From: Rhodohalobacter sp. 614A
Lineage (GTDB): Bacteria; Bacteroidota; Rhodothermia; Balneolales; Balneolaceae
DNA: 64,000 nucleotides
Direction: 5' to 3'
NCBI RefSeq assembly: GCF_021462415.1
Contig: NZ_JAKEDS010000001.1
Coordinates: forward strand, 964,273-1,028,272
Both the position numbers and the translations under genes were made by a program. Positions 1 to 64,000 of the stretch are shown one piece after another. The notes under the pieces were generated by a model. The model did not search any database, had not been told where the DNA came from, and saw only the letters and a program-made list of their open reading frames with translations. Position 1 is the first letter of the stretch. Every line of letters starts with the position of its first letter.

Positions 1-2
1 GT

Positions 3-476
3 TTTTCGTACCTAAGCAAAAGTGAAAATGAAATTACGGAACGCACCATCGATCCATATCTTTTGGTTTTTTATCGAGACCATTGGAATGTGATCGGGTT
101 TTCTCATAAAAGAGAGGCTATTCGAAATTTTGTTCTCGACCGGATGGATGCAGTCAAAATTTTGGACAAAAAATTCGCCCGAAAAACCGAAATGGACGTA
201 GAGGGTTTAATTTTTGGATCTAACGAGTCCGGCCAATTAGTGGAGGTGTTAGTCAATGAATCGGCTGATCGTGCGTTTAGGGCCAATCTCCCAACAAAAA
301 TTTTTAAGCAAAACCCTGTTTCGGATAAAAAAAATAAGGTTGGCTTTCATTTTGAAAATTTAGACTATATCAACGAGTGGCTTCTTCAATTTGGTAACAA
401 GGTTGAAATTCTTTCTCCAGAGGAGTTGAAACAGAAGAGGAAGAAAATTTTAGCTTCCATGATGAAATCTCTCTGA
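3..476 (+). CDS. WYL-domain transcriptional regulator, C-terminal part (5' end outside window)
   Basis: The frame is open from the first bases of the window, so this is the 3' part of a longer gene; the TTG at 63 is not the true start. The residues TIDPYLLVFYRDHWNVIGFS followed by REAIRNFVLDRM match the WYL domain (strand, W-N/Y-hydrophobic-G, then R-x-F-x-L-D-R). WYL proteins of this type usually carry an N-terminal winged helix-turn-helix, which would lie outside the window. The tail, with a basic KRKK stretch, matches the WCX extension that usually ends these regulators. The ligand and target are unknown. It converges on gyrA, with a shared terminator between the two. Confidence 0.8.
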   Translation, partial: FSYLSKSENEITERTIDPYLLVFYRDHWNVIGFSHKREAIRNFVLDRMDAVKILDKKFARKTEMDVEGLIFGSNESGQLVEVLVNESADRAFRANLPTKIFKQNPVSDKKNKVGFHFENLDYINEWLLQFGNKVEILSPEELKQKRKKILASMMKSL

Positions 477-482
477 AATAAA

Positions 483-507
483 AAAGGCTCTCGAAATGAG
501 AGCCTTT
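483..507. terminator. Bidirectional rho-independent terminator between WYL gene and gyrA
   Basis: A perfect 10-bp stem, AAAGGCTCTC / GAGAGCCTTT, encloses a 5-base loop (GAAAT). It is flanked by A-rich and T-rich sequence on both sides. It lies between two convergent genes and can serve both. Confidence 0.85.
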
Positions 508-531
508 CAAAATCAGATTTATTTATGAAGA

Positions 532-3003
532 TCAACTGACAACCGGTGCGTCAGCTTCGTCATCGTCTTCATTCACTACTCTTGTGACGGCGCCGATCTT
601 ACCGTCATCATCCAGCCGCATGATTCGAACTCCCTGAGTATTTCTGCCCATTGTTCGAATTCCTTTACACTGCATTCGGATTACTTTGCCTCGTTCGGTA
701 ATTACCATTAAATCGTCATTATCCGAAACTTCTTTTAGTGCAATCAGATTTCCGGTTTTGGGAGTCACTTTCAATGTAATTACACCTTTACCGCCGCGGC
801 TTTGCTCACGATAATCATCGACTAACGATCGTTTGCCATATCCATTTTCTGAAATGGCGAGCACCGTGGCTTCGTGAGTATTTTTAATGACAACCATATC
901 AACAAGTTCATTATTCTTGCCTAAAGTCATTCCGCGAACGCCGGATGTATTTCTGCCCATTTCACGTGCTTCCTCTTCATGGAAACGGATGGCACGGCCT
1001 TTTTTATTGGCAAGAATGATGTTGCTTTCACCATCTGTAAGCGCAGCTTCTAAAAGACTATCACCTTCACGAATGTTGATGGCAATTATACCATCTCTAC
1101 GTGGTCGACTATACGCTTCAAGCGAAGTTTTCTTAACCTGACCTTCCTTGGTGGCCATGATTATGGAGTGGCTGTTGATGTAATCTTCATCCTCCAGAGT
1201 TTTAACAGGCACAAATGTTTTGATACTGTCATCTTTATCAATATCAATAAGATTGACAATGGCACGGCCTCTCGCTAAACGTGAGCCTTCCGGAATTTCG
1301 TAGACTTTCAACCAATAACAATTTCCTTTTTCGGTGAAGAAGAGGATGTAATTATGGTTGGTCGCTACAAAAAGATGCTCTACATATTCGTCATCTTTGG
1401 TAGTCGTACCTTTCATTCCTTTTCCGCCTCGGCGTTGTCGTCGGTAACCACTTACAGGCATTCGTTTGATGAACCCTTTGTTTGAGATCGTTACTACAAC
1501 ATCCTCATCGGCGATCATATCCTCGACACTGAAATCTTCAGCAGAGTATACAACCTGGGTTCGTCGTTCATCACCGTATCGGTCTTTCAATTGCAGAAGT
1601 TCCTCTTTAATGATTCCGTTTTGTTTCTCACGACTGGAGAGTGTTTCTCTGAAATCAGCAATTTTATCAACGATATCACGGTATTCCTGGTCAACTTTTT
1701 CACGTTCCAGGCCTGTAAGTTTTTGGAGCCGCATATCCAGAATAGCTTTAGCCTGGATGTCCGTAAGCGCAAACTTAACCCGAAGTTCTTTATTCGCTTC
1801 CTGAGGATTATTAGAAGCCCGAATCGTTTTGATCACTTCATCAAGATTATCGAGAGCAATCTTGAGTCCTTCTAAAATATGAGCTCTTGCCTCGGCCTGA
1901 TCGAGATCATAAATGGTACGGCGAATAATAACTTCAATCCTGTGCTCAATAAAGTGTTCTATTAACTCTTTGACAGACATGACTTTAGGGCGTCCTTTAA
2001 CCAAGGCAAGATTGATCACGCCAAATGTTTGCTGCATTTGAGTGTACTTGAAAAGCTGATTCAGGACGATGCCAGCATTGGCATTTCTCTTCAGGACGAT
2101 AACAATCCGCATTCCTTCTCTATCCGATTCGTCTCGGATCTCACCAATTTCAGTGATTTTTTCAGAGTGAACGAGGTCCGCAATTTTTTCAATCAGGGTC
2201 GATTTATTTACCTGGTACGGAATCTCAGTAACAACAATCTGTTCTCTGTTTCCGCGTAATTCTTCTACATTGGCACGGGCCCGCATTGTAATTTTTCCAC
2301 GCCCGGTATGATAGGCTTCCTTAACGCCTTCATATCCATAAATAATACCACCCGTTGGAAAATCAGGAGCAGTGATGTGTTCCATCAACTGCTTAATTTC
2401 AATATCCGGATTTTCAAGAACGGCAACTGTTCCGTCAATCACCTCATTAAAATTATGTGGAGCCATGTTTGTAGCCATTCCCACGGCAATACCTGATGCT
2501 CCATTCAATAGAAGCTGTGGAAGCATGGCCGGAAGAACAGTCGGCTCAGTGAGAGTATCATCAAAGTTTTCTTGGAAATCGACCGTATCTTTGTTGATAT
2601 CGGTCAGAAGCTCCTCCGCAATACGCTGCATTCTCACCTCAGTGTAACGCATAGCCGCAGCTGAGTCACCATCAATCGAGCCGAAGTTACCCTGGCCGTC
2701 AACAAGCGGATACCTCAACGAAAAATCCTGTACCATCCGAACAATCGAATCATAGACAGCAGAATCCCCATGCGGGTGATATTTCCCCAAAACCTCACCT
2801 ACAATACGGGCACTCTTCTTGTAATTTCTATTATGAAGCATTCCAAGATCACTCATTCCGTAAAGAACGCGCCGGTGAACGGGTTTCAAACCGTCCCGCA
2901 CATCCGGAAGTGCCCTGGATACAATCACCGACATCGAATAATCGATGTAGGACGATTGCATTTCGTCTTCAATAGTTATAGGTATAATCTTTTCACTTGC
3001 CAT
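532..3003 (-). CDS. gyrA: DNA gyrase subunit A
   Basis: Breakage-reunion subunit of type IIA topoisomerase; with GyrB it introduces negative supercoils using ATP. At 823 residues it has the normal length. The catalytic tyrosine is Tyr120 in AAMRYTE. The quinolone-resistance region reads HGDSAVYD with Ser81 and Asp85, the susceptible-type residues at the positions of E. coli Ser83 and Asp87. The C-terminal domain contains the GyrA-box QRRGGKG, which distinguishes it from ParC. It ends in an acidic tail. It lies 100 bases downstream of gyrB on the same strand, so the two are probably co-transcribed. Confidence 0.97.
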
Positions 3004-3103
3004 ATATAGTAGATGTTAGTCTTGAGTAGTGAGTATTGAAGTTTGTATCGCAAATAAATGAGACAAAAGGGAACTTTTCACCTTTGTCATTTCAGTTTTC
3101 ACT

Positions 3104-5820
<2,717 letters not shown>

Positions 5821-6066
5821 ATGGCACGTAAAGACGATATTACTGGCAGAAAAGCACTGAATGGATACCGGTCGTCTAAATCAAACAACAAAACCAAGCA
5901 CAAGTTTGAGCTGAATCTTCAGAAAAGACGATTCTATATTCCTGAAGAAGATCGTTGGGTAACACTAAAAGTATCAGCTAAAACATTGAGAACGATCAAC
6001 AAGAAGGGAATTTCTGAGGTATTGAAAAAAGCCAGGAAGAAAGGAACATTATTAAAAGAGGTATAA
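5821..6066 (+). CDS. rpmB: 50S ribosomal protein bL28
   Basis: A basic 81-residue protein beginning MARKDDITGRKALNGYRSS, with the bL28 core (N-K-T-K-x-K-F, then WVTLKVSAKTLRTINKKG). It is a structural component of the large ribosomal subunit. It is the first gene of a tight ribosomal-protein operon, with rpmG starting 4 bases after its stop codon and a DUF4295 gene after that, the arrangement usual in Bacteroidota. Confidence 0.95.
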   Translation: MARKDDITGRKALNGYRSSKSNNKTKHKFELNLQKRRFYIPEEDRWVTLKVSAKTLRTINKKGISEVLKKARKKGTLLKEV

Positions 6067-6069
6067 GTT

Positions 6070-6234
6070 ATGGCAAAAGGTAATCGCATACAGGTAATTC
6101 TTGAATGCACCGAAAAACCCGGTAGCTCTCGTTATGTTACGATGAAAAATCGTAGAAATACCACGGAGAGACTTGAACTGAAGAAGTACAACCCGGTTCT
6201 TAGAAAACATACCGTTCACAAAGAAATTAAATAA
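6070..6234 (+). CDS. rpmG: 50S ribosomal protein bL33
   Basis: 54 residues starting [16 protein letters not shown], followed by [20 protein letters not shown] and [16 protein letters not shown], which is the typical bL33 pattern. Only one cysteine (Cys13) is present, so it is the zinc-independent form. It lies between rpmB and the DUF4295 gene with gaps of 3 and 8 bases, so translation is probably coupled. Confidence 0.95.
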
Positions 6235-6242
6235 GTACTCCC

Positions 6243-6413
6243 ATGGCTAAAAGACAGGTATTTGGTGAAGAAGCGAAATCGTTGAAACAGGCACACCGCA
6301 AAATGGCAAAAGTAATTATTTCAACGAAGAACGAACGCGGTAAATATGCGTTCAAAGAAACGATCATAGACCAGGACAGCGTTACTGACTACATTCAGAA
6401 AAACAAATCCTGA
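6243..6413 (+). CDS. DUF4295 family small basic protein
   Basis: A 56-residue basic protein starting MAKRQVFGEEAKSLKQ, with a core VIISTKNERGKYAFKETII and a short C-terminal helix. It matches the DUF4295 family of tiny proteins that follow rpmB-rpmG in Bacteroidota. The function is unknown; the position suggests a ribosome-associated role (inference). It is the last gene of the operon, with a strong terminator 18 bases after the stop. Confidence 0.85.
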   Translation: MAKRQVFGEEAKSLKQAHRKMAKVIISTKNERGKYAFKETIIDQDSVTDYIQKNKS

Positions 6414-6431
6414 GTTTATACCAAGAATCTT

Positions 6432-6470
6432 AAAAGGTTTCATCCATGCGCGGGTGAAACCTTTTTTTTT
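6432..6470 (+). terminator. Rho-independent terminator after rpmB-rpmG-DUF4295
   Basis: The stem AAAAGGTTTCATCC / GGGTGAAACCTTTT (14 bp with one G-T wobble) has a 6-base loop and is followed directly by a run of Ts. It ends the ribosomal-protein operon. Confidence 0.93.
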
Positions 6471-6648
6471 GCAATCTGTTTTCCATCATTTTATAAATTG
6501 AAGTGAGGTATTGTCATTACAAACGGATTGTAACAGTCATCATACTGGTAAGTTTGAAAGAGATTTTCTTTGTCCCAATAGATTGGAAAAATGACATTAT
6601 TGGAGAACTCTCAGTACATTACAGAAATAAAACTTTATACAAAATAAC

Positions 6649-7107
6649 ATGAGTTTACGCGACAAGATTTTAGACGACCTGAAAACAGCAATGAAAGCCA
6701 AAGATGCCGACCGATTGAATGTTCTTCGGTCGTTGAAAGCAAAATTGCTGGAGAAAGAAATCAGTGAGCGAAAAGGCGGCGAAGCAACACTTAGTGATGA
6801 GCAGGTTGTAGAAGTACTGATGAAAGCTGCCAAGCAACGAAAAGAATCCATCGACCAGTTTGAAGGAGGAGGGCGAGATGATCTGGCAAAAAAAGAAAAA
6901 TACGAGCTTGAGGTCATTGAAGATTACCTGCCGGAAATGATGGATGATGACGAAGTCCGTAAAGCCGTAGTTGAACAGATCGACAAAATGGGAGCATCTG
7001 ATATGAGCGATATGGGCAAAGTAATGGGCGCTCTTATGGGCCGATTGAAAGGTAAGGCGGAAGGTGCAACCATAAGCCGAATTGTTAAAGAAGAATTATC
7101 AAAATGA
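6649..7107 (+). CDS. yqeY: GatB/YqeY domain-containing protein
   Basis: A 152-residue helical protein starting MSLRDKILDDLKTAMKAKD, with the central KKEKYELEVIEDYLPEMM and the C-terminal MGKVMGALMGRLKGKAEG and ATISRIVKEEL motifs of the YqeY family. This domain resembles the tRNA-binding tail of GatB, but stand-alone YqeY has no settled function. It is followed closely by the CvpA-like gene and tyrS, so the three may form an operon. Confidence 0.9.
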   Translation: MSLRDKILDDLKTAMKAKDADRLNVLRSLKAKLLEKEISERKGGEATLSDEQVVEVLMKAAKQRKESIDQFEGGGRDDLAKKEKYELEVIEDYLPEMMDDDEVRKAVVEQIDKMGASDMSDMGKVMGALMGRLKGKAEGATISRIVKEELSK

Positions 7108-7114
7108 CGGCACA

Positions 7115-7687
7115 ATGAACTTCCTTGACCTCATCATACTCTTGCCGATTGCCTATGTGGCTTACCGCGGATTTGTGAATGGTTTTATCAGGGAAGCTTT
7201 TGGAATTATGGGCATAATATTGGCCGTTTACATCACATTTAAATATATGGGGACAGTTTCAGGTATTGTGGTCCCTTATGTTGAAAATCGTGACCGTGCT
7301 ACGATTGTTACAGGGATTGTGCTGTTTATCGGAGTTATTGTAACTGTCCAATTTATAGGCATTGCACTCGAAAAATTCTTTGAAGCAGCACATTTGGGAA
7401 TCATAAACCAACTTTCCGGAATGGTTTTCGGGGCTTTAAAAATGACCATTTTTATCAGTGTAATCTTACTGCTGTTGGCCGGCGTTGGAATTCCTTCGGA
7501 GGAGACAACGGCCAATTCTGCGTCTTATCCATATGTTATATCCGTAGGACCCGCCACATTCGACCTTGTAGCCAGCATGATTCCCGGTACAGAAGATTTT
7601 ATTCATACCATAGAAAGAACCATACAGGAAAGTAACTCGATTCGAGATTTACCAATATTTGAAAAGTTAGACCCATCAGATTCATGA
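7115..7687 (+). CDS. CvpA family integral membrane protein
   Basis: A 190-residue membrane protein with about four hydrophobic segments. It starts MNFLDLIILLPIAYVAYRGF, followed by NGFIREAFGIMGIILAVYI, which matches the CvpA (colicin V production) family. I chose the ATG at 7115, 8 bases after the yqeY stop; an upstream in-frame start at 7082 would overlap yqeY and place charged residues before the first membrane segment. The stop overlaps the tyrS start (ATGA). CvpA proteins are linked to envelope stress and secretion in other bacteria; the role here is unknown. Confidence 0.85.
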   Translation: MNFLDLIILLPIAYVAYRGFVNGFIREAFGIMGIILAVYITFKYMGTVSGIVVPYVENRDRATIVTGIVLFIGVIVTVQFIGIALEKFFEAAHLGIINQLSGMVFGALKMTIFISVILLLLAGVGIPSEETTANSASYPYVISVGPATFDLVASMIPGTEDFIHTIERTIQESNSIRDLPIFEKLDPSDS

Positions 7688-8898
7688 GTTTTAAACCCGT
7701 TGAAGAACAACTTGAAGTAATAAAAAGGGGAACGGTTGAAATTGTCCCCGAGCAGGAATTAGTTGAAAAACTTAAAAAATCCATTAAGACCAATACCCCA
7801 CTTAAGATAAAACTTGGCGTGGATCCCACACGGCCTGACCTGCATCTTGGTCACTCCGTGATTTTGCGAAAACTGCGCCAATTCCAGGATTTGGGGCATG
7901 AAGCAATATTGATCATCGGCGGATTTACAGCTATGATCGGTGATCCCACGGGACAGAATAAAACGCGTCCGCCGCTAACGCTTGAGGAGGTAAATGAAAA
8001 TGCAGAGACGTACATCAGCCAGGCGCAAAAAATTCTGGATGAAAGTAAAACTACCCTCGTAAATAACGCGGATTGGCTGGGAATCATGACTTTTATGGAT
8101 GTTGTGAAGCTCTCATCAAATCTGACAGTTGCCCGCATGATTGAACGGGATGATTTTTCCAAACGATTCGCAAACAATGAACCCATATCCGTTCACGAAT
8201 TTTTATATCCGCTGGCACAGGCGCAGGATTCCGTTCATCTTGAATCGGATGTAGAGTTGGGCGGAACCGATCAGAAATTCAACCTTCTGGTGGGCCGCGA
8301 TCTGCAAAAAGCCGATGATCAGGAACCGCAGGTTTGTTTGATGATGCCGTTGCTTGTTGGAACCGACGGTACCATGAAAATGAGTAAATCGTATGATAAT
8401 TACATTGGGATTGATGAACCGGCCAACGAGATGTATGGCAAATCACTTTCCATTCCTGATGAATTGATCTACCGATATTTTGAGCTGGTTACGGACGTTT
8501 CTAACGAAGAGTTAGAAGAACTCAAGAAAAAAGTGGAGCAGGATCCCCGAAATACAAAACACGAACTTGCGTTTACTATTACACGAATGTACCATGGCGA
8601 ACAGGCTGCCAAAGATGCCCGAAACCATTTTGAAAAAACCGTTATCAATAAAGACGTACCAGACGACGCGCCTGAATTTTACTATGAAGCGGGTTCATCT
8701 CATCGATTACTCGACGTTATTTCAGATACGGAAATGACATCTTCAAATGGAGAAACCAAACGTATGATGAAGCAAGGTGGAGTTTCTTTGGATGATAAAA
8801 AAATTCAGGACCCGAATTTTACCATCACATTTGAAAGTGGTGATGAAATGGAATTGAAAGTTGGGAAACGAAATTTCGCGCGCCTCAAAAGCAAATAG
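7684..8898 (+). CDS. tyrS: Tyrosyl-tRNA synthetase
   Basis: Class I aminoacyl-tRNA synthetase that charges tRNA-Tyr. The 404 residues show the HIGH-type signature HLGH at 54-57, the tyrosine pocket region GGTDQKFN around 193-200, and KMSKS at 232-236. The C-terminal S4-like RNA-binding domain spans roughly 340-404. The sequence type (LGVDPTRPDLHLGH, GDPTGQNKTRP) is that of the longer-insert TyrRS clade rather than the E. coli type. It overlaps the CvpA-like gene by four bases, so translation is probably coupled. Confidence 0.96.
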   Translation: MSFKPVEEQLEVIKRGTVEIVPEQELVEKLKKSIKTNTPLKIKLGVDPTRPDLHLGHSVILRKLRQFQDLGHEAILIIGGFTAMIGDPTGQNKTRPPLTLEEVNENAETYISQAQKILDESKTTLVNNADWLGIMTFMDVVKLSSNLTVARMIERDDFSKRFANNEPISVHEFLYPLAQAQDSVHLESDVELGGTDQKFNLLVGRDLQKADDQEPQVCLMMPLLVGTDGTMKMSKSYDNYIGIDEPANEMYGKSLSIPDELIYRYFELVTDVSNEELEELKKKVEQDPRNTKHELAFTITRMYHGEQAAKDARNHFEKTVINKDVPDDAPEFYYEAGSSHRLLDVISDTEMTSSNGETKRMMKQGGVSLDDKKIQDPNFTITFESGDEMELKVGKRNFARLKSK

Positions 8899-8968
8899 AA
8901 CCGTGCATGGCGAGTTCCCTCAAATGTCCTATATTCTGATGTTGTCTGATGATTTAAATTAAACCAGC

Positions 8969-9418
8969 ATGGGCACTCACTACCCGGGTTCAAAATCGGA
9001 AAAGAAAACATTGAACGCTTTCATTAAAATGATGAGAGCGACTGAATCGATGAATAATCGATTAAACAGACACCTTGCAGAAGCGAATCTCACCCTTAGT
9101 CAGTTTGGTACGTTAGAAGTTTTGCATCATTTGGGTCCGCTTAACCAAAGAGCGATTGGAGAGAAATTGTTAAAAAGCGGGGGGAACATTACCATGGTCA
9201 TCGACAATCTTGAGAGGTGTGGCCATGTGAAGAGGAAAAAAGATCCGGAAGACCGAAGAGCCGTTCTTATACATTTAACGCCGAAGGGCAAAGATTTTAT
9301 TGAGGATTTTTTCCCAAAGCATCTCGAAAAAATCAAAGAAGAATTCAGCGTGCTCACCGAAGATGAGAAAGAGACGCTGGCCGAGATTTGCAAGAAATTG
9401 GGTTTGAAGGAAGAATAG
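8969..9418 (+). CDS. MarR family transcriptional regulator
   Basis: 149 residues with a MarR winged helix: LTLSQFGTLEVLHHLGPLNQ leads into the recognition helix (KSGGNITMVIDNLE), then the wing with DPEDRRAVLIHLTPKG. It binds DNA as a dimer. No cysteine sits at the OhrR position, so redox sensing of that kind is not supported. It stands alone between tyrS and comEC, and its target cannot be told from the context. Confidence 0.9.
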   Translation: MGTHYPGSKSEKKTLNAFIKMMRATESMNNRLNRHLAEANLTLSQFGTLEVLHHLGPLNQRAIGEKLLKSGGNITMVIDNLERCGHVKRKKDPEDRRAVLIHLTPKGKDFIEDFFPKHLEKIKEEFSVLTEDEKETLAEICKKLGLKEE

Positions 9419-9515
9419 AGTCTGTTGAACGCTACCATGCCTTAAGATCCAAATGGTTCTCCAGTGTTCTGCCAGAAAATCTGTAAGGTTTCTCTAAACT
9501 ACGGTTCATACAGGT

Positions 9516-11930
9516 ATGGGATCACGTGCCTCATACCAATTTCCATTCGCTGCTTATCCGGCCGTACGCATAATGCTTTTATTAATTTTAGGCATTATAA
9601 TGGCCAATCAGTTCTCACCTCAGCCAATACATGTTATTTCGATTTTTGTATTCATTTTAGTTGGATGGGTTCTTTTTGAATTCATCCTGCGAAGAAAATG
9701 GATGGTCATATCCAGCCATGCCGCCACCGTGTTTTATCTGGTCTTCATAATGTCTGCTGCAACGATGATTGGGATTCTTCATCATAAAAACCTGTCACAG
9801 AAGATTAATGAAGCGAAACCAATTCAGTATTATGAATGGGAGGATGTAAGCATTACAGGGGAGATAATTGAAGCAGGAAAAAGCAGTTCGGGCCGTAAAG
9901 TTTTTACCGTTCGTGTTACAGAGACAAACATTGCAGAAGAGGCAATTTGGAAAGAAGATTATAACGTTCGCTTGTATGCTGATCAAAATGTAAATGAAAA
10001 ACTATCTGAAGGGGATATTGTGGATGCAAATATCCGTCTGTATGAATTCCCCGAACAAAGAAATCCACACAAATTTGACTACGGAGATTGGTTGAATTCA
10101 AAAGGGATTGTGGCTCATGGAGAGCTGAACGACTTCTTGATTGTCAAAGAGGAGCAATGGTGGGATTTAGGAAGTCTAAGAAGTACGATCCTTAGAAATG
10201 CAGAGAACTTGTTTCACAAGGATGAAGCCTCGCTGGCAAAAGCTCTCCTTTTGGGATATAAAGATGATTTATCAACAGAAAGCAAGCAACAATTTGCAAG
10301 AGCCGGTTTATCTCACATCATGGCCGTTTCGGGACTTCACGTGGGTTTTATTGTCGCTCCGTTTTGGTTCCTCATTCCATTTATGTGGGGATCCAAAAAA
10401 GGAAAATGGTTTGGATTGATTATTCTGACATTGCTGCTCATTTGCTACGCCGGAATAACGGGGTTTAGTGCATCCGTCAGCCGCGCTTCACTGATGGCAT
10501 GGCTTTTAACATATGGCCGGTTATTTCACAAAGTTCGGAATTCCATTAATCTAACAGCCTTGGCCGCCATAATTCTGCTTTTGATTAATCCGGATCAACT
10601 TTTTGATCCGGGTTTCCAACTATCCTTCAGTGCGGTATTTATCATTCTGTTAGTGATGCCCGAAGCCCAAAGATTGATCCCGCGAAAATATCATTTTGGA
10701 TGGATTGGCGGTTTGATTACAATCATCCTGGTATCTATAGTCGTTCAACTGGGCTTATTTCCAATCCTGATAAACTACTTTGGCGAATTTTCTGTGGTTG
10801 GCCCACTCTCCAATGCATTGGTGATTCCTTTGATGACCATTGTAGTTCCCATTGGTTTGATTCTTGTTCTGATCGGGCCTGTCATCCCGGAAATTCTTGT
10901 CCTGCCGATTGACTATGCACTGAAATGGATTCAATCTGTAGCCACATTTACGGGCGGAAGCAATCTGAGCTTTGTAACTCTGAATGAATTTTCGTTCTCA
11001 CTTTTCTTCATCTGGCTCTTTGGAATATTGCTAATTGCATCTCAGCGAATCCCGAAAATTCGCTGGAAAATGTTGATTTGTCTTTTACTGGCAATGAATG
11101 GTTTTATGTTTGAGCAAGTCATTCATCAAACAGAGGCAAAAAAACTCAAGGTTACTTTTTTGGATGTTGGCCAGGGCGATGCCATTCACATCCAAACACC
11201 TAATAATAAACATCTGTTAGTAGATGCGGGACGATGGTCACCGGGAAGCAATAGCGGCGAAGATGTAATTTTGCCCTATTTAGAAATAAAGGGAATCAAA
11301 AAACTGGAAGCCATTTTTCTTTCACATCCACATGCAGATCATATCGGCGGAATTGTTGAAATTCTTGACCATGTGCATGTAGATACAATTTACCAAAGTG
11401 ATGTGGAGTATGATTCAAATCTGTATCAATCATTCATGGATTTAGCTGAACAGAAACGCATTCCAGTCAAGTATCCTCAAGCCGGAAATATTATAAATGC
11501 GGATCCATCAATAAGAGTATTTGTTTTGGGCCCGGAAGAAAATGTCTATCAATCGAACCCGAATAACAGGTCACTGGTTTTTAAGATTGTATATGGAAGT
11601 ACATCAATTCTCTTTAGCGGGGATGCCGAAAAAGAGCAGGAAGAAATGATAGCCCAAAGATATGGTGATTTTCTGAAATCAGACCTTTATAAAGTGGGGC
11701 ACCACGCCAGTAATACCAGTTCGAGTGCTTCATTCATTAGACTGATAGGACCTTCCATAACGGTTGCCTCACTTGCATTCGAAAATCGATTTGGGCATCC
11801 GGGCACTCGGGCGGTAAGTCGATTACATGAATATAGCAGCCAGCAACATTATACAAGTTTATCAGGTGCGGTACTGTTTGAGTCTGATGGAAAGGCATTT
11901 CGGCGTATAGAATGGAAGGAATTTGACTAG
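9516..11930 (+). CDS. comEC: ComEC/Rec2 family DNA-uptake channel protein
   Basis: An 804-residue inner-membrane protein with the full ComEC layout: N-terminal membrane segments and a DUF4131-type OB-like domain (about 1-230), the competence domain with SHIMAVSGLHVGF (about 255-530), and a C-terminal metallo-beta-lactamase domain with LDVGQGDAIHI and the metal motif SHPHADHIGG. In transformable bacteria it carries single-stranded DNA across the inner membrane. All three parts are intact. No other competence gene is nearby. Confidence 0.93.
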   Translation: MGSRASYQFPFAAYPAVRIMLLLILGIIMANQFSPQPIHVISIFVFILVGWVLFEFILRRKWMVISSHAATVFYLVFIMSAATMIGILHHKNLSQKINEAKPIQYYEWEDVSITGEIIEAGKSSSGRKVFTVRVTETNIAEEAIWKEDYNVRLYADQNVNEKLSEGDIVDANIRLYEFPEQRNPHKFDYGDWLNSKGIVAHGELNDFLIVKEEQWWDLGSLRSTILRNAENLFHKDEASLAKALLLGYKDDLSTESKQQFARAGLSHIMAVSGLHVGFIVAPFWFLIPFMWGSKKGKWFGLIILTLLLICYAGITGFSASVSRASLMAWLLTYGRLFHKVRNSINLTALAAIILLLINPDQLFDPGFQLSFSAVFIILLVMPEAQRLIPRKYHFGWIGGLITIILVSIVVQLGLFPILINYFGEFSVVGPLSNALVIPLMTIVVPIGLILVLIGPVIPEILVLPIDYALKWIQSVATFTGGSNLSFVTLNEFSFSLFFIWLFGILLIASQRIPKIRWKMLICLLLAMNGFMFEQVIHQTEAKKLKVTFLDVGQGDAIHIQTPNNKHLLVDAGRWSPGSNSGEDVILPYLEIKGIKKLEAIFLSHPHADHIGGIVEILDHVHVDTIYQSDVEYDSNLYQSFMDLAEQKRIPVKYPQAGNIINADPSIRVFVLGPEENVYQSNPNNRSLVFKIVYGSTSILFSGDAEKEQEEMIAQRYGDFLKSDLYKVGHHASNTSSSASFIRLIGPSITVASLAFENRFGHPGTRAVSRLHEYSSQQHYTSLSGAVLFESDGKAFRRIEWKEFD

Positions 11931-12049
11931 GCTATATCCAAGTTAATATCATTTACGATTTATTTTTTTAAAACCAGCGAATTTTGTCAGGGTAAGAGGC
12001 TGCCAATCGGTATTAATAAAAGAGGACGGAATTTTTTTAAAAAAATAGG

Positions 12050-13471
12050 ATGGATACCATTCAAAAAAATAAATCATCTATTGGGGCAAGAGACTTTCTA
12101 CTTAACAATGATTATGCAAAAACTCTCTACCATGAGTCTGCAAAAGACCTGCCCATTATCGATTATCATTGTCATATCCCACCGGCAGAGATTGCATCAG
12201 ACAAGCAATTTAAAAATCTGACTGAAATATGGCTGGCCGGCGATCATTACAAGTGGCGGGCTATGCGCACAATGGGAGTTGATGAAGATTTTATTACAGG
12301 AAACGCAAGCAGCGAGGATAAATTTAAGAAATGGGCGGAAACCGTCCCTTACACGTTAAGGAATCCGTTGTATCACTGGACTCACCTCGAGCTGAAACGT
12401 TACTTTGATATCGACGAATTTTTAACGCCCGAAACAGCGGATAAAATTTACCGCGAATGTAACGAGAAGTTGCAAACCAAAGAATTTTCTACACGCAGTC
12501 TGATTCGGAAGATGAATGTAAGCGTGATTTGTACTACCGACGATCCGGCGGATTCGCTCAATCATCATCAAAAAATTAAAGAAGACGGATTTGACGTAAA
12601 AGTTTTGCCCGGCTTCCGTCCAGATGCGGCGTATAATTTTGCTGATTCTGCATCTTATAATGACTATCTGGACCGGTTGGGTGAAGCTGCAAATACAGAA
12701 ATTTCAAGCTATGATGATCTGATTCAAGCGCTGTTTAATCGTATGGATTTTTTCCATGAAAATGGGTGTCGCCTGTCCGATCATGGATTGAAAAAGTTGT
12801 ACTATCGGCCATCATCACAACAAAATGTAAACTCGTACTTTGAAAAAATTCGGAGTGGATCGCCCCTTACCGGAGAGGAACAAGAAGTTTTGACCTATTC
12901 CATTTTAACAGAATTGGGCCGGCAGTATTCAAAGAAAGGCTGGGTACAGCAATTTCATCTGGGCGCTCTTCGGAATACCAACAGCCGGATGATGAAACAA
13001 CTTGGGCCGGATACCGGGTTTGATTCCGTGGGCGATTACTCTCAAGCCGAAGACATGGCAAGTTTTTTTAATGAGCTTGATACTAATGATCAACTGGCCA
13101 AAACCATCATTTATAATTTAAATCCTTCTGACAATACCGTGTTCGCAACAATGGCCGGGAATTTTAACGACGGCTCGGTTCGTGGCAAAATGCAATATGG
13201 TTCTGCGTGGTGGTTTTTGGATCAGAAAGATGGAATCGAAGATCAGTTAAATGTCCTTTCTAATATGGGGCTTTTAAGCTGTTTCATCGGTATGCTTACG
13301 GATTCCCGGAGCTTTCTGTCGTATCCCCGGCATGAATATTTTCGTCGGGTGCTTTGCAACCTGATAGGTACAGACATTGCAAACGATGAACTTCCGGCAG
13401 ATCTGGAGTGGACGGGCAAAATCGTCTCAGATATCTGTTACGGAAATGCAGACACATATTTTAATTTTTAA
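12050..13471 (+). CDS. uxaC: Glucuronate/galacturonate isomerase
   Basis: Uronate isomerase converting D-galacturonate to D-tagaturonate and D-glucuronate to D-fructuronate in the cytoplasm. The 473 residues have the amidohydrolase-like fold with the metal-binding pair His40-x-His42 (IIDYHCHIPP), WTHLELKRYF, and CTTDDPADSL, and end normally. It is the first gene of a plus-strand operon (uxaC-kdgK-eda-dctPQM-uxaB-uxaA) and probably the entry step for the galacturonate produced by the pectinases further along the window. Confidence 0.96.
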   Translation: MDTIQKNKSSIGARDFLLNNDYAKTLYHESAKDLPIIDYHCHIPPAEIASDKQFKNLTEIWLAGDHYKWRAMRTMGVDEDFITGNASSEDKFKKWAETVPYTLRNPLYHWTHLELKRYFDIDEFLTPETADKIYRECNEKLQTKEFSTRSLIRKMNVSVICTTDDPADSLNHHQKIKEDGFDVKVLPGFRPDAAYNFADSASYNDYLDRLGEAANTEISSYDDLIQALFNRMDFFHENGCRLSDHGLKKLYYRPSSQQNVNSYFEKIRSGSPLTGEEQEVLTYSILTELGRQYSKKGWVQQFHLGALRNTNSRMMKQLGPDTGFDSVGDYSQAEDMASFFNELDTNDQLAKTIIYNLNPSDNTVFATMAGNFNDGSVRGKMQYGSAWWFLDQKDGIEDQLNVLSNMGLLSCFIGMLTDSRSFLSYPRHEYFRRVLCNLIGTDIANDELPADLEWTGKIVSDICYGNADTYFNF

Positions 13472-13497
13472 AAATGAGATTTAAAGGAGATCAATAA

Positions 13498-14535
13498 ATG
13501 AAGAAAGTAGTAACCTTTGGGGAAATTATGTTAAGACTTTCTCCGCCAGAACATCTTCGTTTTTCACAAGCCAATTCATTTGATGTTATATATGGCGGAG
13601 GCGAATCGAATGTAGCTTCTTCGTTGGCAAATTTTGGTATGCCTTCTGAATTTGTTACGCGTCTTCCCAAAAACGACATTGGGCAATGTGCTTTAGGCGA
13701 GCTTCGAAAACGAGGTGTGAAAACCGATCATATCGCATTTGGAGGAGAACGTCTGGGAATCTATTTCCTGGAAACCGGTGCGGTAAGCCGTGGCAGCAAG
13801 GTGGTTTATGATCGCGCACATTCTGCCATTTCTACGATTGAAAAAGGGATGATCGATTGGGAAGAGGTATTTGAAGATGCCCAGTGGTTTCATTGGACCG
13901 GGATTACGCCAGCCATTTCTCAGGGTGCTGCGGATGCCACCAAAGAAGCTATCGAAGTGGCAAATAAGTTAGGCTTAACCGTTTCTACCGATCTGAATTA
14001 CCGGACAAAACTCTGGAAATATGGCAAAGAACCCGGTGAAATTATGCCGGACCTAGTTGCCGGTTGCGATATTATTTTGGGTAACGAAGAAGATGCTGAA
14101 AAACATTTTGGCATCCATCCCGCCGATGTGGATGTAACCAAAGGAGACACAGTTGATTCCGACGCCTACCGGTCGGTTTGTGAACAGCTCTATGAGCGAT
14201 TTCCAAAATCAAAGAAAATTATTACGACTCTTCGTGGTTCAATCAGCGCTTCTCACAATACATGGTCGGGTGTGCTTTACAACGGAGAAGAGTTTTTGGA
14301 TACAGATACCTATGATATCACTCATATTGTAGATCGCGTAGGCGGGGGAGATTCCTTTATGGCCGGCTTGATTTACGGATTGATAAATTTTGACGGTAAT
14401 GACCAAAAAGCTCTTGATTTTGCAGTGGCAGCTTCATGCCTGAAACACACCATTTTTGGGGATGTAAACCTGGCTACGGTAGAAGAAGTTGAAAAGCTGA
14501 TGGGTGGCGATGCTTCCGGCCGGGTATCCCGGTAA
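13498..14535 (+). CDS. kdgK: 2-keto-3-deoxygluconate kinase (PfkB family)
   Basis: 345 residues with PfkB signatures: the N-terminal YGGGESNVASSLANFG and the C-terminal DRVGGGDSFMAGLIYGL with the catalytic aspartate. It phosphorylates KDG to KDPG using ATP. A strong ribosome-binding site (AAAGGAGA, 13483-13490) precedes the ATG, which is unusual for this genome. It follows uxaC by 26 bases. The substrate assignment rests on the operon context with eda, uxaA and uxaB. Confidence 0.93.
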   Translation: MKKVVTFGEIMLRLSPPEHLRFSQANSFDVIYGGGESNVASSLANFGMPSEFVTRLPKNDIGQCALGELRKRGVKTDHIAFGGERLGIYFLETGAVSRGSKVVYDRAHSAISTIEKGMIDWEEVFEDAQWFHWTGITPAISQGAADATKEAIEVANKLGLTVSTDLNYRTKLWKYGKEPGEIMPDLVAGCDIILGNEEDAEKHFGIHPADVDVTKGDTVDSDAYRSVCEQLYERFPKSKKIITTLRGSISASHNTWSGVLYNGEEFLDTDTYDITHIVDRVGGGDSFMAGLIYGLINFDGNDQKALDFAVAASCLKHTIFGDVNLATVEEVEKLMGGDASGRVSR

Positions 14536-14630
14536 AGAAAGCGTTAAGGATCTCCCTGGGCGATTGCTGATACAAATAAACAGAGACGAATACGAACGTC
14601 TCATCAAGCATTAAAAATTGATTTAAACGA

Positions 14631-15302
14631 ATGGCACGATTTTCACGAATTGAAGTGGCAACACAAATGAAATCCAGTGGAGTGGTTCCGCTTTTTTTTC
14701 ATAGAGATGTAGAACTAAGCAAAAAAGTACTGGAAGCTGTCTATAAAGGCGGCGGGCGGTTTATTGAATTCACCAACCGGGGCGATTACGCTCACGAGAT
14801 TTTTGGCGAGCTCAATAAATTTGCTGAAGAAAATTTGCCCGAAATGATTTTGGGCGCAGGAACAGTGGTGGATGCAGCAACCGCTTCACTATATATGCAG
14901 CTTGGAGCCAATTTTATTGTAACACCCATGCTGAAAGAAGACGTTGCTACAGTTTGCAATCGTCGTAAAGTTTTGTGGGCTCCGGGATGTGGTACTCTCA
15001 CAGAAGTCTCCCGCGCAGAAGAACTTGGAGCCGAAATTATAAAAGTGTTTCCCGGCAGCCAGTTAGGGCCAGGATTTATCAAAGCGGTTACCGCTCCCTG
15101 TCCGTGGACCAGCCTGATGCCGACCGGAGGAGTAAAGGCCACCAAAGAAAATCTTTCAGGTTGGTTTAATGCCGGTGCTGTTTGTGTGGGAATGGGATCT
15201 GATCTCATCACCAAAGAGCATCTGGCCAATCGGGATTTTGAAGGTCTCGAAGCTCATGTCCGTGATACACTGGCACTGGTCGATTCGATCAGAAAAAAGT
15301 AA
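14631..15302 (+). CDS. eda: KDPG aldolase
   Basis: A 223-residue class I aldolase cleaving 2-keto-3-deoxy-6-phosphogluconate to pyruvate and glyceraldehyde-3-phosphate. Motifs seen: Glu46 in FIEFTNRG, LGAGTVVDA, the Schiff-base Lys138 in EIIKVFPGSQLGP, and MPTGGVKATKENLSGW. It is the common end point of the Uxa and Kdu routes encoded here. It lies 95 bases after kdgK in the same operon. Confidence 0.94.
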   Translation: MARFSRIEVATQMKSSGVVPLFFHRDVELSKKVLEAVYKGGGRFIEFTNRGDYAHEIFGELNKFAEENLPEMILGAGTVVDAATASLYMQLGANFIVTPMLKEDVATVCNRRKVLWAPGCGTLTEVSRAEELGAEIIKVFPGSQLGPGFIKAVTAPCPWTSLMPTGGVKATKENLSGWFNAGAVCVGMGSDLITKEHLANRDFEGLEAHVRDTLALVDSIRKK

Positions 15303-15355
15303 AAGAATTCAACGATTTCCGCTGAAATGATAATCTGGGGTAAGAAGTATTTCCT

Positions 15356-16351
15356 ATGAAAAAAATGAGATTTAATCTGTTGATATTCACTCTTCTTTTG
15401 GGAGGGCTTTTTATTTCAGGTTGTGAACAGAAAACGGAGACAAAAGTAATTCGTTTGGGCCATGGATTGGACATCACACACCCGGTGCATAAAGCTATGG
15501 TGTTTATGGCGGAACAGGTTGATGAAAAGTCAGATGGTAGCCTTCAAATAAAAGTGTACCCCAGCCAACAGTTGGGAACAGAGCGCGAATTGATTGAGTT
15601 GTTGCAAATCGGGAGTTTGGGGATCACCAAAGTTTCTGCTGCCGTTCTTGAAAATTTCACACCCAAAGCACGGGTATTTAGTCTTCCGTATTTGTTCCGG
15701 GATGATGCCCACATGTATAACGTTCTGGATGGTGAAATTGGCCGGGAGTTATTGCTTGAGCCACAACATGCCTGGTTGCGGGGACTCACTTATTATGATG
15801 CGGGAAAACGAAGCTTTTATACCAAAGACAGGCCAATTGAAACGCCTGAAGATTTAGAAGGATTAAAAATCCGAGTGCTGGAAAGTCAGATGGCTATCAG
15901 TATGGTAAATGAACTTGGCGGATCACCTACACCGATTTCGTGGGGTGAATTATATTCCGCTTTGCAACAGGGAATTGTGGATGCCGCTGAAAATAATCCA
16001 CCGTCTTTTCATACCTCCCGCCATTACGAAGTTTGCAAATATTACAGTCTTGATGAGCATACAGCTATCCCGGATGTACTTCTGATTGGCACCAATGTTT
16101 GGAATGACTTAACCGAAAATCAAAAAAAGTGGTTGCAGGAAGCCGCTGATACGTCTGCCATCTACCAAAGAAAGTTATGGCACGAAGCTGAAGAGACAGC
16201 ACTAAGAGAAGTGGAAGCAGCCGGTGTGGAAATAAACAGGCCGGACAAAGAACCGTTCCGTGAACTTACGGAACCTATTTATAATCGCATTCAGCAAGAG
16301 TCGCCAGAAATTTATGAAGTCGTTGAACGAATCAGAGAAGTAGAATCGTAA
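15356..16351 (+). CDS. TRAP transporter solute-binding protein (DctP family), lipoprotein
   Basis: 331 residues with a lipoprotein signal peptide (lipobox FISGC, Cys23) and the DctP fold: IRLGHGLDITHPVHKAMVFM near the start, then PEDLEGLKIRVLES and the selectivity region around SWGELYSALQQGIVDAAENN. The Arg in IRVLES is the conserved carboxylate-binding residue of the family, which fits an acidic ligand. Given the operon, the ligand is probably galacturonate, glucuronate or an unsaturated uronate. Anchoring the binding protein as a lipoprotein is a variation on the usual free periplasmic form. Confidence 0.92.
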   Translation: MKKMRFNLLIFTLLLGGLFISGCEQKTETKVIRLGHGLDITHPVHKAMVFMAEQVDEKSDGSLQIKVYPSQQLGTERELIELLQIGSLGITKVSAAVLENFTPKARVFSLPYLFRDDAHMYNVLDGEIGRELLLEPQHAWLRGLTYYDAGKRSFYTKDRPIETPEDLEGLKIRVLESQMAISMVNELGGSPTPISWGELYSALQQGIVDAAENNPPSFHTSRHYEVCKYYSLDEHTAIPDVLLIGTNVWNDLTENQKKWLQEAADTSAIYQRKLWHEAEETALREVEAAGVEINRPDKEPFRELTEPIYNRIQQESPEIYEVVERIREVES

Positions 16352-16366
16352 CCTCCCAGTTGTAGC

Positions 16367-16852
16367 ATGAAGGAAAAAATAAACAAGTTTATCGGATGGT
16401 TTTTAGCACTGCTTATGGGATTGATGTTTCTTGCCGTGTTATGGCAGGTTTTTACCAGATATTTGTTAGGGGCTGCAAGTACATTCACAGAAGAATTAGC
16501 CCGGTTTTTACTGATCTGGATTGGGTTGCTGGGATCTGCATACATATCCGGAAGCAATATGCATCTGGCCATTGATATTTTACCTCAAAAATTAAAAGGA
16601 AAAAATAAACAGATACTTTCGTTGATTATAAACGTAATCATCATTCTGTTCGCTGCCACAGCTCTGATTATTGGTGGCGGAAAATTGGTATACATAAGCT
16701 ATCTGCTGGGGCAGACATCTGCGGCTCTGCAAGTACCTTTAGCCTACATTTATATAATCATTCCGATTAGCGGTGTTCTTGTTATTTACTACAAGGTTTT
16801 AAATCTGATTGAGATATATCAGACAATGGAATCGAAAGAGCTAACTTTATAA
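16367..16852 (+). CDS. TRAP transporter small membrane subunit (DctQ family)
   Basis: 161 residues with four hydrophobic segments typical of DctQ (for example FLALLMGLMFLAVLWQVFTR, then LARFLLIWIGLLGSAYISG). The family motif of W-Q-V-x-x-R-Y followed by T-x-E-L-A-R-x-L is visible. It works with DctM and DctP for sodium-driven uptake. Gaps to both neighbours are 15 bases. Confidence 0.92.
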   Translation: MKEKINKFIGWFLALLMGLMFLAVLWQVFTRYLLGAASTFTEELARFLLIWIGLLGSAYISGSNMHLAIDILPQKLKGKNKQILSLIINVIIILFAATALIIGGGKLVYISYLLGQTSAALQVPLAYIYIIIPISGVLVIYYKVLNLIEIYQTMESKELTL

Positions 16853-16867
16853 CCGAGATTTTAAATC

Positions 16868-18163
16868 ATGGAACTTTTTGATGTATTAGTGTTAGTAGTG
16901 AGCTTTTTGATTCTTCTTGGCATTGGTGTTCCCATCGCCTGGAGCATCGGTACATCTACGTTATTAACGATGTTAATCAGCATTGATGTGATTCCGGCAT
17001 TTACCACGATGGCCCAACGAATTGGCACCAGCCTCGATAGTTTTACTCTCTTAGCCATTCCGTTTTTCGTACTGGCAGGCCAGATTATGAACAGCGGCGG
17101 GATTGCATCGCGGCTCATCCGGTTCGCTAAGAATTTAATGGGATCGCTGCCCGGCGGGCTTGCCCATGTAAATGTGGTTGCGGCTATGCTGTTTGGTGCT
17201 GTAGCGGGGTCAGCTGTGGCAGCAGCCACGGCGGTGGGTAGTGTACTCGGGCCAAAAATGGAAGAAGAAGGATATTCCAGAGAGTTTGGTGCTGCAGTAA
17301 ATATTACCTCTTCCACAACCGGGCTTTTAATTCCACCTTCTAATATTCTGATTATCTATTCGCTGGCCAGTGGTGGAGTGTCTATTGCAGCGCTGTTTTT
17401 GGCGGGATATGTTCCAGGCATTTTAACAGGTTTACTTCTAATGGTTGTAGCTGCCGTTTGGGCAAAACGTAAAAAATTTCCCACTAGTGAAAGAACCTCA
17501 GCCAAAGAACTGTTCCGAAGTTTTTTCGATGCCATTCCTTCATTATTTATGCTCATCATTGTTATTGGAGGAATTGTAGCGGGCATTTTTACAGCAACGG
17601 AGGCTTCTGCCATTGCCGTTTTATATACACTGATACTTGGATTTTACTACAAAGAATTATCGGTGAAAGCTCTCCCGGACCTGTTTCTTGAATCAGTGAA
17701 AACGACATCCATCGTGATGTTATTAATTGGTACGTCTATCGGTATGTCGTGGATTATGTCATACCAGGAAATTCCACAGACAGTTAGTGAAACCTTGCTG
17801 GGGATGAGCAGCAATCCGATCATCATTTTATTCATGATCAATTTTATCCTGCTTTTTGTAGGAACGTTTATGGATATGACCCCGGCAGTTTTGATTTTCA
17901 CGCCCATATTTTTGCCGATTGTTGTAGAAATGGGAATGGATCCAACTCACTTCGGAATTATTATGATCCTCAATCTCTGTATCGGGCTTTGTACTCCCCC
18001 GGTGGGCTCTATTCTGTTTGTTGGCGTAGGCGTGGCCAAAACCAGTATTGTAAAAGTCGTGCGGCCACTTATACCTCTATTTTTGGCCATGATCGCAGCT
18101 TTAGGGTTGGTAACATACTTTCCCGAACTCAGTCTCTGGCTCCCAAGAATGTTTGGTTTTTAA
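16868..18163 (+). CDS. TRAP transporter large permease subunit (DctM family)
   Basis: 431 residues, strongly hydrophobic with about 12 membrane segments. DctM hallmarks include FTLLAIPFFVLAGQIMNSGG, LPGGLAHVNVVAAMLFGAVA, ITSSTTGLLIPPSNILIIYS and the C-terminal LCIGLCTPPVGSILFVGVGV. It forms the sodium-coupled channel for the substrate bound by DctP. Its position between eda and uxaB argues for uronate import. Confidence 0.94.
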   Translation: MELFDVLVLVVSFLILLGIGVPIAWSIGTSTLLTMLISIDVIPAFTTMAQRIGTSLDSFTLLAIPFFVLAGQIMNSGGIASRLIRFAKNLMGSLPGGLAHVNVVAAMLFGAVAGSAVAAATAVGSVLGPKMEEEGYSREFGAAVNITSSTTGLLIPPSNILIIYSLASGGVSIAALFLAGYVPGILTGLLLMVVAAVWAKRKKFPTSERTSAKELFRSFFDAIPSLFMLIIVIGGIVAGIFTATEASAIAVLYTLILGFYYKELSVKALPDLFLESVKTTSIVMLLIGTSIGMSWIMSYQEIPQTVSETLLGMSSNPIIILFMINFILLFVGTFMDMTPAVLIFTPIFLPIVVEMGMDPTHFGIIMILNLCIGLCTPPVGSILFVGVGVAKTSIVKVVRPLIPLFLAMIAALGLVTYFPELSLWLPRMFGF

Positions 18164-18229
18164 TGAGTCAATAATTGTTCAGTTCCTCTTGCGAGCCTTG
18201 AAATATCAATTTTAAAAGAATAGTTCAGC

Positions 18230-19669
18230 ATGATGAAACCTTTAAATAACGAAACGGTTACGCGAAAAGCCGGCAGAATCAATAAAATTGTACAATTTGG
18301 TGAAGGAAATTTTCTGCGTGCATTTGTAGACTGGATGATCGAAAAAATAAATGAAGAAACAGATTTCAACGGATCTGTTACCGTCGTTCAGCCTATTTCT
18401 TCGGGAATGGTAGATATGCTGGAACAGCAGGATGGATTGTATCATGTTCAACTTCAGGGAATAAAAGATGGAAAACCATACTCCAGTATCGAATTGGTTA
18501 CATGTGTGGAGAGAGGAATCAATCCATACGAAAATTATGAGGCTTTTCTTGAACTGGCTGAAAATCCTGATCTGGAATTTATCATATCCAATACCACCGA
18601 AGCCGGAATTGCTTTTGATGAAACCGATACGGATTACGAAACGATCCCAAATAGTTTTCCAGCCAAATTAACGGCACTACTGCATCATCGGTTTAAGCAT
18701 TTTGATGGAGATCCAGGCAAAGCTCCGACGATTATTCCATGTGAGTTGATCGATAAAAATGGAAGCAAACTGAAAGAATATGTGCTCCGTTATGCAGACT
18801 TGTGGAATACAGATCCTGCGTTTAAAAAATGGGTGGATAAGGATGTAATTTTCTGTAATTCACTTGTAGACCGGATCGTCCCGGGATTTCCCAAAAATAA
18901 GATTGATGAAATTCAGCAAGAGATCGGATTTAAAGATCAGCTTGTTGTAAACGGCGAATATTTTCATCTGTGGGTGATTGAGGGGCCAGAGTCCATCCAG
19001 GAAAAACTGCCTTTCCATAAAGCTGGTTTAAACGTCAAATTTGTGGATTCTCTTGCCGCATACAGAACCCGGAAAGTGCGGATTCTCAATGGCCTTCATA
19101 CCAGTATGGTGCCTGTGGGATATCTGGCAGGAGCACGAACCGTGAAAGAAGCGATGGATCATGAGGTAGTAGGCCCGTATTTAAAAACGGAGCTTTTTGA
19201 TGAGATTATCCCCTCGCTTGATATGGCAGCTGACGAGCTGAAAACCTTTGCAAATGATGTATTGGATCGGTTTAAAAATCCATTTATAAAACATGAGTTG
19301 AGCGCGATTGCGCTGAACTCCGTTTCAAAATATAAAGTGCGGGTATTGCCGAGTTTGCTGTCCTACTACGAAAAGAAAAAGCAACTGCCAGATTATACGG
19401 TTTTTGCGCTGGCTGCGCTGATTCGTTTTTACAAAGGAGAGTGGAATGGAGAAAAAACTCCGATTAATGATTCGAAGGATGTTGTGGCATTCATTCAGGA
19501 AGCCTGGGAAAAAGAGAACTATGAAGAAGTGTCAAACATCGTGTTGAGTAACGAGAATTTTTGGGATGAAAATCTAACCGCCTATTCCGGTTTAAAAGAG
19601 AAAGTGGCAGATTATTTAGAACAAATTGATAAAAGAGGGATTTCCGCAACTATACAGGAATTTCTTTGA
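18230..19669 (+). CDS. uxaB: Tagaturonate reductase (altronate oxidoreductase)
   Basis: 479 residues of the mannitol/altronate dehydrogenase family. An NAD-binding start, INKIVQFGEGNFLRAFVDWM, is followed by ISNTTEAGIAF and the catalytic-domain KVRILNGLHTSMVPVGYLAG with the conserved Lys-x-x-x-x-Asn-x-x-His pattern. It reduces D-tagaturonate to D-altronate with NADH. Two ATGs are adjacent (18230, 18233). It lies between the TRAP genes and uxaA. Confidence 0.94.
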   Translation: MMKPLNNETVTRKAGRINKIVQFGEGNFLRAFVDWMIEKINEETDFNGSVTVVQPISSGMVDMLEQQDGLYHVQLQGIKDGKPYSSIELVTCVERGINPYENYEAFLELAENPDLEFIISNTTEAGIAFDETDTDYETIPNSFPAKLTALLHHRFKHFDGDPGKAPTIIPCELIDKNGSKLKEYVLRYADLWNTDPAFKKWVDKDVIFCNSLVDRIVPGFPKNKIDEIQQEIGFKDQLVVNGEYFHLWVIEGPESIQEKLPFHKAGLNVKFVDSLAAYRTRKVRILNGLHTSMVPVGYLAGARTVKEAMDHEVVGPYLKTELFDEIIPSLDMAADELKTFANDVLDRFKNPFIKHELSAIALNSVSKYKVRVLPSLLSYYEKKKQLPDYTVFALAALIRFYKGEWNGEKTPINDSKDVVAFIQEAWEKENYEEVSNIVLSNENFWDENLTAYSGLKEKVADYLEQIDKRGISATIQEFL

Positions 19670-19719
19670 TGTGAGGCATAAAATCTCTCGCTAATTCTTA
19701 ATTTTTATGAAAAGATATT

Positions 19720-21372
19720 ATGAGTAAAAGTACCCTGCAAATTCACCCGGATGACAACCTTTTGGTGGCTTTAACAGATTTGGAAGCAGGTGAAGCGGTG
19801 TTCGGCGGCGATCAAACGGTTACGGTTATGGAATCCGTACCTGCCAAGCACAAACTGGCTCTTTATGATTTGAAAGCCGGAGACAAAATCTATATGTATG
19901 GTGTTCTGGTTGGAACCGTGACTGAAGATGTTCCTCAAGGCGGATTGTTAACGACCCAAAATACCAAACATGAAGCTTCTCAATATTCGATCGGCCATGC
20001 TCAAAAAAACTGGACGGCTCCGGATGTAAGCCGATGGAAGGAAAAGACATTTATGGGCTATCACCAGCCGGATGGACAGGTGGGCACGGCAAATTATTGG
20101 CTCGTGGTACCGCTGGTTTTCTGTGAAAACAGAAATGTAAATACCATCAAAAATGCCTTCATGAAAGAGCTGGGATATGCAGATATCGATATGTATGAGG
20201 AGTATGTTTCGAGCTTGGTTCAATTATATAAAGAAGGCAAAACGGATCAGATTGAACAAATGCCCGAGCCGCCGGTAAAAAGTGATTTAAAGAAAACGGA
20301 ACCAATTTTTAAAAATGTAGATGGAATTAAATTTTTAACCCATGAGGGCGGTTGTGGTGGAATTCGCCAGGATTCCGAGGCTTTATGCGCACTGCTCGCC
20401 GGATATATTTATCACCCGAATGTGGCCGGTGCCACGGTACTGAGCCTGGGGTGCCAGAATGCGCAGATTGAGATGCTTACAGATAAGATCCATAATTTAA
20501 CATCTGATCTCCAAAAACCACTTCATATATTTGAGCAGCAACAGAGTGGAACGGAATATGAGATGCTGACCTCAGCCATTCGAAAAACATTCCTGGGATT
20601 GGTGGAAGCCAATAAGAATGAACGAAAACCGGCACCTCTCAGCAAGCTAACTGTGGGGATGGAGTGTGGTGGATCCGACGGCTTTTCCGGGATTTCCGCA
20701 AATCCCTCTATTGGTCATGCCGGAGATTTAATCACGGCATTGGGCGGTTCGGTCATCCTATCAGAATTTCCGGAGCTTTGTGGAGTTGAGCAAGAACTAA
20801 TCGACCGGACGTCAGATGAAGAAGTCGCACAAAAGTTTGTTTCGCTTATGAAAAGTTATTCTGACGCGGCAGAAGCATCCGGTTCTGGTTTTGATATGAA
20901 TCCATCGCCGGGAAACATCAAGGATGGCCTGATTACCGATGCCATGAAATCGGCCGGAGCTGCCAAAAAAGGAGGGACGTCTCCCGTCAATGCCGTGTTA
21001 GATTATACGGAATACGTACGAAAACCCGGCTTGAATCTGTTATGTACACCGGGAAATGACGTGGAAAGTACCACGGCAATGGCCGGATCGGGAGCGAATA
21101 TTATCCTTTTTACCACTGGTTTGGGAACTCCCACGGGAAATCCTGTAGCGCCGGTAGCAAAAGTCTCATCAAACAGTGAGCTGGCAAAACGAATGCCGGA
21201 TATTATCGATATTGATACGGGTCCGGTCATAAAAGCCGAAAAAACCATTGAAGAGATGGGTGAGGAAATTCTGGATTACATTATTGATCTGGCAAGTGGC
21301 CGGGTTAAAACAAAAGCCATGCTGTTAAACCAGGATGATTTTATTCCCTGGAAACGAGGGGTTTCACTTTAG
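19720..21372 (+). CDS. uxaA: Altronate dehydratase
   Basis: 550 residues. An N-terminal SAF domain (about 1-100) is fused to the galactarate dehydratase/altronate hydrolase catalytic region. Motifs: EGGCGGIRQDSEAL, VLSLGCQNAQIE, GMECGGSDGFSGISANPSIG, and LLCTPGNDVESTTAMAGSGAN. The iron-dependent enzyme dehydrates D-altronate to 2-keto-3-deoxygluconate, feeding kdgK. It is the last gene of the operon and converges on the LacI-type gene. Confidence 0.95.
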   Translation: MSKSTLQIHPDDNLLVALTDLEAGEAVFGGDQTVTVMESVPAKHKLALYDLKAGDKIYMYGVLVGTVTEDVPQGGLLTTQNTKHEASQYSIGHAQKNWTAPDVSRWKEKTFMGYHQPDGQVGTANYWLVVPLVFCENRNVNTIKNAFMKELGYADIDMYEEYVSSLVQLYKEGKTDQIEQMPEPPVKSDLKKTEPIFKNVDGIKFLTHEGGCGGIRQDSEALCALLAGYIYHPNVAGATVLSLGCQNAQIEMLTDKIHNLTSDLQKPLHIFEQQQSGTEYEMLTSAIRKTFLGLVEANKNERKPAPLSKLTVGMECGGSDGFSGISANPSIGHAGDLITALGGSVILSEFPELCGVEQELIDRTSDEEVAQKFVSLMKSYSDAAEASGSGFDMNPSPGNIKDGLITDAMKSAGAAKKGGTSPVNAVLDYTEYVRKPGLNLLCTPGNDVESTTAMAGSGANIILFTTGLGTPTGNPVAPVAKVSSNSELAKRMPDIIDIDTGPVIKAEKTIEEMGEEILDYIIDLASGRVKTKAMLLNQDDFIPWKRGVSL

Positions 21373-21426
21373 TTCAGATTGTAGGAGTACAGAGCTATTA
21401 GAGAGAAGTGGTGTTGCTATGTAAGA

Positions 21427-22449
21427 CTACTTTTGCTTCAAAGAAGATTTTCGCACAATTAAATCCGGATTAAGTACGATTTTAGGAGGTAATGAAGTGG
21501 AACTTTTTTTATCAATCGAGTCCAAAAATAATTTTGCAGTAAAAGACCCCATCTGAATACTGCGCTGGTCAACCGAAGTCAGTCCGGGTTCTACAAATGA
21601 AGTGAATTGTTCATTACTGAAGCCAACAATTGCTACTTGTTCAGGTATCGCAATCCCGGCATTTTTTAAAACTTCCATCGCTCCGACAGCAGAAAAATCA
21701 CTGGCAGAAAAAATGGCATCGGGCAGAGGATCCAATTTCAAAAGCTCTTTCCCAATCGAATAACCGTCTTCTAATTTGAGATCGCTATATATAATCAGAT
21801 TTTCGTCTACCGGGATATCGTATTTTTGCAATGCTTCTTCATATCCTCTGCGGCGTTCTTTATAAATGCTAATATTGGTGGGACCTGAAAGATGTACAAT
21901 TCTTCTGCATCCCTGTTTAATAAGATGTTCGGTGGCTTTAAAGGCCCCCAGGTAATCATCAATAATAACCGCACCAACGCCTAAGGAATCATTCACACGG
22001 TCAAAAAGAATAAGAGGTACATCCCGTTTTATAACTTCTTCATAATGGGAAAAGTCGGTCGTTTCTTTTGCATAAGAAGCTAAAATCCCATCTACTTGCG
22101 CTTCCAGCAGTGTATTGATATTGGCTCGTTCCTTCTCAAGTGAATCATTAGACTGGCAGATGATGATATTGTACCCTGTATCACTAACAACATTCTCAAT
22201 ACCCCGAACTACAGAGGCAAAAAAGTTTCGATCCATATTGGGGACTATTACCCCGATTGTATTGCTTTTTCCATTTCGTAAAGCAGCCGCAATACTATTT
22301 GGCTGGTAATTCATTTTTTTCGCTTTTTCCATCACCAGCTTTTTTGTGGAGTCTTTTACATTGGGATGGTCATTTAAAGCGCGGGAAACGGTAGATGCAG
22401 TTACTCCAAGCTCTTCTGCAATATCATAAATAGTTGTTTTCTTTTTCAT
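21427..22449 (-). CDS. LacI family transcriptional regulator
   Basis: 340 residues: an N-terminal helix-turn-helix (TIYDIAEELGVTASTVSRAL) with hinge helix (NYQPNSIAAALRNGKS), then a periplasmic-binding-protein-like ligand domain starting NTIGVIVPNMDRNFFASVVR. Its location between the uxa operon and the kdu group makes it the obvious candidate for control of the pectin locus, with KDG or a related uronate product as possible inducer (inference). A LacI-type palindrome lies 30 bases upstream of its start, which suggests autoregulation. It may also be read through from kduI-kduD-DUF4861. Confidence 0.93.
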   Translation of the reverse strand: MKKKTTIYDIAEELGVTASTVSRALNDHPNVKDSTKKLVMEKAKKMNYQPNSIAAALRNGKSNTIGVIVPNMDRNFFASVVRGIENVVSDTGYNIIICQSNDSLEKERANINTLLEAQVDGILASYAKETTDFSHYEEVIKRDVPLILFDRVNDSLGVGAVIIDDYLGAFKATEHLIKQGCRRIVHLSGPTNISIYKERRRGYEEALQKYDIPVDENLIIYSDLKLEDGYSIGKELLKLDPLPDAIFSASDFSAVGAMEVLKNAGIAIPEQVAIVGFSNEQFTSFVEPGLTSVDQRSIQMGSFTAKLFLDSIDKKSSTSLPPKIVLNPDLIVRKSSLKQK

Positions 22450-22478
22450 CTTTTAGATTTAGAGTACAAATCATTCTA

Positions 22479-22492
22479 AATAAGCGTTTATT
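22479..22492. promoter_or_regulatory. Putative LacI-family operator upstream of the lacI-type gene
   Basis: AATAAGCGTTTATT is a 14-base palindrome with a central CG and a single mismatched pair, the form expected for LacI-family operators. It starts 30 bases before the regulator's ATG on the minus strand, a good position for autorepression. Binding is inferred. Confidence 0.45.
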
Positions 22493-22618
22493 GGTAGAAA
22501 CATCAATCAATTTTTAAAAATAAATCTGCCTTTTATCTTTAATATTGAAGGATGAGAAATTGATATGATTCAGAACAATACAACAGTATGCTTTTGTTGA
22601 TAGTATAGAATCAATGGT

Positions 22619-23902
22619 TTATTCCAAACTCACCGGATTTGAAATTTTCCGGGCATTCGTAGTTAAAAATTGCTGGAAATAGTTGCGATCCGTAAAGTTG
22701 GAGTCAGCTAATTCCCAGGCTCCCAACGTATAAAAGCTGATTGAAGTTTCGTTCTTTACTTCTAATAATGCATTGAAACTGGTAGTAATGCCGGTCCCGA
22801 TATCCGGCGCTGTAACATACTCAATATAGTTGCTTTCGGGCAAAAGAAGGGCCAGTCCTAAATATTGATCCCGGTCATAATTTTGTTGATCGTGGGTGGC
22901 AATGGGCACCAGGCCTTCAATAGGATCAGTAGGGAGCAATGGCTCATCGTTATTACTATTAACCAGGCCCACAATCAGAGTGTCTGAAGGCTGAGGGCTA
23001 TGAAATATGATATCGTTTTTGAACCAATGTTGGCCGGCCCAAATGGTAACCGTATTGGTTAGGTCATACGATTGATCGCCTACATGCCAGTCTTCGTACT
23101 TCAATTCAAAAATGGATCGAACCGGACCTTTTTTGATGAGCCGGTACGTGGTTGTCTCAATATTATTTCGTTCATCATCAAAGGTAATGCCAAGACGAAT
23201 TGGTTCATCGTTGTGAAGAATGGCGAGTCCGCCTGCACCCAGTGAATTTCCTACACTGAGAATGTCGCGACCCCAATCTCTCATTACATGATAGGTATCT
23301 TGCACCAAGCCTTCGCTGGATATTCCAACGGTATCGAGAGCCATTTCAGGACTTTTTTTACCAAAAAAGTCTCTCGCATTTCGACCGTCAATATAATGAC
23401 GAAATCCAATCTTATCATTTTCCCAGGCCGGGCCATCCATCTGAAATTTTAATTGAACGGGTAATTCATCAGCATCCAGGGTTAAACGATCTACGGCAAC
23501 AACCGCACTGTCTCGCAGAACGCCCATGCGAACATTGGTACGGGCGGTGAAAGATGGAATTTCGTCTGGCGAAACGTAGGTAACTGAAAGAGGAGTTTGA
23601 GATTGGGCGGGAATATCTATCACAAATGCAATTTCATCCCACTCTCCGTCACCATCCAGATCATCCTGTTGTTGGGGAATGGGCGTTCCATCATCAAAAA
23701 TAAACAGTGGAATTTTTCCCGAAGGAATCTCACCTGTTTTTTGAACCAATTTTTCCCTGGTAATTGAAACCGGCGCATCGGTTCTGTCCAACTCAGAGGT
23801 GTTTGTTACCATTAGTGTGGTTGTGTCCTGTTGCGAGCATCCGATGAATGCCAGAAAACTTGCGAAAAGAACAGAGTAAATTACAAAACTACGTTTTTTC
23901 AT
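22619..23902 (-). CDS. DUF4861 family lipoprotein
   Basis: 427 residues with a lipoprotein signal (lipobox AFIGC, Cys22), so probably in the periplasm or outer membrane. The body contains FIFDDGTPIPQQQDDLDGDG, DGPAWENDKIGFRHYIDGRN and the C-terminal ISFYTLGAWELADSNF, which match my recollection of DUF4861, a family often seen in polysaccharide utilisation loci. No catalytic activity is established as far as I know. It lies 87 bases downstream of kduD on the same strand, so it is probably part of the kduI-kduD transcript. A role in binding or processing unsaturated uronates is possible but unproven. Confidence 0.75.
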   Translation of the reverse strand: MKKRSFVIYSVLFASFLAFIGCSQQDTTTLMVTNTSELDRTDAPVSITREKLVQKTGEIPSGKIPLFIFDDGTPIPQQQDDLDGDGEWDEIAFVIDIPAQSQTPLSVTYVSPDEIPSFTARTNVRMGVLRDSAVVAVDRLTLDADELPVQLKFQMDGPAWENDKIGFRHYIDGRNARDFFGKKSPEMALDTVGISSEGLVQDTYHVMRDWGRDILSVGNSLGAGGLAILHNDEPIRLGITFDDERNNIETTTYRLIKKGPVRSIFELKYEDWHVGDQSYDLTNTVTIWAGQHWFKNDIIFHSPQPSDTLIVGLVNSNNDEPLLPTDPIEGLVPIATHDQQNYDRDQYLGLALLLPESNYIEYVTAPDIGTGITTSFNALLEVKNETSISFYTLGAWELADSNFTDRNYFQQFLTTNARKISNPVSLE

Positions 23903-23989
23903 AATTTGGTCTGATTGAAGTTTATATAAAAATTGGATGTAAGGAATTCCTTCGGAAATCGTTTGAACCGCGTGTTGAGGAGATCGTCT

Positions 23990-24778
23990 TTAATCTTCGC
24001 CAGCGGGTTTGCCGATCGTGGCAAGAATGCCTCCATCTACATATAAAATATGCCCATTGATAAAATCACTGGCTTTCGATGCAAGAAAAACGGCTGATCC
24101 TGCTAAATCGGAAGGGTCGCCCCATTTTCCTGCCGGAGTCCGGCTTTTTATAAATTCATGAAGCGGATTTCCGTCCTTGCGGATCGGTTCGGTTTGAGAG
24201 GTCGCAAAATATCCGGGACCAATTCCATTCACCTGGATATTATATTTTGCCCACTCTATAGCCAGATTTTTTGTGAGCATTTTAAGACCTCCTTTTGCTG
24301 CTGCATAAGCGCCCACCGTATCGCGGCCAAGCTCCGTCATCATCGAACAAATATTGATGATTTTTCCACTTTTTCGCTTAATCATATAATTGCCGACTTT
24401 TTGAGCCATAATAAATGGCCCCACCAGATCTACATCCACAACTTTGCGATAATCCTCAACTTTCATGTCTTTAAGTGGAGTACGCTTAATAATTCCTGCA
24501 TTGTTGACGAGGATATCTATCGGGCCAATGGACTGCTCAATTTTGTCGACATATTCTTCGGCTTTTTCTTCCTGGGTAACATCGAATATAAAACCGTGGA
24601 TGTTGTAGCCTTCAGATTTATATTCGTCAAGGGCTTTCTCCATGCGGGATGGCGTGGTGCCGTTGATAATTAATTCGGCACCGGCGTCACCCAATCCTTT
24701 AGCCATTGCCATTCCCAGGCCATGGGTTGCCCCCGTAATCAGTGCACGTTTTCCTTCCAGATTAAATAAATTATTCAT
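23990..24778 (-). CDS. kduD: 2-deoxy-D-gluconate 3-dehydrogenase / DKII reductase (SDR family)
   Basis: 262 residues, short-chain dehydrogenase/reductase. Cofactor motif GATHGLG at 16-22, NNAG at 92-95, catalytic Ser145 with Tyr158-x-x-x-Lys162, and the C-terminal GHILYVDGGILATIGK. With KduI it forms the branch from unsaturated galacturonate, reducing 2,5-diketo-3-deoxygluconate (DKII) to KDG. The sequence is also close to gluconate 5-dehydrogenases; the adjacent kduI decides for KduD. It lies 34 bases after kduI. Confidence 0.88.
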   Translation of the reverse strand: MNNLFNLEGKRALITGATHGLGMAMAKGLGDAGAELIINGTTPSRMEKALDEYKSEGYNIHGFIFDVTQEEKAEEYVDKIEQSIGPIDILVNNAGIIKRTPLKDMKVEDYRKVVDVDLVGPFIMAQKVGNYMIKRKSGKIINICSMMTELGRDTVGAYAAAKGGLKMLTKNLAIEWAKYNIQVNGIGPGYFATSQTEPIRKDGNPLHEFIKSRTPAGKWGDPSDLAGSAVFLASKASDFINGHILYVDGGILATIGKPAGED

Positions 24779-24812
24779 GATATCATTTTTGATTCAGTGA
24801 AAATTTCAGGCG

Positions 24813-25652
24813 CTATTTCATGTCGGTTGGATCAACAGTATCCATATCTCCATAATCAAGATTTTCTCCGGCCATTCCCCAAATAAATGAGTAACTACTG
24901 GTACCTGCGCCACAATGAATAGACCATGGGGGAGAGAGTACCGCCTGATTATTTTTCATAAAAATATGACGGCTTTCATCAGGTTGTCCTATGAAATGAG
25001 ATACAACCTGATCTTCCGGCAGATCGAAATAGAAATAAGCTTCCATTCTTCGATCGTGCACATGCGCAGGCATGGTGTTCCAAACACTTCCTTCTTTCAA
25101 AATGGTCATTCCCATTTGCAGCTGACACGTATCGACCACACTGCTCACAAGCAGTTTATTGATTACCCGGTGATTCGATTCTTCCAGAGAACCCAGTTCA
25201 ACTGTTTCAGCTTCATCAAGGGTTACATGTTTGGTAGGATTTTCGAGATGCGCCGGCGCCGAGTTAATATAAAATAAAGCAGGTTCGTCCCCATCACTGG
25301 CAAATGTTACTTCTTTTGTGCCACGGCCTACATAAATGGCTTCGCTATTTTTTAAAGTATAGGTGGTTCCGTCAGCGGTTATGGTGCCTGTTCCTCCTAC
25401 ATTTATCACCCCCAATTCTCTTCGATCCAGAAAATGTTCTGATTTCAAAGGATCTATGGTTTCCAGTTGAACTGAATCGTTGACGGGTTGAACTCCTCCA
25501 ACAATATAGCGGTCGTAGTGGCTGTAGATTAGATTTAAAGTATCTGGATTAAAAAGATCTTCAATTAAAAATTCTTCCCGAAGGCGTTGGGTGTCGTAAG
25601 ATTTAAAAGCTTCAGGATGGGTAGCATATCTTACGGTGTAGTTTACTGGCAT
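24813..25652 (-). CDS. kduI: 5-keto-4-deoxyuronate isomerase
   Basis: A 279-residue bicupin that isomerises 5-keto-4-deoxyuronate (DKI) to DKII in the cytoplasm. The zinc ligands are visible as His197, His199, Glu204 and His246, in PAHVHDRRMEAYFYFDLPE and WSIHCGAGTSSYSFIWGMAG; the spacing agrees with E. coli KduI. It is the first gene of the minus-strand kdu group, with a putative operator 27 bases upstream of its ATG. Confidence 0.96.
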   Translation of the reverse strand: MPVNYTVRYATHPEAFKSYDTQRLREEFLIEDLFNPDTLNLIYSHYDRYIVGGVQPVNDSVQLETIDPLKSEHFLDRRELGVINVGGTGTITADGTTYTLKNSEAIYVGRGTKEVTFASDGDEPALFYINSAPAHLENPTKHVTLDEAETVELGSLEESNHRVINKLLVSSVVDTCQLQMGMTILKEGSVWNTMPAHVHDRRMEAYFYFDLPEDQVVSHFIGQPDESRHIFMKNNQAVLSPPWSIHCGAGTSSYSFIWGMAGENLDYGDMDTVDPTDMK

Positions 25653-25678
25653 TTTTTCCTCATGTTTTCTTTTGGTTC

Positions 25679-25692
25679 TGCAATCGATTGTA
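25679..25692. promoter_or_regulatory. Putative operator 1 (TGCAATCGATTGTA), kduI side
   Basis: A 14-base near-perfect palindrome centred on CG (core AATCGATT), the type bound by LacI-family repressors. It lies 27 bases upstream of the kduI ATG. An identical 14-mer is found 154 bases away on the sigma-factor side. The nearby LacI-type regulator is the likely binder (inference). Confidence 0.65.
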
Positions 25693-25782
25693 ATAATATA
25701 CGGTATATCTTATGATTTTTCTGTAAAAATCAAAAATGTGCTTTTTAGTTATTTTTTGAAAAATTAGGTAAATGCTTCAAAA

Positions 25783-25790
25783 AAGCGCTT
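25783..25790. promoter_or_regulatory. Possible secondary LacI-family site (AAGCGCTT)
   Basis: AAGCGCTT is a perfect 8-base palindrome in the same divergent intergenic region, inside the longer AAAAAAGCGCTTAAA. The core resembles catabolite-control type LacI-family sites. It could be a chance occurrence in AT-rich DNA. Confidence 0.3.
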
Positions 25791-25832
25791 AAATCCCCTT
25801 GACTTTAAATGGGATGTTCTTAACTTAAATAA

Positions 25833-25846
25833 TGCAATCGATTGTA
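25833..25846. promoter_or_regulatory. Putative operator 2 (TGCAATCGATTGTA), sigma-factor side
   Basis: An exact copy of the 14-base palindrome at 25679, 36 bases upstream of the sigma-factor ATG. Two identical sites 154 bases apart between divergent transcripts could allow repression by looping or independent control of each side (inference). Confidence 0.65.
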
Positions 25847-25881
25847 ATTTAGAATATATAACCTTTTAAAAATGAGTGATC

Positions 25882-26502
25882 ATGAACATGGAAAAGAATC
25901 CGGTACATGTAGATCAATCTATCAGGGACAATCAATGGGTGTATAAAATTCAAAACGGTGATGAAAATGGTTTTGAAGAACTATACAGGTTCTATTATCC
26001 AAGGTTAATGCGATTGGCATGCAAGTATAATAGCTCGAAAACTACGGCGGAAGATTTGGTGCATAACGTTTTTCACAATGTTTGGAAAAACAGATCCCAT
26101 ATTAAAAACAATGGCAAACTTCGGGCATATCTGTATACAGCGGTTAGAAATCAATCCATAAAACATTCCAACAGAAAGAAACGGGAAAGGTATGCGTACA
26201 CCAGGGTTGATGAAATGTCTTTTTTGGAAAGCAAAGAAGTGAACCCGCTGGAACACATTGGAGGCAAGGAGTTTGAACGGGCTGTAGAGAAGGCTATTCA
26301 GGAGTTACCGGAGAAACGGCGCGAGGTTTTTTTAATGAGCAGGGAAGCCAATCTAACGTACCGCGAAATTGCGGAGATATTAAATATTTCAATCAAGACA
26401 GTTGAAACACAGATGAGTCGGTCGTTGAAGTTTTTACGGCTTGAATTGGCTCAATATTTACCGGAAAGAAACCGTCGGAATGAGTTTAGTTATTGCACGT
26501 AA
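25882..26502 (+). CDS. ECF-type RNA polymerase sigma factor
   Basis: About 206 residues. Region 2 is seen as FEELYRFYYPRLMRLACKYN through AEDLVHNVFHNVWKN; region 4 as LPEKRREVFLMSREANLTY and REIAEILNISIKTVETQMSR. This is the sigma-70 subfamily common beside SusC/SusD genes in Bacteroidota. I chose the ATG at 25882; a GTG at 25876 and an ATG at 25888 are alternatives. No FecR-like anti-sigma gene follows, and the adjacent SusC has no N-terminal STN signalling domain, so the usual trans-envelope partner is absent. It may drive susC-susD under control of the twin operators. Confidence 0.9.
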   Translation: MNMEKNPVHVDQSIRDNQWVYKIQNGDENGFEELYRFYYPRLMRLACKYNSSKTTAEDLVHNVFHNVWKNRSHIKNNGKLRAYLYTAVRNQSIKHSNRKKRERYAYTRVDEMSFLESKEVNPLEHIGGKEFERAVEKAIQELPEKRREVFLMSREANLTYREIAEILNISIKTVETQMSRSLKFLRLELAQYLPERNRRNEFSYCT

Positions 26503-27013
26503 CATTTTTGGCAGAAGACAGAAACCAAATTGTAAAAAAATTTAACGATGGAATAGAATGGAAAAATGTAAGGGTAAAAACCTGCTTGAAGGTATTAAAA
26601 GGAAAGGCTATCGCGTGATTCTGAAGTAAAATACTGTCCGCTATTGCTGGATATGTAGATCTATACCAACGATAAAGTAATAAGAACCAGCTACAATTGA
26701 TTACGAAAAGATGTTTTATCTCATTCTCTCTGTTGCTGAAGGGCAGGGCTTCTTTAGCACTTTTTTTGCAAGGTGGAAGCGCTTCTCATCTGAATTGGAG
26801 AGCTATTCATTATTTGAACTTTTCAAAAGCAGCCAACTACGATCGAATGTCACAGGGAATTTTTTCAGTTAATAAAACGCCGAAAATAACAACTATTTGT
26901 GCATCAGCTTTGCAGCGAGGTAATACATCTTTGCTGCTCTTTATCGATAAAACCAAACCCAATACCACTTATGTCAATCATGACTAATCATTTCAATATA
27001 TAACGGAGATAAT
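26503..27013. other. Leader region between sigma factor and susC
   Basis: This 511-base stretch has no gene I can support. A 96-codon open frame (26697-26987) has no start signal or recognisable domain. The region contains the perfect palindrome GAAGCGCTTC and probably the promoter and 5' untranslated leader of susC. No clear TAnnTTTG element was found. Confidence 0.55.
26776..26785. promoter_or_regulatory. Possible LacI-family operator upstream of susC (GAAGCGCTTC)
   Basis: A perfect 10-base palindrome with central CG, about 230 bases before the susC ATG. It shares the core AAGCGCTT with the site at 25783. Function inferred only. Confidence 0.35.
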
Positions 27014-30010
27014 ATGCAAATCTTAAGTTACCACAACATTCTGATCCGAAAGGGAGGCTTACTATGGGGGCTGCTTTTATGCTTGCTATTAGTCCAACCG
27101 ACCTGGGCTCAGAATACAGATTCAGAAACCGTAGAAGGTGTAGTAACAGATGCGGAAACAGGTGAATCGCTTCCTGGAGTAAATATTTATTTAAAGGATA
27201 CTACAAGAGGTACATCAAGTGATCTTGAGGGGAGATATTCTATAACAGTACCGTCTCTAAATGATACTCTGGTTTATTCCTATGTCGGATATCAAATCGT
27301 AGAAATTCCAATTAATGGTCGGTCAGAAATCAATGTCGAACTTCAGTCACAGGCTATTGAGGGAGATGAGTTGGTGGTTATTGGATATGGTACTGTTGCA
27401 AGGAGTGACATTACCGGATCCGTTTCCTCCATTGATGCCGAGGAAGTCAGAGAAATACCAACCACGAACGTTATGGAAGCATTGCAGGGAAAAGTTAGTG
27501 GGATGGATATTACAAGAAGCAGTGGCGAGTCAGGTTCTGGTGTAAATATTACGATTCGGGGGAACCGATCATTAACGGCCTCAAACAGCCCGCTGGTCAT
27601 TGTGGATGGTATTCAGTATGGAAGTTTACAGGATATTAATCCGGCAGATATTGAATCGATTGAGGTTTTGAAAGATGCTTCATCAACAGCCATATACGGG
27701 TCGCGTGGAGCCAACGGTGTAATCTTAATATCAACAAAACAGGCCAACCAGGCTGGAACTCAGGTTTCAGTGGAAAGTTATGTGGGTGTATCAACCACGG
27801 CAGACTATCCGGATTTTAATACCGGCCCACAATATGTTGCGCTAAAACGGGAAGCAAACCGGGTAAGCGGTGATTGGAGCGGACCCGAAGATGATCCGAA
27901 TATATTCTCAACAGCAGAAATGCAATATATTGAAGATGGCGTGTGGACCGATTTCAGGGACTTGTTATTCAAAAATGGTCTGCAGCAGAGCCACCAGGTA
28001 AATATTTCTAAAGGATCTGAAAACACTTCCGTCTATCTTTCCTTAAACTATTTTGATGAGAAAGGGATTCTTGAGATGGATCACCTGCAGCGGTATACAG
28101 CTCGCCTCAATGTTGAACAGGAAATTGGGGATGTTCTAAACCTGGGATTCAACTCTCAAATTACCTATCACGACCAGGATAATCGGCGGGACCCTACCAA
28201 TATTGCCAATAAAATCAACCCGCTTACACCGGCATATGATGAAGAAGGAAATGTGATTGTTCGTCCGCATGGCGGAAGGGATGTTAGTCCGTTGGCAGAC
28301 CTTGAGCCAAATGCATACAAAAACAATTCACTAACAACCAGAATATTTCCTACCGTTTACGCACTGTTTACACCATCTGAAGCATTTTCTTTCAGAACAA
28401 ATCTTTCAGCTACGTTAACAAACGGTCGCCAGGGAATTTACCGGGCATCGGATACCATTGATAGAAATGGTGCTGCACCCGAAGCTATTTATCAGTCTGA
28501 TAACAGTCGAAATGTCACTTTTGAGAACATCGCAAATTATCAGACAGATATTGGTGATCATGGGATAACTCTTACCGGTATCACGAGTTATTTGTTCAAT
28601 AAAAACGATTTTGGTTCATCACTTGGCCGTAATCAGCTTTTATCATCTCAATTGTATTATGGCTTATTAAATGCCACAGAAGGAATTGCTGTAGAGAGTG
28701 GGTATGAAGAAAGCAGCCTGATGTCGTTCGCGGGTCGCGTAAACTATAATTTTCAAGATAAGTACTTGCTGACCCTTACCGGCCGATATGATGGTTCTTC
28801 GAAATTGAGTGAAGATAACAAATGGGCGTTTTTCCCCTCTGCAGCTTTTGCGTGGAGACTTAGCCAGGAAGATTTCTTCCCAGAATCGTCCATATTTAAT
28901 GATGTGAAGCTACGTGTTAGTTACGGGGTTTCCGGGAATGATGCCATTGAGCCATATTCTACTCAATCTGTGCTTCGAAGAATTCCATTCTCGTATGGAG
29001 AAGATGCGGCTGCAGGATTTGCATTCAGCACACGGTTAGGAAACCCTAATCTTGAATGGGAACTCTCAAAAACAGCGAACCTTGGTTTAGATATTGGTCT
29101 GTTTGAAAATCGTGTAACAGCAACTATCGACCTTTACGACACGCGTACTTCAAATCTGTTGTTAGATCGATTTTTACCTCTCACCAGCGGTGTGGCATCT
29201 GTTACCCAAAATGTGGGAAAAACACGTAACCGCGGAATTGAGTTTACATTAAACACTATCAACACGCTAAGTGAAGATTTTAGCTGGAATACAGACCTGA
29301 CCTTCTTCTCAAACAAAGAGGAAATTGTAGAACTGGTTAGCGAAAGTGATGATATCGGTAATGGCTGGTTTATTGGTGAGCCAACCGAAGTTTTCTACGA
29401 CTACGAAAAAATTGGAATCTGGCAGCAGGATGAAGCTGCAGAAGCCGCTTCGTATGGTCAGGAACCAGGTGAAATAAAAGTTAAGGATCAAAATGGAGAT
29501 GGCCAGATAACGGCAAGTGAGGATCGGGTTATACTTGGATCTCCTCGTCCGAAATGGAGTGGAGGTATTGAAAACTCATTCAGTTATCGTGGGTTTGACC
29601 TTAGTTTTTACGTATACGCCCGCGTAGGTCAGATGATGAGTTACGAATACTACAATAGTTATAAGCCGGGTGGTGTGGAAAATGGCGCTGCTGTTGATTA
29701 TTGGACTCCGGATAATCCGACCAATGCATTTCCTAAGCCGAATGCCGCTCTTTCACGGGATAATTATCAATACTACAGCACACTTTCTTATGTAAGTGGT
29801 TCTTATGTAAAACTGCGGAATGCCACACTTGGTTATACATTACCCATAGATGTAATGGATAGAATCCCTGCAAGTCGCATTCGGTTTTATATAACCGGAA
29901 GAAATCTTCTCACTTTTACCAAAGTAGATAATTACGATCCGGAGAGAGGAGGAAGTCTGACTTTCCCGATGACAAGATTATTTGTCGGCGGTATTAATAT
30001 TGATTTTTAA
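27014..30010 (+). CDS. SusC/RagA family TonB-dependent outer-membrane transporter
   Basis: 998 residues. A signal peptide ends near TWAQ (about 33). A carboxypeptidase-regulatory-like beta-sandwich (about 38-112) is followed by the TonB-box region GDELVVIGYGTV (118-129), the plug with MEALQGKVSGMDITRSSG and the hallmark SIEVLKDASSTAIYGSRGAN, and a large beta-barrel ending in an aromatic strand (FVGGINIDF). With SusD it imports pectin oligosaccharides through the outer membrane; this substrate comes from context. There is no STN domain. The susD start lies 19 bases after the stop. Confidence 0.95.
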   Translation: MQILSYHNILIRKGGLLWGLLLCLLLVQPTWAQNTDSETVEGVVTDAETGESLPGVNIYLKDTTRGTSSDLEGRYSITVPSLNDTLVYSYVGYQIVEIPINGRSEINVELQSQAIEGDELVVIGYGTVARSDITGSVSSIDAEEVREIPTTNVMEALQGKVSGMDITRSSGESGSGVNITIRGNRSLTASNSPLVIVDGIQYGSLQDINPADIESIEVLKDASSTAIYGSRGANGVILISTKQANQAGTQVSVESYVGVSTTADYPDFNTGPQYVALKREANRVSGDWSGPEDDPNIFSTAEMQYIEDGVWTDFRDLLFKNGLQQSHQVNISKGSENTSVYLSLNYFDEKGILEMDHLQRYTARLNVEQEIGDVLNLGFNSQITYHDQDNRRDPTNIANKINPLTPAYDEEGNVIVRPHGGRDVSPLADLEPNAYKNNSLTTRIFPTVYALFTPSEAFSFRTNLSATLTNGRQGIYRASDTIDRNGAAPEAIYQSDNSRNVTFENIANYQTDIGDHGITLTGITSYLFNKNDFGSSLGRNQLLSSQLYYGLLNATEGIAVESGYEESSLMSFAGRVNYNFQDKYLLTLTGRYDGSSKLSEDNKWAFFPSAAFAWRLSQEDFFPESSIFNDVKLRVSYGVSGNDAIEPYSTQSVLRRIPFSYGEDAAAGFAFSTRLGNPNLEWELSKTANLGLDIGLFENRVTATIDLYDTRTSNLLLDRFLPLTSGVASVTQNVGKTRNRGIEFTLNTINTLSEDFSWNTDLTFFSNKEEIVELVSESDDIGNGWFIGEPTEVFYDYEKIGIWQQDEAAEAASYGQEPGEIKVKDQNGDGQITASEDRVILGSPRPKWSGGIENSFSYRGFDLSFYVYARVGQMMSYEYYNSYKPGGVENGAAVDYWTPDNPTNAFPKPNAALSRDNYQYYSTLSYVSGSYVKLRNATLGYTLPIDVMDRIPASRIRFYITGRNLLTFTKVDNYDPERGGSLTFPMTRLFVGGINIDF

Positions 30011-30029
30011 ACTTGAAAAGAAATTGACT

Positions 30030-31670
30030 ATGAAACGTTTATTAATAATATCAGCAGCTTTATTAAGCGCTTTGGTAATGATCACCTCGTGTGATATCAA
30101 TGAATATAACCCCAGTGGTATTACAGCTGAAACAGTGTATACCACACCCGAGGGTTATGAAACACTGGTGAATGCAGCCTATTCTTATTCCCGATGGTGG
30201 TATGGCAAGGAAGAGGGTTGGGCAGCCGCAGAAATGGGTACCGACTTATTTACAAGTGGGGCGGGTGACGAAAACCCGGATTTTACCCGTTATGAGAACC
30301 TTCAGCCCAGTGCAGATGTAGTGGAAGTTTTCTGGGAGCAATTTTACTCTGCAATCAATCTGTGTAATTCAGGAATACAACGGATATCAGAATCCGGTTT
30401 ATCGGAAGAGCTACAAGTTATCCGAGAAGCAGAACTTCGATTTTTACGGGCTTTCTACTACTGGCACATTGTGGAAACCTGGGGAGGCGTTCATTTTACA
30501 ACTGATCCCACACAAGGAATTCAGGTAACAGCAAATAAGACATCGATTGATCAATTCTATGATCAAATATTTTCCGATTTGGACTTTGCTGTGGCTAATT
30601 TACCAACCACAACTTCAGATATTGGCCGGGTAACAAAACCAGCCGCAGAAGCTTTTCTGGCAAGAATGTATTTAACCCGAGACATGAATCAACAAGCTTT
30701 TGAAATGGCTGACAGAGTCATCAATGATTATGGTTTTGGGCTTGTGGAAAATTACGATGATTTGTGGGAAATGGATAACCTGCAAAATGAAGAAGTAATT
30801 TGGGCGGTAAATTATTCAAGCGACTTGAACCTTAACGACCAGCAAGATGATATTCTGTTTCCAGAAGGTCATGGCCGGGGAGGGCACAATGGTCACCTTC
30901 ACTTCTTCATGGTATATGATCAGGTAAGCGGAATGGATCGTGATATTGAAAATGGCCGTCCGTTTAACCGATACATGCCAACCGCATTTTTATTAGATCT
31001 CTTTGACGATGAAATAGATTCGCGCTATGACGGATCGTTTAAATCGGTTTGGTATTCCAATGCACCTCATGAAGTAGAGGGAATGGCCCCGGGCGATACA
31101 GCCATTTATGCCACAAAATATGAAGTATCAGAAGAGTTCCGTAACAATGCGATCTATACCATTTATGATCGGTCTGATATCTATGAATCCGACGGATCCA
31201 TCGTTCAGCGTCGATTCTATCCGAGCCTGGATAAATTTGCAGATCCAACACGCCCAACAATCTCTGAAATGATGAGTTCACGCGATGCTTTCGTCATGAG
31301 GCTTGCTGAAATGTATCTGATTGCTGCAGAAGCACAACTTAATATGGGAAATTCAGCTATGGCTGCTGAATATATCAATGTAATTCGCGAGCGTGCTGCC
31401 AAGCCAGGCCATGAAGCCGAGATGAGAATTTCGGCAGGTGACGTGGATATTGACTTTATTCTCGATGAGCGAGGCCGTGAATTGGCCGGTGAACAGCTTC
31501 GATGGTTTGATCTTAAAAGAACGGGTAAACTTTTGGAGAGAACCAGAGAATATAATCCTGAGGCCGGAGAGAATATTCAGGATCACCACGTGTTAAGACC
31601 TATCCCACAAATACAGATCGATGCGGTCGAGAACAAAAACGAGTTCACACAGAATCCCGGCTATCAATAA
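30030..31670 (+). CDS. SusD/RagB family outer-membrane glycan-binding lipoprotein
   Basis: 546 residues starting MKRLLIISAALLSALVMITS with lipobox cysteine Cys21, so a surface lipoprotein that lids the SusC barrel. SusD hallmarks include the helical repeat region LRFLRAFYYWHIVETWGGVH, RMYLTRDMNQQAFEMADRVI, MRLAEMYLIAAEAQLNMGN and the C-terminal LDERGRELAGEQLRWFDLKR. I chose the ATG at 30030; longer in-frame starts overlap susC and put residues before the signal peptide. A strong hairpin follows the gene. Confidence 0.95.
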   Translation: MKRLLIISAALLSALVMITSCDINEYNPSGITAETVYTTPEGYETLVNAAYSYSRWWYGKEEGWAAAEMGTDLFTSGAGDENPDFTRYENLQPSADVVEVFWEQFYSAINLCNSGIQRISESGLSEELQVIREAELRFLRAFYYWHIVETWGGVHFTTDPTQGIQVTANKTSIDQFYDQIFSDLDFAVANLPTTTSDIGRVTKPAAEAFLARMYLTRDMNQQAFEMADRVINDYGFGLVENYDDLWEMDNLQNEEVIWAVNYSSDLNLNDQQDDILFPEGHGRGGHNGHLHFFMVYDQVSGMDRDIENGRPFNRYMPTAFLLDLFDDEIDSRYDGSFKSVWYSNAPHEVEGMAPGDTAIYATKYEVSEEFRNNAIYTIYDRSDIYESDGSIVQRRFYPSLDKFADPTRPTISEMMSSRDAFVMRLAEMYLIAAEAQLNMGNSAMAAEYINVIRERAAKPGHEAEMRISAGDVDIDFILDERGRELAGEQLRWFDLKRTGKLLERTREYNPEAGENIQDHHVLRPIPQIQIDAVENKNEFTQNPGYQ

Positions 31671-31693
31671 ATAACAATAAAACGTATCTGTTA

Positions 31694-31734
31694 AAATAGC
31701 ATGCAGGCTTAAGCTTTTGTCCTGCATGCTATTT
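31694..31734 (+). terminator. Strong hairpin after susD (terminator or mRNA-processing element)
   Basis: The stem AAATAGCATGCAGG / CCTGCATGCTATTT is a perfect 14 bp with a 13-base loop. The following sequence has few Ts, so it may attenuate or stabilise the susC-susD part of the transcript rather than stop it completely, giving lower expression of the downstream enzymes (inference). Confidence 0.65.
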
Positions 31735-31777
31735 ATACATCAGATAAAAAACAAGATCACATTGAATAAGAAAATCT

Positions 31778-32974
31778 ATGTACCTATACAGATTTAGTAT
31801 TTTCACAGTCATTTTATCATTTGTGTGCATATCGGTTGTTTCAGCTCAACCCGCCCAAGAAATATCAGAATCCCTGCCATGGTCAGAACGAATGGCTCTG
31901 TCTGTGATGGAAAGAAATCCCGATCCACGCCTTCTCGATTTTCAGGAAGCCCCAAAATGGGAATATACTCACGGATTGATGTTAAAAGCGTTTGAACGGA
32001 TTTGGCGCAAAAATGGCGAGGACAAATACCTGGATTATATCAAGAGCTACTACGACCAGATGATTTACGAGGATGGAACCATCGAACGATATGATCCCCG
32101 AAATTTCAATATTGACCGGGTAAATCCGGGCCGGGTTCTTTTTATGCTGTATGAAGAGACGGGCAAAGAAAAATACAAAACAGCACTTGAAACATTGCGT
32201 CGCCAACTCGAATGGCAACCCAGAACTACCGAAGGCGGATTTTGGCACAAACTCCGTTATCCGTGGCAAATGTGGTTGGATGGGGCGTACATGGGCTCAC
32301 CGTTTTATGCAGAATATTCTCAACGTCATAACGATGCTGCCGGTTTTGACGATGTAGCAAAACAACTCATTTTAATGGATAAACATCTTCGTGATGACGA
32401 AACCGGGTTGCTTTATCACGGCTGGGATGAAAGCAGGTTACAAGTATGGTCAGATGAGGAAACCGGCCGTTCCGCAGAGTTTTGGGGACGGGCCATTGGC
32501 TGGTATGCCATGGCCATCGTAGATGTGCTGGACTACTTCCCGTCCGATCATCCAAAGAGAGATAAGCTGATTGATATTTTTGAGGAGCTGGTCATTGCCC
32601 TGGAAAAATACCAGGATAAAGAAGCTGGTGTATGGTATCAGGTTGTTGACAAAGGTGATCAGGAAGGAAATTATCTCGAATCTTCAGCGTCTACCATGTA
32701 TGTGTATTCCATCGCAAAGGCCGTAAATAATGGCTATATCGATGAAAAGTACATGGATATTGCAGAAAGAGGCTGGGAAGGAATTCTGTCTGAATTTATC
32801 GAAGTAGATGAAAATGGTATCGTCGAAATTACCAATGTTTGTGCCGTTGCCGGTTTGGGGGGAGAGCCACCACGAAGCGGAAAGTATGAATACTATATCA
32901 ATGAACTGGTTCGCTCCAACGATCCCAAAGCCGTCGGACCATTTATAATGGCAAGCCTGGAGATGAACAAATAA
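31778..32974 (+). CDS. Glycoside hydrolase family 105, unsaturated galacturonyl hydrolase
   Basis: 398 residues: a signal peptide ending near VVSAQ, then the (alpha/alpha)6-barrel of GH105. The catalytic aspartate is Asp168 in YPWQMWLDGAYMGSPFYAEY; further landmarks are WGRAIGWYAMAIVDVLDYFP and the C-terminal YEYYINELVRSNDPKAVGPF. It releases the 4,5-unsaturated galacturonate from pectin oligosaccharides made by lyases, working in the periplasm. The released sugar feeds the KduI-KduD route encoded upstream. It is the first enzyme gene after susD. Confidence 0.94.
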   Translation: MYLYRFSIFTVILSFVCISVVSAQPAQEISESLPWSERMALSVMERNPDPRLLDFQEAPKWEYTHGLMLKAFERIWRKNGEDKYLDYIKSYYDQMIYEDGTIERYDPRNFNIDRVNPGRVLFMLYEETGKEKYKTALETLRRQLEWQPRTTEGGFWHKLRYPWQMWLDGAYMGSPFYAEYSQRHNDAAGFDDVAKQLILMDKHLRDDETGLLYHGWDESRLQVWSDEETGRSAEFWGRAIGWYAMAIVDVLDYFPSDHPKRDKLIDIFEELVIALEKYQDKEAGVWYQVVDKGDQEGNYLESSASTMYVYSIAKAVNNGYIDEKYMDIAERGWEGILSEFIEVDENGIVEITNVCAVAGLGGEPPRSGKYEYYINELVRSNDPKAVGPFIMASLEMNK

Positions 32975-33014
32975 CCAGGCGGACGTATCCAAAACATTTA
33001 TCAACAAATAAAAC

Positions 33015-34430
33015 ATGAAGTTTAGAGATAACATCAAAAAGTATCGGTCGCTAATTTTTCCAGTTATAGCTCTGTTTTTAATAAACGGCTGTTCTGAAAG
33101 TGAGAGCCAAACAGCGGACGATCCGTGGCTAAAAGCTGAACAGATCAAAGCTCAGATTGTCGTTCCCGAATTTCCAGATACCACATTTAATATTGTTGAT
33201 TTTGGTGCAGAAGAAGGCGGTGAAATCAAAAATACCGATGCATTTCGAAAGGCCATTGCAGCGGCCAGTGAGGCCGGAGGAGGGACGGTGCTTGTCCCAA
33301 ACGGTACCTTTCTAACCGGCGCCATTCATCTGCAAAGCAACGTAAATTTACATTTGGAAGACGATGCAACCATTCTGTTCAGCCAGGATCCGGATGATTA
33401 TTTGCCTGTGGTATTTACCCGCTGGGAAGGAATGGAATTGATGAACTACTCATCATTTATTTATGCAAATGGGAAAGAAAATATCGCCATTACGGGGAAT
33501 GGAACTCTGGATGGCAACGCTTCAAACGAACATTGGTGGCCATGGAAAGGAAATGTGGAAGATGGCTGGGAAGAAGGGCAGCCGAATCAGTTTGCCGGGC
33601 GAGATTCGCTGCACGTGCTAAACGCTGAGCAAGTTCCCCCTGAGGAGCGTGTATTTGGCGATGGATTTTATCTGCGCCCAAACTTTATACAGTTTTACAA
33701 CAGTAAAAATATTCTGATTTCGGGAGTGACTCTGCTACGCTCGCCGATGTGGAATGTACACCCCGTACTCAGTGAAAATATTACAGTTGATGGAATACAT
33801 ATCGAAACGCTGGGGCCGAATAATGACGGTGTAAACCCGGAATCCTCAAAAAATGTGTTGATCACAAACAGCTATTTTGATACGGGGGATGATTGTATCG
33901 CGATCAAATCGGGCCGGAACCAGGATGGCCGGCGTATTGCAGTTCCGTCAGAAAATATTGTGATTGAAAATTCGGTAATGAAAGAAGGCCACGGCGGTAT
34001 TGTAATGGGAAGCGAAATTTCCGGAGGTGTTCGGAATGTTTTCGCACGAAATATTCAAATGGATAGCCCGAATCTGGATCGGGTGTTACGCATTAAAACC
34101 AGTTCCCGCCGGGGTGGAATCACCGAAAATATCTACTTAAAAGATATTGAAGTGGGCCAGTATAAAGAAGCCGCTATCCGCGCAAATATGTTTTATGAAC
34201 CACCGGGAGATTATATGCCAACCATCAGAAATATTGTGGTTGAAAATCTTACGGTTAAGCAAGGCGGAAAGTATGGCATTTTGATTGAAGCCTATGAAGA
34301 ATCGCCGGTTACAGGTCTGAAAGTGATTAACAGTTCTATTGAAGGCGTTGAAATCCCAATGGAAGTGAACCATGCCAGGGATATGGAATTTGAAAACTTT
34401 CAAATCAACGGTCAAAAAATCACTCCGTAG
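33015..34430 (+). CDS. Glycoside hydrolase family 28, polygalacturonase (lipoprotein)
   Basis: 471 residues with a lipoprotein signal (LFLINGC, Cys26). The right-handed beta-helix of GH28 carries the family motifs GPNNDGVNPESSKN, DTGDDCIAIKSGRN with the catalytic aspartates, EGHGGIVMGSEISGG and RVLRIKTSSRRGG. It hydrolyses alpha-1,4-galacturonan, probably as an exo-enzyme at the membrane. A second, divergent GH28 lies at 38462. Confidence 0.93.
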   Translation: MKFRDNIKKYRSLIFPVIALFLINGCSESESQTADDPWLKAEQIKAQIVVPEFPDTTFNIVDFGAEEGGEIKNTDAFRKAIAAASEAGGGTVLVPNGTFLTGAIHLQSNVNLHLEDDATILFSQDPDDYLPVVFTRWEGMELMNYSSFIYANGKENIAITGNGTLDGNASNEHWWPWKGNVEDGWEEGQPNQFAGRDSLHVLNAEQVPPEERVFGDGFYLRPNFIQFYNSKNILISGVTLLRSPMWNVHPVLSENITVDGIHIETLGPNNDGVNPESSKNVLITNSYFDTGDDCIAIKSGRNQDGRRIAVPSENIVIENSVMKEGHGGIVMGSEISGGVRNVFARNIQMDSPNLDRVLRIKTSSRRGGITENIYLKDIEVGQYKEAAIRANMFYEPPGDYMPTIRNIVVENLTVKQGGKYGILIEAYEESPVTGLKVINSSIEGVEIPMEVNHARDMEFENFQINGQKITP

Positions 34431-34524
34431 CGAGTGTGAAAATCAGATTTCACTAAAGCCGAATCACATAGAGACAATCATTCGCTAACAGTGGATATGG
34501 ATTTGCTTTACAGCAGTAATAAGT

Positions 34525-35928
34525 ATGATGAAATTAAAACGGAAACAGGCAGTACATATGAAATTCGGTTTTAAATTTGTAATCATAGCATTTCTTGGTT
34601 GTCTGCCAATGGTTTTAGCCGAGGTTTCCTCCGCACAAACGCCGGCATTTCCAGGTGCTGAAGGTTTTGGAAAATATACCACAGGTGGCCGCGGAGGAAA
34701 AGTAATCTATGTGACCAATCTTAATGATAGTGGTTCGGGCAGTTTGCGGGCTGCTATCGAAACCGAAGGGCCGCGAATCATTATTTTCGGAATTTCCGGC
34801 AATATTTCTCTTCAATCGCGACTGGAAATTAAACATGGAAATTTGACAATTGCAGGGCAAACAGCTCCGGGTGACGGAATTACCATCAAAGATTATCCGG
34901 TTGAAGTGAGTGCCGATAATGTGATTATTCGCTATGTCCGATTTCGGCTGGGAGATATTCATGAGCTGGAAACAGATGCTATTGAAGGTCGCGGAATCAA
35001 GAATTTTATACTCGATCATTGTTCCATCAGTTGGGCCGTAGATGAAGCCGCTTCTTTCTATACGAATGAAAATGTAACTCTGCAGTGGAATATTATTTCC
35101 GAAAGCCTGAATCAGTCGGCTCATTCAAAAGGAGCTCATGGTTACGGCGGGATCTGGGGAGCCGTGAAAGGAAGTTTTCATCACAATTTACTGGCACATC
35201 ACAACAGTCGGAACCCTCGTTTTTCGGGCTCTAATTACGAAAGTGATATTCCAAACCGACAAGTTGATTTTCGAAATAATGTTATTTACAACTGGGTGGG
35301 AAATAGTGCCTATGGCGGAGAGGACGGCCAGCATAATATCGTAAAGAATTATTATAAGCCGGGTCCGGCCACCCCAAAGAAGATTGCAGGGCGAATCATA
35401 AATCCGTCACGCCCTTATGGTAAATTTTATGTGTCGGGGAATTTCGTTGAAGGCTCACCGGAAATAACCGCTGACAATTGGAATGGCGGGGTGCAGTGTG
35501 AACATCCGGATTCTGTCTATCAATCCTCTCCATTTGCATATGATTCCATTACCGAACAATCACCCAAAAAAGCATTTGAAAAAGTGCTTGAGCATGCCGG
35601 TGCCAGTTTACAAAGAGATGCTGTAGACAATCGGGTTGTAACAGAAGTTCGAACCGGTACGGCAACCTACACAGGAACCAGAAGCAAAAAACCGGGAATT
35701 ATTGATTCCCAAAAAGAAGTAGGCGGATGGCCTGAGTTACGAGCAAGACCAGCGCCACAAGATACCGATCGAGATGGAATGCCAGATGAATGGGAAAACA
35801 GAAATGGACTGAACGCCCACGACGAATCCGATGCCGCAAAATTTGACCTTGATGACGAATATACAAATGTGGAATTGTATCTGAATGAATTAGTAAAGCC
35901 AATCACAGAATCGAGTTTAAACAAATGA
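34525..35928 (+). CDS. Pectate lyase, polysaccharide lyase family 1-like
   Basis: 467 residues. A signal peptide leads to the mature start FPGAEGFGKYTTGGRGG, followed by VIYVTNLNDSGSGSLRAAI, the Ca-binding beta-helix core with DAIEGRGIKNFILDHCSISW and DEAASFYTNENVTLQWNIIS, and HHNLLAHHNSRNPRFSGSNY (catalytic arginine region). A C-terminal DTDRDGMPDEWENRNGL motif resembles a calcium-binding thrombospondin type-3 repeat. It cleaves polygalacturonate by beta-elimination, producing the unsaturated ends that GH105 removes. An in-frame ATG at 34558 gives a more compact signal peptide and may be the true start. Confidence 0.92.
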   Translation: MMKLKRKQAVHMKFGFKFVIIAFLGCLPMVLAEVSSAQTPAFPGAEGFGKYTTGGRGGKVIYVTNLNDSGSGSLRAAIETEGPRIIIFGISGNISLQSRLEIKHGNLTIAGQTAPGDGITIKDYPVEVSADNVIIRYVRFRLGDIHELETDAIEGRGIKNFILDHCSISWAVDEAASFYTNENVTLQWNIISESLNQSAHSKGAHGYGGIWGAVKGSFHHNLLAHHNSRNPRFSGSNYESDIPNRQVDFRNNVIYNWVGNSAYGGEDGQHNIVKNYYKPGPATPKKIAGRIINPSRPYGKFYVSGNFVEGSPEITADNWNGGVQCEHPDSVYQSSPFAYDSITEQSPKKAFEKVLEHAGASLQRDAVDNRVVTEVRTGTATYTGTRSKKPGIIDSQKEVGGWPELRARPAPQDTDRDGMPDEWENRNGLNAHDESDAAKFDLDDEYTNVELYLNELVKPITESSLNK

Positions 35929-37625
35929 ATGACAAGAACAGTAATCACCCAATCCAAGTATTTATGCCAATGTTCAAAAATCTAAAATCCTGGTTTCTGG
36001 TGCCATTGATTTTTTTAGGAGCTGTAACCACTTCCATCGCCCAATCAGACGAGCCTTTTGTATCTGATGTTTGGACGGGAGATAATGGCGATGGTACCTA
36101 TACCAATCCCATTATTCATGCCGACTACTCTGATCCTGATGTGGTGCGGGTTGGCGATGATTTTTATATGACCGCCTCCAGTTTTAATGTCGTTCCCGGT
36201 TTGCCGGTACTGCACTCAAAAGATTTGGTGAATTGGGAAATTATTAACCACGCTCTGCCACGGCAATATCCAATCGAACATTTTAAAACACCGCGGCACG
36301 GGCAGGGAGTTTGGGCGCCCAGTTTCCGTTATTATAACGGAGAGTTCTATATCTATTGGGGCGATCCGGATTTTGGAATTTATATGGTAAAAACAGACGA
36401 TCCCGCAGGGGAATGGACCAAACCCACGCTGGTTAAAGAAGGAAAAGGTTTGATAGATGCTTCACCCCTCTGGGATGATGAAGGAAATGCCTATCTGGTT
36501 CATGCATTTGCACGTAGCCGGGCTGGTATCAATAGTATTTTGGTTGCCCAGGAGATGAAAGTGGACGGAACCGGTTTGATCGGCGAGCCTGTACTTGTAT
36601 TCGACGGACATGACGAGCATCCGACGGTGGAAGGTCCAAAATTTTATCAGCATGGCGATTATTACTACATCCTTGCGCCGGCTGGCGGGGTAGAATTTGG
36701 CTGGCAGCTGGCCATGCGGTCTGAAAATCCACTGGGACCGTATGAAGAAAAAATCGTACTTCATCAGGGAAATACTGAAATCAACGGTCCACATCAAGGC
36801 GGTCTGGTTGATACTCCAAACGGCGAATACTGGTTTGTTCATTTTAGTGATCAGGGAGCTTACGGAAGAATTGTACATCTGAATCCGGTTCATTGGGAAG
36901 ACGACTGGCCCATGATGGGAGAAGATATCAATGATGATGGGATCGGCGAACCGGTAACCACGCATCAAAAACCGGATGTTGGAGAAACATATCCGGTTCA
37001 GACACCGGCAGATTCAGATGAATTTGATTCAAATGAAATCGGCCTTCAATGGCAGTGGCAGGCCAATCCGGAAGTGTACTGGGCTTTTCCGCATGGAAAT
37101 TCTGATAAGTTGAGATTGTTCTCTACCCGTGTTCCGGAAGATTTTACCAACTATTGGGATGTTCCCCACCTGTTACTCCAAAAGTTTCCGGCTCAGGAAT
37201 TTACAGCAACCACAAAATTGGAATTCCATCCTTCCGATGAAGAAGTAGGAGAGGAAACCGGACTCATCATTATGGGACGCGACTATTCCTATCTCTCTGT
37301 AAAAGATATGGATGAAAAAGGATTCTATATTTCACAAACGGTTGCTCACGAAGCAGATAACAGCGGAGCAGAGGAAGAAGTAGCGGGAGAGTATGTTGAC
37401 ACGAATGAGCTGTGGTTTCGTGTGAAAATAACTGGCGAAAAAGGAGATGTACAATGTGCATTTAGTTATAGCACAGATGGAAAAGACTTTACCAGCATTG
37501 GCGAATCGTTCAAGGCTCGTCCCGGCGGATGGATTGGAGCAAAAGTCGGAATTTTTGCGTCCCGACCCTTTGAAAATTATGATTCGGGATTTGCCGATTT
37601 CGACTGGTTTCGAATCACCAAGTAG
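35925..37625 (+). CDS. Glycoside hydrolase family 43 protein with C-terminal concanavalin-like domain
   Basis: 566 residues. A signal peptide ends near TTSIAQ. The five-blade GH43 propeller (about 55-345) shows the acidic triad regions NPIIHADYSDPDVVRVGDDF, GLIDASPLWDDEGNAYLVH and PTVEGPKFYQHGDYYYILAP. A C-terminal beta-sandwich of the beta-xylosidase C-terminal type follows (about 365-566). It probably removes arabinose, xylose or galactose side chains from pectin; the exact specificity cannot be read. The frame overlaps the lyase stop by four bases; ATGs at 35964 or 35970 directly before the signal peptide are plausible alternatives. Confidence 0.9.
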   Translation: MNDKNSNHPIQVFMPMFKNLKSWFLVPLIFLGAVTTSIAQSDEPFVSDVWTGDNGDGTYTNPIIHADYSDPDVVRVGDDFYMTASSFNVVPGLPVLHSKDLVNWEIINHALPRQYPIEHFKTPRHGQGVWAPSFRYYNGEFYIYWGDPDFGIYMVKTDDPAGEWTKPTLVKEGKGLIDASPLWDDEGNAYLVHAFARSRAGINSILVAQEMKVDGTGLIGEPVLVFDGHDEHPTVEGPKFYQHGDYYYILAPAGGVEFGWQLAMRSENPLGPYEEKIVLHQGNTEINGPHQGGLVDTPNGEYWFVHFSDQGAYGRIVHLNPVHWEDDWPMMGEDINDDGIGEPVTTHQKPDVGETYPVQTPADSDEFDSNEIGLQWQWQANPEVYWAFPHGNSDKLRLFSTRVPEDFTNYWDVPHLLLQKFPAQEFTATTKLEFHPSDEEVGEETGLIIMGRDYSYLSVKDMDEKGFYISQTVAHEADNSGAEEEVAGEYVDTNELWFRVKITGEKGDVQCAFSYSTDGKDFTSIGESFKARPGGWIGAKVGIFASRPFENYDSGFADFDWFRITK

Positions 37626-37641
37626 GCCAAACAGGTTTTTC

Positions 37642-38418
37642 ATGATGGAGAATCTCTTTACAGGATTATCAGGGTTACGGACTTCTTTAGTGATCAGCCT
37701 GCTGCTTCCATTATGTGTAAGTCATCAACCCAAACCGGTAACTGTATATTTAGTGGGAGATTCTACCATGTCTCAAAAAGAGGTGCGGGCGTATCCCGAA
37801 ACGGGTTGGGGCATGCCCTTTTCTACATTTTTTGATGAAACCGTTACGGTAGAAAATCACGCAAAAAATGGACGGAGCACGCGAACATTTTTAGAAGAAG
37901 GACGGTGGCAACCCATTGTGGACAACCTGAAAGCGGGAGATTATGTTTTCATTCAGTTTGCTCATAACGATGAAGTTCCCACAAAAGAGCAGTACACGCA
38001 GCCCGATCAGTATCAGAAAAATCTTAGAAAATATGTGTCTGAGTCGCGTGAAAAAGGTGCCATTCCTGTACTGCTGACTCCCATCGCCCGCCGCCATTTT
38101 GATGAGAACGAGCATTTGAATGATACACATGCCAAATATGCGGAATTGATGCGGGAGGTGGCCAATAAGATGGATGTTCCGCTAATCGATCTTGATCAAA
38201 AAAGTCAGGCTTTGCTAAAAAGTCTCGGTCCTGAAAAATCGGTATTTCTGTACAACCATTTGAAGCCAGGTCAACATCCGAGCTATCCTGAAGGTGTTGA
38301 AGACAATACTCATTTCAGCGAATACGGTGCCCGAAGAATGGCGGAGCTTGCATTACAGGGAATTCGCGACCTGGAGCTGGATCTCGCAGAAAGGATTGTA
38401 AATCACTCTCAGGAATAA
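37642..38418 (+). CDS. Rhamnogalacturonan acetylesterase-like SGNH hydrolase (CE12 type)
   Basis: 258 residues. A hydrophobic leader (LVISLLLPLCVSH) precedes block I VYLVGDSTMSQ with the catalytic serine, block II with the GMPF / NHAKNGRSTRTF region, block III FIQFAHND and block V DNTHFSEYGARRMAE with the Asp/His pair. This is the CE12 arrangement that removes acetyl groups from rhamnogalacturonan or related pectin. I chose the ATG at 37642, 16 bases after the GH43 stop; the frame is open further upstream but only by overlapping GH43. Confidence 0.92.
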   Translation: MMENLFTGLSGLRTSLVISLLLPLCVSHQPKPVTVYLVGDSTMSQKEVRAYPETGWGMPFSTFFDETVTVENHAKNGRSTRTFLEEGRWQPIVDNLKAGDYVFIQFAHNDEVPTKEQYTQPDQYQKNLRKYVSESREKGAIPVLLTPIARRHFDENEHLNDTHAKYAELMREVANKMDVPLIDLDQKSQALLKSLGPEKSVFLYNHLKPGQHPSYPEGVEDNTHFSEYGARRMAELALQGIRDLELDLAERIVNHSQE

Positions 38419-38461
38419 ATTTGAATTCATTTTACAGATATCACATCAAAAAAATCAGTCT

Positions 38462-40195
38462 ATGTCGCCACAATTTCGAAAAAACCTTTCTTTATTACTT
38501 CTGACAATAATTTTTACAGGTTTCTCTATAGAGAAATCATTTAGCCAGTCGGACTATTTTCAGCCGGTACCGGATTCTTTTTATGATAATATTTCGTTTG
38601 AAATGCCCAAAGTTACCGTGCCGGAATTTCCGGATTACACAGTAAACGTGGTTGATTTTGGAGCTGTCCCTGATGGCAGTACCCTCAACACCGATGCCTT
38701 TCGAAAGGCTATTGAGCATGTTTCGGAACAGGGCGGAGGGCGCGTCGTTATTCCGCGTGGAATCTGGAAAACAGGTCCGATCATCCTGCAAAGTAATGTA
38801 AATCTCCATACCGAAAACGGAGCACTGATTCTGTTTAGCGATGATAAAGATCTGTATCCGTTGATTGAAACCAGTTTTGAAGGTTTGGATACATGGCGGG
38901 CCATTTCACCGATTTATGGAAAAGGACTGGAAAATGTAGCCATTACAGGCGAAGGTATTTTTGATGGAGCCGGAGACTCCTGGAGAGGCGTTCGAAAAGG
39001 AGATTTGAACAGGGCTCAATGGAAAAAGCGTGTTGCTTCTGGTGGTATTGTTTCCGAGGATGGTGAGCGATGGTATCCCAGTGAAAAGTATATGGAAGCC
39101 CATCAACAGTTTAATTTTAATGTTCCGACTACCGCCACCACCAAAGAAGGACTCAAACCATATAAAGAATTCCTGCGCCCGGTGATGTTGAGTATTCGCG
39201 AAAGCAAGAATATTCTTCTCGATGGCGTGACGTTTCAAAATTCTCCGGCATGGATGCTGCATCCGTTAATGAGCGAGAATATCATCATTCGGAATCTTAC
39301 GGTTCGCAATCCCGAATATGCGTGGAATGGTGACGGACTTGATCTGGAATCATCCAAAAATGTGGTGATTTATAACAACAGTTTTGATGTGGGAGACGAT
39401 GCTATTTGCATCAAATCGGGAAAAAATGAAGACGGCCGCCGCCGCGGAATTCCTACCGAGAATGTAATCATTCGTGAAAACACCGTGTACAAAGCTCATG
39501 GCGGATTTGTAGTTGGGAGTGAAATGTCGGGTGGAGTGCGTAATATAGCGGTATCAGACATGAATTTTATCGGATCGGATACGGGCATTCGTTTCAAAAG
39601 TACACGGGGGCGCGGCGGTATCGTTGAGAATATTGACATCCATAATATCTATATGCAGGATATTGTAACGGAGCCCATTCGATTCAATCTTTACTACGGC
39701 GGAGAAGCACCCTCACTGAATCAAAAAGCAGAAGTGGTGGACATGAAAAAATTGCAGGAAGAGATTCCTGAGGTTAATGAAGAAACGCCACAATTCAGAA
39801 ATATCAACATCAAAAATATTTATTCCTATAATTCCCAAACCACGATGTGGATTCAGGGTTTGCCGGAAATGAATGTAGAAAATGTGAGTCTCGAAAACAT
39901 AGAATTGACATCGCAGCGAGGCGGGATGATTATTGATTCCGATCAAATTACCATGAAGAATGTGAACATAAAAGTTCATGAAGGCCCCATTTTGCTGCTG
40001 AATAATGTACATAATCTACAATTTGAAGATGTCGATTTTGGATACCATCAGTCAGCAGAAAATCATACCGGCCTCAGAGTTACGGGACCATTTACAGAAG
40101 GCATTCAATTAAAGAATGTTCGCTTTGTGAATACAGGCGAAAATATACATATCGGCCCAAATGTGGATGAGAATGAAATTATTCAATCAAATTAA
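38462..40195 (+). CDS. Glycoside hydrolase family 28, second polygalacturonase
   Basis: 577 residues with an N-terminal signal peptide ending near EKSFSQ and no lipobox. It has the GH28 beta-helix with WNGDGLDLESSKNVVIYNNS, DVGDDAICIKSGKNEDGRRR, KAHGGFVVGSEMSGGVRNIA and IRFKSTRGRGGIVENIDI. It is longer than the first GH28 by about 100 residues, with an insertion (about 160-215) and an extended tail. Exo-polygalacturonase activity is likely. The next gene starts within 10 bases. Confidence 0.93.
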   Translation: MSPQFRKNLSLLLLTIIFTGFSIEKSFSQSDYFQPVPDSFYDNISFEMPKVTVPEFPDYTVNVVDFGAVPDGSTLNTDAFRKAIEHVSEQGGGRVVIPRGIWKTGPIILQSNVNLHTENGALILFSDDKDLYPLIETSFEGLDTWRAISPIYGKGLENVAITGEGIFDGAGDSWRGVRKGDLNRAQWKKRVASGGIVSEDGERWYPSEKYMEAHQQFNFNVPTTATTKEGLKPYKEFLRPVMLSIRESKNILLDGVTFQNSPAWMLHPLMSENIIIRNLTVRNPEYAWNGDGLDLESSKNVVIYNNSFDVGDDAICIKSGKNEDGRRRGIPTENVIIRENTVYKAHGGFVVGSEMSGGVRNIAVSDMNFIGSDTGIRFKSTRGRGGIVENIDIHNIYMQDIVTEPIRFNLYYGGEAPSLNQKAEVVDMKKLQEEIPEVNEETPQFRNINIKNIYSYNSQTTMWIQGLPEMNVENVSLENIELTSQRGGMIIDSDQITMKNVNIKVHEGPILLLNNVHNLQFEDVDFGYHQSAENHTGLRVTGPFTEGIQLKNVRFVNTGENIHIGPNVDENEIIQSN

Positions 40196-40201
40196 AAAGT
40201 G

Positions 40202-41182
40202 ATGAGACGAGCTGCTCTGATTAGTTTTTGTATGATTTTGTATATGTGGAGCACCGCTTTTGCACAATATGAAAGCTATGATTTTGTAGTAGCCCAAGAC
40301 GGAAGCGGAGATTTTACAACGGTGCAGAAAGCCATTATGGCTGTACCGGATTTCCGCAAAAATGAAACGACCATATTCATCAAGAAAGGCGTCTACAAAG
40401 AGAAAATCGTTCTGCCTGATTCCAAAACCAATGTCACTTTTATCGGGGAGGATGTGAAGCAAACCATTCTCACATATGACGATTATGCATCTAAAACAAA
40501 TCGTTTCGGGGAAGAACTGGGCACCACTGGTTCGTCCAGTTTTTTTCTGTTCGGAGATAACTTTACAGCATACAATATCACATTTGAAAATTCGGCCGGA
40601 GATGTAGGTCAGGCCGTGGCTCTTCGGGTCAATGGCGATAAAGCCGTGTTTGTCAATTGTCGGTTTTTGGGATTTCAGGACACACTTTATACAAACGGGA
40701 GCGACAGCCGGCAGTACTATCTGGATAGCTACATAGAAGGTGCAACCGATTTTATCTTTGGCGCTTCTACGGCTGTATTCGATCATTGTGAGATTTTCTG
40801 TAAACCAGGCGGGAGCTACATCACAGCGGCTTCAACTCCCGAAGAGAATGAATTTGGATATGTGATTATGAACAGCCGCATTACAGGAAATGCGGCCGAT
40901 GAATCCTATTACTTTGGCCGGCCATGGCGTTCGTATGCGGAGGTGGTCATTATGAACAGTTATCTGGAAAATATCATTAAACCGGAGGGCTGGCATAACT
41001 GGAATGAACCCGATAGAGAAGAAACCGTTCTGTATGCTGAATACAAGAATTCAGGTCCGGGATTTCAGCCAGATCAACGAGTTCCCTGGGCAAAGCAGCT
41101 GACAGATGAAGAGGCTGAAAAATATACTCTTGAAAATATTTTTGGTGGATGGAATCCGCTGGAACGTATCAAGATTGAATAA
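40202..41182 (+). CDS. Pectin methylesterase, CE8 family (first copy)
   Basis: 326 residues: a signal peptide (ends near STAFAQ), then the CE8 beta-helix. Motifs: GDFTTVQKAIMAVPDF, GQAVALRVNGDKAVFVNCRF followed by QDTLY, the catalytic-site DFIFGAS, and YYFGRPWRSYAEVVIMNSYL. It removes methyl esters from homogalacturonan, opening it for lyase and GH28 attack. The ATG at 40202 is preferred to the GTG at 40199. It is followed by a paralogue. Confidence 0.95.
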   Translation: MRRAALISFCMILYMWSTAFAQYESYDFVVAQDGSGDFTTVQKAIMAVPDFRKNETTIFIKKGVYKEKIVLPDSKTNVTFIGEDVKQTILTYDDYASKTNRFGEELGTTGSSSFFLFGDNFTAYNITFENSAGDVGQAVALRVNGDKAVFVNCRFLGFQDTLYTNGSDSRQYYLDSYIEGATDFIFGASTAVFDHCEIFCKPGGSYITAASTPEENEFGYVIMNSRITGNAADESYYFGRPWRSYAEVVIMNSYLENIIKPEGWHNWNEPDREETVLYAEYKNSGPGFQPDQRVPWAKQLTDEEAEKYTLENIFGGWNPLERIKIE

Positions 41183-41236
41183 TTTTCGAAAATCCGCACA
41201 TTTTCTCAGAAGAATGAATCGTTAACATAAACAAGT

Positions 41237-42196
41237 ATGATGTATAAAAGAACGGCTCTTTTTTTATTGCTATTTGGGTTGATAACAGCAAATGCTCTGG
41301 CTCAATACAAAACGGAAATGGTGGTTGCGAAAGATGGAAGTGGCGATTACAAAACCATTCAGGCGGCAATTGATGATACGAAGTCATTTCCATCCGAACG
41401 AATCACGATTTACATCAAAGATGGAATCTACAAAGAGAAAGTGAAGGTACATTCCTGGAATACCAACCTGTCGTTGATTGGCGAAAGTAAAGAGAAAACA
41501 ATCATTACGTATGACGATTATTTTGATAAAATTGACCGCGGACGAAACAGCACATTTTTTACGTACACAGTACTGGTTGAAGCAAATGACTTTCATGCCG
41601 AAAATCTTACAATCGAAAATACAGCGGGAAAAGTTGGCCAGGCCGTAGCTCTTCATGTAGAGGCTGACCGCGTTTCATTTAATAATTGCCGAATTTTAGG
41701 AAATCAGGATACGGTTTTTGTCTCCGGAGATGGAGCTCGCCAATATTTTAAAGATTGCTATATCGAAGGTACCACAGATTTTATTTTTGGGGAAGCCACT
41801 GCCGTTTTTGAAAATTGTACTCTCCATTCAAAAGGCAATTCATACATCACAGCCGCTTCAACTCCGGAAAGCAGTAAACACGGACTGGTTTTTAAAAATT
41901 GTCGGTTAACCGCTGCGGAAGGTGTTACAAAAGTGTATTTGGGGCGTCCCTGGAGAAATTTTGCACGAACGGTGTTTTTAAATAGCAAGATGGGCGATCA
42001 TATTATCCCCAAAGGTTGGCACAATTGGGGAAAACCGGAAGCAGAAACCACCGTTTATTATGGAGAGTATGGGAATTCAGGTTCCGGTTTTAAGGCCGAA
42101 TCCCGTGTGGATTGGTCTCATATTCTCACTAAAGATCAAGCTGAAACGTATACATTGAATAAAATTTTTGGTGATTGGAAAGTAGCCGACAAGTAG
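41237..42196 (+). CDS. Pectin methylesterase, CE8 family (second copy)
   Basis: 319 residues, signal peptide ending near NALAQ, with the same CE8 series: GDYKTIQAAIDDTKSFPSER, KVGQAVALHVEADRVSFNNC, QDTVFVSGDGARQYFKDCYI, GTTDFIFGEATAVFENC and YLGRPWRNFARTVFLNSKM. It is clearly paralogous to the preceding gene but well diverged, so the pair is an old duplication and may differ in attack pattern or preferred ester density. It is the last recognisable gene of the pectin locus. Confidence 0.95.
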   Translation: MMYKRTALFLLLFGLITANALAQYKTEMVVAKDGSGDYKTIQAAIDDTKSFPSERITIYIKDGIYKEKVKVHSWNTNLSLIGESKEKTIITYDDYFDKIDRGRNSTFFTYTVLVEANDFHAENLTIENTAGKVGQAVALHVEADRVSFNNCRILGNQDTVFVSGDGARQYFKDCYIEGTTDFIFGEATAVFENCTLHSKGNSYITAASTPESSKHGLVFKNCRLTAAEGVTKVYLGRPWRNFARTVFLNSKMGDHIIPKGWHNWGKPEAETTVYYGEYGNSGSGFKAESRVDWSHILTKDQAETYTLNKIFGDWKVADK

Positions 42197-42435
42197 TTGA
42201 CAGGCAAATATATAGGTGACTTTTATCAGGAGGGAATCATCATCAAGTTTTGGTTTTGAAGACGCAGATATAGTCGAAAACCAGCCCTATAGGAAGGAAT
42301 ATCTAATCTTTTATCTGTCGGGCAAAAAACAAATATCCACAGAGAACATTTCTTCGTATTTTCTATATACTCTTTTGGTTTGATGCTATTCGATAAGAGG
42401 CTTATTTTCGTTGCACCACATCAATCAGAATAAAT

Positions 42436-42651
42436 ATGTCAGAAAAGGAACGCCCGAGTTTCGAAGAAGCTTTAGTGAAGTTGGAAGCAATAGTTGAAAA
42501 ACTGAGCAGCCAGGAAATTACTCTTGAAAAATCTGTTGAACTCTATGAAGAAGGTCTCCGGCTTTCAAAAATTTGTTCAGAAACACTTGAAAATGCTGCA
42601 CTCAAAATAGAACAGATTGATCAATCCAAGAATACAGACAAAGAGACTTAA
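42436..42651 (+). CDS. xseB: Exodeoxyribonuclease VII small subunit
   Basis: 71 residues with the XseB pattern: SFEEALVKLEAIVEKLSSQE, then ITLEKSVELYEEGLRLSKIC. It pairs with XseA (not in the window) to degrade single-stranded DNA. The stop lies 9 bases before dxs; xseB next to isoprenoid genes is common in bacteria. Confidence 0.94.
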   Translation: MSEKERPSFEEALVKLEAIVEKLSSQEITLEKSVELYEEGLRLSKICSETLENAALKIEQIDQSKNTDKET

Positions 42652-42660
42652 TCAACGATT

Positions 42661-44586
42661 ATGGATGAACTTTACAAACCTGAACCGGGATCGCTGCTGA
42701 AAGATATTCACACTCCAGACGACCTTAAGCAATTAAAGCCCGAACAACTGCAGGAAGTCTGTGATGAACTCCGGCAGTTTATCATTGATATGGTTTCTGT
42801 CCACGGCGGGCACTTTGGTGCAAGCCTTGGCGTGGTTGAATTGACCGTTGCTCTCCATTATGTGTACAATACACCCGAAGATAAGATTGTTTGGGATGTT
42901 GGTCACCAGGCATACGGGCATAAAATTTTAACGGGTCGGCGTGAGGAGTTCCATACCAACCGGAGATACCAGGGGCTTTCAGGATTTCCGAAACGAACCG
43001 AAAGCGAGTATGATACTTTTGGTGTTGGCCATTCCAGTACATCCATTTCAGCCGGATTGGGAATGGCGATTGCGCGGGATTTAAATAAAGGAAAAAATAA
43101 AGTGGTTTCTGTGATTGGCGATGGAGCTATGACCGGCGGAATGGCTTTTGAAGCGCTGAATAATGCCGGTGCTCTCAAATCCGACATGCTGGTGATTTTG
43201 AATGACAACAACATGTCGATTGATCCCAATGTAGGTGCCCTCAAAGAATATCTTGCCGAGATTACCACGAGTAAGACATTCAATAAAATGCGGGATGAGA
43301 TTTATGATCTGCTCGGTCATTTTAAATCGGCCGGTGACAAAATGCGCAAAGTGGCTTCAAAACTGGAACGTGCCATGACTGCAGCGATCACTCCCGGCGC
43401 ACTTTTCCAGGCATTAGGTTTTAAATATTATGGCCCGATTGATGGACACAATGTAGATGGCCTTCGTCGTCACCTTGAAGATCTGAAAACGGTATCCGGT
43501 CCAAAATTGCTCCACATCGTAACGGTAAAAGGCAAGGGATTTGCACCGGCTGAACGGGAGCAAACCAAATGGCACGCTCAAAGTAGTCCATTTGACAAAA
43601 TTACCGGCCAGCCACTTTCAGCCCCGAAAAAGACAAAAGAACAACCGCCAAAATACCAGGATGTTTTCGGGCAGGCTCTGGTTGAACTGGCCGAAGAGAA
43701 TGAAGATATCGTGGCCATTACCCCGGCTATGCCCAGCGGTTCAAGCCTTTGGCCAATGATGAACAGATTCCCGGACCGTGCATTTGATGTAAGCATTGCC
43801 GAACAGCACGCCGTTACTTTTGCAGCCGGACTGGCGGCAGAAGGAAAGAAAGCATTTGCTGCTCTTTACTCTACGTTTTTGCAACGTGGGTATGATCAGG
43901 TGGTTCATGATGTGGCTATTCAGAAGTTGCCTGTTGTTTTTTGTATTGACCGCGCCGGTCTTGTCGGCGCCGATGGCCCCACACATCACGGATTGTATGA
44001 TATTTCCTATTTGCGGGCTCTTCCAAATATGGTGGTTTCTTCGCCGATGAATGAACAGGAACTTCGCGATATGCTTTACACTGCATCAGAATACAACGAA
44101 GCAGCCTGGGCCATTCGATATCCACGGGGCAGATCAACCGGAATGGATGTGCGAAAAGAGTTTCATGATGTCGAGTTAGGAAAAGGCCGAATTATTTCTG
44201 AGGGTGAGAAAGTAGCGATTCTGAGTTTTGGCCCTATTGGAAACTATGTGCTTGAAGCCCGAACCGAACTTGAAAAAGAAGAAATCAACCCAGGGCATTT
44301 CGATATGCGATTTGCCAAGCCGCTGGACACGGAATTGATCGATCATGTTCTTGCCAATTATGAGAAGATTATTACGATTGAAGATGGAACTATTCTTGGT
44401 GGATTTGGCTCAGCCGTTGCCGAATATGTGGTTGAAAAAGGCGCCGGAATTCCGGTCAAAATCATGGGTGTTCCGGATAGAATTGTTGAGCACGGAACTC
44501 AACGGGAACTTCATGATGAAGTAGGAATTGGCCCGGACGGAATTATGGAAGAGGTGAAAAAGGCGTACGGCGTTTTGGTGGACTAA
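42661..44586 (+). CDS. dxs: 1-deoxy-D-xylulose-5-phosphate synthase
   Basis: A 641-residue thiamine-diphosphate enzyme that condenses pyruvate and glyceraldehyde-3-phosphate in the first step of the MEP isoprenoid pathway. Seen: VGHQAYGHKILTGRR, the ThDP motif GDGAMTGGMAFEALNNAG ending in NDNNMSI, SIAEQHAVTFAAGLAAEG and DRAGLVGADGPTHHG. Full length. It follows xseB by 9 bases. Confidence 0.96.
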   Translation: MDELYKPEPGSLLKDIHTPDDLKQLKPEQLQEVCDELRQFIIDMVSVHGGHFGASLGVVELTVALHYVYNTPEDKIVWDVGHQAYGHKILTGRREEFHTNRRYQGLSGFPKRTESEYDTFGVGHSSTSISAGLGMAIARDLNKGKNKVVSVIGDGAMTGGMAFEALNNAGALKSDMLVILNDNNMSIDPNVGALKEYLAEITTSKTFNKMRDEIYDLLGHFKSAGDKMRKVASKLERAMTAAITPGALFQALGFKYYGPIDGHNVDGLRRHLEDLKTVSGPKLLHIVTVKGKGFAPAEREQTKWHAQSSPFDKITGQPLSAPKKTKEQPPKYQDVFGQALVELAEENEDIVAITPAMPSGSSLWPMMNRFPDRAFDVSIAEQHAVTFAAGLAAEGKKAFAALYSTFLQRGYDQVVHDVAIQKLPVVFCIDRAGLVGADGPTHHGLYDISYLRALPNMVVSSPMNEQELRDMLYTASEYNEAAWAIRYPRGRSTGMDVRKEFHDVELGKGRIISEGEKVAILSFGPIGNYVLEARTELEKEEINPGHFDMRFAKPLDTELIDHVLANYEKIITIEDGTILGGFGSAVAEYVVEKGAGIPVKIMGVPDRIVEHGTQRELHDEVGIGPDGIMEEVKKAYGVLVD

Positions 44587-44637
44587 ACCCCATTGAAAGG
44601 ATACAAGAATTCAGATATTATATAAAACTATTCTTCC

Positions 44638-45639
44638 TTGTCTTTAACTCTCGACGACTTTGATTACGACCTCCCCGAAGAACTGATTGCCCAAAAACCA
44701 GCCACTCCCCGCGATCACTCCCGGCTGTTGATCTACAATCGATCCACCCAAAAAATTACGGACGATTTTTTTTACAACATCGGCAATTACCTTCCCGAAG
44801 CAACCTCTTTAGTAGTAAATAACAGCAAAGTTGAGAAATGCCGTTTATTGTTCAATGAGGGTAAAGTTGAGATTTTTGTCACCAAAGCCATTGATGGCAA
44901 AACCGTTGAAGCAATGGTTCGTCCGGGAAAAAAGTTCAAGACCGGCAAGAAAATAGCACTTACGGATCAACTCTCAGCCGAAACGAAAGAGATCACCGAA
45001 GATGGACTAAGAATTATCCGGCTTTCTCATTCTTTGGATGATCCTGCTTTCGGTCCATTCAAACACACGCCCTTCCCGCCGTACATAGAACGGGACGAAT
45101 CCTTGGCCGATCGCTATCAAACCGTGTATGCCAAAGACCAGGGAAGTAAAGCGGCGCCAACGGCCGGCCTACATTTCACGCCGGAACTGTTGGAGAAACT
45201 GAAAAATCAGGGGATTGAAAAGAAAGAAGTAACCCTGCACGTGGGTTTGGGAACATTCGCTCCGGTTAAAGCCGAAAAAATTGAAGATCACATCATGCAT
45301 AGTGAGTGGTTTCGGATTACAAAAAAGCAGGCAACGGAACTCAATCAAGCCAAAAGTATAACGGCAGTTGGAACAACAAGTGTCCGGGTTTTGGAATCGG
45401 CCCCGAAGGAGGAGGGAAAATTCAGAGCCTGTTCAGGAGATACAGATATTTTTATTACTCCGGGGTACAAGTTCAAATCAGTTGACCATCTCATCACCAA
45501 CTTTCACTTGCCAAAAAGTACACTTCTGATGTTGGTTTCAGCCTTTACAAGCCTGGAAGAATCGAGGCAAATTTATCAGCATGCAGTTGAGGAAAAATAT
45601 CGATTTTACTCTTTTGGGGATGCAATGTTGATTTTGTGA
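44638..45639 (+). CDS. queA: S-adenosylmethionine:tRNA ribosyltransferase-isomerase
   Basis: 333 residues starting SLTLDDFDYDLPEELIAQKP, with HSRLLIYNRSTQKITDDFF, GSKAAPTAGLHFTPELLEKL, VTLHVGLGTFAPVKAE and ITNFHLPKSTLLMLVSAF. It performs the epoxyqueuosine-forming step in queuosine tRNA modification. The start must be the TTG at 44638: an in-frame stop lies 15 bases upstream, no ATG intervenes, and the conserved N-terminus begins right after it. No good ribosome-binding site is seen. Confidence 0.94.
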   Translation: MSLTLDDFDYDLPEELIAQKPATPRDHSRLLIYNRSTQKITDDFFYNIGNYLPEATSLVVNNSKVEKCRLLFNEGKVEIFVTKAIDGKTVEAMVRPGKKFKTGKKIALTDQLSAETKEITEDGLRIIRLSHSLDDPAFGPFKHTPFPPYIERDESLADRYQTVYAKDQGSKAAPTAGLHFTPELLEKLKNQGIEKKEVTLHVGLGTFAPVKAEKIEDHIMHSEWFRITKKQATELNQAKSITAVGTTSVRVLESAPKEEGKFRACSGDTDIFITPGYKFKSVDHLITNFHLPKSTLLMLVSAFTSLEESRQIYQHAVEEKYRFYSFGDAMLIL

Positions 45640-45647
45640 AATGGAAT

Positions 45648-45854
45648 TCACTCCCCTTCATACTGCTGCTTGTACGCTTTTGTGATCTTTTGATTCATAT
45701 GCCGCTTGTAATTCTGAAATTCATAACGGCTGACCGTAAATTCGGAATGATAATTTCCGTCGTTACAGTCCACACTTAGTTTATTGGGTTCTTCCGTCTC
45801 TGTGATAACAACCTGAATATCACCAAGTTTATATGATTCTACTTCTTTAGACAT
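45648..45854 (-). CDS. Small protein of unknown function (68 aa)
   Basis: I do not recognise this gene. It encodes 68 residues with a mixed beta/alpha pattern (YKLGDIQVVITETEEPNKLS, then YEFQNYKRHMNQKITKAYKQ), no signal peptide and no membrane segment. It is convergent with queA (8-base gap), and the frame starts with a proper ATG. Length and composition look coding but no function can be given. Confidence 0.55.
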   Translation of the reverse strand: MSKEVESYKLGDIQVVITETEEPNKLSVDCNDGNYHSEFTVSRYEFQNYKRHMNQKITKAYKQQYEGE

Positions 45855-45953
45855 GTATAAATTCTTTTTTGATGTGGCTAAAGATACAAGAATTAAACAG
45901 TAAATTTATAGAAGTTGAATAATAGCAGTAGAAGCTCGTTATTCTAAAAGAGC

Positions 45954-46211
45954 ATGAACTTTATTAGTATTGATCTCATGAGTGAATCATCCACAAAAAA
46001 GCTGATCAAGGAAATCGAATCGCTCCCTGTTGAAGAAAGAGCAATGGTTGCGGAATCTGTTCTGGAATCATTAAATCCAGTTGATGCAAATATTGAAAAA
46101 AGATGGATTGACATAGCCGAAGAGAGACTGAAAGAAATAAAGTCTGGTAAAGTAAAGGCAATCGAGGGGGATCGGGTTTTTGATAGAATTCAACGCCGAT
46201 TTTCAAAATGA
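45954..46211 (+). CDS. Addiction-module antitoxin (Unstab_antitox-type)
   Basis: 85 residues (77 from the alternative ATG at 45978). STKKLIKEIESLPVEERAMV, ESVLESLN and a W-x-x-x-A-E-x-R motif (IEKRWIDIAEERLKEIKSGK) match the small antitoxin family usually paired with RelE/ParE toxins. The stop overlaps the following toxin-like gene by four bases (ATGA). The antitoxin itself looks intact. Confidence 0.85.
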   Translation: MNFISIDLMSESSTKKLIKEIESLPVEERAMVAESVLESLNPVDANIEKRWIDIAEERLKEIKSGKVKAIEGDRVFDRIQRRFSK

Positions 46212-46387
46212 ACTATAGCTTCCACTCTGAATCTTGGACGAGAGTAAGTAAAAATATTCGAAGAATTCTGTTGTCTCGGTTTCCTTTTGGTGTTTTATAT
46301 CATTTTGATTCGAAAGAAGAACAAATTTTTATAGTAGCTGTAATGCACTTGCGCAGAGAACCAGATTATTGGAGAGATCGCGCGTAA
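46208..46387 (+). pseudogene. RelE/ParE-type toxin with large internal deletion
   Basis: A 59-residue frame. The first residues, MNYSFHSE, look like the normal ParE start. They join directly to SWTRVSKNIRRILLSRFPFG and VLYHF, then VAVMHLRREPDYWRDR, which is the C-terminal half of the family. About 35-40 residues (the first helices of the toxin) are missing without loss of frame. Full-length relatives are about 95-100 residues. It is probably inactive, though a short peptide could still bind the antitoxin. It is translationally coupled to the antitoxin by ATGA overlap. Confidence 0.75.
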
Positions 46388-46392
46388 TTCTA

Positions 46393-47424
46393 TCATTTCG
46401 TCAACTGCCTTTTACGCCGGCCATCGGCATTCATCAAAAAGAGATGAGGCTCACCGTGTTCGGTAGAAAGATAGGCAATCCGACTTCCGTTGGGAGACCA
46501 TGAGCCATAAAACTCATGATAACTGGAATTCGTTAGCTGGGTGATTTCTTCACTCTTCATATCCATCACATAAAGATCAAAATAACCAGACCGGTTTGAA
46601 GAGAAGAGAATTTTATCTCCTTTCGGCGACCAAACCGGGGCAATATCAATGGATGGAGAATTCTTCGTTAAAAGTTTCATATTTGAGCCGTCAGCATTCA
46701 TCACAAAAATATCAAACGAACCGAGTCGGTTGGAGATAAAAGCAATTTGCTTTCCATCGGGTGACCATACCGCATCAATATCATACGAGTCGGAATTGGT
46801 AAGACGGGTTTGGTCGGAACCGTCTTTATTCATGACATAAATTTCTGGGCGATAATCCCGGTCGGAAATGAACACGATTTTTTCCCCATCGGAAGAGAAT
46901 CTTGGATGAACATCCGTTGCGAGATTATTCGTAATGGGCACCCGGTCTTTTCCCTGGCGGTTCATCGTATAGATTTCGTAATCGCCCTCTTCGCTCTTGA
47001 AATGAGCAACAATTATATCGCCTTTAGGCGACCATGATGGGCGGTATCCATCGCGGGCATAAGTTTCGTAAAGGCCTTTTACATTATAAATGACGGTATC
47101 GGGAGCGAAGGGCGGAATTTCGCTTGGGCGGTCGGAATAAAACGCCAGCCATTCGCCATTCGGAGCCCATTCGGGATAAATATCATTGGCCGGATGATTG
47201 GTAATTTGTTGCTGTTCCATGCTCCAGATATCAATAGTGTAAACATTATAATCGCCTGAATGAGCCGCAGAGTAAGCAATCACCATTCCGTTTGGCGCCC
47301 AGGAAGGCCCGTTATGAAGGCTTTTGGGTGTATATGTCTGAGCACAGAGGCTCAACGGTATCAAAAGTGAAAAAAGAAAGGCCATTGATACCTTCAAAAA
47401 GCGAGAAGAAATGTGAGTGTTCAT
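46393..47424 (-). CDS. TolB-like beta-propeller (PD40 repeat) secreted protein
   Basis: 343 residues with a signal peptide (ends near LSLCAQ) and six or seven WD40-like/PD40 repeats, each with the pattern W-S-P-x-G-x-x-I-A-F/Y followed by D-I-F/Y-V-M-N-A-D-G. Examples: SPDGKQIAFISNRLGSFDIF and SPKGDKILFSSNRSGYFDLY. Unlike true TolB it has no N-terminal domain and no pal-tol neighbours, so it is a stand-alone periplasmic or surface propeller. The role is unknown. Confidence 0.85.
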   Translation of the reverse strand: MNTHISSRFLKVSMAFLFSLLIPLSLCAQTYTPKSLHNGPSWAPNGMVIAYSAAHSGDYNVYTIDIWSMEQQQITNHPANDIYPEWAPNGEWLAFYSDRPSEIPPFAPDTVIYNVKGLYETYARDGYRPSWSPKGDIIVAHFKSEEGDYEIYTMNRQGKDRVPITNNLATDVHPRFSSDGEKIVFISDRDYRPEIYVMNKDGSDQTRLTNSDSYDIDAVWSPDGKQIAFISNRLGSFDIFVMNADGSNMKLLTKNSPSIDIAPVWSPKGDKILFSSNRSGYFDLYVMDMKSEEITQLTNSSYHEFYGSWSPNGSRIAYLSTEHGEPHLFLMNADGRRKRQLTK

Positions 47425-47604
47425 AGGTTCACCCCATCAATTGAAAGAAAAGAATACCAGTACTATTGTAATAAGACGGAAGTATGGAGTCAATTATTTT
47501 GTGAAAATCGGAAAAAATTCTGCTTTTAATCAAAGCTTTTGCAGAGGTTCTGATATCAATTTGTTAGATTAAAAATCGACTCTTAACAATGAAATGTTCA
47601 GCGT

Positions 47605-48057
47605 ATGAAGAGAATAATAACGTTCGTACTAATCCTATTTTTTCTGATTCCGGCCGCTTTTGCGCAAGAAGCGAATGAGAAAGAGACCCTGGAAAACCTA
47701 CTGACTGAATTCCTGGATGGCGCCTCTTCAAATGATGCAGAAATCCACAACCGGTTTTGGGCAGAGGACTTGATTTACACAAGTTCAAATGGAGAGCGGG
47801 TTGCCAAAAAGGAGATCATGGACGGCCTCAGGAGTAGCGACGATTCAATCCATTCCGATACGCCAAAATATCATGCCGAAGAAACGCAGATTCGTTTATT
47901 TGATGACATAGCCGTTGTTGCGTTTAAACTGGTTGCCATTTCAGATTTGCCGGGAGAGCCGGAACGAATGGAATTCTACAACACCGGTACTTTTCAAAAA
48001 CGCGATGGCCACTGGAAAGCTGTTGCCTGGCAGGCCACGCGAATTCCGGAAGATTGA
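47605..48057 (+). CDS. Secreted NTF2-like (DUF4440-type) protein
   Basis: 150 residues: a signal peptide (ends near AAFAQ), then an SnoaL/NTF2-like fold with ENLLTEFLDGASSNDAEIHN, FWAEDLIYTSSNGERVAKKE and the final strand DGHWKAVAWQATRIP. Small cone-shaped proteins of this family bind or act on varied small ligands, and the function here cannot be assigned. It is divergent from the propeller gene and is followed by the BtuF-like gene 43 bases later. Confidence 0.8.
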   Translation: MKRIITFVLILFFLIPAAFAQEANEKETLENLLTEFLDGASSNDAEIHNRFWAEDLIYTSSNGERVAKKEIMDGLRSSDDSIHSDTPKYHAEETQIRLFDDIAVVAFKLVAISDLPGEPERMEFYNTGTFQKRDGHWKAVAWQATRIPED

Positions 48058-48100
48058 CAATGAACTCCTCTATCAAGAGGGCAGAAAAAACAAACTCAAT

Positions 48101-48838
48101 ATGCCACCAAACTCAATCGTAAGTCTCGTTCCTTCACTGACAGAACTTCTGTTTGATTTGGGGATTGGCGAGCAAGTTTCCGGCAGGACACGGTTTTGTA
48201 TTCATCCCAAAGATCAGGTGGCAGAGGTTCCGGTTGTTGGCGGAACGAAAAATCCGAGGTTGGATAAAATCCGGGAGATTGAACCGGATCTCATCATCGC
48301 CAATAAAGAAGAAAACCGACGGGAAGACATTGAAGAACTAAAGCGCGATTTTGATGTGTATGTCTCTGAAGTGTCGAACATAAACGAAGCGCTGTTCACC
48401 ATTCATGATATTGGTTGGAAATGCGGTGTGGAAGAGAAATCCAAAAAACTGATTCACACAATTCAGGAGAGAATGGAAGGAGTTCCCGATGAAAAACCGA
48501 TGACCGCCGCATATATGATCTGGCGCGATCCCTGGATGAGTGTAGGTGGAGATACTTACATTCACTCTGTTATGGATCATTGGAATCTCAGGAATGTTTA
48601 TGCGGATAAGACCCGCTATCCAAATATTTCGCTGGAAGAAATTTCCTACAAAAAACCGGACGTCATTTTGTTGAGCAGTGAACCTTATCCCTTTAAAGAA
48701 AAACACATCAAAGAAGTGAGTGATGTTTGCAAAGGAACAAGTATAATTCTTGTGAATGGCGAATGGTTTAGCTGGTATGGTTCCGGAATGGTAAAGGCTT
48801 TTGAGCAGTTAAACGTGTTGCGCCGGGCAATTGCATAG
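48101..48838 (+). CDS. BtuF-like helical-backbone ligand-binding protein without signal peptide
   Basis: 245 residues beginning NSIVSLVPSLTELLFDLGIG, then FCIHPKDQVAEVPVVGGTKN, LIIANKEENRREDIEEL and MIWRDPWMSVGGDTYIHSVM, characteristic of cobalamin/iron-type periplasmic binding proteins. The ATG at 48101 sits directly before the conserved first strand, so no signal peptide is encoded; the longer in-frame start (47915) overlaps the previous gene and yields no signal either. No ABC transporter gene is nearby. It may act in the cytoplasm. Confidence 0.82.
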   Translation: MPPNSIVSLVPSLTELLFDLGIGEQVSGRTRFCIHPKDQVAEVPVVGGTKNPRLDKIREIEPDLIIANKEENRREDIEELKRDFDVYVSEVSNINEALFTIHDIGWKCGVEEKSKKLIHTIQERMEGVPDEKPMTAAYMIWRDPWMSVGGDTYIHSVMDHWNLRNVYADKTRYPNISLEEISYKKPDVILLSSEPYPFKEKHIKEVSDVCKGTSIILVNGEWFSWYGSGMVKAFEQLNVLRRAIA

Positions 48839-48845
48839 AGAATTT

Positions 48846-49937
48846 CTATGGTCTTAAAACAATATCCACAAGTTCGCCGGGCATGAGTTGAACATCAATC
48901 GAATCGGCCATGGCGATTTTTATGGGCAAACCGCTCTCAAAAATGGCGCCGGGTCTCTGGATGTTCCGCTGCAAAAGACGAATGTGTCCACCGACTTCCT
49001 CGATTGTGGATTCAAAGAATGTTCGGTCTGCTTTTCGGGTTCGCACCTGAACGTTCATACCGACTTCAGGAGTTTGCGCAAATGGCTGCCGGACGTATCC
49101 AACGATATGCTTTGGTACACGTGATTCAACTACCAAGATAGAATCGCCGCGTGAAACAAACTCTCCAGTACGGTTTTGAACAGAACTGATTACGCCGCTG
49201 ATGGGTGCATAAAATGGCGTGGGACCAAACTCTGCAAGAATGGCCTCCATCTGTTGTTCCTGAACTTTGATGGCTGCCAAAACAGGATTTCTATCTCTTC
49301 GGTCTGCATAGGAAGTATACTCTTCAATTTCAACGATGCGGTCGGAATAATAATCCAGCATATTTTGGTACTCATCAACCTGAACCTCAAACAATTGGAG
49401 TTTGGTTTCGACCGAATCAAAGCGTTGCCTGGAAATCAGGTCGCGATTCCACAAGTCTTCAAATCGTTCATATTCCGCTTCGGCCTGTTGCCTTAGAAGC
49501 TGTGCCTGGGCCAACGAAATTCGTGTTTCCATCTGGTTGATTTTCAACTCCTCAAGATTCAGCCGTACTCGTTGTTCTTCCAGCACAGGTTCACGGGTTT
49601 GTTTGATTCGATCGATTTCAGACTGAATCAAATTCAACTGTGCCCGGAGAAAAACACTGTCCCGGGGAAATACCTGCCCAAGGAGCTGACCCTGCTGAAC
49701 CTCATTAAACTCATCGTAATAAAAATTGATCAGCGTTCCATCGACCGGGCTGGAAATGGCGGCGCGATCCCCAACCACTTGCCCGATGAGTGTGGGGTGG
49801 CTTGTGGTATCCCGCCAAAGATAAATGACGGCTACTCCCACGCACAGAAAAACAATAATTGGTAGTACCCGAACACGGAACTCACGAAGGCGCTGTTTTC
49901 TCGGAATTGGAATCGGTTCAAACGTGTTTTCTGCCAT
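48846..49937 (-). CDS. HlyD-family membrane fusion / periplasmic adaptor protein
   Basis: 363 residues. A short cytoplasmic basic N-terminus and one membrane segment (about 23-41, VLPIIVFLCVGVAVIYLW) precede a lipoyl-like half-motif (ISSPVDGTLINFYYDEFNEV), a long coiled-coil hairpin (about 100-215) and a closing lipoyl half and beta-barrel (PTPFYAPISGVISSVQNRTG). I chose the ATG at 49937 because a clear GGAGG lies 9 bases upstream. It follows the DUF4956 gene at once. No exporter pump or TolC is adjacent, so its partner is likely the DUF4956/VTC unit (inference). Confidence 0.88.
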   Translation of the reverse strand: MAENTFEPIPIPRKQRLREFRVRVLPIIVFLCVGVAVIYLWRDTTSHPTLIGQVVGDRAAISSPVDGTLINFYYDEFNEVQQGQLLGQVFPRDSVFLRAQLNLIQSEIDRIKQTREPVLEEQRVRLNLEELKINQMETRISLAQAQLLRQQAEAEYERFEDLWNRDLISRQRFDSVETKLQLFEVQVDEYQNMLDYYSDRIVEIEEYTSYADRRDRNPVLAAIKVQEQQMEAILAEFGPTPFYAPISGVISSVQNRTGEFVSRGDSILVVESRVPKHIVGYVRQPFAQTPEVGMNVQVRTRKADRTFFESTIEEVGGHIRLLQRNIQRPGAIFESGLPIKIAMADSIDVQLMPGELVDIVLRP

Positions 49938-49941
49938 TGCT

Positions 49942-50628
49942 TTATACCTCCGATTCGTCTTCGGCACGCATGCTGCTTACATCCGAAACGCCGTCAATTT
50001 GTTTGATTTCAGACAGAAGCAAATCTACTCTGTCAGGATCGCGAAGCAACAGGCGGTAGGAGAGATGTGTTCTGTCCATTTCTTCATCTGACCGCTGGGA
50101 TGCTAATCGTGTTTTTAACGAATGGCGTTTCAAGAATTGCTGAAGATAATTAAGGCGGGAAAGCGGCTCTGACCACTGGAGATTCAGAATTAAATCGTAT
50201 CTCTGTCGCGAGCCAAAATTCGTAAACCAGATGAAAATCAACGCCAGGGATGCAACCGCCGTGCCCACAATAGCTGTCGAAAATTTTTGAGTGCCGCAGG
50301 CCATACCAATCACGATTAATGAAAGGATATAAGCCGTATCAAGCGTATCGCGTAAAATATTTCTGAAACGAACGATCGCAAAAACAGCGAGAAGACTAAA
50401 GGCTGTAATCAGATTGTTGTCCAGAACCATCATGACAAGTGCTACTGTAATGGGAATGATGATAAGCGAGCTCACAAAATTCCGTGAATAAGAAAGTCCG
50501 GTATGGGTGTACATGTAAATCCAGGCGAGGATCTGCCCGCACATAAACGAGAGCAGTAATCCTAAAAGCAGGGTTGGCAAATCCGTGGGGATGGGTGCCG
50601 TATCACCAAATTGAAACCATTCACTCAT
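49942..50628 (-). CDS. DUF4956 family integral membrane protein
   Basis: 228 residues with about five membrane segments (for example LLLGLLLSFMCGQILAWIYM, FVSSLIIIPITVALVMMVL, FSLLAVFAIVRFRN, AYILSLIVIGMACGT) and a soluble C-terminal region of about 85 residues with an ACT/ferredoxin-like pattern. The FAIVRFRN...RDTLDTAYI motif is typical of DUF4956. Such genes are often found next to VTC-domain genes, and here the start overlaps the VTC gene by 8 bases. The molecular function is not established. Confidence 0.87.
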   Translation of the reverse strand: MSEWFQFGDTAPIPTDLPTLLLGLLLSFMCGQILAWIYMYTHTGLSYSRNFVSSLIIIPITVALVMMVLDNNLITAFSLLAVFAIVRFRNILRDTLDTAYILSLIVIGMACGTQKFSTAIVGTAVASLALIFIWFTNFGSRQRYDLILNLQWSEPLSRLNYLQQFLKRHSLKTRLASQRSDEEMDRTHLSYRLLLRDPDRVDLLLSEIKQIDGVSDVSSMRAEDESEV

Positions 50629-51391
50629 GATAAACAGGTGTAAAATTTATGCCGTTTTCGATGTTATTGAACCGCAGACGCTCAATACTGTCTACATATT
50701 TTGAGGCCGATTCATGACGCAGATGAAACCTCTGCGTTAGCTCGCGAAGCCAGTCAGGAAATCGGTTTGTAAACTTAAGTTCCAGGATCACCATATTTCC
50801 GAATACGGAAAATTCGTTATCTAAATATGCAGGAATTCTGTTTTGGTGAACCCGGCAGGCACGGATATTTCGATCCATCGTTAAGCGTACATCATTTGTA
50901 TCTTCTGATTCGTATGCTTCCCGAAAGTAGCTTATCAGCATTTTGGGAGTCGCCCGCAGTTCTCCGGACAACATGCAAAAGTGCTCAAGTGCATCCATTT
51001 GAGTCGAGGATTTTACAACCAGGTGACTTTTCGTCGGAACGTGGCCATTCAACAAATCCTGAACGGCAGTTCTGTAAACCTGTGCGCGTTTTTTGCGGAT
51101 GACTCGATTATTTCGCTGTTTGATCTCAAAGAAAACCGGAGATTCATCACTGTTGTAATATCTGAGGCGAAGTTTGAAACGGTTGCGGTCGCCATTTACT
51201 GTTCTGTGATAGGTGTTCAATCCGGGGGAGTCGAGATACAAACTGTAAATTGCATACGACCGGTTTGGCTGACTGGCCCCATATGGATCACATTCAAGGT
51301 AATTTTCCACAAAGAAACGAATTTCCTGTGCCTTCACCTCGTTGATGCGGTACTTTAATTCAAAGCGTTGTCTTTGAAATGTTTGGTCCAT
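50621..51391 (-). CDS. VTC-domain protein (polyphosphate polymerase type, tunnel metalloenzyme fold)
   Basis: 256 residues with the tunnel-fold charged strands: RQRFELKYRI, YAIYSLYLDSPGLNTYHRT, NRFKLRLRYYN, PVFFEIKQRNNRVIRKKRAQ, and toward the end NMVILELKFTNRFPDWL. These Lys/Arg/Glu-rich alternate strands match the VTC4-like domain that makes polyphosphate from ATP in yeast. The lining residues needed for catalysis look present, but activity is inferred. It overlaps the DUF4956 gene by 8 bases, so translation is coupled. Confidence 0.9.
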   Translation of the reverse strand: MDQTFQRQRFELKYRINEVKAQEIRFFVENYLECDPYGASQPNRSYAIYSLYLDSPGLNTYHRTVNGDRNRFKLRLRYYNSDESPVFFEIKQRNNRVIRKKRAQVYRTAVQDLLNGHVPTKSHLVVKSSTQMDALEHFCMLSGELRATPKMLISYFREAYESEDTNDVRLTMDRNIRACRVHQNRIPAYLDNEFSVFGNMVILELKFTNRFPDWLRELTQRFHLRHESASKYVDSIERLRFNNIENGINFTPVYHE

Positions 51392-51546
51392 AACGGTTTT
51401 CTAACTGAATACCGGTAGAATGTGGCGGAAATGCCAAGCCACTAAAATCTCGTACGAACTATCGATACTCTCTTCAACAAAAAGATACTTCTATGAAGAA
51501 TACTGATTTGAAATGAGTTTATAAAGCCCTCTTCGAAGTGAACTTT

Positions 51547-54500
51547 TCATTTCACCACACTCATTTTTTTTACATCAGAAAAATCATCCGTAACCAGCCT
51601 GTACAAATAAATTCCACTGGCCAGCGAACCAAGATCTATATCAATGTAATGGTAACCCGCTTCGGCCGGGCGGTCTTCCAGTTTGGCTATATGACGGCCA
51701 TCAATGGAGAAAAGATCAATTTGAACGTGCTGATTCTGCGGCAAATCATACCTGATTCTCGTTTCCGGATAAAATGGATTCGGGTAGTTTTGATACAGAT
51801 AAAACTTCTCCGGCACAGGGTCTGGCTCGGGTTCGGGATCTGGTTCTTCAGTAAATAGTTGAGAGGTAACCCGGATCTCTGAGATATTCAGCATCGATCG
51901 CTGACCGCTCTCTTCATCCACACGCTGGCCGATATAATAGTATCTCCAGAGGAGTTCTACCCGGGGTTGTTTTTCGGCATCAGGAGGAAGAAATACGGGA
52001 TTGACGGCTTCAGAATGGCCCGCTACTTCGTTGCGTGAATATTCAACGGGATCTCCGGCATCATCCAGAACATCCCGAAAGGCTTCATCCGGATCCGTTC
52101 GGTACTGAAGACGTAGATTGTAAATTCTTGAATTGGGTTCCATCGTTCCGGCGGACCACTCAACATTCACCGAATCCTGGCCTTCGGTATTCAGAACCAA
52201 AATAGCGCCGCCAAGCCGTGTACCGGGATATCCCGGGTTTCCATCTTCATTACCTGTGTTGATGAACGAAAATCCATCTTCGCCGAATCCATTGATGCGG
52301 GTTCGCGAATCAAGATCGTATTCACCAAAAGTAAATCCGTCAACGGAAGCTCCTAAACCGGGATCGGCTTCATCCATATAAACAAATGCCATCGAATTCG
52401 GATAAGTACCGGCTGGTTCCTGATCACTCCATTCAGAAAACCGGTATTCCCCATCAGCAAGAATATGCGGGGTGATTTCGGTAAAATCTCTTTCCGAAAA
52501 AACGGCAGTGGCTGTATCAACCGTGTCGGGCAGAACTTCAATGTTGGGAGTATAAACTTTTGTATGGTTTACCTGCCAATATTTAAAAACCAATTCCTGG
52601 CCTGTTTCTACATTTAAAAGAACAGGTACGCCTGAAAAATAGGTGCCTGTCCAGGGAAAAGGATCGGGTAAAATTCCAGGAGTATCCGGTGAAATGTGCA
52701 GGGAGTTGACGTGAACATCCGTTTGGTATGGGTGACTGGAATCAACCGTAATCGTACTTGTTGAGTCAATCCCAAAATGATTCATGATATGTTCGCGCAA
52801 ATATTCTGGACGCTGTTGGATAAACGTGTACAGCTCATCCAGATTCTTTGTCCACGCATTGTAACCCTTCGGATAAATCCACCGTTCCATGTGATTTTCC
52901 ATCTCCGGCTCAATCAATGTTTTTATACTATCTACGATAGCTGTCATCCTTTCGGCTTGAAAAGATGTATTGAGATGATCGGCAATCCGGTTAATGAAAT
53001 TGTCTTTGAAGTTTGGATTTTGGGCCAGTCTTCTGAAAATCATGCCCGGCCATGTTTGATTGTTCTCGGGATTCTTTTCTGCCAGTATCCATTCAATCAT
53101 ATCGAACGATGCTTTGGGAATAGCTCCGTCAGTTCCCACATCATAAGCAAACGACTGATCGAGATCGTAAAACATCCACCGCCAGCGACCGTCATGTCCG
53201 GGTGGGGCGTCTTCTTTAAACGGAACTCTCAATCTCCAGAACTCCATATTATTTTGGGGCCAATCCACATTCGCGAAATAAACCTCTGCCGTGTAATAAT
53301 CCATGAAGTTATCAAGGTCTATTTTTCTTCGAACATGCCCCATGTTTTGAGAGAGCGACAGGTCTTTATTTTCGACAAAATGCAGAAGTGCTGCATACTC
53401 CTGATTGCTGCCCTCTTCTTCGGTCCACCTTCCGGAAAGGTAGTCGATATTATCGGGATCGATACCGTACACTCGCTCCAGGTAGTGGGCGTCAAACCGT
53501 TCGCGAATGTTATGAATGCCCCAGTATTCCCCGTTAATGTACACAGCAGCCGGCCGGTAAGCTTGTGTATCCATATTGAAATGCTTTACTGTAAGATGAG
53601 CTGCAGCATCCCGGATCATTGTAATTCCAAAATCATTACCGGAGTTTCGGAGAATCAGGCGGTCGTACGTTTCATAATCCTGGTCAGGAAAAACAGGATA
53701 GTTGATTCGGCTCTCTCCGTATTCGCTTCTTGCGTACACGCGAAGGCTTTTTTGCGGTAACCGTCGCGTCCAGCCTCCATGAATTCGCAGACCTACATTT
53801 TGGGAAAATCCACGATGGCCATCTGGCTCAAAAAATTCCATGGAAGCTTCGCGCTCCCAGGCATCGCCGTGCATGTAGTAATTGCCGGTATCGTCTCGTC
53901 CGTCTGCATAGCGATTGCCGGGAACGTAAATCCCGGTTTCATCGCTAAACAGGTTCCGGTTATCAGTTGCCAGAGAAATCACCGGGAGATTGTGTGTGGC
54001 CGATCCATCATCAAAAACAAAATAAGTGGATCCTGAAAAAACAGGAAGATATCCATCTTTTACGGCTTTGATTCGCAATACAGTTCCCTTCAGGATATTC
54101 CCTGCGGGGTCCTGTGACTGAAGCCATCCGCTGACATGATTGGTTCGAATGGTTGAAATATTATTGGCCTCATTACTGCGGTTTATAATAGAAATGGGGC
54201 CGGAATATATGGCGGAGTTTTCATCAGGAGTGGAGCCGTCCAGCGTGTAATAAATCGTTACATTTTCCTGGGGATGTGAAATTTCCAATTCAAACGGCGA
54301 TGTATAAAATCCCGGTGTATGAGACAATTGTGGCGGTTCAAGTTGGCCACCGGTACTTTCTGTATCGTTTGAGATGCCTGGAGTGGGCATGTCAAAAAAG
54401 ACCCAGTCGCCGGTTCCGTCTGGCTGACGGCCAATGGAAACATCAGATGGGATTTCTGTAGGGCTGAGCTGATCAACTTGTGTTCCGTCCGGATGCGTGA

Positions 54501-54882
54501 GAATGACCGTTTCACCGGAAGCAGAAATTGCAAAATTGGTATGAAGTTCTCCCCCAGCAGTATTTCTCTCTTTGTTGGACGCCCAGATCAGCATAAAATT
54601 TTTGGGTTGAATAATTGTGTCAGGGAATGTCCATTTAAAAGGCTCATCCTCGTCATCCGAAAGTCCAAATCCGGCCAGTTGAATGGTATCACTGCCTGCA
54701 TTATAAATTTCAACCCAATCCTGGAAATCTCCGTCTTCATCAGAAATGATGGAATCGTTTGAAGACATAACCTCATTTAAATAAAGGTCCTGTCCAAAAA
54801 CCGCTGTCGGGGAGTACACAAAAAGAAATGCAAATAAGAGAAATCTCAGACCAGCGAGGGTCAATAGGTTCATGAACTTCAT
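51547..54882 (-). CDS. Secreted CotH-kinase / lamin-tail protein with T9SS sorting domain (copy B)
   Basis: About 1111 residues. A signal peptide (ends near AVFGQ) precedes a lamin-tail domain (LNEVMSSNDSIISDEDGDFQ), a chitobiase-type beta-sandwich (YYTLDGSTPDENSAIYSGPI) and a CotH-type kinase domain (about 300-660). In the kinase domain are LRIHGGWTRRLPQKSLRVYA with a candidate ATP-binding lysine, MIRDAAAH, DNFMDYYTAEVYFANVDWP and DGRWRWMFYDLDQSF with candidate metal aspartates. A beta-rich region and a type A T9SS signal (LYQNYPNPFYPETRIRYDLP) end the protein. It is probably exported to the cell surface. I use the ATG at 54882; a GTG at 54891 also opens the frame. Confidence 0.88.
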   Translation of the reverse strand: MKFMNLLTLAGLRFLLFAFLFVYSPTAVFGQDLYLNEVMSSNDSIISDEDGDFQDWVEIYNAGSDTIQLAGFGLSDDEDEPFKWTFPDTIIQPKNFMLIWASNKERNTAGGELHTNFAISASGETVILTHPDGTQVDQLSPTEIPSDVSIGRQPDGTGDWVFFDMPTPGISNDTESTGGQLEPPQLSHTPGFYTSPFELEISHPQENVTIYYTLDGSTPDENSAIYSGPISIINRSNEANNISTIRTNHVSGWLQSQDPAGNILKGTVLRIKAVKDGYLPVFSGSTYFVFDDGSATHNLPVISLATDNRNLFSDETGIYVPGNRYADGRDDTGNYYMHGDAWEREASMEFFEPDGHRGFSQNVGLRIHGGWTRRLPQKSLRVYARSEYGESRINYPVFPDQDYETYDRLILRNSGNDFGITMIRDAAAHLTVKHFNMDTQAYRPAAVYINGEYWGIHNIRERFDAHYLERVYGIDPDNIDYLSGRWTEEEGSNQEYAALLHFVENKDLSLSQNMGHVRRKIDLDNFMDYYTAEVYFANVDWPQNNMEFWRLRVPFKEDAPPGHDGRWRWMFYDLDQSFAYDVGTDGAIPKASFDMIEWILAEKNPENNQTWPGMIFRRLAQNPNFKDNFINRIADHLNTSFQAERMTAIVDSIKTLIEPEMENHMERWIYPKGYNAWTKNLDELYTFIQQRPEYLREHIMNHFGIDSTSTITVDSSHPYQTDVHVNSLHISPDTPGILPDPFPWTGTYFSGVPVLLNVETGQELVFKYWQVNHTKVYTPNIEVLPDTVDTATAVFSERDFTEITPHILADGEYRFSEWSDQEPAGTYPNSMAFVYMDEADPGLGASVDGFTFGEYDLDSRTRINGFGEDGFSFINTGNEDGNPGYPGTRLGGAILVLNTEGQDSVNVEWSAGTMEPNSRIYNLRLQYRTDPDEAFRDVLDDAGDPVEYSRNEVAGHSEAVNPVFLPPDAEKQPRVELLWRYYYIGQRVDEESGQRSMLNISEIRVTSQLFTEEPDPEPEPDPVPEKFYLYQNYPNPFYPETRIRYDLPQNQHVQIDLFSIDGRHIAKLEDRPAEAGYHYIDIDLGSLASGIYLYRLVTDDFSDVKKMSVVK

Positions 54883-54958
54883 AGGGAGCACAAGCGGAGC
54901 AAAGAGTTAGGAGGAAAGTTTCATTGTTTAAAAATTGAATCATTCATAAAGAGCGGTT

Positions 54959-57900
54959 TCACTTCACCACACTCATTTTTTTTATGTCTGAAAAATCATC
55001 TGTCACCAACCGGTATAAATAGATTCCACTGGCCAGAGAGGTTACATCCACATCAATGTGGTGGCGTCCGGGTCCGGCCTGGCGGTCTTCCAGTTTGGTG
55101 ATATGACGGCCGTCAATTGAAAAAAGATCGATACGAACGTGCAGATTTCGCGGCACATCATACCGGATTCTTGTATTCGGATAAAACGGGTTCGGATAGT
55201 TTTGATATAATCGCACTTTCTGCGGCGGACCAGGATCTCCACCAAGCAATGGTTCGGAAGTCACGCTAATTTCTGAAATGTTAAGCATGGATCGTTGTCC
55301 GCTCACTTCATCATCCTGCTGGCCTGTGAAATAATATCTCCAAAGGAGTTCCACTCCGGGCTGGTCTTCGGCATCGCTGGGAAGTATAACGGGGCCGATG
55401 GTTTGTGTGTGTCCTTCCATTTCGTTTCGTTCATATTCAACGGGATCGCCATTTTCATCAAGAACATCCCTGAAGGGTTCGTCGGAATCCGTTCGGTACT
55501 GAAGCCGGAGATTGTAAATCCGTGAATTGGGTTCTATAGTCCCGCCGGTCCACTCAACCCGAACAGATCCCTGGTTTTCGGTATTCAAAAAAAGAATGGC
55601 TCCGCCCAGCCGGTTGCCCGGATAGCCGCGATTGCCGTCTTCATTTCCCGTATTGATAAACGAAAAACCGTCTTCTCCAAGACCATTGATTCGTGTTCTG
55701 GAAGTCAAATTATAAACTCCCTGTGTAATTCCTCCAACCGAAGAGTCCAAATCCGGATCAATTTCATCCATATAAACAAAGGCCATGGAAGCGGGATACG
55801 TACTCTCTGGCGATTTTGGATTCCATTCTGAGAACCGGTAGTTGCCTTCGGACAGTTGGTGTGCTTCAAAATCGGAAAGAGCAAGAGCTTTAAAGACCGC
55901 CGTGATGTTTTCAGTTGTATCCGGTAAAACGGTTAGTTCATATGAGTAGACCTCTCGGCCGTCAACATTCCAGTGAGACAGATAGTAGTCTGTTTCCGGC
56001 CGGGTTTTTAATGTAATGGGCACACCTGAAAAATAGATCCCATTCCACGGATAAGGATTTTCATCAACGCCGGGTGTTTCGGGGGAAATCAAGAGAGAGT
56101 TTACAACAACATTTCCATGATCGGGATCACTCACATCCACAGAAACGGGTGCGGTGGATTCAAGCTCAAAACGATTCAAGATATGTTGACGCAACTGATC
56201 GGGACGTTCGTCGGCAAAGGTTCGCATAACATTCACAAACCCATTCCATTGATTCATTCTCTCCGGCCGGCTCCAACGCTGAATATATTGTGGCATTTCC
56301 GGCTCAATTTGTGCCTGAAGGCGATTGATAATTCCAATCACGCGGTCTGTTCTGAATGAAGTATTCAGGTGGTCGGCCATCCGGTTGATGAAATCATATT
56401 TGAAGTTTTCGTTTTGCAGGAGATTCCAGATAATAAGATTTGGCCATTCTACATCATCGAACAAATAGCGCCGCGTTACCCGATTCAACATATTGTAATC
56501 TGCACTTTCCCCAAATCCCAGGCCCACATCCATATCAAACATCATCCATCGCCAGCGGCCGTCGTGCCCCACCGGCGCATGTTCATCATAAGGCACATGA
56601 AGCCGCCAAAAATCTACATTGCCGAAAGGCCAATCGGTATTATTGAGATAAATTTCAGCCGTGTAATAATCCAGGAAATTATCGATATCCATGAGAGTTT
56701 TAACCGAATCCATATTGGCTTCATCAGAGAGATCTTTGGAATCAATAAAGTTTACCATGCCTTGATACGGCCAGTTGTTCCCATACTGAATTTCCCAGCG
56801 ACCGGTCAGGTAATCAATCCTGTCGCCGTCTACGCCGTACACCCGTTCGAGGTAATTGTCATCGAATCTTTCGCGGATGTTGTGAATGCCCCAGTACTCT
56901 CCGTTGATGTACACCACAGACGGCCGGTGTGCCTGAGTATCCATATTAAAATGGCTGACAATGGTATGCGCAGCTGCATCGCGAAACATCGTAAAGCCTT
57001 GTTCATTTCCGGAGTTTCTCAGTAGCAGGCGTTCGTATTCATTGTACTCAAGGTCAGGAAATATTTGGTAGTTAATGCTGCCTTCCCCATACTCTCCGCG
57101 AGCGTACAGGCGAAGGGTTTTGTGCGCAAAACGACGGGTAAAACCGCCGTGGATTCTGACACCAATATTCTGTGAGACCCGGAGTTCTCCGTTATCATCA
57201 AAGAATTCGAAAGAGGATATCCGTTCCCAGTTGTCGCCGGTTTTGTAATAATTGCCGGTGTCATCGTCCCCTTCTTCATAATGCGTGCCGGGAACGTAAA
57301 TTCCCTGTTCATGGCCAAACAGGTTCAGGCTGTCGGTAGCAATGGAGATGACCGGCAGTTCATGTTTACCCTTTCCCTCGGGGAAAACGAAAAATGTATG
57401 GGTTGATTCTACCGGGCGGAACCCATCTTTTACTGCCAGTATTCGAATAACCGTACTTTTTGGGATGAGTCCGGCCGGTTCTCTGAATCCGTGCCATCCG
57501 CCCATAAATGTTGTAGGAATTGTGGAGTAAGAATTCGGCTGGCTGCTTCTGTCGGAAATAGAAATTGGCCCAGAATAAACGGAAGATTCTTCAGTTGGAG
57601 TAGATCCGTTCAGTGTATAATGAAACGTGACATCCTCTTCGTCATGAGAAAGTTCGAGGTTGAAGGCAGAATTATAAAACCCGGGCTCATGCGAAAGAAC
57701 AGGTTGATCGAGCTGCTCAACAAGGGATTCGGTGTCGTTCGCTGCTCCGGGAGTCGGTTCATCAAAAAGAAACCAGGCTCCGGTGCCATCGGGCTGGCGG
57801 CCGAGAGAGATGTCATTTCCAAGTTCCCGTTCGGGAGATTGATCCAAAAGGTCGCCGTTGGAGTGTGTAAGAAAAACTTCCTCGCCTCCCGCAGACACGC

Positions 57901-58246
57901 CATAATTTGTATGAAGCTCGCCGCCGGGAACGGATCGGTCTTTATCCGATGCCCAAACTAATATAAAATCACCGGGCTGGATGGTGATGTCGGGGAAAGT
58001 CCATTTGAATGGTTCGTCTGCATCATCCGAAAGTCCAAATCCGGAGAGATTGACCGGTGCATCGCCGGAGTTGAAAATTTCGATCCAGTCTTCGTAGTCG
58101 CCGTCCTCATCAGCCAGGGTGGCGTCGTTGGACGACATGATTTCGTTCAGCTTCAAATTCTGCGCAAAAACATGACTACCAAACACTACCGCGAATAAAA
58201 GAAACAAGCAAAAAATAGTAACAAATTTATTCAAAACGCCTCTCAA
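54959..58246 (-). CDS. Secreted CotH-kinase / lamin-tail protein with T9SS sorting domain (copy A)
   Basis: 1095 residues, a tandem paralogue of copy B with the same order: signal peptide (ends near HVFAQ), lamin tail (LNEIMSSNDATLADEDGDYE), chitobiase-like sandwich, CotH kinase (VRIHGGFTRRFAHKTLRLYA, DNFLDYYTAEIYLNNTDWPF, DGRWRWMMFDMDVGLGF), beta-rich region and T9SS tail (YQNYPNPFYPNTRIRYDVP). The C-terminal third is most similar, and the last 70 or so codons are nearly the same even in DNA. The start is a TTG (58246 with GGGAG upstream, or the TTG four codons on); no ATG is available. It is first in the minus-strand gene set. Confidence 0.87.
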   Translation of the reverse strand: MRGVLNKFVTIFCLFLLFAVVFGSHVFAQNLKLNEIMSSNDATLADEDGDYEDWIEIFNSGDAPVNLSGFGLSDDADEPFKWTFPDITIQPGDFILVWASDKDRSVPGGELHTNYGVSAGGEEVFLTHSNGDLLDQSPERELGNDISLGRQPDGTGAWFLFDEPTPGAANDTESLVEQLDQPVLSHEPGFYNSAFNLELSHDEEDVTFHYTLNGSTPTEESSVYSGPISISDRSSQPNSYSTIPTTFMGGWHGFREPAGLIPKSTVIRILAVKDGFRPVESTHTFFVFPEGKGKHELPVISIATDSLNLFGHEQGIYVPGTHYEEGDDDTGNYYKTGDNWERISSFEFFDDNGELRVSQNIGVRIHGGFTRRFAHKTLRLYARGEYGEGSINYQIFPDLEYNEYERLLLRNSGNEQGFTMFRDAAAHTIVSHFNMDTQAHRPSVVYINGEYWGIHNIRERFDDNYLERVYGVDGDRIDYLTGRWEIQYGNNWPYQGMVNFIDSKDLSDEANMDSVKTLMDIDNFLDYYTAEIYLNNTDWPFGNVDFWRLHVPYDEHAPVGHDGRWRWMMFDMDVGLGFGESADYNMLNRVTRRYLFDDVEWPNLIIWNLLQNENFKYDFINRMADHLNTSFRTDRVIGIINRLQAQIEPEMPQYIQRWSRPERMNQWNGFVNVMRTFADERPDQLRQHILNRFELESTAPVSVDVSDPDHGNVVVNSLLISPETPGVDENPYPWNGIYFSGVPITLKTRPETDYYLSHWNVDGREVYSYELTVLPDTTENITAVFKALALSDFEAHQLSEGNYRFSEWNPKSPESTYPASMAFVYMDEIDPDLDSSVGGITQGVYNLTSRTRINGLGEDGFSFINTGNEDGNRGYPGNRLGGAILFLNTENQGSVRVEWTGGTIEPNSRIYNLRLQYRTDSDEPFRDVLDENGDPVEYERNEMEGHTQTIGPVILPSDAEDQPGVELLWRYYFTGQQDDEVSGQRSMLNISEISVTSEPLLGGDPGPPQKVRLYQNYPNPFYPNTRIRYDVPRNLHVRIDLFSIDGRHITKLEDRQAGPGRHHIDVDVTSLASGIYLYRLVTDDFSDIKKMSVVK

Positions 58247-58443
58247 TTAGCTCCCGAAGTACAAATGGTTATAGAAAGATGACAAAAAAAAGAGATTGTG
58301 CAAATGGAAATTTCTCGACTTGTTATTCGTGAAAAATTCTGATCACTAGGCGTAGCATTTTTTTTGGTTTGAATTAATCCACAGAATAATTTACAATGGG
58401 ATCAAGAAGTATCGGTCAGTTCCTATTCAAGCAATCATCAAGT

Positions 58444-59002
58444 ATGAAATACATTCTACCATTTCTTTTCCTTCTGTTTGTATTCCAGTTTTTGGGCTGT
58501 TCAGATGATACCGTAAATCACTCCGAAACAGAGCTGGAAAAATCTGAGTCTACCGAACAAAAAATCGACGTCGCCGAGGATCAAACAGAAGTGTATTATA
58601 TGCACGGCACTCAGATAAGCCACCGGTTGTGTTATGCGGCAAGTTGCGAAAGTGATATTCTTGAAAGCGATACGCTGAATACATCTTTCCTCGTTCGTTT
58701 AACCTTCAGTAGTGAAAATCCCGATTCTATTTTGTTTGATGGACTTGAAGGAGTGAATACCAAACCAAGAGAAATGTTTGCCGGGTATAGTGGCGGGGCT
58801 GCATATCCCGACTGCACGGGGCCTTCAACAGAATGTGGCATGCCCGTGTAATTTGGAGTTTGAATTTTCTTCGCCGGGTGGACACTATAACGGCACTGGG
58901 AACCTTGATAACGACAGGCTGACAATACAGGCACAATATCGTTACAGAGGTGCCGGTGCAGATTATATTTTGGAAGGTCAAAAAATAGTGGAGGAAGAAT
59001 GA
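58444..59002 (+). pseudogene. Small lipoprotein, unknown family, member 1 (frameshifted)
   Basis: Reads MKYILPFLFLLFVFQFLGCS (lipobox Cys19), then EVYYMHGTQISHRL, LFDGLEGVNTKPREM, YPDCTGPSTEC and stops at 58851. The expected C-terminal strands (NLEFEFSSPGGHYNGTGNLD through YILEGQKIVEEE) continue in the next frame up to 59002. Comparison with the three other members shows one protein broken by a +1 frameshift near 58840-58850. This may be a true mutation, a sequencing error, or less likely recoding. It overlaps the next member by ATGA. Confidence 0.72.
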
Positions 59003-59532
59003 AACGGCTTCAAAATAAGAAAGGAATTTGGCTTGTCGTACTATTCTCCATTTCAGGCTTTTTAGGCCTGTATAGTTGCGATGATTCGTCTACAGATCCC
59101 GACAAAGAAGGTACAGCAATTTCCGGATTACTCTATGTAAGCGGCAATCAGATTACGAAGAGATATTCAGATTGGCCAATTCCTGAAAATGATGTGGCTT
59201 CAGTTTACACTATGCGCGTCGGATTTTTAGTGAAAATTCATTCCATCAGAGGGGAGGAAAACTCGATAAGAATGTACGGATTGGAAGGCGTTGATGTGGG
59301 AAAACGCGAAAATTACCTCTATCCCGATTGCAAGCACCCCGATGATTGTGAAATAGTAGGGATGTTTGTTGGCGAAGATTTAGAAATTGAAATCACCAAC
59401 AACGACCGATCTTACCAGGCGGAAGGGAAGATTTACCAGACGTACGATCCCTATTTAGAAATGACGGCTGTTTTTAACTATCAGAATGTAACGGTCCATT
59501 ATGAAGTAGAGGGTGGCTTATTGAGTGAATAG
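58999..59532 (+). CDS. Small lipoprotein, unknown family, member 2
   Basis: 177 residues with a lipoprotein signal (GLYSC, Cys27). The core repeats the family pattern: GLLYVSGNQITKRY, IRMYGLEGVDVGKREN, YPDCKHPDDCEIVG with two cysteines, and YQAEGKIYQT. It is predicted all-beta. I do not recognise the family. Its start overlaps the stop of member 1, so the two were translated together. GGAGGA lies directly upstream of the ATG. Confidence 0.75.
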   Translation: MKRLQNKKGIWLVVLFSISGFLGLYSCDDSSTDPDKEGTAISGLLYVSGNQITKRYSDWPIPENDVASVYTMRVGFLVKIHSIRGEENSIRMYGLEGVDVGKRENYLYPDCKHPDDCEIVGMFVGEDLEIEITNNDRSYQAEGKIYQTYDPYLEMTAVFNYQNVTVHYEVEGGLLSE

Positions 59533-59535
59533 AAG

Positions 59536-59550
59536 AACTTGGCAGAGTTG
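59536..59550 (+). repeat. Solo half-site of the intergenic repeat (AACTTGGCAGAGTTG)
   Basis: This 15-mer resembles AACCTGGTAGAGTTG at 62743 and the outer arms at 62716 and 62832. It begins a few bases after the stop of the preceding lipoprotein gene. It is probably a single arm of the same repeat type. Confidence 0.4.
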
Positions 59551-59828
59551 TGGAGTGTGTGACGACTAAGTAATTAGATTGTATTATAACCTTAGTTGAT
59601 TTTTTGTAACAAATGGCTTTGTGGTGCATTATTCTATTACTTATCTGGACATTCCGGTACACAGGTACAGCAACATTGAGAGTGCATAGATACAGAAACC
59701 TGACCATTAGTTCTGAGGAGAGGAGTATCAAAAGGAGGCTGATAAGCAGGACGCACGTATAACAGCAGCTATTCGAACGGGTGCCGGTTTGATCAGTCAA
59801 CCGAAACACACATCAACGAGGTATAGCC

Positions 59829-61478
59829 ATGAGAAACGCAAGAACTGCAACTCTGATTATTGTACTGTTTATCATAACAGGAAACTTGCTTTCGTGCAAT
59901 GAAAGCAATATAGCAACTGACAACAGCACTGAGCAATTAGCGACCGCAAATGTAAATGCTTCGGCAGCAAAGCAGGCACAAAAAGATTCACCACAGGAAG
60001 TATTTGCAGAGTTTGAGGAGATGGTGAAAGAAGTAGAAAAGATGACTATAGAAGAGATCGACAATCTGAGTGATGAAGAAATATTAGAGATTGGAGAACC
60101 GATTTTAAAAGCTACTGAAGGCACTGTAACACACAGTAAAGAGACCCTTGAAAAACTGGTAGAGCCTTTATATGCAATCTCGGATAATGTACGAACACTT
60201 ACGAGAAAGGAACACGCTGCCTTAAGTAAAGAGGTAGAGCGAATTCTGGCATCTGATAGGGGCCGTAAAACACGGGACCTTAGTGCTGAAGATATTCGCG
60301 AATTATTGATTAAATTTAATGGTGGCGGCACAACCATGATGTTATCCAGCTGTGAAACTACATTCGATGTAACCCCGTCTGGACAGGTTTTGCTATATAC
60401 TGGAGATAATTTTAATATGGCAAATGGAATATGCCCGACTGGTTCCGTTTTTTATGTTCAGGCAGGTACTCACACGGGTCAATCCGTTAATAATTCAAAA
60501 ACCGGAAATGCATGGGTAGGTGTAGGTGTAGGAGGGCCTACTATGGATGGCCAAGGTTCACTAAACCGGGCCTTCAATGATGGAATGAATGGCAATAGCA
60601 TCAGTTGGATTGAAATTACTGATTACGACGAATATGGAATTTTTTCCGATTCTGGTACGGAAGAGTTGTTAATCAGTAATATGACCTTTATTGAGATTGG
60701 GGATGGTAAGAATGGAGAATTTTATAGTGCAATCCGAATTGATGATGCGGAAGATTTAATTGTTCAGGGTTCATATTTTGAAGATGTATCTTCCAGTATT
60801 TTATTTGACAATAGCATTGGCCCCCTAAAGGTACTTGATAATGAAGCATTAAATCCCGGTAGAAATTTTTTCCAATGTACTGACTGTTCTGGAGAAGAGA
60901 TAAGAATAAACGGAAATTCAATAGAACATAATTCTCAGTACGGTTCGGAGAAATTAGAAGATTTTATCAGTATTTATGAATCATTTGGTGAAGACGATGA
61001 CTATATACAGGTAAATAATAACCGGGCAAGAACGGATGGCACGGGAAGCGGAGTTTCTGATACGGGTTCTTTTATCATCTTGGGAGATGATGGGGGTGAG
61101 TACCAGGAAGCAGAAGATAATATTGGTGTAAATCCTGGAAACGCTGGAATTGGAGCGGCCGGAGGTGAATATATCAGCGTGAGTGATAATAAGATGTTTA
61201 GTGATCCTATAGAAGATATAAGCAATGTAGCCTTTTATTCATACCGGGTATTAGGCTCAGATCCCTGTAGTAACCATGAGTTCGATGGGAATGTTGCCCA
61301 TTGGTATTGTTATCGTGGAGATTGCGGTGGAGATCCGACACCAGTTTTAAACAAGGCTCATGCACCAACTTCCAGTGGGTCAAGTATTTATTGCGGGTTA
61401 ACCTTGAGTCAAATTAGACACAATTCAAGAGTATTAGAAGACACGGGTATGGACGAAGACATATGGGATGAATGGTAG
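59829..61478 (+). CDS. Lipoprotein with helical N-terminus and predicted right-handed beta-helix
   Basis: 549 residues. The lipobox NLLSC gives Cys23. An acidic helical segment (about 50-155, with EFEEMVKEVEKMTIEEIDNL) may form a coiled coil. After a short link it becomes beta-helix-like, with recurring short strands and Asn/Asp turns (SWIEITDYDEYGIFSDSGTE, LIVQGSYFEDVSSSILFDNS, IQVNNNRARTDGTG, YISVSDNKMFSD). No polysaccharide-lyase catalytic motif is seen. It sits among members of the small lipoprotein family and ends at a good terminator. The function is unknown. Confidence 0.75.
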   Translation: MRNARTATLIIVLFIITGNLLSCNESNIATDNSTEQLATANVNASAAKQAQKDSPQEVFAEFEEMVKEVEKMTIEEIDNLSDEEILEIGEPILKATEGTVTHSKETLEKLVEPLYAISDNVRTLTRKEHAALSKEVERILASDRGRKTRDLSAEDIRELLIKFNGGGTTMMLSSCETTFDVTPSGQVLLYTGDNFNMANGICPTGSVFYVQAGTHTGQSVNNSKTGNAWVGVGVGGPTMDGQGSLNRAFNDGMNGNSISWIEITDYDEYGIFSDSGTEELLISNMTFIEIGDGKNGEFYSAIRIDDAEDLIVQGSYFEDVSSSILFDNSIGPLKVLDNEALNPGRNFFQCTDCSGEEIRINGNSIEHNSQYGSEKLEDFISIYESFGEDDDYIQVNNNRARTDGTGSGVSDTGSFIILGDDGGEYQEAEDNIGVNPGNAGIGAAGGEYISVSDNKMFSDPIEDISNVAFYSYRVLGSDPCSNHEFDGNVAHWYCYRGDCGGDPTPVLNKAHAPTSSGSSIYCGLTLSQIRHNSRVLEDTGMDEDIWDEW

Positions 61479-61513
61479 CAACCATCGTTTGAAAAGTCCC
61501 AAAAAAACATTTA

Positions 61514-61550
61514 AATCCCCGCTGGTTTTAACTGCGGGGATTAGAATTTT
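61514..61550 (+). terminator. Probable terminator after the beta-helix lipoprotein gene
   Basis: The stem AATCCCCGC / GCGGGGATT (9 bp) with an 11-base loop is followed by AGAATTTTCTT. The stem is GC-rich but the T-run is interrupted. Confidence 0.7.
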
Positions 61551-61603
61551 CTTAAAGTTATCTTTGAAGTGTTTTCAAAGCACGAAAACTTAAGCAACGA
61601 AGC

Positions 61604-62110
61604 ATGAATAAAATGAGTAGCTATTATGGAGTAAAAACAACAGCGCTGACAATAGCAATTTCCTGTTTCTGTTTGCTATTGGGCTGCTCTGTTGAACCGG
61701 AAGAGCCCGTTGATAATATTTCAGGCGTCTATTATTTGAGAGGTACACAAACTCATTCAGGATTACCATGGTTTAACCGTTTAATTGATTACAGGGATCC
61801 ATATACAAACTATACGGAGTTTTCCTTTTATGTGAAACTGGTTAAAGATAAGGTGGATACGGTTCGTATATACGGCCTTGAAGGAGCCGATGCCGGTATC
61901 GCTGAGAAGAAGGTATTTCCAAATTGTACCAATTCTGATGATTGCAAGGTATACGGAAAGCGAAAATCTTCCGGGGAGATTGAAATTGATATTGAACATG
62001 ATGGTCGCAGATACCAAGCATCCGGTTATATTACTTCGTTGACCGCTCGCTTGTCGTATGGCAATGTTTCGGTAGACTACGATCTGTCAGGAAATCCAGT
62101 CGACCGATAA
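61604..62110 (+). CDS. Small lipoprotein, unknown family, member 3
   Basis: 168 residues with lipobox LLGC (Cys28). Family landmarks: GVYYLRGTQTHSGL, VRIYGLEGADAGIAEKK, FPNCTNSDDCKVYG (two cysteines) and RRYQASGYIT. It is followed 27 bases later by member 4, probably in one transcript. No homologue function is recognised. Confidence 0.75.
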   Translation: MNKMSSYYGVKTTALTIAISCFCLLLGCSVEPEEPVDNISGVYYLRGTQTHSGLPWFNRLIDYRDPYTNYTEFSFYVKLVKDKVDTVRIYGLEGADAGIAEKKVFPNCTNSDDCKVYGKRKSSGEIEIDIEHDGRRYQASGYITSLTARLSYGNVSVDYDLSGNPVDR

Positions 62111-62137
62111 TTGGTTCAATAAAAATGAAAAGAAAAA

Positions 62138-62692
62138 ATGATGAATACATCTTTTAAAAAAACAGCGGCCTTTATAGTTTTGGTGCTCCTGGCAGCTTCT
62201 GTTTGGGGTGGATTTGGCAGTGCTGGCGAGTCTTTATTAAAAAAATCCACAGCAAATGAATCTATTTCGGGCATGTATTTTCTGCACGGTACAAAAATAA
62301 GCACGATCTATCCATGCACATTTACCTGTTTTGATATGGAGCCAGCCAGAGATACTGTTTCTGTTGCATTTACCACCAATGTGTGGCTGGTACAGGAAAA
62401 AACAGATACCCTTCGTTTTTTAGGCTTGTTGGGAGCTGATGCGGGGGAATCAGGGCCCAATCAATTTAATGAATTTATTTTTCCTATTGAGCTACAGGAT
62501 GAAGATCAGTACAGAATTTATGGGAGGATTTCAGATAATTCTGAGTTTGAGATCGATTTGAAGAGTGCGGGGCCAAGATACACAGCTGCCGGCTCGTTTA
62601 CAGGCAAGACCATTCAATTGGAGGGGCAATACCATTACCGGCAGCGCACATTTGAGTACAGCTTTCAAGGTGTAAGAATAGAAGAAGAGTAG
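62138..62692 (+). CDS. Secreted protein, unknown family, member 4 (no lipobox)
   Basis: 184 residues. A hydrophobic N-terminus (AAFIVLVLLAASVWGGFGSA) lacks a cysteine, so unlike its paralogues it would be a free secreted protein or stay anchored by the uncleaved segment. The core keeps GMYFLHGTKISTIY, LRFLGLLGADAGESG and PRYTAAGSFTGKTIQLEGQY, but the C-x(5-6)-C pair of the others is lost and two cysteines appear near CTFTC instead. Two adjacent ATGs (62138, 62141). Confidence 0.72.
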   Translation: MMNTSFKKTAAFIVLVLLAASVWGGFGSAGESLLKKSTANESISGMYFLHGTKISTIYPCTFTCFDMEPARDTVSVAFTTNVWLVQEKTDTLRFLGLLGADAGESGPNQFNEFIFPIELQDEDQYRIYGRISDNSEFEIDLKSAGPRYTAAGSFTGKTIQLEGQYHYRQRTFEYSFQGVRIEEE

Positions 62693-62715
62693 GGATTTTT
62701 GAATTTCCAAAAAAC

Positions 62716-62832
62716 AACCTGCCAGAGTCCAAACGAAGTGAGAACCTGGTAGAGTTGCGAGTACTGTTTAAACTAAAACGTTTTAGAGTCACAATAGCGA
62801 ACTCTGATAGGAACTGCGCACTCTGTCAGGTT
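62716..62832. repeat. Nested intergenic quasi-palindrome (117 bp)
   Basis: The outer arms are AACCTGCCAGAGT (62716-62728) and ACTCTGTCAGGTT (62820-62832). The inner arms are AACCTGGTAGAGTTGCG (62743-62759) and GCGAACTCTGATAGGAA (62797-62813). A perfect 14-base palindrome lies at the centre. The whole folds into a long interrupted hairpin. The arms resemble dispersed palindromic intergenic repeats in this phylum (from memory, not checked). Confidence 0.6.
62773..62786. promoter_or_regulatory. Perfect 14-bp palindrome CTAAAACGTTTTAG
   Basis: A perfect palindrome with central CG, the symmetry of a LacI-type operator. It lies exactly at the centre of the larger nested repeat, so it may simply be the hairpin tip rather than a protein site. 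Confidence 0.35.
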
Positions 62833-62989
62833 CTTTCTGCAGCAAATAGGTATGAGGCACATCCCACGTGTAATAGCTATGATCTTAGGTTCCGGTAATC
62901 CGCAAAAGTAGCAGGCGTGTCGGGTTTCTGAGGTACAGTTTCAGGTTTCAAGAGCAGTTTGTACCATCTTAACATTCACGGAGAACATC

Positions 62990-63491
62990 ATGTTATCATT
63001 CATTGCAGAGAGTGTTGCAAATAACCAGAATCCCCATTCGGTGAGTTCCAGGTTGAGAGAAAAGAGGTTGGGTAAATTTATCACAGAATTCAATATCAAC
63101 TGCCAAACTTTTATCCTGGATGTTGGCGGTACAAGCCACACCTGGGCAGGCACAGGGCTGGAGAAAAATGTAGCGTTGCTTGAATCTTGTCTTTCCCAAC
63201 TCTGGAGCGATTGGTAAACAATTCCAATATGTACAAGGTGATGCTCTGGATATGCATATGTTCGAGGATAAAAGCTTTGACGTGGTTTTCTCCAACAGTG
63301 TGATTGAACATGTGGGTTCATTTGAAAATCAACGCCGGTTTGCTGATGAAGTCCGGCGCGTGGGAAAAGCCTATTGGGTTCAAACACCCGACTGTTAAAT
63401 AGCTATGAACTTTCAAAGATATTTGGCTGTGACCATATATGAGGAAAAGTTGTTTGGATTAACTAAAGGTATCATTGCATATAATAAGTAG
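62990..63491 (+). pseudogene. Class I SAM-dependent methyltransferase, broken
   Basis: The first frame runs from ATG 62990 with LREKRLGKFITEFN and the SAM-site strand FILDVGGTSHTW, then shifts at about 63180 into the next frame, where FQYVQGDALDMHMFEDKSFD, VVFSNSVIEHVGSFENQRRF and YWVQTPDC follow. A stop (63396-63398) interrupts it. In that same frame, TIYEEKLFGLTKGIIAYNK ends at a TAG at 63491, which looks like the normal C-terminus of this methyltransferase type. The section in between (roughly 50-80 residues in relatives, by recollection) is missing. One frameshift, one stop and one deletion make it a clear relic. Confidence 0.8.
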
Positions 63492-63835
63492 GCGATGTGA
63501 ATTCAATTCGGAAGTGGTACAAGGCTGTAGCTGCATAACCGGATCTGAGTGTAAGCGTTTTATAAATACTGTGGAGATAGTTTGAGATACAATTTATCAG
63601 GTAAAAAAGGTGGGAGGGTTTAGTAGTAAGTAAGTCGGAGTTTTTTAAACAAAAGTAAAGAACAGGTCGAAAATCATAAATCAAGAATCATCAGCCGCTA
63701 GCCAAAACTTCCCCAACATCCCTTTGCAAAGATTGGTACATTTGGTGGACATTGAAGCATTCTTTGTTTCCAGACTATAATTACCGATCCATTCATTCGT
63801 TCTATGAATTCCAAGGAACGATCAGACCTTTTTTA
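63492..63835. other. Intergenic region without recognisable gene
   Basis: 344 AT-rich bases after the methyltransferase relic. I see no open frame worth reporting, no RNA fold and no clear terminator. The promoter of the following gene should lie here. Confidence 0.5.
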
Positions 63836-64000
63836 ATGACAAGAAAATCTCTACAGTTACTACTCGTATTCCTGCTTCTATTCCCTGCGGTGATGAAGGC
63901 GCAGGATAGCATAACCATTGACGACGAGCAGGCTCAAGCGCTGGAATATTACATCCAGGGCATCAACGATTTTGAAAACCAGGATTACGAACTGGCGCTG
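63836..64000 (+). CDS. Start of a secreted, probably TPR-containing protein (3' end outside window)
   Basis: 55 codons are visible. A signal peptide (LQLLLVFLLLFPAVMKAQ) is followed by QALEYYIQGINDFENQDYEL, which has the spacing of a first tetratricopeptide repeat (A-L-x-x-Y-x-x-G, then F-E-x-x-D-Y-E-x-A). Too little is present for a functional call. Confidence 0.65.
   Translation, partial: MTRKSLQLLLVFLLLFPAVMKAQDSITIDDEQAQALEYYIQGINDFENQDYELAL

Follow-up and report, generated by a model that had tools for sequence, protein, structure and literature searches.

Bacterial polyphosphate is normally credited to PPK enzymes and to cytosolic granules. In yeast, the VTC complex (Vtc1/Vtc3/Vtc4) couples synthesis to translocation across a membrane, and changing R264, R266 or E426 of Vtc4 inactivates the enzyme (PMC9911596). 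Bacterial relatives of its catalytic domain have been met among the accessory genes of Gram-positive pel operons, which include cotH, a polyphosphate-polymerase gene, DUF4956 and DUF4832 (PMC7112168), and in Clostridium perfringens NELoc-2, where each of two VTC genes has behind it a gene as long as DUF4956 that is annotated as tubulin/FtsZ, with CotH coming next (PMC2879425). A streptococcal protein of the CotH/VTC/DUF4956 locus has been described as joining an MgtC domain to an ACT domain, and the synteny of the three genes has been stated not to be found outside pel loci (PMC12345266, 2025). Two further systems invite comparison, namely the EmrAB-TolC pump (4tko, 8zar) and the Bacillus CotH spore-coat kinase with the Fam20C-like kinases (PMC7821199, PMC12189002).

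Here we describe a locus of Rhodohalobacter sp. 614A that resembles each of these in part. The window, by which we mean the whole 64,000-nucleotide stretch of DNA analysed, contains the following features:

54959-58246, minus strand: CotH1, a predicted secreted CotH-type kinase with signal peptide, LTD, Fn3-associated region, CotH domain and T9SS tail
51547-54891, minus strand: CotH2, a paralogue of CotH1 (59% identity) with like domain architecture and a T9SS tail
50621-51391, minus strand: VTC, a predicted stand-alone triphosphate-tunnel phosphate-polymer polymerase
50621-50628, minus strand: 8-base overlap of the VTC stop and the DUF4956 start, ATGAGTGA
49942-50628, minus strand: DUF4956, a predicted membrane protein and proposed inner-membrane conduit
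49947-49951, minus strand: GGAGG, the HlyD ribosome-binding site, within the 3' end of DUF4956
48846-49937, minus strand: HlyD, a predicted periplasmic adaptor

Overall, we believe that the locus encodes an exporter that carries a phosphate polymer, most likely inorganic polyphosphate, across the envelope as it is made, together with the surface kinases that it serves, and we put the probability of this reading at about one half. Like the eukaryotic VTC complex, the proposed system has a TTM/VTC domain, matching tunnel residues and a membrane partner, and would combine cytosolic synthesis with translocation across a membrane; it differs in that the polymerase and the membrane part (DUF4956) are separate proteins without an SPX domain, and in adding an adaptor (joined in relatives by a TolC-like protein) and a link to CotH kinases. 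The pel accessory genes and NELoc-2 likewise bring matching protein families into adjacency (PMC7112168, PMC12345266, PMC2879425), whereas the locus, set against the pel accessory genes, has HlyD and T9SS-sorted CotH proteins and no pel or chitin-synthase-like genes. EmrAB-TolC offers the nearest HlyD fold, in EmrA, and the same plan of inner-membrane protein, adaptor and TolC-like protein (the last in relatives), but here the inner-membrane place is taken by DUF4956, for which no transporter domain is known, and a polymerase serves as genetic partner. The CotH domain is shared with the spore-coat and Fam20C-like kinases, and its conserved Asp/Asn pattern appears to be; unlike Bacillus CotH, the window proteins carry LTD domains, would reach the cell surface through T9SS and belong to a Balneolaceae genome. 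What is plausibly new is that the VTC plan of polymerase and translocase would here extend over two membranes and include a kinase as partner, and a literature search of partial coverage found no paper joining HlyD or TolC to VTC/DUF4956.

The initial annotation had named five adjacent minus-strand genes of these families, and all five are present as ORFs with Pfam matches; the 8-base overlap and the separate GGAGG of HlyD are also correct in the sequence. The genes run head to tail, with 67 bases between CotH1 and CotH2 and 155 bases between CotH2 and VTC, followed by DUF4956 and HlyD. Translational coupling of VTC and DUF4956 through their overlap is likely. The HlyD ATG at 49937 lies 4 bases past DUF4956, with GGAGG nine bases before it, and the upstream GTG at 49967 given in the ORF list is therefore probably not the true start. 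CotH1 begins with TTG, at 58246 or 58234. A promoter and terminator scan of the locus gave scores no better than those of shuffled sequence. The single VTC gene, the single DUF4956 gene and both CotH genes of the host genome all lie within this locus, and the neighbourhood is conserved in relatives, which together place the grouping beyond chance; PPK1 is encoded elsewhere in the genome. Flanking the five genes are dxs, queA, a PD40 protein, DUF4440, Peripla_BP_2 and ORFs that match no Pfam family, with neither contiguous pel genes nor a TolC-like gene beside them.

The VTC protein (256 aa) consists of the VTC domain alone (Pfam PF09359, E 1.6e-42, covering positions 2-234 of 235), without the SPX domain and the C-terminal membrane helices of Vtc4. 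In the PDB its family profile picked out fungal VTC chains and nothing else, with catalytic Vtc4 the best (3g3q, 1.2e-17). Residues R75, R77, R157, R169, E204, K206, K13 and K231 are invariant in all aligned members covered. Loss of the catalytic tunnel residues had been set beforehand as one observation that would sink the single-system idea; they are kept, with R75/R77/E204 aligning to Vtc4 R264/R266/E426. Vtc4 R361, R373 and K458, which we take to be further catalytic residues, align to R157, R169 and K231. Judged from these residues, the protein looks like a competent Vtc4-type polymerase that would make polyphosphate from ATP.

How far the neighbourhood extends was surveyed in a scan of GTDB genomes seeded with DUF4956, which gave 80 loci from many phyla, a sample biased towards DUF4956-bearing loci in which the VTC-DUF4956 pair is almost universal. 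At most loci of the host's class VTC, DUF4956 and HlyD stand together, and the triplet recurs in Verrucomicrobia, Planctomycetota, Bacteroidota, Ignavibacteria, Marinimicrobia and other groups in three gene orders: VTC-DUF4956-HlyD (Balneolota, Verrucomicrobia, Planctomycetota), HlyD-VTC-DUF4956 (Bacteroidota, Ignavibacteria, Marinimicrobia) and DUF4956-HlyD-OMF-VTC (Fibrobacter, Delongbacteria, Spirochaetia and a gammaproteobacterium, in which one additional gene is present). The association of CotH, VTC and DUF4956 genes, which the initial annotation took to be seen elsewhere, is borne out by the Gram-positive pel operons (PMC7112168). At the same time, the triad is widespread in many phyla outside pel loci, which contradicts the published statement on its synteny (PMC12345266) and makes it no peculiarity of Pel loci.

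Among VTC-DUF4956 pairs at most 300 bases apart, with HlyD scored within 400 bases, HlyD adjoins 77 of 102 pairs in double-membrane phyla and 0 of 29 in a single-membrane group (Actinomycetes, Chloroflexi, CPR), counts that ignore phylogeny, with HlyD presence and T9SS each following phyla; several of the 25 diderm pairs without HlyD are contig ends. Protein distances of VTC, DUF4956 and HlyD correlate (0.96, 0.90, 0.89), and all three window proteins are closer to verrucomicrobial copies (VTC 45-50%, DUF4956 55-62%, HlyD about 30% over its entire length) than to those of other families of the host's class, which suggests that the three genes passed from one phylum to another as a block. Sequence comparison thus supports the VTC-DUF4956-HlyD triplet as the constant core and a single unit. 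About 70% of VTC-DUF4956 pairs have no CotH inside 2.5 kb, and CotH is better supported as a genome-wide partner, sometimes adjacent and otherwise elsewhere, so that of the five-gene system first proposed the triplet and the partnership stand, and the constancy of all five genes does not. This scatter, and the fact that distance correlations rise from shared descent alone, would suit a locus in which the CotH genes and an unrelated HlyD sit beside VTC-DUF4956 by descent with no joint function, but three gene orders with HlyD upstream or downstream, a triplet that apparently moved between phyla as a unit, the lack of HlyD in monoderms and the co-occurrence of CotH in unrelated phyla make this very improbable. 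In a separate case, in Balneolales, the module is duplicated in tandem (L113:1539-10656) as VTC-DUF4956-HlyD-CotH-VTC-DUF4956-HlyD. The yidC- and mnmE-like genes upstream of VTC in L036/L041/L043 were set aside as conserved chromosomal neighbours outside the module.

HlyD (Pfam HlyD_3, E 9.3e-10) is modelled (pLDDT 87.8) with one N-terminal membrane helix, a barrel-sandwich and a long helical hairpin (116-164/170-212), and the closest solved fold is EmrA (4tko, Foldseek E 9.6e-17). The operon offers no inner-membrane partner besides DUF4956 and lacks an MFS, ABC or RND transporter. The initial annotation had proposed DUF4956 plus HlyD as the conduit; HlyD and TolC do appear as conduit parts, and in relatives it is a TolC-like protein that completes the set. 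Such a gene joins the module in L131, L132, L154, L166, L172, L187 and six planctomycete loci, and in L166 the order is DUF4956-HlyD-OMF-VTC, with overlapping gene ends, followed by CotH. Pfam OEP matches were obtained in L131 (9.3e-13), L148 (2.7e-20) and L166 (1e-4); the assignments in L132, L154, L172 and L187 are by profile only, and those of the remaining planctomycete genes by likeness to L148. A search of the PDB with the TolC-like profile found nothing. HlyD genes in L046, L063 and L074 were rejected as module parts, their neighbours being RND-size proteins and not VTC.

DUF4956 (Pfam E 7.1e-11) is modelled at a pLDDT of 76, at which we trust the outline alone, with five predicted membrane helices (17-136), no visible channel and a C-terminal domain (144-224) that is ACT/ferredoxin-like by fold match. 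Sequence searches of the PDB gave nothing useful, and the fold search matched the ACT-like domain alone, barely covering the membrane part. Across 52 diverse sequences R87-F88-R89, G108 and G112 are invariant, and the Arg pair would lie at the cytosolic mouth provided that the ACT-like domain faces the cytosol. A relationship to MgtC is hinted at by one DUF4956 relative, at 0.0027 and below the cut-off, and by a profile-profile probability of 15-17%. DUF4956 is not always accompanied as in the window: one longer DUF4956 protein (353 aa; L093:2997-5463) is followed by a calcineurin-like phosphoesterase with VTC absent, and in another family of the host's class (L077, L078, L079) a DUF2490 gene precedes VTC-DUF4956, replacing HlyD. 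A DUF4956 gene is likewise listed with a DUF2490 gene in Bacteroides thetaiotaomicron (BT3498-3499; PMC10434189).

The exporter reading meets its main difficulties in two places. In 21 sister genomes DUF4956 is present and VTC absent, and the 16 such neighbourhoods examined keep DUF4956-HlyD-OMF, with CotH elsewhere in nearly all, so that VTC is dispensable there; the TolC-like gene stands beside DUF4956-HlyD in these genera too (L081-L098), with Pfam OEP matches in 3 of 14 members of this type (best 9.8e-6). When VTC was deleted in Streptococcus intermedius, the only published deletion of this kind, there was no aggregation phenotype and Pel stayed intact, and deletions of the DUF4956 and CotH genes altered both (PMC12345266). 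The PPK1 of the host genome, the 25 diderm pairs that lack HlyD and the middling DUF4956 model with no visible channel also weigh against this reading. Since VTC-less sisters and a silent VTC deletion would fit a channel that can be supplied with polymer from elsewhere or with a different cargo, other readings have to be weighed. In one, DUF4956-HlyD-OMF exports some other phosphorylated or anionic cargo, such as ATP or another nucleotide, a phosphorylated glycan or a teichoic-like polymer, which VTC modifies or primes with phosphate, making no free polyphosphate, and CotH finishes outside. The 21 sister genomes speak for such a cargo, as do the place of the triad within Gram-positive pel polysaccharide operons (PMC7112168) and a polysaccharide deacetylase-like protein adjoining the triad in L076; the flanks of the window genes are free of glycosyltransferase and polysaccharide genes, however, and the VTC tunnel residues match those of chain-making Vtc4, and we hold this reading to be quite unlikely.

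A second alternative takes the locus for a regulatory module in which DUF4956, with its five membrane helices and ACT-like, MgtC-like features, senses phosphate or energy state and exports nothing itself, VTC produces a small polyphosphate signal or works on a nucleotide, and a surface polymer is adjusted by CotH and HlyD. Small ligands are what ACT domains usually bind, and the weak MgtC similarity of DUF4956 points the same way. The triad seems to act so on Pel in streptococci, where deletions of SIR_1592 (DUF4956) and SIR_1594 (CotH) shift the amount of Pel in opposite directions and that of SIR_1593 (VTC) has no phenotype (PMC12345266). Nonetheless, a sensor leaves unexplained why an adaptor, joined in many phyla by a TolC-like protein, is tied to DUF4956 in diderms but absent from monoderms, and why DUF4956-HlyD-OMF operons exist without VTC, and we consider it unlikely. 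Beside these VTC-less operons we note that in sister genera of the host's family (L081-L092, L095-L098) DUF4956-HlyD-TolC-like is followed by a gene read as a short-chain dehydrogenase. The small gene c6, which precedes DUF4956 in genomes that lack VTC, was tried and rejected as a substitute tunnel enzyme, its sequence being hydrophobic and its homologue sitting apart in the VTC-bearing locus L075.

Both CotH proteins match the CotH domain (Pfam PF08757, 8.2e-45 and 5e-53) and also carry LTD, CHB_HEX_C_1/Fn3_assoc and a sorting tail (Por_Secre_tail, 1.1e-6 and 6.5e-7; TIGR04183 as well), which should be usable given that the host genome encodes the T9SS protein SprA (match 4.8e-99). In the CotH alignment D543 is invariant and D576/D578 are at least 90% conserved, the Asp pattern is kept in both window copies, and the D543-N548 spacing equals that of PKA D166-N171. 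The active-site Asp pair of B. subtilis CotH is D228 and D251 (PMC7821199), to which the window residues were mapped by spacing only and not by alignment to the B. subtilis protein.

Among 196 genomes of the host's class, CotH is present in 47 of the 48 that bear VTC and in 67 of 70 with DUF4956, as against 21 of 126 without DUF4956; these counts ignore phylogeny, and the association in the class is still strong when counted by genus. In Actinomycetes CotH occurs in 15 of 34 VTC-positive genomes and in 8 of 213 without VTC, and in a cross-phylum set 45 of 50 DUF4956-positive genomes encode it, in up to 29 copies. At diderm loci, 22 of 29 linked CotH proteins have a T9SS-like tail where HlyD is present and 2 of 17 where it is absent, the latter group mostly with an N-terminal membrane anchor. 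Both states are already seen inside one phylum, Planctomycetota (L133/L138 against L168/L171). That the reach of the conduit matches the location of the kinase is suggestive only, since the tail was called by a regular expression, shared ancestry was ignored and T9SS is limited to some phyla. At one locus, an arylsulfotransferase with a T9SS tail is placed between CotH and VTC (L185:5523-7097).

The system is real, widespread and partly described before, and its mechanism as an exporter is plausible; polyphosphate as product, its export, a direct complex and the use of the polymer by CotH are steps that we infer. Cytosolic VTC would polymerise phosphate from ATP inside its tunnel, an activity suggested by the invariant Vtc4 catalytic residues, and the nascent chain would be threaded into DUF4956, whose invariant Arg pair we take as cytosol-facing and which would stand in for the membrane helices that Vtc1/3/4 provide in yeast. 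HlyD would dock on DUF4956 and, with a TolC-like protein, carry the chain through the periplasm and the outer membrane. Outside, the T9SS-secreted CotH kinases would use or respond to the polymer, phosphorylating or building the cell surface. That exported polyphosphate is itself the phosphoryl donor, or the transferred group, for extracellular CotH kinases seems unlikely; if true, an energy-rich polymer pushed out by a polymerase-driven tripartite conduit would phosphorylate proteins outside, where ATP is scarce. The question bears on the route of polyphosphate to cell surfaces and on the phosphate source of secreted kinases, and the exporter reading, if correct, would amount to a bacterial version of the VTC complex that spans two membranes, and would provide a role for DUF4956 and a directly testable form of extracellular phosphorylation.

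Two other parts of the window deserve mention. At 58396-62110 lie three small ORFs, lipoprotein-like and related to one another, together with one of 549 aa; none of them matches Pfam, and similar ORFs also stand beside the CotH genes of relatives L038 and L040. Judged from translations alone, 12050-42196 is a pectin/uronate utilisation region, with uronate isomerase-like, KDG kinase-like, pectate lyase-like and pectinesterase-like proteins, a TRAP transporter and a SusC/SusD-like pair.
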